Shown: piece after piece, positions 1-64,000 of the stretch
How the letters are laid out: the number at the start of each line of letters is the position of its first letter
Position numbering within the stretch: the stretch's first letter is position 1
Position numbers and translations under genes: made by a program
Notes under the pieces: model-generated
Databases searched by the model: none
What the model saw: only the letters and a program-made list of their open reading frames with translations
Told to the model about the DNA's origin: nothing
NCBI GenBank assembly: GCA_034670405.1
Contig: JAXDDX010000056.1
Coordinates: 2,447,001 to 2,511,000 of the forward strand
Origin: Hoplostethus atlanticus
Lineage: Eukaryota; Chordata; Actinopteri; Trachichthyiformes; Trachichthyidae
DNA: 64,000 bases
Reading direction: 5' to 3'

Positions 1-183
1 AAACACACTTGAGTTCATTTCGATAGCCCATTCCCACTGAACAGGATTTAAACTCAGTGAGCCAGCAAATTTGAACATGCCAAATAATAACTGTGCAAAG
101 CTTTCCCTTGATGGGATCCAGTAAAAAGCTTTTTTTGGCCATAAAACTGTGTTTCTAACCTCCCACATCTCTGATCAAAATTC

Positions 184-197
184 AACTGTGTATTGCT
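184..197. repeat. Left target-site duplication of the L1-like insertion
   Basis: AACTGTGTATTGCT, identical to 1199-1212. It marks the 5' boundary of the truncated LINE. Confidence 0.85.
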
Positions 198-1198
198 ATC
201 AAATCCCTAAAAAACACTTCTTTAAATATTTACAGTTAAAAAGCTACATGTCATCAAAATATGAACAGATAATGTGTATACCACCTTTATCAAAACTTGA
301 GGAAATAACACTTGTAAATTTAGAAGGGAAGGGCCACGTATCTAAATATTACAGCATATTGGTTGCATATAGTACTGAATCAACACTAGATAAATTAAAT
401 GCTTGGTAAATGGATATACAAGAAGACATTGAAGAGACAGATTGGAACGATGCTTGTTTAAAAGCACAAAAACAGACAATAAATACAAGGTTTAAATTAC
501 TTCAATATAAATGGTTAATGAGAATGTACATAACTCCTGTCAAACTTCATCATATGTCTGCTAATATCCCAGATGTTTGTACTAAGTGTTTGGACGAGAA
601 AGGTACTCTATTTCACTGTCTATGGGAATGTCCAAAGATCCAAAGCTTCTGGAAAGATGTTATAAAATGTTTGTCAGAGATGTTTAACACCAAAGTCCCT
701 TTAAATGTCAAACTCTGTGTGCTTGGAATATATCCGAAGGACTTTATGCAAACATCGAAACAGATTAAACTTCTGGACTTTGGACTTCTTCAAGCCAGGA
801 GAGCTATTGCACTATGCTGGAAGAGTATGGACGCGCCATCATTGAGAATGTGGATAAGGGAGCTTTCGGATTGTATCGGTCTGGAAAGACTAACTTACAT
901 TGCTAAGGGCAAGCGGAATGACTTTGTTCAGCTCTGGGAACCGTATATGAATATCATGAAAGATGGAAATATAGGCTTTACCTGAAAGGAAATTGTAAAC
1001 AATGTAGGGAAATATTTCGTTTTATTTGTATTTTATCCGATATATTGGTGCAAGTTAAATGTGTTTGTGTGTTGGTGTGTGTGTCTGTGTAATGTACGTA
1101 TTTCTGGTCTCAAACTGTTGTATTGTTACTGTATGTCTTCTTTGATGTGATGTTATAACATAAGAAAATGACAATAAACATATTGTGGAAAAAAACAA
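198..1198 (+). mobile_element. 5'-truncated L1-like LINE insertion with target-site duplication
   Basis: A retrotransposon copy that keeps only the 3' end of ORF2 and the 3' UTR. The coding part reads through 200-985 and shows the C-terminal region typical of L1-clade elements, with a CxxC...HC...C zinc-knuckle-like cluster (CTKCLDEKGTLFHCLWEC at about 572-634). The 3' UTR ends with an AATAAA signal (about 1173-1178) and a short A-rich tail (1189-1200). The 14-bp word AACTGTGTATTGCT lies immediately before the element (184-197) and immediately after it (1199-1212). This is the expected product of target-primed reverse transcription, so both ends are set by the sequence itself. The open reading frame from 149 begins in flanking DNA and is not an element start. 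Confidence 0.85.
200..985 (+). pseudogene. L1-like ORF2 C-terminal fragment, one internal stop
   Basis: The reading frame runs from the insertion point to the TGA at 983-985 and is broken by a single in-frame TAA at 407-409. Both sides of that stop stay in the same frame. The part after the stop contains INTRFKLLQYKWLMRMY and the CxxC/HC/C cluster seen near the C-terminus of fish L1 ORF2 proteins. Endonuclease and reverse transcriptase domains are absent because of 5' truncation. It is a dead fragment. Confidence 0.8.
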
Positions 1199-1212
1199 AA
1201 CTGTGTATTGCT
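1199..1212. repeat. Right target-site duplication of the L1-like insertion
   Basis: AACTGTGTATTGCT directly follows the A-rich tail and is identical to 184-197. Confidence 0.85.
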
Positions 1213-2778
1213 CAAATTCATAGCAGTGTGAAGGACCAACCATTATAATGATTTGACATTTAAACCAACGTAAACCACATGTAGATGAATTTGATGTTGT
1301 GCATAATACAGTGCATTTTGCTCTGGGGGATCAATAGAGTGTCAAAAAGTTTACAGCTCAACTCTTCCTAGAGCCAATAACTGTATCCCTCCTCCCCTGC
1401 TGATGAAAACAAGTGGCAATATCCATCATGCTGTCTTTATATTGAACATAAATTCTCAATTCTCCCTCTTGTGTTTGTAACTGACTACATTACTTCCAAG
1501 TGAGCAGCACTGCCATTTGAAGTCCTCTCATAACTGAGGCCATAATGTGGATCCACTTCACTCCATTTGGCTTTTAGTGTTTTGTCATCTGTTACATAAA
1601 CGCAGCTTTTACAGAGGGAGGGATGGGGGGATGAAAGGGAGAGGAATGAATGGGTGGATGGCAGAAGAGGAAGGAGGGAAGAGGAATCAGCCAGTGAACC
1701 ATTACAGCTCCATCCATCCTGACCAGCAAGAAAAATACACAGCAGAACATGCACACACACTTGCTTATTGCTCATATATACTCCTATATACTCATATATA
1801 TATACTCCTATATACTTCCTCCTTTCTGATGACCAAACTGTCACTTCTTCTGTTGTTCATTACTTGGCTTTTGTTTGTGCTTTCTCATGTGCCATCACTG
1901 ATCATCTCATCTCTCATCACTCACTGACCCTGACTCAGTCTCTTCCACACAAGGAAGCCCCCCCGAGTTTGAATCACATAGTCAATTACTGGCTCATCAA
2001 GCGGAGCGGTCGGACATCCACTTGATAAATGGAGCTTGTCCGACTTGGAAAAAGTTTAAACCAGTGAGGAGGTCTTAGTACTTTTCTTGCAGAAGCCTCT
2101 CTCGCCCTGTACTGATTCTGTATACTAGTAATAGTAAGATTTTCCAAATGATTCCCGTATGGATATCTCTGTGCAGCAAGCATGTAAAAATCAGAATATC
2201 TATGATGGCTTCATGTGAAAATGATTCTCGTTCACGTGACCTCCTGTATGAAATAAAGAGAGTCAAGACAACTGTTCATAACTTGATGATGATCCATGAT
2301 CCATGCTGATCCCTAATAACTTGATGTTTCATCAAAATCAGACCGGTGGTGTAGCAGTTCTAGCCTTTCAAAGTTTAAAATTTTGACCGTTAAGTATAGC
2401 GCCTCCATCAGGCCAACCAGCGTAATGGTTTTAAATGCCAGAACAGCGTGCCAAAATGCATCATCCCTCCAGGTTTCATCAAAACCTGCACCTGTCAAAA
2501 TCAAGATCAGAGCTGTGGTGTCTAGAGATATCATCTGAGATATCAAATTAAACTATATTTAATTCAAGCATTGAGGGAAGAGAACAGAAAGCCAATTTAC
2601 TTAATGGTGTATTGCGATCCACCCATATCTGTTCAGTGAGTTGTTTACTGCCTCCAAACTAAAGTGAACCCTCATCGCCGACCAGGCTAGCTCCCCCATT
2701 GATAAGATGCTCTGTCTGCTGTGCTCTGCCAACCCCCTATCTGTTGTTATGTAACCAGCTTTCCATGTGCTACAGTGC

Positions 2779-2780
<2 letters not shown>
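1213..2780. other. Intergenic, no gene recognised
   Basis: Mostly unique AT-rich DNA. It holds a G/A-rich patch at 1612-1690 and a short TATATACTCC array at 1778-1825. The stretch 2320-2540 reads like a degraded interspersed repeat, with two similar pieces (tcatcaaaa followed by ctgcacc or agaccgg), but I cannot name it. Open frames here are short, overlap on both strands and show no protein family. Confidence 0.6.

Positions 2781-2831
<51 letters not shown>
2780..2831. repeat. (TG)n microsatellite
   Basis: About 25 uninterrupted TG units. Confidence 0.95.
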
Positions 2832-2832
<1 letters not shown>

Positions 2833-4150
2833 GCATTCCTTTGCCTGGCATGCAGCAGCTCTAACTTAAACAGGAGCCTCCCTGAAAAATAAACGACTCC
2901 AGACTAAACTCTGGCGAGATATTTTCAAATGTGTTTGATTTCACCGGGTCCTGTCTGGTCAGGCTCATGTAGTGTGAAGCAGAGCCTCGCCAGACTGAAA
3001 GCTGTGAGTGATCCTGCCAACAGCCAATGGGAGTTTAGCTCAAGGGAGAAGATGAAGAGAATGAACCGGAAAAGAGGTCGCTTTTAAAAACAACTCCCAC
3101 TCACGTAGATAGTTTGCATCAGTAAAGATTCCCAACTGCACTTGCTCTCCACTCTTGATAAGTTGCTATAACATTTTATCTGGAGGAGTAAATGTAATAT
3201 AGTGGTATAAAATGGCAACATGCCCGGATCAATCCACAAGTAGTATGGAATTATTATTATTTATATGTGTAAACTGAACTGAAGCTTCTCTACCATGAAA
3301 TGATAGAACATTTCTGTTTTGTTACAGTGAACTAATGGCTCGCTCTGTAATGACACACGCTGGTAAAAACATGGAAATGAAAATGATCAGAAGTCAGGTC
3401 TGCAGTATTCGGTTGCACCTCAAGCCTATTGCATAACCATAATGACAGTAAAGAACACCGTTGCAGGTATTATTCTTTTTTTCCAAAATGGATATGTAAT
3501 GTTTTGGAATAGAACTGTTCATGTACACGTTCATGTAGATACAACACAACAAAGCAACTCCAGAAAGATAAAAGCGCCTTTGATCAGGTAGTTAAGGCGC
3601 TAAGTCAGGCAGTGAATCAATTTCAGTTCAACAGTCACCATCCATTAAAAATCCCATTAAAAAAAGTATATGCTTTCTCTCGCGTGTTGTCTGGGGTGTT
3701 CCCATATGAGTCCGCACTCTCTTGCTGTTGGCGCTCCTCTCGCTGATACCATCAGGGGCCGCAGCACCAATCCCGGTCGATGCGGAGAATAACACACTGC
3801 CGCGGCACACACACGCAGGGAGGAACACACCCGCAACAGAACACACATGCAGCGAACTACGTAATATGCCGGCATGAGCGCTGCTGAAGCATGGGTGTGG
3901 AGGGCACCTCAGCCATCTGTCTCTATAATGTCTGTCTGTGAGTATGGTAAAACACACACACACACACACACACGCACACACTGTTACATCGACACAAACA
4001 TAAACTGTGTATGCACAATCGCAAGAATGTACACACACACAAAAACACAGGATTATATGTAAGCATGTATAAACACAGCATACAATTACAATGAATGCAT
4101 ATACACAAAGAGACATACAGTGCATGTACACACAGACACTTCCTCTCTTC
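2832..4150. other. Intergenic with a CA-rich patch
   Basis: No gene was recognised. Unique sequence occurs at 2870-3070, and a CA/TG-rich patch runs from 3950 to 4150. The open frames of 60-180 codons seen here are products of the CA repeat and of GC-rich CACACA-like DNA. Confidence 0.55.
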
Positions 4151-4192
4151 CAGAATTTCCCCCCCGGGATCAATAAAGTATCTATCTAGCTT
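4151..4192 (+). mobile_element. LINE 3'-tail fragment
   Basis: Contains AATTTCCCCCCCGGGATCAA followed directly by TAAAG and a TATCTATCTA tail. This hairpin, AATAAA and simple-repeat arrangement is a common 3' end of CR1/L2-group LINEs in fish. Only about 40 bp is recognisable. Confidence 0.55.
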
Positions 4193-4968
4193 CGACCCGA
4201 GAACCTTCCCTTCCACCGCACTAAGTAGCAGGTGGCTGGTGAAGTCACGTCAAGTCGTTACCCATTCTCAGCAACTACGCTGACTTTGACAAAAAGAGGT
4301 GGGAGCGAAAGCAGGTACTTCCTAACTTGTATAATTTAAGTTATTACCTTCCATAATGGCCTATTTAAGATGTCTCATTTCCTTCCTTCCTTGTTCCTTG
4401 TTCAGAGGACTCAGGGCCGTCATAAATGCAGATAATTAAATCAAATTCAATCTTTTGTATGGAAACACTTTGAAGTAGGCATTGCCAGACTACACTTCCT
4501 GTCGATGGCTGTTGTCTGTCCTGATTGGACGGCTGGGAGAAAGAAGAAAGAGCAAGTTTCTTGATTGGGTGTTTGATTTTAGGTCAAGTATTGGTCTTTT
4601 CTCTGAGTCTGAGCTTGATTGGGGATTATTATTCAAAAACAGACCTCTTCACGAAACGATTTAAGGCTTGCAAAGCTGGCTCAAGGGGGGAATTGACGTC
4701 CGAGAAACTAGATGGACTTATGAGCTTAGGAAAATTTGGCAATTTCCTTCTACGTCTTCCTTCTCATTTTCCGTTGTTGTGGAAATATGAGGACTCTGAA
4801 AACATGGATCCAAAGAACAACACAGTTTTCATCTCAAGAGTGTGACAAGCTGATCAGGGCCATGGAAATATCAAATTATTTTCTCAGCAGGTTGCCTTTG
4901 ATACCCTGGTGTGGGGGCAGATGTATTCACCCGGTGACGGACAGAGATGAAAACAAAGTGTTTCCTTT

Positions 4969-4973
<5 letters not shown>

Positions 4974-5009
<36 letters not shown>
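4974..5009. repeat. (CT)n microsatellite
   Basis: Uninterrupted CT dinucleotides, followed by a CA-rich stretch to 5060. Confidence 0.95.
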
Positions 5010-5012
<3 letters not shown>

Positions 5013-6887
5013 AACAGACACACACAACCATATATACACTCATCACACACACTCAGCACTGCAGAAGAGAACAGGAGAAGTGCGCTTTGAATTATTAAGC
5101 CAAGCTGATAAAAATAGGTGTTCAAAAGAGGCCCTATTAAATATTCAGAGCTGTATCTTAAGCAAGTCATGGCTGATCGGGGAGAGCTGATGCTGCGCTT
5201 CGTTCTGCACGCCGATTTCAGTTACAGGGCCCGAATGAGAAACACCCCTGGGAGGAATATAATTTACATTATAACTGATGTTTCTTAATGTTTTAAGAGA
5301 AAACTGTTACGCTCATACGCCGCTGACCAAAAAGTTTCACTTTTGCTGTGTGTTTGGAAGGCTGCAGGAAATAAAGGATATAGGTGAATAAACAAAAGTT
5401 GTCGTCGGTTGCTTTGACGTCATGCACAGTACATCTACGTGCATGAGTTGTAAGAGGGATACCCACCGAGTCAAGCCAACTGTTACAAATTGACTGATTT
5501 CACAGAATTAAAACAAATAAAAGAAAACACTTAAAAAAAACACTTTTTTTTTTTTTTTTACACTTGATAGTTTTAAAGATGTTGAGTAATGTAGGTGATG
5601 ATAAATAGCATTTTGCAATAGAACTCTTTCTCATATAGTCCATGCTCTGCATAGGCGTGTGAATACATGTACACAGCCATGTCACTATAATATTATGGCA
5701 CATATTGCACACATATGGCACAATTCTGATACTCTGCTCATATGGTGTATGCAACGCCATACGTGTTCAAGACCATGTTGTTGTCATGCTCCCTGTTTAC
5801 AGAATGTATACAGACTGTACACATTCAAAGCCATGTGGTTTTTACCCTCAACATGTTTCCTTTCCTATTCTAACACATGCTGAAGTCAGGGATGTTCACA
5901 GTGCTGGAGGGATAAGGTGACCTGATTATGTAGCTATGGCTTAAGACTATTTGGGTTCCACACATAGCCCCACAACTATGATTCAGTCACGCCATATGAC
6001 AGGCATCGTGTATATCTCCCATGCATTATCCTCAACCATAATCTTTACTTAAATCTTTCTTTCACTGATGCTCAAATACCAGAGAAGGTCACAGAATTAG
6101 ATTTATTAACAATGAACCAATTTCCTCAAACGTGTAATGACCTTAACTGTTTTCATCAAAATTGCATGAACTAAATGATTAACATCTTGGCATGTCAGAT
6201 CAATTATATCAATACACTTTCCCTGCCAGCTGCTTTGGAAATGTCATACTGGGATCTGAGCTACAGTTGAATATGTGGGAAAAAATGCTGGTGAAATGCA
6301 ATACAGATATCATGCCAGCAGGATTGGATGCAACTATTCCTTCTGCTATAAACTAGGGTGGTTTCACGTAGACACCAGATGCATCATGTTTGGTCTGAGG
6401 CCAGGAGCTCACCTCTGTATCTGTCTAGTGAAGCTGGTTAGACCAACATGTATGACCCTCTCTACGCTACTCCACTACTGGGACTTTATTCCTAACCCAT
6501 GTCTTTTAAACACTGAGGTCCAAGATTTCACTAAGAATGCTTTGCAAGGGCAATCTGTGCATTTTCTTTTGCACCTCGTTTGCTTGAGTGCAGAGTTTTC
6601 ATCTTATTCACTAAGAAATTGGTGCAAATCAAGTTGTGGTGCAATCAAGCCCTCCAAAAGAGCACTGTGCGAGCCCCTTCATCACCAATGGCACACTTTA
6701 GCTGCAAAACGAATCTACCAAGGCTGGTAGTTTTCTCTGATCTGATTTGAGATTCTAGGAGGGAAAACACTCTCCCTTGCTTGCCTGGCTTGCTGGTGAT
6801 GATGTAAAATGATAGGAGCCCAAACTTTCTAAATAAGCCTTTACACCACCCTTTAAAGGATATTTTAAGTGCTACAATCATTTGGGG
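5010..6887. other. Intergenic, possible conserved non-coding DNA and an unnamed repeat
   Basis: The stretch 5085-5240 is a clean, non-repetitive block that could be a conserved non-coding element. A T-tract lies at 5545-5558. The segment 6530-6720 looks repeat-derived, with GC-rich and AT-rich words mixed (tttgcac, ggtgcaat). The 151-codon open frame at 6275-6730 runs through it without any recognisable domain and is not called as a gene. Confidence 0.45.
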
Positions 6888-7018
6888 GAGTTGGTGTTTA
6901 CCGTACGTGCCTTCCCGAATCAGAAGCCCTGGGTTAACGGGGAAGTCCGAGCCAAGCTTAAAGCACGGACCGACGCGCACAATTCAGAGGATTTGGAAGA
7001 GTACAGGAAATCCAGGTA

Positions 7019-7692
7019 GATTCAAGATTCAAGATTCAAGAGTTTAATTGTCACATACACACACGAGGTGTGTAGTGAAATGCAAAGTGGCAATGCTCAG
7101 CAGAAATGTGCAAAATAACAGGTTCACACTATTTACAATAAACCAACACAATATTTACAATGTCAAAGAAACAACACAATATTTACAATAAGAGCACTTT
7201 ATAAAAAAATATAGTAAAAAAAGGGAAAATTGTATGTGTAATATAAATTATAAATTATGTGTAGTCTTTACCTAAGTGTGTGTGTGTGCATAAGAGGGGC
7301 AGTGTGTGTGTCTTGGTGGGGGCCCTGGTGAGGTCGGAGTTCACAGTCCTGATGGCCTGAGGAAAGAAACTCCGTCTCAGTCTCTCTGTTTTTGCAGCGT
7401 GACTACGGAGGCGCTTGCCTGACCGCAGCAGCTGAAACAGTCCGTTGTTGGGGTGGTGAGGATCCTTCATGATCCTGCAGGCTCTGGTTCTGCACCTCCT
7501 GGTGTACAAGTCCTGCAGGGTGGGGAGTGTAGTTCCAATAGTGCGCTCGGCCGAACGCACTACTCTCTGCAGAGCCTTCCTGTCCTGAGCGGAGCTGTTG
7601 CCAAACCAGGCAGTGATGCTTCCTGTCAGGATACTCTCCACAGCTCCAGAGTAGAAGGACTGAAGGATCCTCCGGGAGACTTTAAATTTCCT
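7019..7692 (-). mobile_element. Nested LINE of the same clade, antisense, 5'-truncated
   Basis: On the minus strand the sequence reads LRKFKVSRRILQSFYSGAV and then ESILTGSITAWFGN...FFPQAIRTVN. This is a direct homologue of the C-terminal module of the surrounding element, which reads [13 protein letters not shown]. Its 3' end (plus-strand 7019-7042) is built from TCTTGAA repeats. The six bases CAGGTA flank it at 7013-7018 and 7693-7698, and removing the insert plus one CAGGTA restores the frame of the host LINE. The copy has only about 675 bp, consistent with 5' truncation on insertion. Confidence 0.85.
7255..7692 (-). pseudogene. C-terminal RT-ORF fragment of the nested LINE
   Basis: The frame is open from the insertion junction to the stop at 7255-7257. 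It encodes only the domain after the reverse transcriptase; no catalytic palm is present. Confidence 0.75.
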
Positions 7693-9324
7693 CAGGTACG
7701 AGCTACGGAGAGCTATTCGAAGTGCTAAGTCACAATACAGGGAAAAGGTGGAGTCTAATTTTCAAGGCTCCAACACCAGGAACATGTGGACTGGCCTTAG
7801 AGCCATCACGGACTATAAGGTGAAGACCAGCAGTGCTGTGCTGACATCTGCATCTTTCCCAGACGAACTTAACACCTTTTACGCACGCTTTGAGAACACC
7901 TTCCCGGCTGTGGAGGTCCCAAAGGCCCAGCTAACAATATCTAGAGCGGATGTGTGCAGAGCCTTCAAAAGGACAAATCCACACAAGGCACCTGGCCCTG
8001 ATGGCATTCCAGGCCGGGTCCTCAAGGCGTGTGCGGTTCAACTGGCGGATGTTTTTACAGACATTTTCAACCTGTCACTGCTCCAGTCCGTGGTCCCCCT
8101 GTGCTTTAAGAAGTCCACAATTGTTCCTGTCCCCACAAAAAATCCAAAGCCCTCTGCCTCAACGACTACCGCCCAGTGGCACTCACCTCCACCATCATGA
8201 AGTGCTTTGAGCGGTTAGTCAAAACCTTTATCACCTCCACCCTCCCTGAATCACTGGACCCCCTGCAATTTGCATACAGACCAAACAGGTCTACAGACGA
8301 TGCCATCTCCCTAGCCCTCCACACTGCCCTTTCACACCTGGACCAGAGGAGCACCTATGTGAGGATGCTGTTTATAGATTACAGCTCGGCATTCAACACC
8401 ATTGTGCCCTCCAAGCTCGCCATCAAGCTCAGGGACCTGGGCCTCAACACCGCCCTGTGTGACTGGATCCTGAGCTTCCTGTCGGGCAGGCCCCAGGCAG
8501 TGCGGGTTGGTACCACCACATCCTCCACCCTGACTCTAAACACCGGCGCCCCGCAGGGCTGCGTGCTCAGCCCTCTCCTGTACTCCCTGTTCACGCACGA
8601 CTGCGTGGCAAAACACAGCTCCAATACCATCATTAAGTTTGCCGACGACACGACTGTCATCGGCCTGATCACCGACGGCGACGAGACGGCCTACAGAGAG
8701 GAGGTCAGAGCCCTGTCATCCTGGTGCCAGGACAACAACCTCCATCTCAACGTCGGCAAAACAAAGGAGCTGATCGTGGACTATAGAAGGGGCCAGAGCA
8801 CGGGACACGCCCCCATCGACATCAACGGGGCGGCGGTGGAGAGAGTCAGCAGCTTCAGGTTCCTCGGTGTCCATATCAACAAGGACCTCACCTGGAACCA
8901 CCACGCCGACATCATCATCAAGACAGCAAGACAGCGACTCTTCTTCCTACGCAGGCTGAGGAAGATCAACATGGACTCCAGGATACTCTGCAACTTTTAC
9001 AGGTGCACCATCGAGAGTATCCTGACTGGCTGCATCTCGGCCTGGTATGGCAGCTGCACCGCCCTCAAACGGAAGGCGCTGCAGAGGGTGGTGAACGCTG
9101 CACGACGCATCACCAGGTCGGAGCTGCCCTCCATGGAGGTCCTCTATCACCAGCGTAGCAGGAAGAAGGCCAGCAAGATCCTTAAGGATCCTTTCCACCC
9201 CAGCCACAAGCTGTTCTGCCTGCTGCCCTCAGGCAGACGGTTCCGTAGCATCCGGACTCGCACCACCAGATTCAAAGACAGTTTTTTCCCACAGGCCATC
9301 AGGCTCCTGAACAAACACACCTGA

Positions 9325-9390
9325 GCCCCCCCCCCCCCCCCCCCCCCCCCTAACCCACCCTGAGCCCTAACCCACCCTGAGCCCCCCCCC
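9325..9390. repeat. Poly-C tract and short tandem repeat in the LINE 3' UTR
   Basis: About 26 consecutive C from 9325, then a short duplicated ACCCACCCTGAGCCC-type unit (about 9352-9388). Confidence 0.9.
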
Positions 9391-9652
9391 ACGCACAACA
9401 GGCCACTTTACTTCTAGGACACCTTACACTCTGCTACACTTTATAATTTATAACTTCTGTACTTTTATAACTTTGTACTTTTATAACTTTGTACTTTTAT
9501 ATTTGTATTTGTATTTGTATTTGTATTTGTATTTATATTCTTAGCACTAGCGTAGGGTGCCAGAGAGGCATAAGAATTTCATTGCCAAACTTTTGCTTTT
9601 TTGTGAATGTTTGTGCATATGATAATAAAAAACCTTGACCTTGACCTTGTTG

Positions 9653-10261
9653 CGAAGTGTTAGTGAGTGAGGCACAATCTCGATCTCCTCGCCTACAAAT
9701 AGATATTATGTGTCAAAAACAATGAGATTTACCTATAATTTACAAGGCGCGACAGGTGCTCATTCTGCACAGTTAGTGAATAGCATGGCATTCTGATTTG
9801 GTCATTTGTGGTGATACAGCCTTGCACAAACCTTTAGTGAATCTGAACCTTTTGGTATCACTCAGGATCAAACCCCAAACCAACTAGTATCAGGGCTGAC
9901 ATTACCCATTAGGTCACTGATCTGGGTATACTGTATACAGATACACAGATGTTGCTATGGCAAAAAACATCAATTTGTATAAAAATGTCTCGATCTAGTC
10001 CTAAGCAGTGACCATATTCATTGGTGACTCACTCTCAGTGCTATTGTTCATTTCTGCTACAGTAAAAAAAAAAATCCAGTTGTCTGTTCTCATTTAAAGG
10101 AAATAGCAAGGTAAAACAAGGCTCTTGCCTCTGGGCACCACCAGCCACTGCACAACGGAAACGATCTTTTTGAAATAGTGACACCTCGAGCTTCACTGAT
10201 ATGTCACACAGTAGTAAGAGATACAATAACAGCATAGCCTATGCTATTACACTACAGGATA

Positions 10262-10262
<1 letters not shown>
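9653..10262. other. Intergenic, nothing recognised
   Basis: Unique AT-rich DNA with no coding signal and no repeat family that I can name. Confidence 0.5.

Positions 10263-10300
<38 letters not shown>
10263..10300. repeat. (TG)n microsatellite
   Basis: 19 TG units. Confidence 0.95.
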
Positions 10301-10303
<3 letters not shown>

Positions 10304-10587
10304 CCATGTACATATATGCACAATCCATAATCACACGTGAGAGTTTTTACTTCTGATGTGAAAATTGTGAGATTTTGGATTACAACATGTGAAAACCTAC
10401 GTGTCCAAAAAGCACATGTGTCTTGAATTCACATATGTATTACACTTGAGACGTTTTTTGTAAGGTATGTGCTCTGACTCACCAAGGTAAAAGCACCTGG
10501 CAATTCAATTTGATTCTGATTTTGTGGAAGGCCTTACTTTTTAGCTGTTTTCTTATGAGTTGTTTCCTGAAGTAATATATAAGAAAA

Positions 10588-10876
10588 TACTACTACTACC
10601 ACTACAACTACTACAATTACTACTATTATTACTAAAAATACCACTTCAACTACTACTATTAATACTAAAATACTACCACCATAACTACTACTATTACTAC
10701 TATTACTACTAAAATACTACTACCACTACAACTACTACTATTACTACTATTACTACTATTATTATTATTATTACTACTACAACTGCTACTACCACTACTT
10801 CTAACACTACAACTTCTACTACTATTAACTATTAACAACTACTACTACTATTACAGCAATTACTACGACTACTATT
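10588..10876. repeat. Degenerate (TAC)n/(TAT)n trinucleotide array
   Basis: Nearly 290 bp of TAC, TAT and CAA triplets with scattered substitutions, for example at 10588-10620 and 10735-10780. It is an old, partly decayed triplet satellite. Confidence 0.9.
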
Positions 10877-11500
10877 GAGAGAGAGACAACAAGGGAGGAA
10901 AGTTGTGCCCGTTAGAGTGAAACTGATGGTGGGGTGTCTGGGAGAACAGAAGGAGGGATATGGATTATCAGACAAATAAGATACTGAGAATTAGAGAGCT
11001 AATCAAGGGAGCTATGAAGCCACAAATGAGGGAGGGAATGCTATAAAATATGGGAGACAGGTCCAGGGTGGAATAGCAATAGGAAGCGAGGGAGGAAAGA
11101 AAGGGGGAAGGGGGAGGAGATAGATAGGGAGTGGGGAGAGATGAAGGTCGCGGGGAGAGTACTGTAATAAGAGAGTGAGAGAACATTAGGGAGAGCGAGG
11201 GATGGATAAAGAGCAAGTGAAATGGGAGAGCGAATACAAGAGAGAATATGAAAAGACGGGTGGGATGGAGAGAAGATGAGGGAGTGAGAGACAGACAGTG
11301 AGAAGGCAAAAAAAAGGGAGACCGGGTAGAAGATTTATACAAGATGGGGAAGAAAGAAACAAGAGAGAGAGAGAATGATTGAAGATGGTGAAAGAGAAGG
11401 CAAGAAATAAGCAGAGAGAGAGTGAGGGTAAGACAGAGAAGAAGAGAGAGTGAGTGTGTGTGTGTGAGAGAGAGAGAGTGAGAGAGAGAGCGAGGGGAAG
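10877..11500. repeat. 620-bp purine-rich (GA) tract
   Basis: The + strand is dominated by G and A (gagagaga, aggaagg, gggagag) with few pyrimidines, ending in a GAGAGA/GTGTGT array at 11450-11492. The 124-codon minus-strand open frame here (SLSPSSSL-type composition) is a by-product of the tract. Confidence 0.85.
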
Positions 11501-11509
11501 CCCGGCAGA

Positions 11510-12250
11510 TCTTGTCTAGGAGGGAAATTGCATTGCTAAGGATTTATTGCTTCAAGTGTAATTGGGTTCAACCAGCGCCTGGAGAGAAAATCCATTGAAG
11601 TCTCCTCTCCGGTGCAGTTAAGAGCAGGTTGTTCATACGCTATGACTCCCCCATTCCTGCTGCTGCTGCATAGGAGCGGCTCAGGGCGAGGTATTACCAC
11701 ACAATGGAAGTGTCCCTGCTCCAATCATCTCCCTGAAATAAACAGACCTAAATAGCACATGCAACAGAGGGGATGCTAATAAAGGAACGCTTTAATTTTA
11801 GGTAGTTAGAAACTCATCTCACCATCCTACTCATGTGGAATAATGGCTCCTATGAAATAGCTCCGGGGCTGCTTTGTCTCTTGTGGCGGGTTTGATTTTG
11901 CTCAAGCGAATTCTGATTTGTGCATCGTAATATTATGTCCATCATTACGGCTTATTGTTTAAAAAATCCTATTTGGTTTTTATTGTACTCTGCAATATAC
12001 ATGCTACTCCAGCAGTATCTCTCCACAGCCACCCAGCTATACATTACTCTATCAATAGCTCCCGCCGACAGCGCATCATAACAGTAATGTACAACGAGAC
12101 AGCATCCACAGCAGTGGTGGTATCCTATATCGTTGTATTGGAAGATTGTATAGCAGACTGAACAGATTGCACAGCAGAACGCCGACCATAAAAATACAAG
12201 TAATCGATAAGTACAATGATCTGTTTCTATATGGGCCATAAATGTAGGGG
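11510..12250. promoter_or_regulatory. Candidate conserved non-coding block
   Basis: A long unique stretch with no simple repeats and several TAAT/ATTA cores (for example gtgtaattgg at 11557 and taattttagg at 11791), sitting between repeat-rich DNA. It looks like the non-coding elements found in gene deserts beside developmental genes. This is a judgement from sequence texture only. Confidence 0.25.
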
Positions 12251-12384
12251 AGATGCAACAATGTGCACTAAACAGCAAAAGGAGAGAGATCAGAGGAAAT
12301 ATGAAACTCTCAAAAAATAAAAACAGAACCATGACACAGACATTTTCAGAAAGGGTTTCCTGGCGCAGCACAGGAGGGGTTTGT

Positions 12385-12422
<38 letters not shown>

Positions 12423-12434
12423 GGGGGGGGGGGG
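12385..12434. repeat. (GT)n followed by a G-run
   Basis: About 19 GT units, then 12 consecutive G interrupted only by T at the junction. Confidence 0.9.
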
Positions 12435-12546
12435 CTTCTCACCCCACCCACCACTGCAGTGCGATTCCCTCCTCTCTGACATGCAGCAGCATTCACAAAC
12501 CCACACTGCAGAACAGAGCAGGCCTGGCTCTGCATACCAATCAGAA

Positions 12547-12712
12547 AGAGAGAGAGAGAGAGAGCGAGAGACTGAGCGAGTACGTGAGAGACAAAGTGGG
12601 AGAGTGAGACAGAGAGACAGATAGTGTAAAAACAGAGAGAGAGAGAGTGACAGATAAGAAAGAAAGACTCCCTCCCTCCCTCCCTCCCTCTCTTCTCTCC
12701 TCTCTTTTACCC
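12547..12712. repeat. (GA)n tract followed by (CCCT)n tract
   Basis: A GA-rich segment (12547-12658) changes abruptly to a CCCT/CT-rich segment (12664-12710). The purine-rich strand therefore switches within a few bases. Confidence 0.85.
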
Positions 12713-12989
12713 CTGGAGCCAGTCTGTCATCCTGCAGGTGACTTCAGAAAGCACTGCAGTTCAGACAAAGGGATTCTCCTTCCCAGGCTTTCCCTGTGGA
12801 GAGAGGAGGGGAAGGAGGGCGGGAGGGGGATGGAGGAAGGCAGGCGTGAGGTAGCTGCAGACACATGGCAGTCAGGTGGCGCAGAGGCTTTCTGCTTTGT
12901 CTTGATAAGGTTAATGACTGCTTCTAAAAATGGAAGACGTTATTGATTGGAGCCCAGGGAGTTTAGCCGCTGTAGGGGCTGGAGACTGG

Positions 12990-13190
12990 GACTCAAGGCA
13001 CGTTCACACCAGGCACGTTTTGAACTCTGGAGCGTTTATGCCTTTAGTTCAGTCCGTGAGAACAGCAGCATTCAAACTCGGGTGGCAGCAAAAAACTGCA
13101 CTGAGACGCCTGAAAATGCGTCTCTTGGTCCTCTTCCGAGTGAACTGTGGGTTTTTTTAGGAGTTAGAACGTGATCCAAACCGACGCAAG
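12990..13190. mobile_element. Interspersed repeat of the TTCACAC family, copy 1
   Basis: Shares an ordered set of words with 53606-53815: ttcacac, then gaactctggagc, then tttagtt, then gtgagaaca, then ttcaaa.tcgggtggca, then aggagt.agaac.t.atccaaac. I believe this is a common fish MITE, but I cannot name its superfamily. Confidence 0.6.
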
Positions 13191-14850
13191 GGTTTATGGG
13201 TATGAGGAGACAGATGTTGATATCTGATAGCCAGTAGTTACTCATGCTTGGAAAGCCTAGCGTAATATAATGAAACCGAGGGCAAACTGCAGTCTCTTGG
13301 GGCAGTGCAATCCTAAATGAACCATATCCAAAAATACAACAACATAAACTTTTCCACTATGGTTCGGGCCTGTTGATGTGATCGCACCCTCAAACATACC
13401 AAAGAGACTTTTTTAAGGCAACATCCTGACTACCTGACTGTTCAGGCCTGCCCAGCAGAGCCAGTCTTCTCACCTTGAATAGGATCAATCGTCCCTAAGG
13501 CTAGATTTAACCTAGAGAACAAGAGCGGAGACATACGTACCTCTCAATGAAAGTTTTAGCAGGTGTTGGAGTGTAGTATCTTTCAAAGAATCACTCAAGA
13601 ACTCTGCTTACAGTGCTCCCACATACTTCAAAGAGCAGAGGATAGAAAGTGCTTCTGTTGGATTGTAGTGTGTGGAGGCAGTTGTTGAATGTGCTGTTTG
13701 GTTTAGGGTTGTTGCTTAATGAAAAAGAAGAAGCTCCAAGGCACTCTTGCTGCAAACTTCATCAAGGAGTATCGCACCAAACTGCATGAAGAATGGAGAT
13801 CGACAGACTATTTTTCGACCCTAGGTCTTCATCAGGCATCTGCCATAGGAAAAGACGTGTCCATTTACAGTCTATCAATGACATCACTTCCTGGCAAAGA
13901 GAGTTGTTCAGACACAATACAGATTACAAATTACCCCGTAGAAAAGTCCCAAAGTCCATCAGTATTCGAAAATATCCTTTCAGGCAGAAAAGTGACAATA
14001 TATATAGATTATCCTTGAGTGGGAAATCATTTGTCAAAATAAAGCATAGTTTTCTCTCTTTTCTGGGCAGGTTTTCTCCAAGATGTCTGAATTGGGCAAT
14101 CACACCTTTATCCAGTCACCGGGAAAATGAGTGTAGTTCAACAGTAGAATGATCCTTCCTTCATGACAGCTGAATAGACAGACTTGAATAGATGTGATTG
14201 TGAATGGTAGATGTCAATTGGACTGGTCTACAAAAATGACATTTTGAGAAATGAGTTTCATACTCAGCACAGCACAAAAGAATTGGCAGACATTCTTTTG
14301 GCTCAGGAGAACCATTTTGTATTGTTAGCTGTTGTCACTGTATCTGTGCACCAATATCACCAAGACAAATTGTTGCACGTTCATTTAACTTGGAGAATAC
14401 ACTACTTGATTACATTTAATTGATGGCTTTTCTATTGTTAAATGGGAAGATCCACCCCAAAACACAAGTATTGGTGATGCACCTTGCATCGGGGTGAAAA
14501 ATTGGGGTTTGATCTCAGGCCGGGGGTGGGATCTGGGTTCACGTCGGGGTTGACACTGAGGGTAGAGCTAAGCCACGATGTCCTACAGACATAACCATCA
14601 TAGGCATGCCATTTACGTGTTTGCTAAGCCACTGCACTGAGTCACTCCACCCTCAAGAGGAATTGTTTGGAAAATGCTGCTACATTAATGCCGGATACAT
14701 CCAGGGAGGGGTACGTCTGCCATTTCTACCACTGTAGGAGTCAGTAATGAGAACAGGGGTGTAACTAAAGCGTTATCTCTTCCCCTGTTCTGCACTATTT
14801 CCTTAGAGATGAAAAAAAAAAACGGGTGTGGCACAGAGCAAACCAACCGC
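13191..14850. other. Intergenic, no gene recognised
   Basis: Unique DNA. It contains a repeat-like motif at 13790-13845 (ccctaggtcttcatcaggc, antisense of a phrase frequent in fish repeats). The open frames at 13719-14018 and 13793-14152 overlap each other and have no family. Confidence 0.5.
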
Positions 14851-15560
14851 AGGCAATGTTTCATCCTTGGCCAATCACACGTCTGCCCTTGGAATAAGGC
14901 TGACAAATCTGGGGGGGATCCTCGTAGATACTAGATATCACTGTCACATTAGGAGAAAATGTGATGAAACTGCAGCATTTCAATTAATTTGCCCTGTCGG
15001 CCAAAGCTGTACACTAGATAATTTGACGAAGACCGTCTCAAATGGGTGCGCGTGATTTAGATTACCCTGGCACTGAGATCACTCTGCCGTTTTATCAGTA
15101 AAACCAGTCACCATCGCTCAGCATCAGAAGGGTAAATCATGGTCACAGTGGAGACGCCGGGAAAAGCATGGAGGAGATGAGATGTGTGTTGTTATTGTCT
15201 CTTCTGGCACTGTTATGGTGTTTTTAAATGCCTTTAATGATTTTAGAGTTACTCAAGAGAAAATGGTTAATTCATCCTTTTGATTGACACGCCAGAAACA
15301 TCATTTCACTGCATTGCCTCAGACTTTGTGAATCCCTTGTGTTTATGTTTTAATCTTCATTTGCAATTCAGTCATAATCAGAAAACAAGAGGCAAAGACA
15401 GTTAAAGCTCCGCAGCATAATGGAGAGAGTGGGCCTCAATTATCTGCCATTCTGTATATTCAGGCTGTTGGAAAATGTTGAAACGCAAGCGACAAAATGA
15501 ATTCAAAATGCAAAATAAACAGTATAATCTGCAACTGCGACTCTTAAAAATGCTTTCTTT
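14850..15560. promoter_or_regulatory. Candidate conserved non-coding block
   Basis: About 700 bp with no simple repeats and no recognisable transposon, rich in homeodomain-type cores (cttcatttgcaattcagtcat at about 15356, cctcaattatctgcc at about 15433). It is proposed as a regulatory element from texture alone. Confidence 0.25.
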
Positions 15561-15823
15561 AGAAATTCTTTGTTCCTTACTAATGTGTGTGTCCTGATGC
15601 AAGTGTGTTGTGGGCCCTCCATGTCCCATCGGCCCATCAGTGAGATGACAGACAGCAGCCTCTTCACCACCATAGAGGAGAAAAAAAAAAAAAATCCAAT
15701 CCAACCGCTGATTAACGCGTCAGTCTCCGACAAGCAAAACACAAGGCAATCAGCAACGTCAAAATTTTGCTAAAAAGTCTGTGTTCATGAGTGCATGTGG
15801 GGGTGTGAAAAAATAAGGAATGA

Positions 15824-15835
15824 CAGAGAGAGAGA

Positions 15836-15882
<47 letters not shown>
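15824..15882. repeat. (GA)n microsatellite
   Basis: Near-perfect GA array ending in GGGAGG. Confidence 0.95.
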
Positions 15883-15883
<1 letters not shown>

Positions 15884-16232
15884 ATGGCAATTATCCACTT
15901 TTATATAATATGGTAACAGCTGCAGTGAAATAATGCCAGTCTTCAGAACAGGAGAATGCTGTTTGTTTTAAGCAGAAATAATGATGAAGGCCCTGAGGTC
16001 TCTGACTCCCAGCTTGAGTGTTATGAAACCAACACAAACTCTGGCTGGGATTGGGAGATGTTTGATTCACAGAGCCCCTGATTACATAATTCAAGCTTTT
16101 ATGTATATTTCAGAGAATATTACTAAAAGGAAGAGTATGAATGTCGCTCTCACGGCGTTATCGTTCCCTTCCCCTCTTCCTGTCATGCTGTTTTTGGAGT
16201 TAATGAGGAGATGAGAAGATGAGGAGAATTAC

Positions 16233-16248
16233 CCCCCCCCCCCCCCCC
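16233..16248. repeat. Poly-C tract
   Basis: 16 consecutive C. Confidence 0.9.
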
Positions 16249-16870
16249 ATGGCACTGCAGGAATGCAATTCACCAAACGGTATTTGTCTTGAAAGACTAA
16301 TGTGTGTTAGGACAAATAACAGTTGTCGTCAAACAACTAGAGATGATTTATTTCCTCTGCAAACACCTAATCAACAGTGCAAACAAGTTTCAGCGCTGAT
16401 GAAAACTCCAGAAACACTGTCACCGCTCCACAGCGGCGCCGTCTGCTTTGCATCCTTTTGCATACAAGGGAAATCCATTTTACTACTGTTTTCTTTTTGT
16501 AGTTTCACGCTCGAGTTCAAACACACCGAGGAAGCGGCCAGTCTCCCGAGGGCTCGACACCGCTGAATTGGATTCAGAGCAATAAAAGAGGGAAGAGACT
16601 GTGAGACGCCTGTGAGGGAGGAATAGCAGTTACAGGGGCTAAAGCCGGAGATTAAAGAGAGGAATCGTGTCTCTGAACTGTAACAAACTGGTCCACGCTG
16701 CAGACAGTGTGTCGTCATAACCAAGAAATCTGATCCAGAGTGCAGATCCAGATCCTTGTGGCTGTTTATGTCTGCATGGTTACTTTTTGACTGTAGACAT
16801 GCAGGGAAACGCAGAGTCAAGCTGTGTTTCCCTCTTAAAGGGATCTCTTCTTTCACACATCCCTGTTCCT

Positions 16871-17082
16871 CCCATCAATCTCTCTCTCTCTCTCTCCGTC
16901 TCTCTCTCTCTCTCTCACTCGCTTACTCACTGTCGCTATTTCTCTCTCACTGTCTGTCTCTCCCCGTGTGTCTCCCGCTCTGCCTTTCCCTCTTTCTCTC
17001 ACTCACTCTGTCATTATCTTTCTTTCTTTCTCTCTCTCTCTCTCAGTCTGCCTGTCTTTCCCTCTCTCTCTACTCTCAAAGC
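16871..17082. repeat. (CT)-rich pyrimidine tract
   Basis: About 210 bp of TCTC/TTTC words. Open frames made of S and L residues are artefacts of it. Confidence 0.9.
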
Positions 17083-17548
17083 ATACGTAGGCGAGTATAA
17101 ATAGATTGACTGCATCATTACCACCAGTAGCAGCCTATACAGAGGGGAAGCACCCCTGAGATGATGGAAGGGCGGGCAGGATAGCCCTATAGGTGTAGTG
17201 GGGCTGTTCATAAAGGAAGGCATAAAGCAGGAGGCTAGCTCATCAGCCACATATAGGAATATAGCCAAGCTAGTGAGGAATCACATAGACGATAGAGGTC
17301 ATATGACTTCAAACAAATCCATGAAAAGTATCCACAGTAGAATTGAGGTGAGTCCTTCATGGATTTTGGAGGTCAGTTTATAATTCCTAGCAGGACACCC
17401 AACCAGAAGGTAATACAGAGAGGTGCGCCAGCTATACGTTCTTCACTGAGAGACCTTGTGTATTAGCATTAGCCATGCAATTAGCGTTAACTGTGCACTG
17501 GGCTCTTTCTGTAAGCAGACAACCCGACTGCAACCTTTGATATTTGGG

Positions 17549-17745
17549 GCAGCAGGGTGAGCGAGTAGGAAAACCATCCTTCGACCTGGAGAGAAGACCC
17601 GCATTCAAGCCTCCAGTGGTGGTAAGCAGCCGCCCCGCTGAAGTGTCCTTGAGCAAGACACTGAATCCCATCCAGCTCCTGGGGGTGCTGCTCTGTAGCT
17701 GACCCTGACCTCTGACCACTTTGGACAGGTGCAAGGGAAAAGAAA
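17549..17745 (+). mobile_element. tRNA-derived SINE, family 2
   Basis: A tRNA-like head (gggcagcagggtgagcgagt) with a degenerate B box (cgcattcaagcctcc, 17600-17614), followed by a body containing gtgtccttgagcaagacact. The body phrase also occurs in altered form at 41558-41577. Confidence 0.6.
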
Positions 17746-18495
17746 ATCTCCTTCATGATTATTAAAACTACTGGGCTCTGTTTCATTTACAATCCACGCA
17801 CAGCTAATTCATAAATAGTTTAGTATTATAAGTTAACAGATATCTGAGAAGATACACTGACAGCGATGATGCTTTCAACTTCATATTCTCCAGTTTAAGG
17901 CTCAAACATTGCAGAACTTCAAATAGTGCTGGTTTTGCAGAACCAAATCACTAAGGGGACACTTGATATTAGCAGTGGGGCAAATTCGGCGGGGGGAATG
18001 GAAACCTCGGGAGCACAAAAGTGAGGATGTAATTCTATAATGTACATTAAAGATCTGTTCTTTTCTAAATACAGTCTCCTCCAAACCTCTCATTTTTTAA
18101 GGTCTGGCTTCAATAGCAAGTGGTTATACAAGATTAGGATACTCTCAATATCTGTAGTCTGTGGTTTCCAGAACAAAACAATTTCAACTCTTTGAGTTAA
18201 TGCTCATGGATGTGCATTTAATTCAACAAATGTCTAACAAAGATTCAGAAACAGACAGACAGACATCCTGTTGGATAGACTAGTCTGTGCCGCGTCTGCA
18301 GTATGTGGACAAATTCCTTATTCAACTAAAGTTACAGGTCTTGGTTTTTGTCATCACTATAGCTCATAAATCTGAATGCATGTGCTGCTGGACAGAGCAA
18401 GACAGATGAAGGGAGGAGCGAGTGCCGCAGTGTATTTGCCCTGTGCTCTCTGAGGCGCCGTGGCCCTGCCAGGGTTCTGCATTGAGGCAAAGAGA
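17746..18495. other. Intergenic, nothing recognised
   Basis: Unique AT-rich DNA without coding or repeat signal. Confidence 0.5.
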
Positions 18496-18502
18496 CAGCA
18501 GC

Positions 18503-18921
18503 ATCACTTCCTTCTCTCTCTCTCTCTCTCTTGCTCCATCGCTCTTTCTGTCAATCTCTCTCTCTGTTTCTGGTCTTTTCTCTGTTTGTTCTATCTATCG
18601 TCTCTCTGTGTTTCTCTCCCCCTCTTTCTGGCATTTGCTCACCCCTCTCCCTATCTGTTTCTGTGTGACTCTCATATGCCTCATCCATATCATCTCTCTC
18701 ATTCTCTGTTTGTCTTCCTCCCTGTGTTTCTACCTCTTTCTCTCCATCTCTCTCGGTTTCCGTCTCCCATTTCTTCCCTTGCTGTGTGTCTTCTTCATAT
18801 GCCTCTTTTGTTTTTATCCCCCTCCTCTCTTTATCAATCTTTCTCCCTCCCTCCTTCCCTGCCTCTCCTCTCACACAGTATCGACAGGGGCCTTTCTGAG
18901 TTGTTTACCACATCCAATGGC

Positions 18922-18952
<31 letters not shown>

Positions 18953-18953
18953 C
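18503..18953. repeat. 450-bp pyrimidine-rich (CT) tract
   Basis: The + strand is almost entirely C and T with scattered G, including pure CT runs at 18513-18532 and 18925-18952. The 204- and 221-codon open frames across it are low-complexity and overlap in two frames, so they are not genes. Confidence 0.88.
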
Positions 18954-19892
18954 CAGCATTCAAAAGGGACAGTCAGTCTTGCAGTCCCTCACGCCCCCTC
19001 GACAGTCACGCTCTGATGCCTCGGCTGATTGCATAAGAACATGGTGTCAAACGGCCACTCAGTCATCGGCAGTTGGACACCACTATCCAAAACAGTCAGC
19101 ACATTTCATTATGTTAAAAGAGTAAATCATTTTCTCTGTGACGCACAGCATGTACCTGTCAGCTGCTATTCTGAAAGACCACGCTGGAGAATTTTCTCCA
19201 TTAAAAACTTGTCATACATCGTCGTCAACTCCTGAGAGGCTGAGAATTTTAAACCTCATTTTAAGATGAATCTGTGTTTGCTCCACAATCACTGATCGTC
19301 TGTTTCTCTTTGGGTACACTATAAGTGCACTGATGGTGAATTATGGTGAACTGATATGTCCGGTCGGAATTGAAAAATGGGAAGTGATGGACTGTTTATA
19401 AAACAAATTGGTCTAAACAACCCTCTGGTAACTTTAGAAGAGTTTTATACCCAAACCTTATTGGGTTTGACTACTTGACTTCAATTCCATCTTATGTTCA
19501 AAATCTTTATCAGTGTGTATTGGTAAATGTTTGAAAAATACTGCTGTTTATTACCCATTTATCATGAGAGAATTGGGGTTCTAGTCAGAGTTGAGGTTCA
19601 TCAAAATACCCCTTGCGCTTCATTTGGGCTTGGACTCAAACGAGGGCTCAAATTTTCATGCCCGAGTCAAGCTTTAGTGAGAGCACACATTCTTTTTCAA
19701 TCCCAGTGCAAATAACTGATGCTCCTCCATCTATATAGCATGAGTCCCTTTAATATCTGACACTAATCTGATGATAAAGCTGTGGATTTAGGTGCACAAT
19801 AGCTTGACTGCTGTGGATTTAGGTGTGGATTCTGTTATTCTATTCGGAATGAATTCTCTAATTCTCTCTCCTTTCTCTCGCACTCACAAACC

Positions 19893-19895
19893 ACA

Positions 19896-19928
<33 letters not shown>
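19893..19928. repeat. (CA)n microsatellite
   Basis: CA units with one early interruption, followed at 19939-19949 by a C-run. Confidence 0.9.
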
Positions 19929-19931
<3 letters not shown>

Positions 19932-20264
19932 TCGGTCAATCCCCCCCCCCATGGTCGCTGGAGCTATTCTCTTTTCTGACATCTCTCGGTGCCAATAATC
20001 CCACCGTGGGCCCCCGGTCATCGATCGGGACACAAAATGAGACGGTGTTGCTATCAATAACCCTGGAATCCTTCGCAGATAGCCACCCAGGCCACTGAGA
20101 TGCTGTTTTCATTGGCAACACACTGTTATATTTACAGGGAGGTATGCAGAGAGGAAGCGAACGATGCACAGACGCAACAAACCACACATACAAGAAAACA
20201 GCAAACTGCATCAAACTGCTGTCAGTGTGACCAGGATCTGGAGGCAGGCAACTCTGATAGTGAT

Positions 20265-20316
20265 TCAGAGAAAAAGACAGAGAAAGGAAGAGAGTGAGAG
20301 AGAAAGAGATAGAGAC

Positions 20317-20367
<51 letters not shown>
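20265..20367. repeat. (GA)n tract
   Basis: Purine array, pure GA at 20320-20364. Confidence 0.92.
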
Positions 20368-20369
<2 letters not shown>

Positions 20370-20475
20370 GGGTTATGACCAGGTTAATTAGATCAAAATG
20401 CCCAGAAAGATCCAACGAGTGCTTCAAAGTCTAGAGAGCCTGGCAGATTTGAGAAAGGCTGCTTACTGTCAAGAA

Positions 20476-20477
<2 letters not shown>

Positions 20478-20542
<65 letters not shown>
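20478..20542. repeat. (GT)n microsatellite
   Basis: 32 uninterrupted GT units. Confidence 0.95.
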
Positions 20543-20544
<2 letters not shown>

Positions 20545-22725
20545 GGCTCAGAGAACAACATTGACAACATTGTGAGGCCCATGGGTGTTGTTCAACTGCA
20601 CAGCACTTAGGCACTGCCTGCCTTTAAAACTGGCAAAATTCAAACAGCATTTCAAGACAGCGGTGTTCTCAAATGGCTGTGAGCTTGATGGTACAACCTT
20701 TGTATGGCTCTGTGGTAATTGGGACAGACAGTCTGCAGAAGAGGTCAGTGTGAATTGTCTCAGTCAGCAACAAACCAAAACAGGCAGCCGTGCAGAGTCA
20801 AGACCAAGGAGGAGCTTCCTTTGGACAGAGGCTCAGGGACGTTTCACTTGTTTCTTAAACTGCTATGTCCCTCCCTGTGGTGGCTTCACAAATTGTGAAA
20901 CACTTGAGAATGCTACCAAGGGGAGTAGTCTACTAATCGGGGATCACTGGACCAGAGAACGATGGAGGATTTAATTCATTTTGTCCTCTCAGCTCAACTT
21001 GCAGAGCATTGTGCAGAACTCTTCTCGAACTGGGGTGAACGGGTGCTGACATTTGGATGCTTTGCACTGTTGGGAGGGCTTGACGAAGTAGCAGTGCCAC
21101 TTCCATGCACCTGGTCCACTGGGCAAAAAAAAAGCTTTTTTCATCAGATAGCACTGGTGACATTTAAAATCCATGCATACATTTGTATTACCCACATCTG
21201 TTCTGGCAGCATTTAGATTCTAACCCACAAAAATGGAAATGTTGACATATCACTTAACATTTTCTTTCTGTGTTTTAAACCGAGGCATTTCAGCAAGCAG
21301 CATTTTGAAAATCTACAAAATAGGCAAAAGGGGAAATGACTGGGAATTAAATAATAGAGCAGTCTCTAATTAACAAGATTTAACACAATGTTTAAAAGTC
21401 AATGGATTAGACATTATTTGTTCATTCATATTTCATATTACGCTGAATATGTTCTTACAGCCTAACTTACAATCACGCAAATGTATTGCTGAACTGCCAT
21501 AGCACTCCACAAGTGCATACATACCCGTGGGTGGGTGGGTCGTGGAGGTGGGGGGTGCTTTCCTCTTGAATATATATACGTATGCTCACAATATGCAACT
21601 GCAGTGACCTCTTGGAAACAACTGCCAATTGCATGATATCACATTATTTAAACTCACGGTAGCTAGTTTTCAATCCCTGTCCTTGGAATGGATTAGTACA
21701 GACATGAACGAGTGTTAGGTTTCCTTCCTCAGGCACACTGTTGGACAGTACTGGGCATTGACGGTTCCTCCAGTCAAGCCAGACTTCCTCTCTAATCCCC
21801 CTCGGAATATATGCCAGTCATATTATAGTTGCAGCCATTGAAATCACTCAAAGTGCTTTTCATTTTGCTGTATCATGCCTCAAACTCCCTCAAGCAACAG
21901 CATAAAAATCAATTTAACCCTTCCAGTTGTACTGATCTGAACCGCTGTCTCCCCCACTGTGTTGTGTGCGGTACTTGGCTGCATCTGCAACTATGAAAAT
22001 GAAGTAAACAATGTCTCCAGGGGATCATGTGTCACGTCGTTTTTGAAAGGTCTCGGGCCTTTCAAGACATAACATGTAACATGTCACTGGAGGAATTCAG
22101 TTTTCATCACATTAACTCACAGCCATCTTGGTAAGCAAAAAGCAATAGTAGTCCAATAATAGGTGACTGCAGACAAACTCCATCCACAGCCATTGAGCTG
22201 TGCTTGTGATAAAGCATTTTATAGGTAGGACATGGATGAGAATACGGCTTGAGAATGCACTGTTTTAGTAGCATTTTGAGTGAAGCAGCTCAGAACATTT
22301 TGAGGTAAAACACCAGAAAACAATGTGTAAATTGTGGAAAACATTATTTGTCTACAGATTAATTTGGTGTTGCATTATCGGAGGTAAATGTCCTGATAAT
22401 ATGAGTATTTACACTATATTCAGTTTAGTTGGTAGCTGCCAAAGCAGTGCAGGCCATCAGATAGAGCAAGACTGTGGTGAGCTACTGCCACCTAGGGGCT
22501 TTTTTATATTAACATTACCAGTGATGATTCTGGTTAACCCAGGAATTAATAAAAAAACGTTTTATTTGCTTACCCAAGTGGCTGTTATGATATTTGCATG
22601 GAAGAGACGACAGACGACACACGACAGAGGCCTCACACCGAGTTTGCTTCGTTTCAAACACATTTGAAACAAACACAACACAAAACATGCAAGGCTGCAG
22701 TTCCAAACCAGAGAATGTATCATTG
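20543..22725. other. Intergenic, one candidate regulatory block
   Basis: No gene was recognised. The stretch 21690-21990 is unique and free of repeats and could be a conserved non-coding element. The 129-codon open frame at 20585-20974 has no recognisable domain. Confidence 0.45.
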
Positions 22726-22739
22726 CAGCGTTTCTCCTA

Positions 22740-22922
22740 TATATCTATATATGTTATATATGTTAACTTGTATATTTTTTGTATATTCCTTTTTTTTTGT
22801 TGCCCTTAAATTGCTTTATTGTATAGTGATGTGTGCCTCTCTCTTGTTTTGTACTGCTGCATAACTGCAATTTCCCCTCGGGGACAATAAAGAGCCATCT
22901 AATCTAATCTAATCTAATCTAA
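22740..22922 (+). mobile_element. LINE 3'-tail fragment
   Basis: Ends with a small hairpin (tcccctcgggga, 22873-22884), AATAAAG (22887-22893) and a (TCTAA)n array (22898-22922). This is the 3' end layout of a CR1/L2/Rex-type LINE. No coding part remains. Confidence 0.65.
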
Positions 22923-24400
22923 TGAATCGAGATCTAGAAATAGAGGTGGTGAAATAGATACATAGATAAAGATCACTCTTTCTCTCTTTGCCTCTTTCAT
23001 TCATATTTTAGTAGCAGTGGAGCTACAAAGGTAACGTTGATTTTGGTTCTCTCTATGCAGGCTGTACCTCTACGAGTGTTGTTAACTTGATGAATTATTA
23101 TTTAAAAGATTGTTTTTATTTCATATATTGTCGAACAGTGGGAGAAACATTCTTGTTGTGGTGAACCAACACAACTAAATATACAGTATGTGAGGGAAAA
23201 AACAGATTACAAAATCATTTGGATGAATAAAGATCATACAGTCAGACATCACTTATTGCATTCACAGGTTGGTGGGAAGGTCCGACACCTGGGACTTCCA
23301 CGTCGGTTGCTAAACAGCATCACATTCACGCGCTATTTGATGGAAAATCTAACTTGAAAGACAAACAATGAACAAAAATGGACATCCTGCAGCTTAACAA
23401 ACTAATTTAACAAATTTCCATTAAACAAATGTTAGTTATACAAATGTGCAATAAAGGTCTTTGGGCCATGTTGAGAAGGTTAAAGGTTATTATTGCATGA
23501 TAACTCAGAAACTCGGGTAGGAAAATTTTCTCTGACTTTAAAACTTTATCAGTTTCACCGTATCTATCTTGTAAGAAATTATGGTTTCCTTTCATAATAT
23601 AGTTGTTATTGATTCATAAAGCCTGTGAATGGGGAATTCAAAGTGATTTCTACACAGTTTGATTACACAGTGAGTGCTGTTTAAGCTGTACCAATAATTT
23701 ATCTTGTGATTGAAACTTTCATTAACCTATTATATATTTAACACTTTAATACTAAGACTGTTACAGTTATATCAACACCAACACTACAAATAATTACCAC
23801 CAGGTGTCACTTTTGATCAATTTTACACAATTGGACTAGGGACTTTTTTTGTGGTTCTCTTTTTATTCCTGAATGAGAAATTCCTCTTTTGTTCCACTTT
23901 CTCTAACCGGTAAACCAGACTCCCAGTTTAGTGTTTGGTATCTTATGTAAAAATACTGCTGCTATAAGGTAAATTCACTGAATGTGTTTAATCATCATCG
24001 TAATCATAATGCATACATTTTGTGTTTTGGACATATGCTATATTCCTTTTTGTGTCTTTCTTGCATCATGATGGATACCATTACATTAAGTTTGCCAATA
24101 TGTGCTGGTATACAGGATTGCAGGATACAGGATTTTGTCCCAAAAGTCTCTGGCTGGCCCTTATAGTCTATTATTCCTTTAGAAAATGTGTGTTTACTCC
24201 ATACATACCCTTGACTGCACTGCTGACAACAACCGTCCAATGTTCCAACCTTTCCTACCGTCAAAGATTCAAGGCTCCAGCATGCTTCATGGCAACCTGG
24301 GATGACAGCGAACGCAAGAATAGTATCAGCAAGCTATATTTGGCTTTGCTCTGAAATGACTGGATGTTTGGATTGAAAAGCCATGACTGTGTGTGCGTGA

Positions 24401-24469
<69 letters not shown>

Positions 24470-24980
24470 TGTGTGTGTGTGTTGAGTTGCATTGCACCCC
24501 CAAGGGCCGTGCTTGCATGCCCCCCTGCTATAGTGGTCAAACATGCCTTTGACTTCATTCAAGTACTGACCTTGTTATAAATGGCACTGAGGCCAAAAGA
24601 AAGCATTTACTTAGGTCGCTTACTCAACACAACTGCATTAATCGGCTACATAGACCATAGGTTGTATTATAATATTGAGGTATAATTTATGATAGCAAAC
24701 AGTGAAGTTCTTCAAATTCAGGACAGTTTACACAGGATTTATGTAACAGTATAAATGCTTTACACATGAGACATTGACAAGGTTCAAATAAAGCATAGAT
24801 AGTGCTATTTACCTGTCTTGCATTAATTAATTAAATGCATTAGCCCTATCAAGTATACTAGGTAAAGAAACTTTTATAGCGCATAACCATAAACCATACA
24901 TCCATTGCGTTTTCATCATAAACTTCATTTTCTTCTGGATCACAGAGCCGGAAAATCTTCGTGTAGAGGGGAACGCCCAA
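22923..24980. other. Intergenic, nothing recognised apart from the microsatellite
   Basis: AT-rich unique DNA upstream of the putative promoter. No coding signal was seen. Confidence 0.45.
24386..24481. repeat. (GT)n/(GTGC)n compound microsatellite
   Basis: GT units on both sides of about eight GTGC units (24439-24470). Confidence 0.93.
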
Positions 24981-24984
24981 AATA

Positions 24985-25130
24985 AGTTCCCGCATAACTA
25001 TTGGACAAACAATAAAACATAAGTGGATTTTATTGGTTTATTTTGCATAATCCCTAATATTGACCAATTAAAAACGTGTATGGGCGGGGCTTGAAACTAG
25101 ATTTTTTTTTTTTCAATGTGCTTTCATGGT
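24985..25130 (+). promoter_or_regulatory. cyria: Putative cyria promoter
   Basis: Contains CCAAT/ATTGG motifs (tattggaca near 25001 and gaccaatta near 25065) and a GC box GGGCGGGGC at 25082-25090, just ahead of a GC-rich segment (ggtgcgcgc, 25143-25151) that ends in a strong splice donor. No other promoter-like segment stands out upstream of the cyria coding exons. The link to cyria is inferred from strand and position. Confidence 0.4.
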
Positions 25131-25275
25131 ATCAGAGGGAGGGGTGCGCGCAAAAAAAAGAGCGTTGTTGTCGGTTGCTACAGGGGACAGAACTGGGCTG
25201 GTGAAAGTAACGTTAGTACTCTGATCAAGACTTCGGCTTTTACTTACCAAAAGTGCTATCCCAACAGAATTACCG
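25131..25275 (+). other. cyria: Putative untranslated exon 1 of cyria
   Basis: The segment ends at ACCG|GTGAGT, a near-consensus donor at 25276. It lies just downstream of the GC box. It carries no credible coding frame, so it would be 5' UTR. The start of transcription is not visible and 25131 is a guess. The distance to the first coding exon (26 kb) would make intron 1 very long. Confidence 0.4.
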
Positions 25276-28200
25276 GTGAGTTAAAAGTTTTTCTAAACTT
25301 CTATCCATGTTTAGTGGGCGCTGAACGAGATTTACTCAACCTTAAATTCACCGCATTCGCTAGGCTGAGAAATCAGTGACTGTCAAGCGAGTTCACATGG
25401 AAGAGATGCCGGAGGAAGTGCTAATGTGCTAGCTTACGTTAGCCACTTGTGAGTACTCAACTAAGTGTTTGAGTGTCGTTATATCGCTTGCAAATGTTAG
25501 TAAGACTGTTTTTCTATCCATTGATATATATTTTATGCTCTCAGTCTCTAGTTCTTGGTTGGCTAACTTGACAGGAGTGCTGGCTAACAAGCTGACTGGC
25601 TAGCCAGCAAGCCAAACAAGCTGATTCCTAGCTGCCTTTCTATGAGTTGTCTGGTTTAACCAATCACATAGTCACCGCCTATTTTGATTCTTAATTCCCT
25701 GACGATCGTAATGTCTATCATTGTATGTGCCTCATTGAAGTGAAATACTCTTAATCCTTGTTTGTAAAAATTTAAGACTATAATGTTGCCTCTTTTTCTC
25801 CGCAATCAGTGCGCCCTCAGTTTTGCAGGCTACTTATCAAACATCAACACCAACTAAAAACTGAGGATATATACACACAGATGGATGTCATGGAGTAAAA
25901 AAAATCCAAGTTATGTGTGTAATTTGCTTCCCAACCCGTCAAACCGGTAGAAGAGCCCTAGCCTAACTCTGGTAAAAATTTTTGTCTCAGGTTGCTGTTG
26001 CAAATGTCACGACAGCAGCTGTTTCTCTTGTCTTGACATGGACTGCGAATGGATGACTCTGTTCTCCCCAATGGGAATGTTATTGGACGACTTCAGAATA
26101 AAATTTCTCACTAGATCCAACATTAACAGAAAGGTTTTTTTTCCCATGCAGGACTTTGAGGCATGGCATTGGCACACCTGGTGTACAGGTGATATTACAA
26201 AGCAATTGTTTTGGAGTGATCAGTTATGAAATTAGCTGATTGAGATTTCTGACATGATGGTACAGAATTGGCAATGTGGTGCAGCACCACTGTTACATGG
26301 TTGGTATAGAACAATGGAGAAATGAGTGAAGACTAGAACTGGGAAGAATTGAGATGCGTCAGGACCAAATGACTGCCTGTTGATGGCAGGTCCTCGCGTG
26401 ATGACAAGAGTACTTATATGTTGTTATCAGACAGGATTCCAAGGGGAGGCTGAATTCCTCAAATTTGTATCCAGGGTGAGATACACATTTCTCCAAGTTG
26501 TGACTGAGAGGAATTTATTGTGGCTCCTGATGCAATGAAATGGTGTCTGCAGTTGGACAGGACATACAGCAACAGCTGCACTTTCCAACAACTGTGTGTG
26601 TTTGTGTCTGTGTGCGTGCTTGCATGTGTTTTGTTTCAGTTGGTATGTAAGGCTCTAATTTCTGCATTTCTGGAATGCTGGATGAATTTTGTGAGTATAA
26701 GATACTAGACAATGGCTCTTGTGGATGAAACTGATGATCTGTCTTGGAAGATGTTAAAATGCTTTACATGTGCTCTGTATTGCCTAGCCTAGCTGTGGGC
26801 CACAATATCCACTTTAACAGTGGGGCTTGGCAGGGCTTTGGATACCCCCAAATAAGATGACGACAAATTATTTCTATAAGCAGCAAGATGCAAAAGAATC
26901 ACAGACATGATATTACGTTGGGAAGTACATTATATGAACTATGAGGATGTCAAGACTTGTCCTGTTGGGCTATGTAGGGAATCAGACTAATGTGTATGAA
27001 TGTGCTACCAGTTCAGGAGCACTGCACTGATTGTAACATAATAATGTACTGTAACCCAGGTCATATGTTGCAGGGTCATCATATCACTGATATAATAATA
27101 TATCCACAACCATCTAGACTGAGAACCAAGGGCTAGTACAGTGCTATCGGACAATGCTAAATTTCTGTTTTTCAAATACAAAAATCAAGACAATGACATC
27201 CTATTAGAATAACACCTGCAGAACTAAACTGAACTAAAACTAAACTATGTAGTCTGAGACTAAGATTTGTTTCTTCACACTTTTCCATAGATTAAAAGTA
27301 GCATATAGGCAATATAAATAGTCAATATCAAGAAAAGTAGTAACAATATTCTGCATTTGTCAGTATTCAGAGTACTTAAAGGGAGACTTGTACTTTGTCA
27401 GCAAAATGTATATCATGCAGAACTTGAATTTTTTTTAAATCCTTTTCTTTTTGAGAACTAGCAAGGAGACGTATAGGCACCTACAGGGAATGCTTACATT
27501 AAAACTAAAGAATATTTCTAGAATCCAGTTAGTCGTCATTGGCCCAACATCTGGCCGCAGGTCCCAGGCTGGGTTTGACGAACACTGGCATCTTCTGCCT
27601 CTAGTTATAAGTTCACTTTATCACCACTGTTGTTAGGTTTTAGTTCAAGTCAGAGGTAATGTTTGAGGAAACTGTTATGATAACATTGTCCAACAGCGTT
27701 ATCAACTAGAGTAACTAATTACGATATCCTACCGATAGTCTAATCCTTTGTTGAGTGTGCTGCCAATGTACAATGACTAATCCATTCCTGTTGGGTTTTG
27801 TGTGCCCCTTGTCAACCATTTAAAGGGTTTAGGTGTCGTGCTGATGCGATGTGGCGCGGCAAATAGGAGAACACTGAAGAGAGCAAGAGCCATGTTGAAG
27901 TTTACAAATGTCTCTTGGCAGAGTCTGAATGCAATGTGTCTGTGTGTGGCTGAAAGTCTGTGCTTGACCATCCTGCTGGCAGAGAAGTGAGTGTTAGATC
28001 GCAGTTTAAAGCCTCGTGGCTCAGTTCTCTCCCAGCTCAGTTTTTGTGTGTCTGTGACAGAAAAACAGGATATGCTAGCTTGCAGCCTCTCAGAACAGTG
28101 GTTTGTTTTTTCATTGTGGTTTTGAACCTGCTGTTGCAGCACAGGGTTGGTAAGGCAGGAGGGAGGGAAAGCCTCTGTGTTGTCTGGCAGTGTTTCTTTT

Positions 28201-29261
28201 ACAGTTATTGAACAGTGCTAGGCCAACACAACATCAACATTGCCACAACAAAACACAGCAATATGGGCGTGTGTTTATCATTAATATTTTTTATCAGAAT
28301 AAGGTAGCAAATTATGATTTGTTTACTACTGCAGCCTGCATTAGAACCAAAACTGGGACTCAAATGTCAAATGTCAAAGCAAAACCAAAATTACCACACA
28401 ACCACCTGTACTATGTGTTTACTGCATGTATTGCTGTATTGAGTTTCCATTCCACCCAATGGTAATGTGTTGGCTAATTCTAAGCAGTATCACTTCTTCA
28501 AAAAGTCTCAATTAACAGGCCAGCAGTGTCTCCACTGTGAAATATGATTACCACAGTCATTACAGTCTTATTACAACAGGCAACCAGCAAATTAACTATG
28601 CTGCTTCAAATCCTCAGCAGGCCAGATGGAGGTAATGTGATATTCACTATTTAGCTGTTCTAAAACTCCAAATGAAACTGCTTGCAGCAGCGTTTTTGTT
28701 TGGTAGAGTTCAGCTATGAATCATGAGCTGCTTTGTGACACTAAATGAGAGATCCCAAAGGATTTCCTTCCAGCACTGCACACTGCACCGGCCAAGCCTA
28801 ATATCTGATTGGGGTATTAGCTGAACAAGCAGTTGCATGGGGGAAGCTTTGTCATTGCATTAATTTACTCTTGATGCCAGATAAGGTTAACCTGCAGCAT
28901 TTACAAGAGGGTCTTAAGGCAAGTTTGAGCACACAGTACTATCAGTCATTATAGAATCCAAATATGTGCCACTTTTTTAAACCACAGCAACTGTTACCAG
29001 GAATAGGACCAGGAGCAAACCAATGTCCCAAAACTAAAACGATACCTTTATTTGAGGGCCATCAGAAGTAACCATCAAACTCAATTCAGTAGCACTTTGC
29101 AGCTCTTCAAATTAGGTAAGCCTATGTCAGTTTTGACATCTGAATGGTAATTGCCGGTCATTTGATACTCTTCTTTTATTCCAATCCTTACTCCCTCTTT
29201 AGGAGCTAGGAAGTCCATTGCATTCAACCTGAACAAGGATTTGTTTTTTAGGTCATGGCAA

Positions 29262-29350
29262 TTACAGAATAATTTGCTGTAGTCTGGAGTCGTGCATATC
29301 CCCTTGGCAACTGCAGAATAATTTTCTGGAGTCGTGCATATCCCCTTTTA
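29262..29350. repeat. Short tandem duplication
   Basis: Two imperfect copies containing cagaataattt and ggagtcgtgcatatcccctt, offset by 42-48 bp. Confidence 0.8.
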
Positions 29351-29642
29351 AAAGTAGCCCAACTCAATTGTTACAATTGTTTAGCTCATTAATTTCTTCA
29401 GACTTAACGAACAAGGTAAGAAGTTTAGCCCCTCCACTCCCCAGCCACTGGCTCTTAGTCCCCAGCTCTCCTCCTGTTATCAGTTTACAGTGGTCCACCA
29501 GCCACTGCTGACTCAGCCAATACTGCCATCTGGGCTGGAACAGAAAATACAACAGACTTCTCACTAGCTGTAGAGCCTCAGATGCTAGGCAGTGCGTGTG
29601 TGTAAGACGGTATATAATTTAAAGTAATGAGGAAGATGGGAT

Positions 29643-29710
29643 TTTAACTAGGGCTGTACAGTTAATCATGTTGAATTATATATTGCCATTTTAGTTTCCA
29701 CAATTTAGTA
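29643..29710 (+). mobile_element. Fragment of the agggctg(c/t)acaattaat repeat family
   Basis: Starts with agggctgtacagttaat. Related fragments lie at 31605-31690, 32205-32275, 36330-36370 and 54150-54220. A family common in fish genomes; superfamily not determined. Confidence 0.45.
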
Positions 29711-31604
29711 TCAGGATATTTGCATGTACTGAAGTTGTGTGCACTTCAGCTAGCTGCAGAACAAGGTGCTCCAGCTAAGGCCTATTTTGATTGGCATGAT
29801 AGACTGGCAGACTAGGTTGGACACTCACACAGGGGACCTTTTCAGTCTTGCTATTTGCTAAAGAGGGATTAATAAATCTTTGCTACCTTAATTAGAACAG
29901 CTTAACCTTTTAACAGCTTAATGTTTTTTAACCACCAAAGCCACCAGTGTCCAATGTTCACCAGGCATAACTTTCTCCAGGAATTTTTTAGAGATTTCTT
30001 TGTGTTCAGTGTTGGCCTTCCAGGATTTTTCCCCTTGTCCTTTTTTTCCCTGAGGAAATGAGTTATTTGTCTATGGCTGCCGTGGCTGTGTCACAGTAAA
30101 ACGCTGTGCAAATCAAACTGTCTGCTCAAAGTTCCTGTTTTACCCCAACCTACCTGTCTATCTGTCTATTTCTGTCTGCCTCTCTCTCTATGTCGCTCTG
30201 TCTGTGGGAATGAGTATGTGTTTCTAACTGTGGTGCTTTATGACTCTACACACTTCCCGCTCACGTTTCACGTTTTATACTCACATCCTGTCAGCAAGAC
30301 GAGAGCTTTCTGTAAGTCTGTTCTCCAAACTGATTTCAGTATGCTCTCATTGGCTACTATTGTGCTGAGGTTGTGCTTGTAATTGTCAGTTGCGTTGTTT
30401 AATACCCATCAATTGCTTCAATCTTATTTATATTCCATTTGTCTTTGCTGTATCCGAGTACTGTAAGGTTTTATCTTATCTTAGGAAATAAAGCTTTGAC
30501 ATGAACCTGGGGGATGCAAAGTAGCCAACCTTGCTACCTTCCAAGCATGCATGTCAATAGAGAGCAGTGTGCATGGATATATTTAGTTTTTTCAGGAGTT
30601 CTGTATTTTTTAACTTCTATTCACTTCAATTGGAGATGTGTTTATGTTTAGCATAGTCCTGATCACAGCTCCTGATTTTTATATGTAGGTCTCATATAAC
30701 CCTGTAAGGGCTCATGCTGCATCATGTCAGATAAGTAGGCTGTTGTTTTTGAAACCTGAGTGGTGGTATGATGGGGTTATTGAAAATGCACACCATCTGT
30801 CCTATCGATTTTGTTCATCTCTGTTGGTTCAAACTACTCTCAACAGGCTTCTTCGCTCTGGCAGAGTCTATTTATGCACAAATGCCTAAAGCACAGTTCT
30901 TTCTAGGCCACAGGAAAATTTAAAGCCTTGGAAAATGGGCTATAGTACAGAAACTAAAAGATACAAAACTAAAAGATAAGATAGAAAGGTTGTCTATTTG
31001 GATTCTTATCCTCCATTCCTTCCTTGTCACCTACAGGCTGCCGCGTTACGAGTTGAGGTCATGCTACACAGGCATGAAGTGTAGCATAAAGTGTAGATCA
31101 ACAATTATGAACGATTTCTTTTTTCATTTTTCACTTTGTTCTCAAAAGCCCACTATGTTGGTTGTCATTCACCAAACTTCATGCCCTCTAGAAACAATTT
31201 CTCCCTTCTGCATTGTCTCAAAATGTTGCTCTTGTATTATGATTTTCCACAACAGTACTTCAAGAGATTGCAGTCTGTTCTGTGAATCACACTGTCTGGT
31301 TTATGTAGAAAAACTAGCTGCGAGCTGTTTCTGTCTCTGGCATGATGCTATTGCCAAGTCTGCTAGTTGGATTGCATATTTAGCCTTGATGTATATTAGC
31401 CAGATAGTTGGGTGCCATTGCTCCACCTGGTGTTCTGCTTTTTACAGCTAGGAGCAGCAGCATGTCCATTGATTTGAGCAGGTGCAGGAATCGAGAGATT
31501 TACGACTGTTAATTCATGACAATTTAATGGTCTGTGAAAGCAGGAATGTTCAGACACTGATAGCAGTCTTGCTTTTGTGAGGACGATATAACAGCCCAGA
31601 AACT

Positions 31605-31695
31605 TGTCACAATCACAGCTAAAATGATAATCCTGATTATTTTGCGATCATGATAATTAATCCTGATTATTAATCTTGATGATTGATTATATAAC
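31605..31695 (+). mobile_element. Fragment of the same agggctg family
   Basis: Contains cacaatcacagctaaaatgataatcctgattattttg. The phrase gctaaaatgataatcctgat recurs exactly at 54171-54190. Confidence 0.55.
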
Positions 31696-32202
31696 TATTT
31701 GCAACTACAGCAAGTGTTGTAAGTAAATTGAAATGTTTCAGTGTTGCCCATATGCCAAGATTCTATTTTGGGCACTACAAGTGTGTATAAAAAGGTCAAA
31801 GGTTCCTGAAACTAACCACCTACATCTGTTTGGAAAGGATAGACCTTTAAGAGGCACTGTTATGATTGTTTGTATGTCAATTGTCTCTTTATTTATTTAT
31901 TTATTGTCTCTTGTCTTTTATCTAACATTGTCTTGGGCTTTGCGCTGCAGGCTTCCCTTCTTGTACTTGAGAGCATTTTGGAAGAGTTAGACTCTCACTT
32001 ATCAGGGACATTAATACCATAGCAGGCAGTTGCAGAGCAAAGGTAACAAGCCGATCTGGACCTTGGTCAGGACATCAGACCTTTCTAACGACAGAGTTAA
32101 CACCTTTCCTCATTGGGCCTGTGTTTTCTGGTCAGGTATGCAATATACTCTTACTGGAGGAAGAAATTGTCTAGTAGACCATTATAAAGTGCATAGCACT
32201 AG

Positions 32203-32278
32203 GGCTGCACAATTATCAAAAGCGTTTTAATTGCGATTCTCGATTTTCGATTAATAAAATTGCAATTAAATACATATT
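32203..32278 (+). mobile_element. Fragment of the same agggctg family
   Basis: Starts with agggctgcacaattatcaaaa, then several aattgcgatt/cgatt words typical of this fish repeat. Confidence 0.5.
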
Positions 32279-33697
32279 TTATGTTGCCAACTGCATATAC
32301 TGTATTCTGTATAAAAAACCAAAACAAATCAAGCTGATAACGGATGTGTAGTGATGCAAACTTACTGCTCCTCCTGCAAGCCCCAGGCGGCCAGTGCATC
32401 TCTCAATCCTTGAGCAATATCCTGGGCATGGTCTTGGGGAATGTATGCTGTTTGCAAGCATCTGCTTTTCAGCGTAAAATCATCAACAACATAATGAACC
32501 CTTCGGCTCTGATAGGGTTCCATAGTTCTACTTGACCTACAAATCAGTTGTTTCATGCACTCCTGCATCCTGTACTGGATCTTGTGGTTGAATTTTAGAT
32601 GGTTGTATAAATTTGTTCTGTTTGATTGTGGTGTTGCCACAATAATCTTACACTGTTTGTACAGTACGTTTTTTTTTGGTTGTTTTTTTGATCATCACCA
32701 AAAAATACCAAATGACGGATGATGCTCTTATTTTTGGTACTAAAGCGTCTTCTTCACGATCAGGTGAGCTAGGTTCAATGTTACTCATTTTAATTTAACT
32801 CAACTGTTGTTAGGAGGCAACCGCAAACATCTTAAAAGATGCTACTAGGGATCAGACTGCTCAAAGCAGGTTCAGCAGCACAGATTGTAGCCCATCTCTG
32901 TGCTATTTATTTCAGGTAACTTGGATAAAGGTGTATTGTAGCTTGCTGACAGGGTCTCATTAGCTTTAGCTAGCTTAGCTTGGTGGCCTCCACCCATGAG
33001 AGAAGAAGCCTGTGCTAGTGGAGATTCCTCTACTCACGCACAGTGTGCTTACACACTGACACACACCCACACTTAGTTTCTCACACAGAGCCACTCACAC
33101 ACAGACATGGTTCCCTTTGTATCTGCAGTGCTTTTGACATGCAGGGCTTGGCAGAACAGAAGTGGCATTGAGCAGCAACGTAGGAGGAATTCTACGCCTG
33201 GAGACCCACACTACGCAGTAATGGCTGGTAGTAGCCAGACAGCCACTCTTCGCCCTCCTCCTTTCTGAATACCAAACACCCATGCTTTTTCTTTCTTTCT
33301 TACTTTCCTATTTGCTTTTTATCGTTTTTTTGCTTTCTCTGTCTTGTTCATGCTCACTTATGTGCCATGGCAGGCTCTCTCTCTCTCTCTCATCATTGAC
33401 ATCATTGTTTATTATCAACTGACCCCTCCTCTTTCTCTTTAGCTCTCTTCCAGATACCTAAATAGAAAATGTAGAAAATGTCCTTTTAATGGCATCCTAC
33501 GGATTCCAACCCTGACTAAGCACTGTTTTCTGACTCTGTTGCCGTTATCAGTGTCCCTCTCTAGACTAGAGGCCAGATGTGGAGAAGGGATAGTACTGAG
33601 TTTGTAATGGCAAGGGTAAAAGCAGGCAGCAGGCCCAGCTGGCTTAACTGGAGGGCTCACAGAACCAACAGCTGAACAGAGCTGAGTACTGCTACTG

Positions 33698-33872
<175 letters not shown>

Positions 33873-34354
33873 GCTATGTACTTACTGTAGAAATGGACTC
33901 TGAGCTTAATGTGCAGGTGCATTTGATAGAGGCTGTAAAGAAGTGTGTGTGGGTGTGGACTTGCAAGAGAGAGAGACAGCAGTGAGAAGCAAGGCTGCCA
34001 TTGTGGTGGTGGGTTCCCCCTCCCTCCTCCACCACCACCCCCCTGGCCTGTGCCCATATTAGGGCAAAACTCAGCCAACCCTCCCTCAAGCTGAGCTCAA
34101 CCCCCCACACGCCCTGTTGTCACATTTGCTCCAGCAAAGGGAGCCTGAGGGAGAAACGGCTCCCCTAACCCAATTTGAAGGCCTGTTTTTGTAGCCAGTC
34201 AAAACAGTGGAGGGCTTTTAAAAATTGTTACAGAAAGCCCATGCAGACAGTGTTTTTGTTGTGGTGGCAGGGACAGTGTTAATTTTTTATTTTTATTTTT
34301 TAAAGATTTACTATTCATGGTTGTGTCTCAGGTTGGGCTATGCCATTTGGTGAC

Positions 34355-34455
34355 CGCTGTTGTCCCAAGTGCTTTACAGTCTGATGAGTACATACAGCAT
34401 GGGTGGCCCGAGTGGGAGTCTAACCCCACGTGATATCTACTGAGCCTTACAGGAC
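34355..34455 (-). mobile_element. tRNA-derived SINE, family 1, antisense
   Basis: On the minus strand it reads ggggttagactcccactcgg followed by gccacccatgc, then actcatcagactgtaaagcacttggga. The B-box region and the tail (ctgtaaggcactttggataa type) are recognisable. Confidence 0.6.
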
Positions 34456-35107
34456 CAGAACTGTGTTGTGGTTGATGTGTATTTCAAGTGGCAACCTAAA
34501 TAACATGGTCCAAAATTAACATCCGCCAAACGCCAGTTGCTGGTAAAAATTTGTCTTTGGCAGATAAATCAATAAGGGTCACTCACCACACTGGCCAGTT
34601 ACTGTTTTAGACAAACTTTGTCCCTGCTGGCCACAGTACACGCTTTCTGACCATGAGCCAATCAAATCAAAGCAAAACAATGGCTCTGTATCAAGCAGGC
34701 TCCTGATTGGCTGCCTCCTATGCTGCATCTACACAAAGCGGTAGCATCTAAACGTCTGTTTCTCCGCTGCCTGTATGGTTAACTAGCCAAACAGAAATTA
34801 GACTTACCAGCGATTGGCAAATCAGCCAAAAAGTTAATTTAGGACACTACTAAATAACTGCATTTCTCAGGCTATTAACTAAGGCTGAGTGTTAGGCTTT
34901 ATGTTTTTGTTTTTTTTAATGTAGTTTTTTTTTATTAGCCTGGCATGTAGGTCATGCATTGTTTTGCTTTTGTAAAAGCACTCATGTTGAAATGAGAACT
35001 ATTACAAGTGTGAGGCTTGCTGAAGTCTTCAGCCTGTTTATGCTAGTTGACATATTCACTCTCCTGAGACATTTTAGGGTGTAGAAACTCTTAGCACATT
35101 GTCGTGT

Positions 35108-35238
35108 CCTGTGTAGCTTAATGAGTAGAGCATAGCATTAACATTACCAGGGTTAGGGATTTGATTCCCTCAGGGACCATCCATACAAAAATGATCCTGT
35201 AAGGTGCTTTCGATATAAGCATCCACCAACTGGCCTGT
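35108..35238 (+). mobile_element. tRNA-derived SINE, family 1
   Basis: Pol III A box (tgtagcttaatgagtagagc, 35111-35130) and B box (ggttagggatttgattccc, 35151-35169), then the body ccatccatac and tail tcctgtaaggtgcttt...aagcatccacc. This layout matches tRNA-derived SINEs of fish. Confidence 0.75.
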
Positions 35239-36329
35239 GTTACACTGCCACTTCAGAGACCTACCACACAGTATAGGCCAAAGTGGTAGTGAGAGGCACA
35301 GCAGTTAAACAATTAGTTTGCCCTTGCCAGGCATTTTCCTAGAGTCTCCCAAACAGAAGTTATTTTGGGTCACTTGGTGTTGATTTTTGGTTCCCTTGGT
35401 TTATACAAAGTCACTCTCAAGGGAAATAGGTTGACTCACGTCGTCAGGGTAGCTGGGTCAGTGCAGAGTATTTAGAGGTAGTTCCACTGTCAACACTGGA
35501 GAGTGCAGGTGGTTTCCTTGTGGACAGAAAACAGAGGCTACATTTCCACTTGTCATTTCAATGCAACTTATATCTTCCAATCACCCAGCACAAACAAAGG
35601 GTCTGGATGTGCAAAATTTTGCTCACATGGCTATCAGCATGTGATGTAGCATCAAATAAACAATGGAGAGAGAGAGAATATCACCAACCTCAGGAAGGAG
35701 GAGTATGGAGGAACTGGGTGTCTATTGGCAGGATCTCAGAATGTGAATTACAAACTTTTAATCTGTTGCTAGAAATTGTTTTATCTTGAACAGATCAATG
35801 CAGTGTGTGTGTGTAACCTGACCTGAAAATATTCTGATTGTATGATATATAAATTCTAGCATGATTCATTTCAGATCTAGTGAGGATTGAGTTGGCCTGA
35901 TAAGAAAGAAGTCCACAGAATTAAGAATGCAACTCTAAATTAAAATCTGTTGATAAAATAAGTTGATAATATTAGTGTAAGATTTAAAAGTCATTATTTT
36001 CGTGGCCGAACCAGTTTGACATTCTGAAGTTTTAGATGAATTCAATTGACAAGACATTTTACTGTCACTTTTATAGCAAACCCTTCCTTATACAGCATTG
36101 GAGAAACCTGTAGAACTGGGGCAATTTTTTTTATTTTTCCTTACTCAGCCTTACAGTGCTACTGTCTGAAGACATTCCCATCACATTTCAGGTCAGGTTC
36201 AGCCGGCTTGGGGTTTTCAGTGTAGAGAGAAAAAGCGGCAACATTTCCTGTTGAGTATAATATTGATTGTTGTGCTGCTCTGTCTAAGCTGCTGTATAAA
36301 AAGAATCCGATAATGTTTCTCACCCTAGT

Positions 36330-36415
36330 TTAAGGCTTCATGATTATGGCTAAAACAATAATCCTGATTTGCTAGTTATTGCTGTCAAGTAATATATATA
36401 TATATTGTGATTGGG
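36330..36415 (+). mobile_element. Fragment of the agggctg family
   Basis: Contains catgattatggctaaaacaataatcctgattt. It is short and degraded. Confidence 0.45.
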
Positions 36416-36904
36416 GATATTAGTCAGGGTTTTTAGTTTTGATGAAATATTTTTCTGCAGTTTTGTCATCTCATCTCAACATCTTGACCATTTTCAACTA
36501 CAGCTGACATTCTAGATGACATGAAATGTTTCAATAGTGGAAATATACAGTATACTGTACCAATATTCTAACTGGAAACTAAAAGTGTGATATGCAGTTG
36601 TACATGTTTAGTTGCAGACCTATAGCGTGAGAGAAAAGGAACTCAAAACTGTTCACACCCTGCCTGGGGTTTTTAGTGTAGAGAAAGAGAGCTATGCATT
36701 TCCTGTTCACCTTAGTATCTATTGATGAATGGGTATTTGCTCTTTTGAGAGGTGTGTGCAATAATGTCAGGGAAATTTTGACAACTAGGTCTTATAATTC
36801 TGGCTACAGTGTTATTGTTTGGTGGCCATTTCTGAGTGAGGCTGCACTTTTGGGGTAGGGTTATTGACTGCGTGATGAGAGAGGAAGTTTAGTATGACTA
36901 ACAG

Positions 36905-37020
36905 CCTTACAGAACAGGTGTTTTGCACTTTTACATCTCATGTTTATGTCTGTGGTTTTATGCACTGTAACCGCAACAATTTCCCTGAATGGGATAATAA
37001 AGTATACCTTGACCTTAAGA
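36905..37020 (+). mobile_element. LINE 3'-tail fragment
   Basis: The segment ends with aatttccctgaatgggataa, then taaagtatac and a CCTTGAC(C)TT tail at 37007-37018, matching the layout of the LINE tails at 4151, 9600 and 22740. Confidence 0.6.
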
Positions 37021-37724
37021 TGGATTGTCATGTGAGCTGCTGTGTAAGAAAAGGTGTAGTGTTTATCACCCTGGATTCTGGTTTGTTTTTGTTGGTTTTT
37101 TTTGTTTGTAGGCTTTTTGTTGAATGTCAAGCCTAAGTGGGGTCAGTATTAGGGCTATGTTATGGATTCTTAAACCTTTTATACCTCTGACCTAAACTTA
37201 TTTTTTGTAGATGCACAATACTATCTTTTTCAGAACTGATATGAGTATCAAATACTTTATTAAGTGGGCCAGCACGTGTACCAATCCAATAGTTTTTGCA
37301 TTATTGGTTAACCCTCCAAAAAATGTTTGCATTGTAAACATATTTGCATTACTTCTATATTGTGAAACCTATCAATACTGGACATAAATTCAACAATGCA
37401 GATATAATTTCAGCAGGCTGCTTTCAGGGCTGAAGAATTTGTTTCTCTCGCCTTCCTTCAGCTCTGCTGCACTGCTGGCTCCATCCCAATCGGTGATGAC
37501 ATTTTTTTTATTCTTTACATTTTTTACTCTACTTTTACACAAAAGTGGGCTGAATTGTTCAGTCAAGATCTAGAGATGAGACTTACTTGTGGTTATATTA
37601 CAGTAGCAAATGCAAGACTGTGTAGACGAAGACATAATAGCAAAAAAAGATGACTAGGGTTGGCTAGTGAATAAATAAAAAATAAAAAATATATTCCTCA
37701 GAAAAATCTCTTGTTTTCATTAGA

Positions 37725-37783
<59 letters not shown>
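37725..37783. repeat. (CA)n microsatellite
   Basis: 29 CA units. Confidence 0.95.
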
Positions 37784-37785
<2 letters not shown>

Positions 37786-38439
37786 CAAACCCCCCTGCTC
37801 ATTTGGCTGTTGCCATGCAGAGTAGAGGTGGCAAAGATGTTCCAAGAGTTGTGACACACACACAGTCATTTACTCATGGGAGGATTGCAGACTTCCAGCT
37901 CATTGAACCTCCATTGGGGGCTAACCCCTGGTTGAACCCATAGAGGGTGTCTGCTAAAAGCAGCTCGTACTGAACCAGATGTGTCTCTCACTTACCCGCC
38001 TTCCCTTCCTCCCTCCCTCCATTGTTTGCTTTTTACCCCACAGTAGAGGACAGGCTTTTGCTATAAACTGGAGGACACATGCACTCGCCATATAAACACA
38101 TACACACAATCTCTCACTTTCTCTTTCTTACACAAGCATACATTGCATGTTTGTTCTGCATACACCAAAGTACATACACACCGGAAAACCTGAGCCAAAG
38201 ATGATGTCACATGAGACCTGCTCTGTCATACTCACACAAAAACTCCCCTCGCGTGACCTGGAGCCATGTTGTAAATAAACATTTTCCAGTGGTGGAGATG
38301 ATGCTCATTCACGTCAATAATTGATTCGCAGGTTAAATCCTGGATGTCTGTGAACATCAACAGCTGTCACGCTATCCAGGGTTTGTGCAAAGGTCTTCTG
38401 TCAGTTTGACAGCTGTTTTGACTATATACAGTATAGGCC

Positions 38440-38576
38440 TAAATGAAGCATGTGTCATTTTCAACATATGTTCTGGCCAACACACATTTGTGTTGTGTGT
38501 TTCAACGTACAACACATAACGCCCCAACATATGTTGGTAATGACATGTTTTAAAGTACAACACAAATGTGCATTGT
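38440..38576. repeat. Small palindromic cluster
   Basis: CAACATATGTT occurs at about 38463 and 38525 within opposed arms (gtgtcattttcaacatatgtt and the complement aacatatgttggtaatgacat). Between and after them, acacatttgtgttgt and acaacacaaatgtg are also inverted copies. Confidence 0.6.
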
Positions 38577-38667
38577 ATTAAAGAAGTATTAAAAATGACG
38601 CATCCTTTGTATGAATATTATATCATCCATCAAGCTTGACTATTGAAGTGTGTCACTTGTGGCCATT

Positions 38668-38800
38668 TGTTTTGTGGACACCTTTATGCAAAGTGCCATA
38701 CAGTATTGTGAGTGCATGGATTTTTAGCATGGATGGCCCCAGTGGGAATTGAATCCTCTAACCTTGGTAATGTTAGTAACATGCTCTATCCATCCATTGA
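38668..38800 (-). mobile_element. tRNA-derived SINE, family 1, antisense
   Basis: The minus strand reads gatagagcatgttactaaca, the B-box part ggttagaggattcaattccc, then actggggccatcc and cactcacaatactgtatggcactttgcataa. This is the same order as in the 35108-35238 copy. Confidence 0.7.
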
Positions 38801-39344
38801 AATAGGCTATACACATCCACAAGTTTTATATGTTGTCCTCTAACCCCCCAAAGGCAGCATAGCGTAGTATAGCATTAGTTGTTGTACGTTTTGATCAAGT
38901 GCAAGGGAGAGAATGAAATTCTCAAGTATGGGTCCTGGACTGTAAAAGTTCAAGAACCCTTATCCTCGCAATGGCTGCCTTTTCAAGAGAGTATTGTGTT
39001 TCCAGTCCACTGTAATGGCCTTGACTCTTGAGCTGGAAACTCAGTAGAGTGGGGCCTTGTTAGGACTGCGGGCCCTAACAAGTACTCTAGCTCTATCTTT
39101 GTATCTCTCTTCTCATCACCCTCTGATCACTGCATGCAAAAATATAGAGGATGCATCTTCAGGGAGTTTTTCCTGTTTCATTGTTCAATAGATTTCCATA
39201 GTGAAAATGGCCAGGGGAAACTCGGCACAGTGTTGGGAAGGTGATCATTTACATTTGACCTCTCATGGACTGAACTTGAATGCCATAAGGAAACTACATA
39301 TTCCATACCGTGCTTCTGTACAGAGTAATTGGTAGGACAGTTCA

Positions 39345-39352
39345 CCCTACAC
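39345..39352. repeat. 8-bp target-site duplication, left
   Basis: CCCTACAC, repeated exactly at 39688-39695. Confidence 0.85.
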
Positions 39353-39687
39353 CAGGGCTATTCAACTTTGTTGGCAAGTGGGCCACATAAAAAAAATACA
39401 TGTGACAGGTGGGCCAGTTAGTCTACCCCTCCTCTCCTTTCTTTTTAATTATATTACTGTGCATTTACACAACATCAGCCTACTTTCAAATATTGTCCAT
39501 GTTATTGTCACTCAATTATGTGTCCTGTGTGACAAATATGGCAGAAATTTCATATGTTGATTGTTCAGCGTTTTGTATTATTTTTTATTATTAACCTTAT
39601 TATATTAATTGTCAGCGGTCTGACAGGCCGTTTGAAACATTGCAAAGGCCCGCATCTGGCCCACGGGCCGCCTGTTGAATAGGCCTG
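39353..39687. mobile_element. 335-bp non-autonomous hAT-like transposon
   Basis: The ends are inverted repeats: CAGGGCTATTCAAC at the left and the complement of GTTGAATAGGCCTG at the right (13 of 14 match), with further inverted GGGCC-rich sequence inside (agtgggccac; cggcccacgggcc type). It is flanked by a perfect 8-bp direct repeat CCCTACAC (39345-39352 and 39688-39695), the target duplication length of hAT elements. There is no transposase, so it is a MITE-like derivative. Confidence 0.85.
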
Positions 39688-39695
39688 CCCTACAC
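39688..39695. repeat. 8-bp target-site duplication, right
   Basis: CCCTACAC, repeated exactly at 39345-39352. Confidence 0.85.
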
Positions 39696-39881
39696 CCTTA
39701 AATCAGAATTGAAACAGTTGTGTTGAATACATTTGCATCTGTTTTTTTTACATGTGTTTACTCATAAACTGTACAGCTGAAACGAGGAACCAGATAAGGG
39801 GGATTCTTGAATGTTCTCTGTTCTGGTCCATTTGACCTCTGGGATCTGGAGTATTTTGTGTTCTTGTGTAAACTCCAGCTA

Positions 39882-39905
39882 GTCAGTCAGTCAGTCAGTC
39901 AGTCA
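39882..39905. repeat. (AGTC)n microsatellite
   Basis: Six AGTC units. Confidence 0.9.
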
Positions 39906-40251
39906 ACCCCACACGAACCTATAGTTTGAAGTTGAAAGTGTTTTTCAGTGCCATTCAGTCCCACTCTGTCTTTAGTCACAATCTATTCACAATCCCTTCA
40001 GCCATACTGGAGTGCTCTTTCTGTAGGATTTTAGGTTTTGTTTGGATGCACAATTCCTATTAATTTCTAATGGAGATACCTCTCTTCCTGCTATTTTCCC
40101 CTGGATTAATTACTGTTTTGTTGTTGTCTTTGTGTGTTATTTTCAGTCTCTAGTGAGTAAGTTTGGCTCGCTGTCAGGAGTTCAAACAAAAGTGACAGCA
40201 GTTCTCATCATGCACGTTCCCCTTTTCTGAACAGTTAGCGATTGAGGAAGT

Positions 40252-40336
40252 GTCTGTGTGTGTCTGTGTCTGTGTGTGTCTGTCTGTGTGTGTGTCTGTG
40301 TGTGTGTCTGTGTGTGTGTCTGTGTGTGTCTGTGTC
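40252..40336. repeat. (TGTGTC)n/(TG)n compound repeat
   Basis: Alternating TGTG and TGTC words over about 85 bp. Confidence 0.9.
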
Positions 40337-40667
40337 CCCTTTGGGGTTCCACTCTGTCATCAGCATGTGCTTCCCCTGTCCTAACCAACACCCCAGCTGT
40401 CACCATGGAGACTGATATCGGCTAGACAGGGCCCTGCACTGTGTGTGGCAGGGAGAACGAGACCAGAGAGCACTCATTTCTGTCCATATGTTGCTACCTA
40501 TATGGGGAGGTTTCTGTTTATCTGCGTGTGTGATAAGCCCCAGGTTGTCAGTAACCTCCTATCTGTAATTCATGAGCACAGGGAGCTGACTTTAGAGTCA
40601 AAGGTTCAGATAATAAACTGTCATTTTACTGCCAGTTTTTCGTTCTTCTTGTTTGTATTGGACATTG

Positions 40668-40760
40668 CTAGCCTAGAGGTTAGAGAAGCAGGTTTGTGAC
40701 TGAAAGGTCGTCGTTTCAAATTCCGGAGCAGCTGGGAAAATCTGGGTGTGGAAAGAAGAA
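40668..40760 (+). mobile_element. tRNA-derived SINE head
   Basis: A box-like tagcctagaggttagagaagc (40669-40689) and B box-like gtcgtttcaaattccgga (40709-40726), followed by gcagctgggaaaatctgggtg. The tail is lost or degraded. Confidence 0.6.
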
Positions 40761-41449
40761 AAAGGGCATGCATGCTCAGTTAATCTTCCCTAGATAAGTA
40801 AGATTACAAATTTGTGTTACTGTTTTTGTTTACTTTATTTTATTTACTTTGATGAAAATGGCAAGATAAAATATTTTAATATTTGCACTGTTTGCGTTCT
40901 TCTAGTCAATAATTGTTTTCATAAGCATTTTTGCATAGACCTGGCCTATATATTACATTGTTGATTTGATCTTTTAAACTTCCCCCAATAAAGGCAAAAT
41001 AAATTAAATGAATACATAAATGTTTTGCATTGATAAAGCCAAAATGGCAAATTGTTGGAAATGTCAAACTTTAAACTTATACTACTGTACCGTACTGTAC
41101 TGTTTTTTTAGTCCATCAGTCTCCACACAGACAGGATGAGAGTGCAGCGTCTAATCAGTATCTGACATTGATTTTGTAATTCACTCCTCCTCTCAAATTT
41201 CTATCCAAAGACCTATCCCAGTCTTTATCAGTTGGCCAGCCTCTCGGCCTGGGTAATCACCCCAACACTAAACTCACAGTATTATCTCAACTATAAACCT
41301 GATATAACCTATCAAGGGTTTTCCTTGGCTTGTTGCTAGTCTTAGCTGTTAATGCAAGCAATAGAGTTGGCTTTGTGTGGAGAGCGGAGGATGGAAGTGT
41401 ACACAACACCATTTAAGAGCATTCATGAGGCTATTGGAACCTACACAGC

Positions 41450-41610
41450 AACGCAGCCTAGTGGCTATATAGACCATCCCATACCAGAAATATCACAGGT
41501 TTGATCCTTGCAACAGCCATCATTCAATATCTCCATTAGCAACCCTGTGTCTGATGTGTCCTTGAGCAGGACACCAAACCCCTACCTGCTCAGTCATTGT
41601 AATGTATTTG
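41450..41610 (+). mobile_element. SINE, family 2, degraded
   Basis: Contains cctagtggctatatagacca and a B-box-like caggtttgatccttgcaac, then gtgtccttgagcaggacacc. The last phrase corresponds to gtgtccttgagcaagacact of the copy at 17549-17745. Confidence 0.55.
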
Positions 41611-42164
41611 GAGGCCTTATACAATGGAAAACACTATCTGACGTCTTGACACAAGGAAAGGATACATACTTTTTTTTTTATGGATATTACATATTGTCCT
41701 TTTAAGTGGGGAGAGAAAAAATAAGCTGAGCGTACCAATAAAGCTTTCAGTAGGCAGGAAAAATCTTGCTACCACATTATAGATTACCCCCTAGTTCTGT
41801 GAAAGCAATTTGAGGTGATGAAAGCTTCTCCCTTCTTCAGAACAAATGAAGAGTTTGATAGATCCACCATTGAGGCCATTTTTTAAATTGATGTATAGCG
41901 TTTTGAAAATTAACTTTTCCATTGTACAAATGCATTGCTGCTCTTAATAGATTTAAAGGGTAAAATTGACCAGCCTGCAGTCTACATTGTTTAATAAGTC
42001 ACCATGGGACATAATGGACCCATATTATGTGTGTTGTTGCTACGGGGTCACTGGAAAATTCCACTCTGACTCTGGATTGGTGCCTCCTGAAAAACATGTT
42101 TATTTTCTAGGACTCTGCAGGCATTTCTCTTTCTGGCTCCACCACCTACTGGGGTGATTGACAG

Positions 42165-42415
42165 ATTTACGGACTGGCTGACTAGCAAACCGACTGACTG
42201 ACTGATGGGCTACCTTACTGATTGTCTGGCTGGTTGGGTGTTTGGCTAATGGCTGATTTGCTGGCTGGTTGACTGGCTAACAGACTGATTGGGCTGACTG
42301 GATGGATGTCTGACTGAATGTCTGTCTGGCTAGCTAATGGCTATTTTAACTGTCTAGTTATCTGTATGACTGCTTGCTGGCTGGTTTTATAATTTGACTG
42401 CCTGGTTAATTTAAC
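42165..42415. repeat. Decayed (CTGA/CTGG)n tetranucleotide array
   Basis: About 250 bp of gactggctgact, ctggctggttgac and related words with many substitutions. It is an old minisatellite-like tract. Confidence 0.8.
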
Positions 42416-42927
42416 TTAATTCAATGTCTTTGTCTTTTTAATGAACTGGCTATGTGATGAATTGTGACTGTCTGGCAGGCTGGCTAACAGAAAATCCATC
42501 AGTGTTTGACTGAGAGGGGAAGGAGAGGAGTAAAGGGGGGGGGGGTAGAAAAGGGAAGGAGAGCAGGAAAGAATAAGTGAATTAAGAAGTGGGAGAGCAA
42601 GGAAGCGTAGAGAGAAGTTTGGCAAGTGAAACATGCGTAATGATGAAGTGTCTGTTATCAGCGCTCAGTCTGTGCTGTCCACATGGTGTTTTGGCAAATG
42701 TGTGTGTGTTTGCAGGCAGACGTGTGTCTTTGAGGGGTCCAGAAGGGACACAGGAGGTGTGTGTGTCTGTGTGTCATCTGTGTTTAAGTGCCACAAAAGT
42801 GAAAGAGGAAGAGAGCCTTGCGTGATGTGGAGGTAAAGTCCACTCATGTGTCAGACCACAAGGAGCCACACACACCACCATGCCCTTATAAGGACAGTAT
42901 CTAGTATCTTGTGTCCCTGTGGGGCCT

Positions 42928-42970
42928 CCATCCATCCATCCATCCATCCATCCATTTATCCATCCATCCA
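42928..42970. repeat. (CATC)n microsatellite
   Basis: About ten CATC units with one variant. Confidence 0.92.
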
Positions 42971-43443
42971 CAGCATCCCTCCTCTTCTCCCTCGCTCTGT
43001 TGCCATGCAGGTTGCCCAGAAGAGGGGTGGGGGTAAGGGAGGATGGGTGAGGACTATTTGCTGTGACAGATGGGAGCCAAGGAAGAAGTAGTGAGTGTTT
43101 GTGTGTCTTCCCTCTCTCACATGATAGAGATGTGTTTTTATAACTGACAGAGTTGCCAGGAGAGAAAGCTACAGTAGCAAGCTGTCATTAAGCACAGATT
43201 GGTGTGTCTGAAAGAAAATGATACAGAATGAGGGTGTGTGGGTGTGTGGGAGTGGGAGAGCGAGAATGTGAATGTGTACACATTAAGGTACTATGAATAA
43301 TGCTTTCTATAGCCGTGTGTGTACAGTACCTTGTCTGTGTATGTATGTGGGTGCATCTTCTTTGAAAACACATGGTGTATGTATACAGCAAAATCCTTTG
43401 TGGACTATTGACTATAGATGCGGTAGAATGCATTGTTGGATGC

Positions 43444-43484
<41 letters not shown>
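43444..43484. repeat. (GT)n microsatellite
   Basis: About 20 GT units. Confidence 0.95.
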
Positions 43485-43486
<2 letters not shown>

Positions 43487-44712
43487 AGTGGTTGAGTGTG
43501 AATAGACTAGGTGTATTTTCAAAGGACTACACCAACTTTTTGGAAGTGTGGCCCTTTGGTCACCTTACCCAATATGTGACGACGAGGATTGGCACCAAAG
43601 TCATCCTTGCTTGTGCTTCCCCATTTGAGTATCAGGGGTTTCCAGAGGAAATGTGTTAGTCAAGATTAAATAACCGACTAACATAAAAGACTAACACTTA
43701 ATGTTTTCTTTCTACCATTTCTTCTTAATATAAACAGTGTGCTGTGTTAATAAACTTCGGGGGGTCTACCGACGAGAGAGATCCCTGCCCGTAACGTTGC
43801 AGACATTAACTGACACCTCTAACATAACCTTGGCTTCTCAACGTCATTCACCCCTTGTTATTTCTTCAAAGGTTGAAAGAAGGTGTAAATCATACGCTTC
43901 TTGTTATCCATAATGCAACTTCTATACGCAGTTTACTTTGGCTTGCTCCACCTGCCACCTGCCACCTGCCACCTGTCACTCCATTTGCTTCCTGTTCTGT
44001 CACTACTGATAGCTAAATAACAACGTTTTATCGTTATCGCTGAAACAATTAACTTCTGAATGATGTGATGTCGCCCAAATAAAATGCTCCTCATTGGTCA
44101 CTATGTCACTTTCGGTCAACAGTTTGTTGTTTTTTTGGGGTTTTACATTCAAGGCAGGTCATTCTTTTATCAAGGCGGCCCAACAGTGTCTTGCACTAGG
44201 CTATGTTTTAAATGACCAAATGTCAAGGTAATCTTAATCTTGAAAAAATAAAATTGCAAGGAATATCCCGGATGTATTTGTCCAGTCGCCCAACCCTAAA
44301 GTGGGTAATACATGTCCCTGGGGATGTATCCTACCCTCATTTGAGTGTGACCGTACTATATATTTTTTCTTCTTTTAGCCCCCGGTTCATCCTAGTGACC
44401 ATTAACAGCAGCAGTATGTCACAGGACATTTAATACTCCAGTGAAAATGGAACAGACAGAGGTTTAATGAGCTATGTTTAGAATAGAACAGACCAGCGTG
44501 TCTGTTTCAGCGTTGAATAATTCAGTGGTGTGTTTTGTGTGTAGGGTTGGGGGGTTGTATTTGTTTTGTGGTTATGAATGTCAGGACAAAAGGAGAAGTT
44601 GGTTGATGTGGAAAGTTGATACTGTACCTATCTGACTCAGATACACACACACACACTATTATTAACAGAATGTCTTTCTCGCTCTCTCTTTCTCCATCTC
44701 ATTTGTGTGCAG

Positions 44713-44768
44713 AAACAAAGAGAAAGTGGATGATATAGACGGCAACCCAGGGTCCTCCACCAGAGAAG
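44713..44768 (+). other. cyria: Candidate untranslated exon of cyria
   Basis: 56 bp preceded by a good polypyrimidine tract and acceptor (tctttctccatctc...gtgtgcag, ending at 44712) and followed by a GTACAT donor at 44769. It reads as exon-like, purine-rich sequence (gagaaagtggatgatatag...). In its one open frame it joins out of frame with the ATG of either first coding exon, so it would be 5' UTR. It contains a tiny upstream open frame ATG-ATA-TAG at 44729-44737. Transcript evidence is needed to confirm it. Confidence 0.45.
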
Positions 44769-45159
44769 GTACATGATGTGCACACACACACACTCGCACG
44801 CACATGCACGCGCACACACGTTACAGACACTCCTTAGAGCTAGTTTAGTCATGCCTGAGTGAGACCATACTGAGGCAGAGCATCCCAGTAACAATGCTGT
44901 GGTGTAGATGATCACAGCGAGGATTAGCCCACACTTGTTGTGTTAATGTGTTTCTCCCTTAGAGACTACAGAACTGCAGGTCCTCAGGGCTATTAAAAGT
45001 AAATACCACTCAATTTAGCAATTCATATGTGGTGTTCCTGTGATCTAGGACAGGGGTTCCCAAACATTTTCAGACTCCCATTCAGTCTCTCAGATTTTAC
45101 ACCCTGAAGACATCGCAGGTTTGACTCTTTAGTACCCTGGTTTATCTCTGGGGGGGGGG

Positions 45160-45640
45160 GGAATATTGTAATGACATGTCAAAACGTACTAAAATGACAA
45201 TGGGTTGAAAATGTGATCTAACCTGTTAATGTAGGTAGGTTAATAAATTCCTGGATAATGTAATGACAACCAATTATCACATTAACCATTACTTTTTACT
45301 TCAGGGGTTAACATTTAATAATATTAACATGTAATAATATTGACTAAGAATGTAATAACTTAACTAAGAATATAATTATTAGTCAGTATTATTATTATTA
45401 TTATTATTACAGTTACAAATTTCTTAGAACCCTTATGAAGTAATAATCACCAGTTAATATAACAATGGGATATTGGTACGTTATCAGAATATAATAATCG
45501 GATGTTATAACATTACCTGGGAATGATTTACATTAGCAGGTTTGATAACATGTTCAACCCATTTAGTCTGTAACTGTCATTTTAACAAGATATTACGTTA
45601 TCTACCAGTTATTACAGTTGTTACATGGCATACATACATG
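45160..45640. mobile_element. Foldback (long imperfect palindrome) element
   Basis: The left arm (about 45186-45260, with aaaatgacaatgggttgaaa and atctaacctgttaatgta) is the inverse of the right arm (about 45510-45590, with tacattagcaggtttgataa and tcaacccatttagtc...tgtcatttta). The inner sequence is AT-rich and also partly self-complementary. This resembles palindromic MITEs of fish. The outer borders are uncertain. Confidence 0.6.
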
Positions 45641-45789
45641 CTCAGCAGGATGGTTCTCTGTCGCTGTTGTTGGCTGTCAGTAGAAAGCACTTTGATGTTA
45701 GATGTAACTGTCGGCATATGATTACCTAATGTTACTTCTCACTGGCAGATGTTTCCACTTTCCATATAAAAGAAAACATTTGTAAATCA

Positions 45790-45883
45790 TAATTACCACA
45801 TTGGGAATTTGATCTCCAAATGTATGCACTCATGGTACTGTAAGGCACTTGGGATCAAAGTGTCCACCAAAGTTATGTTATCT
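45790..45883 (+). mobile_element. SINE family 1 tail fragment
   Basis: Contains gggaatttgatctcc, then tgtatgcactcatggtactg, then taaggcacttgggatcaaagtgtccacc. The order matches the family 1 copies; the A box is lost. Confidence 0.6.
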
Positions 45884-46504
45884 AATCCCTGTAATAGTGT
45901 TGTTTGACCACATTATGTCGCGACAAGAAAATTATGATATACTGTATGTGACTGTCTAGTAATAAAATATGCACCAACCAGTCTAGAAATAATTTGGTTT
46001 ATCTGTTTGCTCAGAGCATGCTCTCTATCTCCCAACAGAGGTTGTTTCAAATATCCGGAAAAGCCATTTAAGCAAGTTTGGGGCTTTGGTTGCACAGAGC
46101 TTGCTTTAATTACAAAGCACAAAAAGGCTTGCGATTGTAGCTGGGTTTCACAAGGCACATTTTTTGAAATGAGGGATGTTTAAACTGAGGTTAAAAGAGG
46201 ACATTGGGGCTGTTGTGTGAGTTTATGTCAGTTGCTGTCTCTGAGGACATCTCATGGCAGGAAAACGATGGAATGGAAGGTAGGTCAATCATCTAAACTG
46301 AAGTTGACTGACAGTGTCATATAAAGTTCCCTAGACACACATGTCTGCAAAGACCATGAGGTTGGCTTCCAGAGCATTTAAACATCTGTGGGGACTTACT
46401 TTTTTTTTTTTTTTAGCAGTTGTTTTAGTAGTTTTCAATACATTGTCATAGTTTTGCTCCCCTCTGTCTGAGGATTGAGGCTGAAGGGGACAGTCAGAGG
46501 TAGA

Positions 46505-46603
46505 GACGTAGCCTGGCTGGAGTTATGGGTTTGATTCCCACTGGGGCCAGATATAGGAAATGTACGCATTCATGATCCTGTAAGGCACTTTGGGTTTATT
46601 AAC
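46505..46603 (+). mobile_element. SINE family 1 fragment
   Basis: Contains gggtttgattcccactgggg, then ccagatata, then gtacgcattcatgatcctgtaaggcactttggg. The 5' head is missing. Confidence 0.65.
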
Positions 46604-48553
46604 ATCAGAATTTATACAGAGTATGTGATTTGTGAGATGGATATGAAAGATGTGCTTAAATATCACAATTAAGCCATTAACAGGGATATATAATAATCCT
46701 GAATATTTTACCACCCTTTCTGCGAGGTGGAGGCAGGGGGAGACGTTGTCAGTTATTGGGTGAAAAAACGAATGAAGCCTTCATTTAACAAGCAGTGCAA
46801 CGGTCCCTTCCTCACTGCTCACTATTCAGTGTCTGTAATATCTCTGGAAAGACTGGAGATGCCATAGAAATCCGCCTTAACATTGTGGGCTTTGCTATTG
46901 TCAGTGCTAATAACACCTTCAAGGTCCCCTTGCTTTAAGAAAAACCTGGAAATGTTGCCAGTGTTTTGTGTGGGGATTCCCTAAGATGACACAACAAATC
47001 TTTATGGACACAAAGCGCTTACTGTACCTTTTCAGATGATTATTTACTTAACCACACTAGCTGTTGGACTATATACGCCAGTTTTAGCTCCAGCTACCCA
47101 ATGTTGTTGTTAGGATAACCAACCACGCATGGCACATTGCCTAGAATAAATGAGCAGGTTAACCTCAAGGAATGTGTCAGGAGTACAACACGTGGATTAT
47201 TATTCATGCACAGACAGTTGCATGTTTTACCTAATTAGTATAAAGATAGATTGACAGGACTGTTGAAAATATGTTGTACTCCCCGCCGTCCACATTCCTA
47301 TACTGTACTGGACTTTCAGTTTGTTTGGACTGGAGGCCTGCCTGTTGTTTTTTCATTTCCGCCTTGGCTACATGAGAGACAGGAAATAGTAAAGCGGGCT
47401 GCTGGAGCTGCTTTGTGTACCTCAGGGGAAAAAACTGAGTACTGACTGTGTTGTCACAGAATGTCACTGGAAACTTGTAGGGTAGGATACATGCACATGG
47501 GTGTGTTTTACCTGCTTAGAAAAATACTGGTCAGATTGTTGATCATTATCACGCCACACTTGTGACACTGACCACTCTAGCATTTGACTGTCTGACCTCT
47601 GCTACCCCAACCCTTCTAGCAACATCATTGTTGTATTTTTCTTTCGACCAGCTACTGTGGGGCTGAGACTGTGCCTTACATAGATTATAAGGTGAAGCTT
47701 GCTAGTTATGGCAAAAGTGTCAGGTAGAGGCCATTTTGAAAGTGGGAGAGCCGAAAGAGGAATGGCATCTCTCTTATCAACACAGACATTTGAACTTCAA
47801 CCCCATTCGAATTTGGAGAAAGCAATGCATGACCCCTCCACCATTCTCCTTGTTAAATGTGAGAAATCGGCTTTGATTGACTGGCTCTTTGGATAGTTTG
47901 GAAACTTTTTTGTTACATTGCCTACCCTTTCTACTAGATATGTAGACAGACATGTGACCACCGTTTTGGCTGGTCTTGTCAAAGTCTTTCTGTTACTACA
48001 GTCAGACTTTTCAATGAAAGAGAGGCCAGAGGAAAAATGAATCCTAAAACGCTAACATTCCTCTTCTACCTGAGGGTAGCTTGGCTGGAGATTAAGACAA
48101 GTGTGATTGTTGAGAAACACTGGTCTACTACATTTGTTTATAGCTGCAGGTTAGGGATAGTCTAGGAATAATGGAGCTGTAGACTACTGTAGCACATGCA
48201 CCAACATGACACAATTACTACTTCTTTAACACCTGTCAGAGAAATGTAATGTGAGTTAGCCATGGTCGTACACCGCCCCCTTCTGGTGAAATCTTTCAGC
48301 CAATCTAATCAGCAGACGTCATCAGGTACCACATCTCTATGATTTCTTTAGAATCAAAACTCTTTCTGTAGATATATTCTGTAGGTTAGTTTTATGTGGC
48401 TTGCCATTCACATATGAGAATATCTGATGAGTGCAAGATGAGGAATTACTATCACCACATTCAAAAGCTGACTGTGCACTGGGGGCTGTACAGAGAAATG
48501 CAGTGTGATCATCATGTGCACACAGAAACACAGTGTCTCTTTTGTGGACACTT

Positions 48554-48604
48554 TGACCAAAGTTTAGGGAAATTAGACTATGACCAAAGTTTAGGGAAGT
48601 TGGA
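48554..48604. repeat. 27-bp tandem duplication
   Basis: tgaccaaagtttagggaa occurs at 48554 and again at 48581. Confidence 0.9.
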
Positions 48605-49675
48605 GCTGAGTCTGTAAAATAAAGTGAGTGCATGCATCTGGTTTCCCTGCACAGTAGGAAGGATTATTTCTTTCATGTTTTGCTATTTTTAATGAATTCA
48701 GTCTTTGTGGAATGATGTTTAGTGAGGTTGTCTGAAACTTGCCAACATGCACACACACTTAAAGTTATTCAGTGTTAGATATAATTTGTTTTAAGAACAA
48801 AAATAAGGCTGTCCACCATTTAAAAAAAACAAAAATAAGGACTACAAAACCATTGCAGCTGCAAAAGAGCATTTTAGAATGGTAAATAGTAAGAGTCTTG
48901 CCTAAGGACCCATCTGCATTTTAATATTTAAAATAACCTTCAGATAACAAGTTTTTTTCCCACCCAAAATGAATATAGCGACTGGGATAAAACCTTTGAA
49001 ACCAACTAAGTTAGGCTATGCCCAGCATCATCTCCATGACGTACAATGAGGTTCTCTGTGCACCGTAATGATGGCCTCTTACCATGTAATGTTGAAGTCC
49101 TGCTGTTATTACAGAGTTATAGTGACCACCCTCCGTGCCTTTGGAAGTAGGCGATCCCCTGGAAATTGCTACTTACCTACTGCCTGTTGCCCCCAATGAA
49201 ATCTTTATAGAGCATAACTGGTGTTTAGGACTTAATTTGCCTTTTTGCCACATTTAACAAGGCTTGGATCTAAAAGAGCTGGGAAACTGGTTAAGATCCT
49301 TTGAAATTCTGGCCACGGAGGATAGGGGAGAATTTTGCTTTCTCAGCCTCTTTACTGACCAGGACACACATCATGTTGGCAAATCGGTAAATCCCACGCA
49401 AGCTGAACTTTTAACATCTCAAAATCTCATTTTGCCTTTTTGAATAAACCTCCCTTATATCAACACCAACATATCGTATTGACAAACAGACATACATCCA
49501 CAAACCTAGACTTACACAAATTCACTAGAAATAATTTCACTTGTTTCCAATGTAGTTTGCTGTTTCCAGAATTTCTTTAGCAATATCTTTAAATACAGCA
49601 GATCACTTCACTTGAAATACTTGAAATTTACTTTTTGTACAATTTTCGTACAAGACACCAAGCCACCCAAACATA

Positions 49676-51187
49676 TAGGGTGGACTCAGCTAAAATGGGC
49701 CATCATGTAAAATGGGCCAGATAAGGTTGGAGCTTCATAGCCCTTTAAAATTTTACAGCCAATCACAATAACTGATCTTGCATTGTTGCTGCAACACTAG
49801 TTGACATGTAACAATAGTTTTGATTAGTCTGAGGTTGTTAAGGTGGACAGGGACAGAGTGTTACTTTAAGTACATCAGAGAAATTGTATGGTAAGTGAGC
49901 ATGACATAGCAAATTTCACTCATCACTAATAAGGGTGATAAAGCATTTATAAGTAAGCTTACCAACAAAGCAAAATGTTTATAAACAATGTTTTGACAGG
50001 CTCTTTCAAATAAAAAAGTTGAAATTTAAAAAGAAACTTTGATTTTTGTGAAAAAAGTAATTTTAGGTATTGGCCCATTTTAGCTTAACCAGCTAGCTAA
50101 AATGGGCCACGATTTTCAGCTAAAATGGGCCACATACACACACACTCTTACACAGAAGTTACACGGAAATTGAGGGCACAAAACAGGTTCATTGGTAAAA
50201 AAAGTAATTTTAGGTATTGGCCCATTTTAGCTTAACCAGCTAGCTAAAATGGGCCACGATTTTCAGCTAAAATGGGCCACATACACACACACTCTTACAC
50301 AGAAGTTACACGGAAATTGAGGGCGCAAAACAGGTTCATTGGTAAAAAAGTAATTTTAGGTATTGGCCCATTTTAGCTTAACCAGCTAGCTAAAATGGGC
50401 CACGATTTTCAGCTAAAATGGGCCACATACACACACACTCTTACACAGAAGTTACACAGAAATTGAGGGCGCAAAACAGGTTCATTGGTCTAGATGTATC
50501 CAAGTGAAATCTTAACAATCTTAACAAAAAACAACCAAAGGGAAAAAAGCAAAAAAAGCAAATCGCACAAAGCAAGAGTGGCAAACCCCCCTGCACGGCC
50601 TGCCAGAGAGTGTATGGTGACGTGAATGACCCAAAGGATGTTCTACTTTTTAACATAATGTTTGACAAATGTTGACACAAACATGCACCTACACACACAC
50701 ACACAGCTACACACAGTCCCAGAAAGACGCACACACACACACACACACAAAACAGACACAAAGACACTAATGCGCAGAAACACACACCCATACAACATGA
50801 TCAGTTAATTTTTAAATGCATTTTTCAATAAAATATTTGTTCAACTTTTTATTGCATGAAATGCATTTACGGTGTTGTTACTATGGTACACCAAAGACAA
50901 TAGTTAGTGTCAATTTACTGTTAAAATTAAAATGATTTCAGCTGAAATTACTGTGTTGTTCTCTCTTTATATTGGCCCATTTTAACTGAACATTGTGTTG
51001 TAGCTCAAGAGGGAACCTGCTGATACTACTCCAAAACAATTATACTTTTTCACATTTTTTTAACAAATAAATATTTTAGAGACCCATGCCAATTTATAAA
51101 AAAATCATTAGATCTCCTGCATAGCTTATTTGATGGTCTTATAAATAATTTACCAAAAAGTGGCCCATTTTAGCTGACTCCACCCTA
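49676..51187. mobile_element. 1.5-kb non-autonomous transposon with inverted ends and TA flanks
   Basis: The left end GGGTGGACTCAGCTAAAATG continues GGCCA. The right end (51162-51185) is its inverted copy with one mismatch in the first 26 bases. TA lies directly outside both ends (49676-49677 and 51186-51187), which fits a TA target duplication. The motif AAAATGGGCC or its complement occurs 13 times in the element, nine of them in an internal triplicated unit. No transposase frame is present; the 116-codon minus-strand frame at 50441-50791 is made by CA repeats. Superfamily is not determined; Tc1/mariner-like would fit the TA but the terminal bases are not the usual CAGT. Confidence 0.8.
50057..50489. 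repeat. Three tandem 146-147-bp units inside the element
   Basis: Units start at 50057, 50204 and 50350 with gtaattttaggtattggccc. The copies differ at only a few positions (for example gggcaca versus gggcgca, and acggaaatt versus acagaaatt). Each unit contains a perfect 15-bp inverted pair TGGCCCATTTTAGCT...AGCTAAAATGGGCCA with a 9-base spacer, and one further AGCTAAAATGGGCCAC. Confidence 0.95.
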
Positions 51188-51556
51188 GTAAAACATTCCA
51201 TGCTCTACTCTCGCTATGTTTTGGGAATTTAGACCGCTGTAATGTTGACCTCGATGTGCACTTTCAAACCAAAACAAATTGAAACAAGCTCTGTTGGGCA
51301 CGAGTGTTATTTGGGTGATGAGAATGAGCTCATAGCCAAAAACAGTCACATAACTACTGGAATGATGAACCTCATTATAAGACCCTGATAGTCACTTAAT
51401 GTAGTGAGAGTACATTACAATGAAATAAAAAAAACATTAAGATGTTTTCAACTTGTGTCTCCATTATATAAACTAGACCATCTCTGTTTTGTGTACAAAT
51501 GCCTGTATTCATGTCATTCTTGTGTTGTTTTTTTACCACTGTATTTTGACCATCAG

Positions 51557-51636
51557 GTTTGCTGGAATGGGTAACCTGCTAAAAGTCCTAACAAGGGAAA
51601 TAGAGAACTATCCACACTTTTTCCTGGACTTTGAAA
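51557..51636 (+). CDS. cyria: cyria alternative first coding exon 2a
   Basis: Acceptor ccatcag|GTTT at 51556/51557, ATG at 51567-51569, donor GAAA|GTAAGT at 51637. It encodes MGNLLKVLT followed by [14 protein letters not shown] and ends in phase 1. This is the N-terminus I recall for mammalian CYRIA. Coding starts at 51567; the first ten bases are 5' UTR. Confidence 0.88.
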
Positions 51637-54600
51637 GTAAGTCTGGTGGAGGAGAAGAAGAGGGGGAGAGAGATGGGAAGAGAGAGATGGTGGGAGGGGA
51701 AACTAGGTTTAACTTTCTCTTCTGTCAGCAGGTCTCAATGACGAAGCCACGGAGGAGTCTGCTTATGCTCCTCTTTTCTCCCTCGCTTTTTTCCCCCGTT
51801 TCTTTTACTCTTATCGTGACCTCATGCTCTTTCAGCTCTTAGGTCTGCCGTTTCTCCCATCTGTTCTGATAACTTATGAATGACTGTTTTAACACCACAT
51901 ACACTTTTCTTTTTCCTCCTCTCTCTCTCTCTCTCTCGCCTTTTTTTCTCTCTTGCAGAAACCAAATGGGGAATCTGTTAAAAGTGCTCACTTGCACAGA
52001 GCTTGAACAGGGGCCAAACTTTTTCCTTGACTTTGAAAGTGAGCACAGCTTATGCCTGCCTTTCTGCCTGGCCATTACCCTCCCCCCCTCCAACACCCTT
52101 TTTTAAATCTGTCTTTAGCAGCTCTGTATCCAAGGTCAAGGGTCATTCTATTCAGTCAACCTTCTGCCTTGGAATTTCTAATGCAGGCCCTGATGGCTTT
52201 TTATAATTCATGATTGATTCAATTACTCCACCCTGCGAATGAAGCTGACCCTTGACCTTTGCTATCTACTATTACTAACTCCTCTGCATGTCCCAATGTG
52301 TGTACTAATAATAAGAGTCCCTTGCTGTCATCTTACCGAAGTGTGTTACATTCACATCTAAACTTACCAGTAATGTATTTACTAACAAATCATCATTGTT
52401 ATATTTAACAAGGTTTTTTTCTCTGCCATTGATCCTTGTTGCTCTTTCTGCATAGTACTAGTACTTGTAGTCAGAACTATCTATACATTATTCATTATCA
52501 GTTCATTATATAAATGTATAATGAACATGAAAAACATTCATCCATCCATTCATGCATGCCAGTTGTCACACTGTAGCTTATATTCATTGTTGACAAAATA
52601 TTAAATTCTAAACTAAATTACTGTACCTTCTTACTCCACTGCCTTATAATGTTCACATAATAGAGACAAGATAGCTGAACATTTAACACAGCAAATAAGT
52701 CTGCTTTGGCCTTTTTCAAAAACCTCCTGCAGAAATAAACACAAACGCCTCCGCAGTGGCATTTCAACTTCAACTTTGCCTCTCACAATGCTGCCAACCT
52801 CAGGCTTTGTTTATTCAGCAAGAGGAAATGATGGGAATGGAAAGGTTTTGAAATGCAAAATAGACTCCAGAAACAGAATTTTAATATCTATGATTTTCTA
52901 TATTTAGAGTAGCTCTTTCTGTGTGCATGTTAGCCAAAGCATATGCCATTATATGAGATTGGTAGTGAAAATTAAACTAATTTATCAAATTTATCAAAAT
53001 TAATTAATTATAGTATAGATAGATAGATATTGATTATTTGGAGATGTATGGTTTCTGCAGAACATTGATGATGTTTTACTGTGCCTTGCAAAAGTAACAG
53101 AAATTGTAGATTACTGAGCTGACTATAGTTACATTTTTCACCAAAAAATGCACTCAAATATAGATTCTTGATCTGTAAAGGCAAGAATAAAGTGCTATGT
53201 AATGATTTTGTATCACCCTATGCTGTGTGTGTGTGTGTGTGTTAGATGCCCAGCCGACGGAAGGTGAGCGTGAGGTGTGGAACCAGGTGAACTCAGTCCT
53301 CCAGGACTCTGAGAGCATACTGTCTGGCCTGCAGGCATATAAGGGAGCAGGCCAGGAGATCAGAGATGTGAGTAACACGCAGACAAAAAAGATAAATGTT
53401 TGATAAGACTGTACGGCTGTCAGAAGCGTCAGTGTAGCACAGTGAAAACGCCACTCACCCTCAATCACTTTGTTTTGGGGTTTTTTTCAATTTCTCTTAT
53501 AAAGCACTTTGTAACACTGTTTGGTAAGGGCTCTATAGAGGAAGGTTATTATTTTATTATAAACGAGTCCCTGGTCCTCTTGCTCTTGAGTTTTGGACTC
53601 CAAGGGTGTATTCACACTGAGCATATTTGGAGTGGTTTAATCGAACTCTGGAGCCTTTAGTTTGGAGTAGAGAAGTGAGAACAATGCCGTTCAAAATCGG
53701 GTGGCACAAATAACCAGCCTGGAAATAACTGTTTCTAAGCAAACTGCTGTGCAATTTATTAGGAGTGAGAACATAATCCAAACTAAGAACTGTGATGGCC
53801 CCAGACTGTGACGGATTCTGATGCTGTCCTACTGTGTGTGTCCCATCCAGGCAATTCAGAACCCCAATGACCATCCGCTGCAGGAACGAGCCTGGAACGC
53901 CGTCTGCCCGCTGGTCATCAGACTCAAGAAGTTCTACAGTTTCTCGCTCCGTCTAGGTACGATTGAGTCGTACAGTAGAACAAAACAGCCAAGATTTTTT
54001 TTTTTCTAAAATTCAAAAGATATGCTCCTTATCTTATTTTGAACCCCTCAACTTCCATCAGACAGGTTGTTTGTAAGCATTGTATTTTGAGTTAATTTTC
54101 CATGTAAAGGTCAATCTCGTCAATAATCTGTGTGAAAAATACCCCTAACGGTACAGCGGCACAATTGTGGCTAAAATGATAATCCTGATTATTTTGCCAG
54201 ATATTGTGAGCACAATTATTTTTGGTCTTTAGGAAGAAAATAATTTAACTATATAGTGGACATTCTCCAGCACCAGCGTTTTGCAGTATCTATGGCAGAG
54301 ATCGGACACCTTCACAACAACTAACTACTTGTCTGTATGTGTTTGTCGATAGAGGAGACGCTACAGAGCTTGCTGGAGTCCCTGACATGTCCACCCTACA
54401 CTCCCACTCAACACCTGGAGAAGGAGCAGGCGCTAGCCAAACAGTTCGCTGAGATCCTCCACTTCACGCTGCGCTTTGACGAACTCAAGGTATGTTGGAG
54501 ACACTGCAGAACAGAGCAGTTAAGCACACTCAATAACACACACATACAGTTTCTCAGTCACTCCTCCCTTCACTTACTCACTCAATGCTACATACACTTC

Positions 54601-56968
54601 ATCAAAATATGTGACAGCTCTGTCAAACAGCGGTAGGTAAACGCAGTAGTGTACAAGCTTTGACTGTTTTACTCGTTTTCCTTCAGATGAGAATTCCTGC
54701 CATCCAGAACGACTTCAGCTACTACAGAAGAACCATCAGTCGAAACCGGATAAACAACATGAATGTGAGTTGTCCACAAAACTTTAAGTTTATTCCGATC
54801 CCCATTAGCTGGCACTCAGGGACAGCTCTGGGTGGCAGTAGTCTTTGATATTTATTTTAGTATCTGCAATGCTTTCTCAGTCTAAATTGGGAAACAACCA
54901 TAGACTGACACTTAAGAAAAGGTGGCTATGATGATTATTTTGTAAGTTGTTTGATTTTAACATTGCACCCTCTCTCCTTATCTCCTATTTTAATTCCTCT
55001 TATTACTTCTCTATCATAAATGATCACATCAGGGTCACAGGGATATTTTGTTACATTTATTGTCAGTAATAACAGTAAAGTTATTTTATTGTTCCATTTA
55101 TTTGGGGGGAACTTCATTTCTGTGACCTGGGTACCTTCCCAGTCTTACTTTCAGTATCGGGTCCAGTGCCAGTTTATTTTCTTACTAGTCCAGCCAAATT
55201 AGGCCAGAAATAGGTGGTTCAGATTTGTTCCAAGTTATGGCTGTCTAGACATTTTCCAACATTGTGGGCTGGCTGCCACTGCTGAAGACACTAGTGTATT
55301 GCCCATGGAAAAAATAAAGTCTGTTAAAGTACTCCACCTCTTGTTCATCTGTATTGTTTGCTGCTGTGTCTACAGTTGGATATCGAGAGCGAGGTCAACA
55401 ATGAGATGGCCAATAGGATGTCTCTGTTCTACGCTGAGGCCACGCCAATGCTTAAAACTCTCAGTAACGCAACTACAAACTTTGTGACAGAGGTGAGAGT
55501 GCTACCACTGTCATTCTTTTTACGACTGTGAATGTGACTTGACAAACTTACCCCATAATCGTAGTTTTCTCCCCTGCTCTTACTTCTTTACCTAGGATTT
55601 CTCTGTCATACGTTCCAGGGACACTAATATTTGCATCTGTTTTCATGGCCTAAATAATAGATAATCATTAACCAATATTGTGTCTGGTTCGTCCCCTGCT
55701 CCAGAATAAGACTCTTCCCCTGGAGAACACGACAGACTGTCTCAGCACCATGGCCAGCGTCTGTAAAGTCATGCTGGAGACTCCGTGAGTCAGCCTCATA
55801 CACACTCACTGACATACACTTACAATACACACGTGTACATACACACACCTGCAATTAATCTTTTTACCTTTTATGCCAATATTTATGATTTAAAAATAAT
55901 CAATTGCTCTCAGTTTAGACACTCCCTGTTTCTCTTTAGTTTCCCCTTAAATTGGCCTCTTTTCATGTCCTCTTCCTTCTCTAATTCCATCTCTCTCTCT
56001 CTCCTCTCTCGTTAACCCTTCCCTTTCTCCAGGGACTATACAAGTCGCTTTAGCAGTGAGGACACCCTGTTGTTTTGTATGAGGGTCATGGTGGGGGTCA
56101 TCATTCTTTATGATCACGTCCACCCCAACGGAGCCTTCAACAAGTCCTCCAAGATAGATGTAAGATACTCATACACACTCATGAGCATGCAGAAAACATA
56201 GACATGAACACAAAGCCACAGACACACACACACACACACACACACACATATCAATAAACCACTTCCATATTTGGCTTTTGCCAAAGCGGTGGTTTCATCT
56301 CTATCACATACAGTGCCTTGCAAAATTATACATCCATTTTGCATTTGCATCACCCTCCCACCACCATTTGAAAATACAGAAGGTCAAATATTAGTTTTTT
56401 CTCTCCATTTAGTTTTCATAGTAAAAATAGCCTACCCTAGAATCCCATTGAAACATTGAATTGAAATAACTTAACAGCACAACAAAACATGCAAAAAGTC
56501 AAGGGGTCTGAATACTTTTGCAAGGCGCTTTATAATAACAACACTTTGGACCATGGATCTATTTCTGTGGTGCAGCTCTTCAGTTGCTGCACTGCCCTTG
56601 TGACTCTGTTCATTTCTTCTCAGATGAAAGGCTGCATAAAAGTGCTGAAGGATCAGCCAGCAGACAACGTAGAAGGCCTCCTGAACGCCCTCAAGTAGGT
56701 TCACTGCCCTCACTTTAAATGCTAGCTTTACATCTTGTTGATAACATGGAGAAGGAGCGATAACGTTGGCATAAGTTGTAAGAAGGGGACCTAGAAGGGC
56801 TTCGGTGTTGGCGGGCCCTGTGACTGCCATGTTGTTTATTTTGAAGGTGATGGTCTTCCTAGACATCACACAATTGTTTACCTTCATTGTTTGTGTCTCT
56901 TCAGATTCACCACAAAACACCTGAACGATGAGTCCACTCCGAAAACCATCCGAACGATGCTCCAGTAA
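51567..56968 (+). CDS. cyria: CYFIP-related Rac1 interactor A (CYRI-A/FAM49A), ten coding exons per transcript
   Basis: CYRI proteins bind active Rac1 at the plasma membrane and oppose its activation of the WAVE (Scar)-Arp2/3 actin machinery. I recognise the protein along its whole length (single DUF1394 domain). Exons 51567-51636 or 51966-52038, then 53246-53367, 53851-53956, 54353-54489, 54687-54764, 55376-55492, 55705-55784, 56033-56159, 56624-56694 and 56905-56968 all have GT-AG borders and join in frame to 323 (first form) or 324 residues, the sizes I recall for human CYRIA and CYRIB. The start MGNLLK gives a myristoylatable Gly2. The Rac-binding arginine pair (R160/R161 in CYRI-B) is present as R159/R160 in SYYRRTISR (or R160/R161 in the longer form). 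[23 protein letters not shown] and ISRNRINNM favour CYRIA over CYRIB. No disabling change was seen. Confidence 0.93.
51959..52038 (+). CDS. cyria: cyria alternative first coding exon 2b
   Basis: Strong CT-rich tract and acceptor ctcttgcag|AAAC, ATG at 51966-51968, donor GAAA|GTGAGC at 52039. It encodes MGNLLKVLT followed by [15 protein letters not shown] and ends in the same phase as exon 2a, so either can join exon 3. The sequence is the CYRIB-type N-terminus, one residue longer, with a cysteine at position 10. Both exons are 80 bp long. Confidence 0.88.
53079..53100. mobile_element. Solitary Tc1-like end
   Basis: ctgtgccttgcaaaagta matches the Tc1 terminal word. No partner end was found nearby. 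Confidence 0.5.
53246..53367 (+). CDS. cyria: cyria coding exon 3
   Basis: Starts in phase 1 (completing the Asn codon of ENAQPTEGE) and encodes residues 24-64, ending in GAGQEIRD before GTGAGT. Its acceptor is unusual: the tract before TTAG is (TG)9 instead of pyrimidines. Confidence 0.92.
53606..53815. mobile_element. Interspersed repeat of the TTCACAC family, copy 2
   Basis: Lies in the intron between exons 3 and 4. It matches the copy at 12990-13190 in ordered words (attcacact, gaactctggagc, gtgagaaca, ttcaaaatcgggtggca, aggagtgagaaca.aatccaaac). Confidence 0.6.
53851..53956 (+). CDS. cyria: cyria coding exon 4
   Basis: Phase 0 start after tcccatccag. Encodes residues 65-99 and the first base of codon 100 ([15 protein letters not shown]...FYSFSLRL), donor GTACGA. 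Confidence 0.92.
54150..54225 (+). mobile_element. Fragment of the agggctg family in intron 4
   Basis: Reads cggcacaattgtggctaaaatgataatcctgattattttgcc. It shares gctaaaatgataatcctgat with 31605-31695. Confidence 0.55.
54353..54489 (+). CDS. cyria: cyria coding exon 5
   Basis: Acceptor tttgtcgatag. Encodes residues 100-145 ([20 protein letters not shown]...RFDELK), donor GTATGT. Confidence 0.92.
54687..54764 (+). CDS. cyria: cyria coding exon 6 (Rac-binding arginines)
   Basis: Acceptor ttttccttcag. Encodes residues 146-171 ([19 protein letters not shown]...NNMN), including the double arginine that corresponds to R160/R161 of CYRI-B, which is known to be needed for Rac1 binding. Donor GTGAGT. 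Confidence 0.93.
55376..55492 (+). CDS. cyria: cyria coding exon 7
   Basis: Acceptor gtgtctacag. Encodes residues 172-210 ([20 protein letters not shown]...NFVTE). Donor GTGAGA. Confidence 0.92.
55705..55784 (+). CDS. cyria: cyria coding exon 8
   Basis: Acceptor cccctgctccag. Encodes residues 211-236 ([20 protein letters not shown]...) plus two bases of codon 237. Donor GTGAGT. Confidence 0.92.
56033..56159 (+). CDS. cyria: cyria coding exon 9
   Basis: Acceptor tttctccag. Encodes residues 237-279 ([20 protein letters not shown]...FNKSSKID). Donor GTAAGA. Confidence 0.92.
56219..56248. repeat. (CA)n microsatellite
   Basis: About 14 CA units in the intron after exon 9. Confidence 0.93.
56311..56530. 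mobile_element. Tc1-like MITE
   Basis: The left end is CAGTGCCTTGCAAAATTATA. The right end contains ggggtctgaatacttttgca followed by aggcgctt. Both are the well-known terminal words of fish Tc1 elements in inverted orientation. TA lies on both sides (56309-56310 and 56531-56532). At 220 bp it has no transposase. Confidence 0.8.
56624..56694 (+). CDS. cyria: cyria coding exon 10
   Basis: Acceptor tttcttctcag. Encodes residues 280-302 ([20 protein letters not shown]...) plus two bases of codon 303. Donor GTAGGT follows AA. Confidence 0.92.
56905..56968 (+). CDS. cyria: cyria final coding exon
   Basis: Acceptor gtgtctcttcag. Encodes residues 303-323 ([20 protein letters not shown] then Q) and ends at TAA 56966-56968. 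Confidence 0.93.
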
Positions 56969-59900
56969 CGTTTGCTCTTTTATATAGATATGAAGAGGAT
57001 CAATGCGCTGACCTCAAAAAAAGATGTATATGTTTACATTATTTAAAAAAGACTTGATGTTAATACTTGTGTGTATTTACATAGTCATTCCCTCCAAGTC
57101 GATGAAACCCACACATTTACTTTGTGAAAAAATCAAAACAAAACATGAATTGCCTATACTGTTAACAGTTGTCAAAGCACAATTATGGATACCTGTCAGC
57201 CTTATATACCAGAGCTTGGCAAGCAGCACTTGGGCATCCACTCAGTGAGTATAAATGAACAACATAGCAAAAAATGTCTAGCTTAACAAATCTTCTGTTC
57301 TGTGTTTTATTTTTGTTAAACGATTTACCAATGGAATGGGTTAATTTTACAGGAATTAGTCAAATTCAACTTGGATGGACATTATCCTGAAACAAGTGGA
57401 ATGACTCTCCTTGTATCAAGATGTCACATTTTTCAAAACAATTCTTCACTTGCTTAACAAGAAATAAGATTTTATGACAGAATATACGATCAATGGATGC
57501 CTTGGCAAGATGGACATTTTTTTGCGGTGAAGCCCTAATCATTAGTGGTTCTGTTAGCAGAGAAGGGATTCATTTGTTTGATTCATTGCCCAACACATTT
57601 GGGTTACTGGCAGGTTGCACTTTTTTCAACTGTTTTGTCTGTTATGTGCAAACTCCACCCACCCAGTGTACCTATTGAAATAAATCAAACAAATGTAAAC
57701 CATGATAATGGTTATGGTGATGCTGCTAACTTCAATATGATTATTTAATTGTTGTATGGCAACGCTCTGAATGATGCAGTTGGGTCTTTTGTCATGTTTG
57801 AAGTTAGTTTTTGTTTTTTTTCCCCTCTTAATATGTGTGTTTTTTGTATCAAATAGAAAATCCATTTCTATAAAAGAAAAGCAAAAAATAGCTTTAATTC
57901 TCAATAAATTATTATTTTTTTTGCTTTTTTAACAGAGTAAGAGTAAGAGATGTAGGTGTGATGATTCTTATTCAGGATGCGTTTCCAGGCTGATAAAAGG
58001 AATCACTGGTTTCCACTGCAGGGACAAATGAGGCTAGGGCTTGTTCATTTGTTTGGTTACCACTACCTGGTCAAAGTGGGCCAAAGGCTTACCCATTATT
58101 TATATCACTCATCCCAAATAAATGCATGTAACTCTTTGTGTGCATATTTTTGCAAATATGATATGCCAGTTGGCTCTAGGTTCATTTGTTCCACATTGAG
58201 TTAATTGTAGCCCTTGCAAACCCCATTCGGTCCTGCTGTGACAGTGTCTACTAAACATCAAACATATCCCAAGAAGGGACAATTTGAAATACAATATGCA
58301 GTAAAAGTGTTTGTCCCCCTTACAGTGTGTTCACACTGTGAGCAACACGATCAACAAGTCACTGGAGGTCCATTCATTTCCTATAGAGCTGAGCGACCCG
58401 GGAAACTGATGTGTGGATGGTCAACAAGCTTGTCGGCCGAAAGGTTGGCCATGGCTTCGTTCTATGAACAATAGTTCCACCTGGCAAGTGCAAAATGGAT
58501 GAGAAGTTCATTACAACCATTCAAAGCTTCCCAGTTCTCTCAACTAAGACTGCAGAAAGTCTCAAAAATGAAACGGTTGCATCCATCGCATTGAGTGTAT
58601 GCCCTGAAGTAGTTTTATTGGGGGGTGTTTTCTGTTTATTTTCAATCAATGCTACGCAATTAGCGCTTGCCAGCTAGCTATGTTAACTCGTTAAAAATGG
58701 CAGAACATTATGAAAAGCAATTTCAGAGCAGCTAAATTACATGATTTGCCTGTTCAAAACGTTGTAGCTGCAGACGTAGATTGTTGGGCTTGTATCTCTC
58801 GGCCGCAATCGGTCAGAATAGAGTGACCCATCAACCAAGATGCTCGTAGTGTGAACGTCCTGTTGAATGTTAACTTGCAGCCATTGTATAAAATTCCTGA
58901 TCTCAAATCTGGGCTTTGTCGCACTCCAGCTACCTTTTTTTATCATTGCAAGGCAAAGATTACGCTAAAGATGAGAAACATATTTGAGAACCTAGAGGTT
59001 TTGCGTCGTTATGAAATCTGCCTCAAACTTGGCTCTGGAAGTTAAGAGTAAATAATTCCATTTTAGACTACTGCTGAGCCTGTGTGTCTAGCCTTTTCTC
59101 TATCCTGTGTATGGTCTCCAGCACCGTTGTCTCTTGTCAGTGATCATAGACCAAAGGGGCATTATATGCTGTATATTACTGATATCTAAGCTCATTCTGA
59201 TCTGTACTATGGTATGTTTAACCAGTTTTGCACCATGGATATCCCTGAGTATCATTGAAGCAGCCCCTACTTACACAATACTCTGGTGACCAGACGTAGT
59301 CACGGGGTCAGACAATCAATTATTGACTGTTGTACATTGTATTCGTTGACTTATGGTTCACTTTTGCTTTTATAAAATGTCAGTCTGTGAAGGTTAAATG
59401 CAAAGACAAAAGATAAGAACTAGTGTGTATTTCAGGAAGCATCTAACATCTAAACCAGTTTGGATGAAACCAATGTGGCTTTTCCTGTCCATCCTCCCGG
59501 AGTTGTAGTGGCAGTTTAGTAGGCGGGTATACTGCATTCCCACCCAATAGTAGCTCGGTGACTACTCAAAGTACAGAGAAATAGATGTGGGGATACTTCT
59601 TATACCTGTGTATACCCTCAACCACACCGCTGCACCATCCACCTCTTTACGTTTGAACTAATCACCCCCTCATCACTTGTGTATGAAACATGGAATATGG
59701 ATATGTCTGTGGCTTATGGGAGCATAACATTGCCTTAAAGACTTATCGTAACATAAGATGGAAAATATTAGAAGGACTAACCTGTGAAAACTTACTTCAA
59801 CAATTTGATTTTTTCTTTTCATTATCCACAACAGAGAATTACATTTGTTACTTGGACTTGGAGTTTAATTTGATTTCATCCTTAAGCCATATACTGGACC

Positions 59901-60400
59901 ACACACACTCCTGCCTTTTGACAACTACTCACGTTTAGATTCAGTACTAACACATCGGGTGTCCGCCTGTTCCTTTTAATATGTTAATTGTCAAGTGTTT
60001 ATTTTGGATCATCTTGTATTTAGTAATATATTATGATAAGTGTGTGAGCCATGCTTTGGGTTTTGGATGCAACATTTTATATGCAATGAGTGAATACTGT
60101 ACATGGACTAGACTTTGAGATGTAAAGCGAAGTGTACGTATGATATTGATACTGCATCGGACTGAAGTCTTTTGTTGAGCTTCTGTCATGGTTGAAGTAC
60201 AGGAGGCTTTCTTTATGCCCAAGATATGCTACTGTGTGTTGTATGTAAGAAGTTGTTTTGAATATTGAGACAAAATCTCATTTTTTCTTTAACTGACAAT
60301 TATTGTTTAATATTTTTGGAGCGCTGATTCATTGTTCATAAATTGCTTTGGCTTTGTATTGAATGGGATGTGTGGATTGAAAAAATAAAGGTGGTACATT
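56969..60400 (+). other. cyria: cyria 3' UTR, end uncertain
   Basis: No gene follows on this strand. Poly(A) signals AATAAA lie at 57903-57908 (AT-rich context) and 60384-60389 (followed by ggtggtacattt). The second would give a 3.4-kb UTR. The choice cannot be made from sequence, and both may be used. A MITE-like insertion at 58322-58859 lies inside the longer version. Confidence 0.4.
58322..58859. mobile_element. MITE-like element in the cyria 3' region
   Basis: The left end CAGTGTGTTCACACTGTGAG continues CA. The right end, read on the other strand, is CAGGACGTTCACACTACGAG then CA. 17 of 22 bases match, including a nine-base core GTTCACACT. No coding frame is present. The target duplication is not clear (tta/ttg). 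Confidence 0.55.
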
Positions 60401-61603
60401 TCTTACACAGACTAGGTTTCTTTTGGCTTTCTTATTTACAATATAGAATTCACAACAAATACAAGCATTTAATCAAATTCCAAGACGCAATATATACATA
60501 TATTAAAAAAATCTTCATTTTATCAATATCTAAAATATACAGCATCCCATCTGTAAAAGTTCATTTTGGTACCCAAGGCCAAGTTGCATACTATTGTTCA
60601 AAAACTTGTTGTGATCGTGTTGTAGGCACTTTTTTCAAATGGTGGATATCTCATTTTGGAACAAAACTCTTTAAATACCCATGATGCATTCCTGCTATGA
60701 CTACTAATCCACTTATTGCTCATGCAAAATACTTTATTTCCTCAATATCAGGAAAATCATTAAACTGTTTGTTACTTAGTGATTTTCTCCTTTCAGTGGC
60801 TTTTTTTTTTAATCCATCAGAAAGTCCTAGAGAGGATGTTGTTCCTTTAAGTGGGAGATAATTGAGATCATTAGTCATTTTTAGTATTTTTCTCTTATAC
60901 TGTCAGATTAATTACAGGCAAATATAGTGTGTTCATGATGATTCTCTCGCTCCATTATTTCTCCACATAGCCTGCAAAAACACTTCGGGATTGCAAAACT
61001 GGATTGCATCACTGTATTTGCACTGGAGTTTATACGGGCTCAGTGTAGGTCGGATCTCTGTTCAAGGTGTGTACTGCAGTTCTGATGTCTTCCTGATGGG
61101 GGCGATATGGTTCACCACTCAGCTGGTCCTTGGTTTGAAGCAGTCCAAGGCTGACCCTCAAAACAGTGGTGTACCTGGGACAACGAGGAGGAAATGTGAC
61201 TGGTTAGAAACAAGCTCTAATTCCCTAGCATATTTTATTGCTTATTATGCCAACCAGGGTTCACATCTTTCTTGCTTTCTCTTGTCTTTACTTTGATATA
61301 TGTGATCTATTGTATGTTTTTGTCAGGCAGACATCATGTTAGCTTTGTCCAGCCTCACATACCTGCCTACCTCTTCTCTCAAAAGACTGTAAAATGTTAA
61401 GAATCAATCATTTATTTATGCTCTGGATTCAGTAACACATTGAAAAGAAAACGTTGCTAATAGAGAGAAAAACTATGCACAGACTCCCGTCTTTCCTGCT
61501 GAATCAGTAGTTCCTGTTTGGGTAATTTGCCCTGAATTCATCTCTTGCTGTCTCGTTACATCAGATTCCACCCAGAGAAACGAGGGCGCTGTAATCTAGA
61601 GGG
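60401..61603 (-). other. fbxo16: fbxo16 3' UTR and short intergenic gap
   Basis: Minus-strand AATAAA signals occur at 60733-60738 (TTTATT on the + strand) and at 61409-61414. They place the end of the fbxo16 transcript between about 60.7 and 61.4 kb. The gap to the distal cyria poly(A) site is therefore only a few hundred bases. Confidence 0.35.
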
Positions 61604-61885
61604 CTAAACCAGTGCCGTACTGGGAGCGCTTCTGCACGAACGCTGTGACGCCCTCAGTCCCGCCGCACTCAGCCTGGGCACCGCCGACCTCACCGGCCCC
61701 GGACGTATCCCAGCATTCCACTGGGCCAACCGCACCAGGCTCTCGGCGGTTTCCTTGGTGACGGGGTAGCCCTGGCTGCGGGTGGCCCACTCGGGTCGCC
61801 TTTGGTTCTGATGAGGAGGAGGAGGAAGAGGAGCAGGCGAAGGAGGAGGAGGATGGTGGGGTCTGCCGTTGGAGCTGAGGAACAT
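61604..61885 (-). CDS. fbxo16: Putative fbxo16 terminal exon, proline-rich
   Basis: Acceptor tctctctctgtcag then MFLSSNGRPHHPPPPSPAPL and a stop TAG at 61604-61606 (93 residues). Joined in phase 0 to the preceding exon. GC-rich, with a GGA/GAG-rich plus strand at 61812-61860. Support is a good acceptor, the right phase and a long open frame. No family match was recalled for the sequence. Confidence 0.5.
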   Translation of the reverse strand: MFLSSNGRPHHPPPPSPAPLPPPPHQNQRRPEWATRSQGYPVTKETAESLVRLAQWNAGIRPGPVRSAVPRLSAAGLRASQRSCRSAPSTALV

Positions 61886-63881
61886 CTGACAGAGAGAGAG
61901 TGACAAGTGTAAATGCTATTTGAAAAATAGTTTAGAAAGGGCTGGACTCAAAGATATTGTATTTTTCTTAATATAGAGGTTGTTGTATGTGCTGTGTAGC
62001 ATACATTTGTGTACTATGTGACAGGGAATTGATGCTGCAACTGTTGAAATTAAATTGAAATAGTAAATATCATCTTAAAATCATCTTTAAATTAGTTCTC
62101 CAAACCCGTCGTGAAAACTAAACCAGTTGTGCGATGATACTTTGGACATGTGCAACAAAGACTGAATATTGAATGACGCGGCGTCCTCTCTCTCACCCTC
62201 TCCTCCCCCTCCCTGAAACACCATCATCAGCATTTTTCCCTCCCCCCTTTGTCACCTCCCTCTCTGAGCAGCTCATCATTAACATGAATTTCCATGTAAA
62301 CGCTGCTCCATAATGCATGACGCCTGCTGGTTGTGGAGTCTCCAGAGGATTCATGGTGTTTATCGTCTCCCTTTGATTCAGACCAGGAGGTCACAGCCAC
62401 AGTGGGGTTATCATAATGATGAATATAGGGGTGGTTTACCAGTGACTTGACTTTGCGTAGTTTATAATTGGCCTCAGACAGTGTTTTTTGCCTCACGTTG
62501 TCTGGCCTTGCCTCGTTACCGGTGCTAGCGGCAGCTCGGCTTTTCATTTGCCTGGGGGGAGAAATATTTGAGTCAGTGAGTTATTTCAAAATGCATTTAT
62601 TTTTAGTCTGAGTTCTATACAAAGCACTCAACATTGAACAAGTCATTACTTATCATTCTTCGTAGCATGGATTTAACAAGGTGCCCTTCTGCACACCACT
62701 GTGAGCTGTTATTTGAGCGTTTGTGGCCTTTCTGTTAGTTTGAACAAGTCTGCCCATTCTCCTCTGACCTCTCAGGTACAAGGTGTTTTTGGCTCACTGG
62801 ATGTTTTTTTGTTTACGGCACCATTCTCTGTAAACTCTAGAGACTGTAGCGCGTGAAAATCCCAGGAGGGCAGCTGTTTCTGAGATGCTGGAACCACCAC
62901 ATCTGGCTCCAACAATCATACCAAGGTCTAAGTTGTTTTTCCTGTTGAATTTGAGTTGAGTTGAACCCTCTAAATCCAGTCATTGAAGGGATACATTCCT
63001 ACTGTAACTTCTCATACTGACCCCACGCCTACAGTCTTGTGTGTAAGGGAAGCCAGTCTTACGCTTGCTGAGCTTGTTCGATGGGGTCTAGGTTGGCCAG
63101 GTAGTTGAAGCGCAGGGTGTCTTTGGGATGTCGGTCAGAATCTCTCCACGGGGGTGGTGCGGTCGGCTGCTTCCCCGCCCCTAAACCTCTCCCCGGGGTG
63201 CTTCTCGTTCGCTGGGTGGCGGACGCTGAGTGCACCTCTCTGGCGACGGCTGGTTCTGGTGGCTCTGCACTCATCCTGCTGATGGCCGCTACACCTGGAA
63301 CCACAAACCACTGCTGGGACGACACACACATTCATGCAAACACACAAGGAGTTAAACACACAGACACCCACAGTGACACAGTGACACACACATTATATGC
63401 ATGCAAAGACACAATGGAGCATGTGCACAAACCTTTATGCACAAAATGCTGCTGCATGAGAGAAGAGAGTCCCATCCCCCCTAATCAAGGCTGTATAGAT
63501 TCCCCCTATTTACCCAGATTCAATTATGGTGTCAGGTATGGACACTGGCAGGAAATCTTCTCTGCACACAGGAAGTGACAAATCGAAACTTCAAAACGCT
63601 GCGAACAATGGCTGAACCTGCTGCCAAAAGACTTCCTGCACTTTCTGGGTATTGAAGTCTCACAATTCAAGCAGTTGCCTCTGGCTGACACACAGTACCA
63701 CATCTCGTCTCCTGACCTGAGGCTTGCTGATGCACAGCTCCTGGACAGTCTGGATGTAGTGTTTCTTCCAGACGCCCTGCTCCAATGGAGTGGGGGAGAA
63801 GGTGATGTACCAGCCCAGCCTCAGACACTTAGGCATCCACAGCTGGTCCAGCTCCACTATGCTCTTCCAGTGCCAGCTCAC
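61604..63881 (-). CDS. fbxo16: F-box only protein 16 (C-terminal part; N-terminus outside the window)
   Basis: F-box proteins present substrates to SCF (SKP1-CUL1) ubiquitin ligases. Minus-strand exons 63881-63717, 63313-63063, 62551-62440 and 61885-61604 join in frame through GT-AG borders to 269 residues and a stop. The first exon carries the C-terminal half of the F-box and the following conserved block (WHWKSIVELDQLWM...KCLRLGWYITFSPTP then LEQGVWKKHYIQ), which I recognise as FBXO16. The second contains PPWRDSDRHPKD and RFNYLANLDP, also FBXO16-specific. The exons coding for the start of the F-box and the N-terminus must lie beyond 64000. The last exon is proline-rich and not recognised in mammalian FBXO16. 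The 3' boundary is less certain than the first two exons. Confidence 0.82.
62440..62551 (-). CDS. fbxo16: fbxo16 basic C-terminal exon
   Basis: Acceptor tctccccccag, 37 codons after the shared Ala, containing RQKTLSEANYKLRKVKSL. This corresponds in place and character to the basic tail (RTRLRKAQS) I recall in human FBXO16. Donor GTAAAC follows 62440. If unspliced, the frame continues to a stop at 62227-62229. Confidence 0.65.
62730..62940 (+). mobile_element. Interspersed repeat in a fbxo16 intron
   Basis: Contains the phrases gcaccattctctgtaaactc, gtgaaaatcccaggagggca and ccaacaatcataccaaggtc. I recall this ordered set as a repeat spread through fish and other vertebrate genomes. I do not know its class. 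Confidence 0.55.
63063..63313 (-). CDS. fbxo16: fbxo16 exon with the RFNYL block
   Basis: Encodes about 83 residues, from QWFVVPGV to DPIEQAQQ, and ends with two bases of an Ala codon before GTAAGA. The acceptor is a tandem CAGCAG: the exon may start at 63313 or, skipping one Gln codon, at 63310. Confidence 0.8.
63717..63881 (-). CDS. fbxo16: fbxo16 exon with the end of the F-box
   Basis: 165 bp, phase 0 to phase 0, 55 residues starting VSWHWKSIVELDQLW. Acceptor tatgtgggcag precedes 63881; donor GTCAGG follows 63717. Confidence 0.88.
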
Positions 63882-64000
63882 CTGCCCACATACATCAAGG
63901 TCATACTGATGCATACATTTGTAAATCAATAAACTGTTACTATCTGTAAATGTGTACATCTGTCAATGGTCCAAATAGCAAGAATTATTTATTTCTAGCC

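Follow-up and report, generated by a model that had tools for sequence, protein, structure and literature searches.

Tandem, probably alternative first coding exons in cyria of Hoplostethus atlanticus and their counterparts in other vertebrate CYRI genes

Tandem duplicated exon substitutions are adjacent homologous exons that are used in place of each other. In human, 236 have been described, 40 of them N-terminal, and close to two-thirds are said to have been present in the vertebrate ancestor (PMC9741552). The main text of that report contains neither FAM49B nor CYRIB, and its supplements may list CYRIB. For human CYRIB itself, two alternative first coding exons have been reported. FAM49B isoforms 1 and 3 are both 324 residues long, with differences only among the first 25. 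Isoform 3 takes its start codon from exon 12, and isoform 1 is the one struck by edits in exon 14 (PMC8872254). In edited HEK293T clones, exon 14 was either lost, shortening the product from 400 to 317 bp, or replaced by exon 12 of equal length. The existence of the isoforms was confirmed by RT-PCR cloning in this 2022 paper, and a small amount of a ~37 kDa protein survived in the exon 14-edited cells (PMC8872254). In the parts on the isoforms, that paper says nothing about homology or great age of the exons or about counterparts in CYRIA or CYRIC, and prints no sequence of them.

Residues 1-25 of CYRI-B take part in membrane binding and had to be left off for crystals (PMC7955166), and myristoylation of the protein is known from the literature. 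The Arg pair of the YYRR stretch was reported to be essential for Rac1 binding, and the Kd of the full-length proteins for Rac1 Q61L is ~13 µM for CYRI-A and ~38 µM for CYRI-B (PMC8236918); these values do not separate an effect of the body from one of the start. The CYRI isoforms themselves are already annotated in public protein sets. Among the open-access literature matches listed, no paper was found that treats a CYRI exon pair as shared by the paralogues or as explaining their N-termini (supplements may hold CYRIB), and no open-access paper was found to contain any of six N-terminal peptide strings. Alternative first exons go unmentioned in passages of a Drosophila CYRI paper and of two reviews, and the corresponding passages of a proteomics paper on ESRP1 mention FAM49A only as a protein level. 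A literature search for splicing regulators of FAM49B gave no paper with FAM49B among the matches listed, which is a weak negative, as these matches came by other terms. A 2010 EST study predicted in silico a normal-tissue cassette exon of FAM49B in the CNS (PMC2941758); this could be the exon pair considered here.

We analyzed a stretch of 64,000 nucleotides of the Hoplostethus atlanticus genome (the window), which contains the cyria gene. Two adjacent exons of this gene, A and C, each carry a start codon, finish in phase 1 and are joined in phase to the same next exon (Table 1). Splice models with AG/GT sites throughout gave complete proteins of 323 residues with exon A and 324 residues with exon C. 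In the preliminary description, two 80-bp exons with good acceptors and donors had been placed at a distance of 322 bp from each other, and this was confirmed; its junctions 51636-53246 and 52038-53246 are likewise correct according to the in-phase models.

Table 1. Positions of the alternative first coding exons, of the other cyria exons in the window, and of the cyric exons of the same genome
Feature	Position	Strand	Details
First coding exon A	51557..51636	+	80 bp; leader 10 nt GTTTGCTGGA; ATG 51567; 23 residues + 1 base
Exon A splice sites		+	acceptor CAG, donor GTAAGT; read from sequence
Intron between exons A and C	51637..51958	+	322 bp
First coding exon C	51959..52038	+	80 bp; leader 7 nt AAACCAA; ATG 51966; 24 residues + 1 base
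Exon C splice sites		+	acceptor CAG, donor GTGAGC; read from sequence
Common second coding exon	53246..53367	+	splice model
Coding exon	53851..53956	+	splice model
Coding exon	54353..54489	+	splice model
Coding exon with YYRR stretch	54687..54764	+	splice model
Coding exon	55376..55492	+	splice model
Coding exon	55705..55784	+	splice model
Coding exon	56033..56159	+	splice model
Coding exon	56624..56694	+	splice model
Last coding exon, stop TAA	56905..56968	+	splice model
cyric exon A	L003 9205-9284	-	80 bp; AG/GT sites
cyric exon C	L003 8312-8391	-	80 bp; AG/GT sites

Both forms begin with Met-Gly in MGNLLK, so that Gly2 is kept, and they share the pattern MGNLL-K-L and the end FFLDFE. The difference is confined to residues 10-18, where exon A gives REIENYPH and exon C gives CTELEQGPN. 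When A is joined to C, the product reads FFLDFEKTKWGIC and then stops, at the eighth codon after exon A. Thus, the two exons are unusable together in one productive mRNA. The polypyrimidine tract is strong before exon C (89%) and weak before exon A (63%). The body of the protein matches Pfam PF07159 (CYRIA-B_Rac1-bd) at residues 18-319 with an E value of 1.9e-142 in a run of the A form. The preliminary description had called the rest of the gene CYRIA-like; a tree of the body placed the window in a CYRIA clade of 65 proteins (support 0.975), not with CYRIB or CYRIC, the clade being labelled with the window itself among the references.

At 53224-53245, just before the acceptor of the common exon, lies a run of TG dinucleotides, possibly length-variable, in place of a pyrimidine tract (53% pyrimidine). 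A tandem repeat scan of 51000-54000 and an Rfam scan gave 0 matches each. Elsewhere in the window, an open frame at 8110-9321 of the forward strand contains a reverse transcriptase domain (Pfam RVT_1, E 1.4e-31) followed by an ALKBH8_N match, and is a LINE-like retroelement piece.

Exons A and C were then compared with each other. They are identical at 52 of 77 aligned bases; the flanks are identical at 40/100 (100 bp upstream) and 21/45 (100 bp downstream). Sixteen residues are identical between the 23 of exon A and the 24 of exon C, and phase and exon length are equal. Judged from these alignments, the likeness of the two exons is greater than chance. For the 16 shared codons, dN was 0.03 and dS 1.75, which argues that A and C are old copies whose shared ends have been held by selection. 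The pair has two of the features by which tandem duplicated exon substitutions are recognized, adjacency and a homologous region of at least seven residues (here 16 identical); a third, the occurrence of each exon in its own coding transcript, would be predicted from the frame.

When the DNA of exon A was searched against the 633-Mb genome, one other match was found (contig C139; the window is contig C56). This is cyric, the third CYRI paralogue, and it also has an A exon of 23 residues, then 813 bp, and a C exon of 24 residues. Its ATG codons follow leaders of 10 nt (A) and 7 nt (C). These lengths, as well as the order of A then C, match those of cyria. Between cyria and cyric, dN/dS was 0.14/0.81 for exon A and 0.10/1.62 for exon C, rough values from 23-24 codons each. 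By these substitution estimates, both copies are coding and under constraint.

These data bear on the possibility that this fish has kept exon C, or exon A, only as a relic in decay. The weak polypyrimidine tract before exon A and a possible loss of C from mammalian CYRIA (see below) would fit such a relic. However, the frames are intact with AG/GT sites, nonsynonymous changes between cyria and cyric are well below synonymous ones in each exon, and C-type CYRIA is listed in mackerel, barramundi and tilapia as well (P0001, P0002 and P0004, among the matches listed). Decay of either exon is not supported, and we regard it as very improbable.

To describe the N-terminal types across the family, proteins were collected with three queries: the C form of the window, an invented arthropod-like probe, and a chimera of a C-type start and an amphioxus body. 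The best 120 of 1753, of 1786 and of 1707 matches, respectively, gave 256 distinct proteins, or 257 with the window. The tree was built on the body without the first exon, proteins were sorted by the nearest chosen reference, and the type was called by pattern from the first unit only. Each database representative stands for a cluster at 90% identity, and such a cluster usually absorbs the isoforms of a gene, so that the counts tell of presence and not of frequency.

Both types were present in all three paralogue clades among the matches listed. The CYRIA clade of 65, with the window counted as A, held 39 A, 18 C and 8 unreadable starts. The CYRIB clade (34 proteins, support 0.999) held 7 A and 27 C, and the CYRIC clade (53 proteins, support 0.837) held 24 A, 28 C and 1 unreadable. 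The lampreys, which formed no clade of their own, had both types as well (Petromyzon P0229, C; Lampetra P0240, A; among the matches listed). The best match of the C form was a Scomber FAM49A isoform X2 with 96% identity and a C-unit start (best 120 of 1753); other fish CYRIA representatives among the matches listed start with the A unit. Beyond the three fishes mentioned above, C-type CYRIA was listed in birds, a snake, coelacanth and elephant shark.

The preliminary description had inferred that the first coding exon was already duplicated in the ancestral gene, that the paralogues later settled on different choices, and that this fish keeps both. The first part is supported, as both types occur in CYRIA, CYRIB, CYRIC and the lampreys. 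It is also right on the mammalian starts: REIENYPH is the start of the mammalian CYRIA representatives, and CTDLEQGPN that of human CYRIB isoform X1 (P0109). Fixation by paralogue agrees with the mammalian CYRIA representatives, 13 of which were picked by name and 11 were readable, all 11 being A, and with the 27 C of 34 in the CYRIB clade among the matches listed. In contrast, either type is found in the CYRIB of birds and mammals: a pigeon model contains A and C (P0076), pheasant has A (P0206) and C (P0096), whales have A (P0202 and P0204), and goat (P0107) and human (P0109) have C. Moreover, human CYRIB was reported with two alternative first coding exons (PMC8872254), and both types occur in CYRIC as well as in the CYRIA of birds and fish. 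Thus, fixation of one choice in each paralogue is contradicted for CYRIB and very improbable as a whole, and mammalian CYRIA alone looks fixed for A; from these starts, the C exon may have been lost there. Since both starts are widespread in vertebrate CYRI genes, this fish is not special in keeping them. The earlier interpretation as a whole is therefore partly supported.

The units were further compared by hand alignment. Between CYRIA, CYRIB and lamprey, the C units agree at 23-24 of their 24 residues, and the lamprey C unit is equal to the CYRIB C unit at 24/24, whereas A and C within one gene share 13-16. The A type varies by paralogue, CYRIA and CYRIB having 17 shared residues. In lamprey, the A unit (SKDIENIPR) has 16 residues in common with amphioxus and 18 in common with CYRIA A. 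Position 10 is Cys in the listed C units of CYRIA, CYRIB and lamprey, and Tyr in 23 of the 28 C units of CYRIC; where Cys10 is present it may be acylated, as the preliminary description suggested. The teleost CYRIC C units are fairly divergent, with 19/24 residues shared with CYRIA C, and this would be expected if the exon had been duplicated independently in each paralogue, or if gene conversion had mimicked the likeness. Such an origin does not agree with the closeness of the C units across CYRIA, CYRIB and lamprey relative to that of A and C within a gene, with the equal leader lengths of 10 (A) and 7 (C) in cyria and cyric, or with the order of the units, A preceding C in all five models that contain both. 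On unit similarity and leader lengths, independent duplication was rejected as unlikely; indeed, we consider it extremely improbable.

The C-type motif was absent from the invertebrate group among the matches listed (103 proteins: 102 A-like and 1 unreadable). The named members of this group are mostly arthropods, together with amphioxus (4 representatives), a hemichordate and an echinoderm; an amphioxus cluster of 13 members could hide a C isoform, and tunicates and hagfish lie outside the listed set. Because C is absent from the listed amphioxus, hemichordate, echinoderm and arthropod proteins and present in lamprey, the sequences indicate that the C exon most likely originated by tandem duplication in the interval between the amphioxus and lamprey splits.

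Most readable models carry one unit. Among the predicted models in the matches listed, five carry both full units, always with A before C (P0003 of CYRIA, P0076 of CYRIB, and P0068, P0071 and P0072 of CYRIC), and a sixth carries both in part: P0011, a bird CYRIA model marked as low quality, has A and then a C unit without its own start. In the five models, 10-35 extra residues lie between the units, as would be produced by gene predictions that read on into intron or leader; such models attest to the exons and not to transcripts.

In human CYRIB, the loss of exon 14 is 83 bp, and a CYRIB A unit with 24 codons, a leader of 10 nt and a single final base would have this length. We infer that human exon 14 corresponds to the C unit and exon 12 to the A unit, because human X1 (P0109) is C type, the two exons are equal in length, and A-type CYRIB is found in whales, pheasant and pigeon. 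Given the surviving ~37-kDa protein (PMC8872254), other edits at human exon 14, taken as C-type, may be incomplete. The human gene resembles the present locus in having two equal-length alternative first coding exons in one CYRI gene (PMC8872254), and differs from it in that the gene studied here is a fish cyria.

The pair could be real and yet be chosen by alternative promoters or 5' leader exons, not by competition of internal exons in one pre-mRNA. Both are first coding exons and could ride on different leaders, and the database models show many different upstream extensions before each unit. On the other hand, both exons have acceptors, C with its strong polypyrimidine tract 322 bp after A, and in human, exon 12 replaces exon 14 in clones from a single RT-PCR product (PMC8872254), which fits a choice made after a shared upstream exon. 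We therefore consider selection by promoters rather unlikely, while giving it real weight.

Two CYRI-B chains of known structure differ in the type of their first exon: PDB 6YJJ starts with MGNLIKVLTRDIDHNASHFFLDFE and is A type, and 7AJK starts with the C type. We take 6YJJ to be the whale-shark CYRI-B entry of an earlier structural study. Its extra N-terminal residue fits the serine described there (PMC7543656). In that study, most differences between whale-shark and human CYRI-B were at residues 10-18, a region called poorly conserved, and the section on these residues does not mention exon choice (PMC7543656). When like is compared with like, whale-shark RDIDHNASH and pheasant/whale RDIDHNAAH are one residue apart, and the C unit of elephant-shark CYRIB (P0077) is identical to the human C unit. 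Since 6YJJ is A type, human X1 and 7AJK are C type, and like units are nearly equal, the difference at residues 10-18 is best read, from these sequences, as one of exon type and not of drift; the wider conservation statement of PMC7543656 also rests on an alignment figure, perhaps with invertebrates, whose stretch varies. AlphaFold models of the two starts were of low confidence over residues 1-21 and 1-16, with shallow alignments of 15, and structure prediction was discarded as a comparison of the two starts.

Based on these results, we consider it very probable that A and C form a tandem-duplicated swap pair of early-vertebrate origin that was inherited by the paralogues and most likely tunes membrane behaviour. 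An ancestral A-like exon would have been duplicated in tandem in an early vertebrate, on the stem between the amphioxus and lamprey branches, and the copy would have become the C type. Gene duplication would then have carried the A/C pair into CYRIA, CYRIB and CYRIC. Each mRNA would take either A or C, the frame enforcing exclusion, and exclusive use is what the joined frame predicts for this fish. The swap would alter residues 10-18, a loop between helix 1 and helix 2, and leave the Rac1-binding body unchanged. The choice would then most likely tune how, where and how long the myristoylated Rac1 buffer sits on the membrane; a search of the literature turned up no measurement of how the start swap acts on the membrane or on Rac1. 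A more specific proposal is that the pair is an ancestral membrane switch of vertebrate CYRI, in which A would be a myristate-only anchor, C would add an acylatable Cys10 and a different loop, and splicing would set the time that the Rac1 buffer spends on ruffles and macropinosomes. We consider this two-position switch speculative and rather unlikely.

CYRI-A and CYRI-B have usually been compared as proteins with different N-termini. The protein start usually treated as a difference between paralogues looks like a choice of exon that is old and open within each gene, and the swappable first exon pair is probably also present in human CYRI. If either gene can choose its N-terminus by exon, two variables have been mixed in comparisons of the paralogues, and, should the two-position switch be true, differences between CYRI-A and CYRI-B, such as that in Rac1 Kd, would partly be exon differences. 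According to the HEK293T study, the second start can stay functional when only one of the first coding exons is edited (PMC8872254). What is swapped is the end by which a Rac1 buffer binds the membrane.
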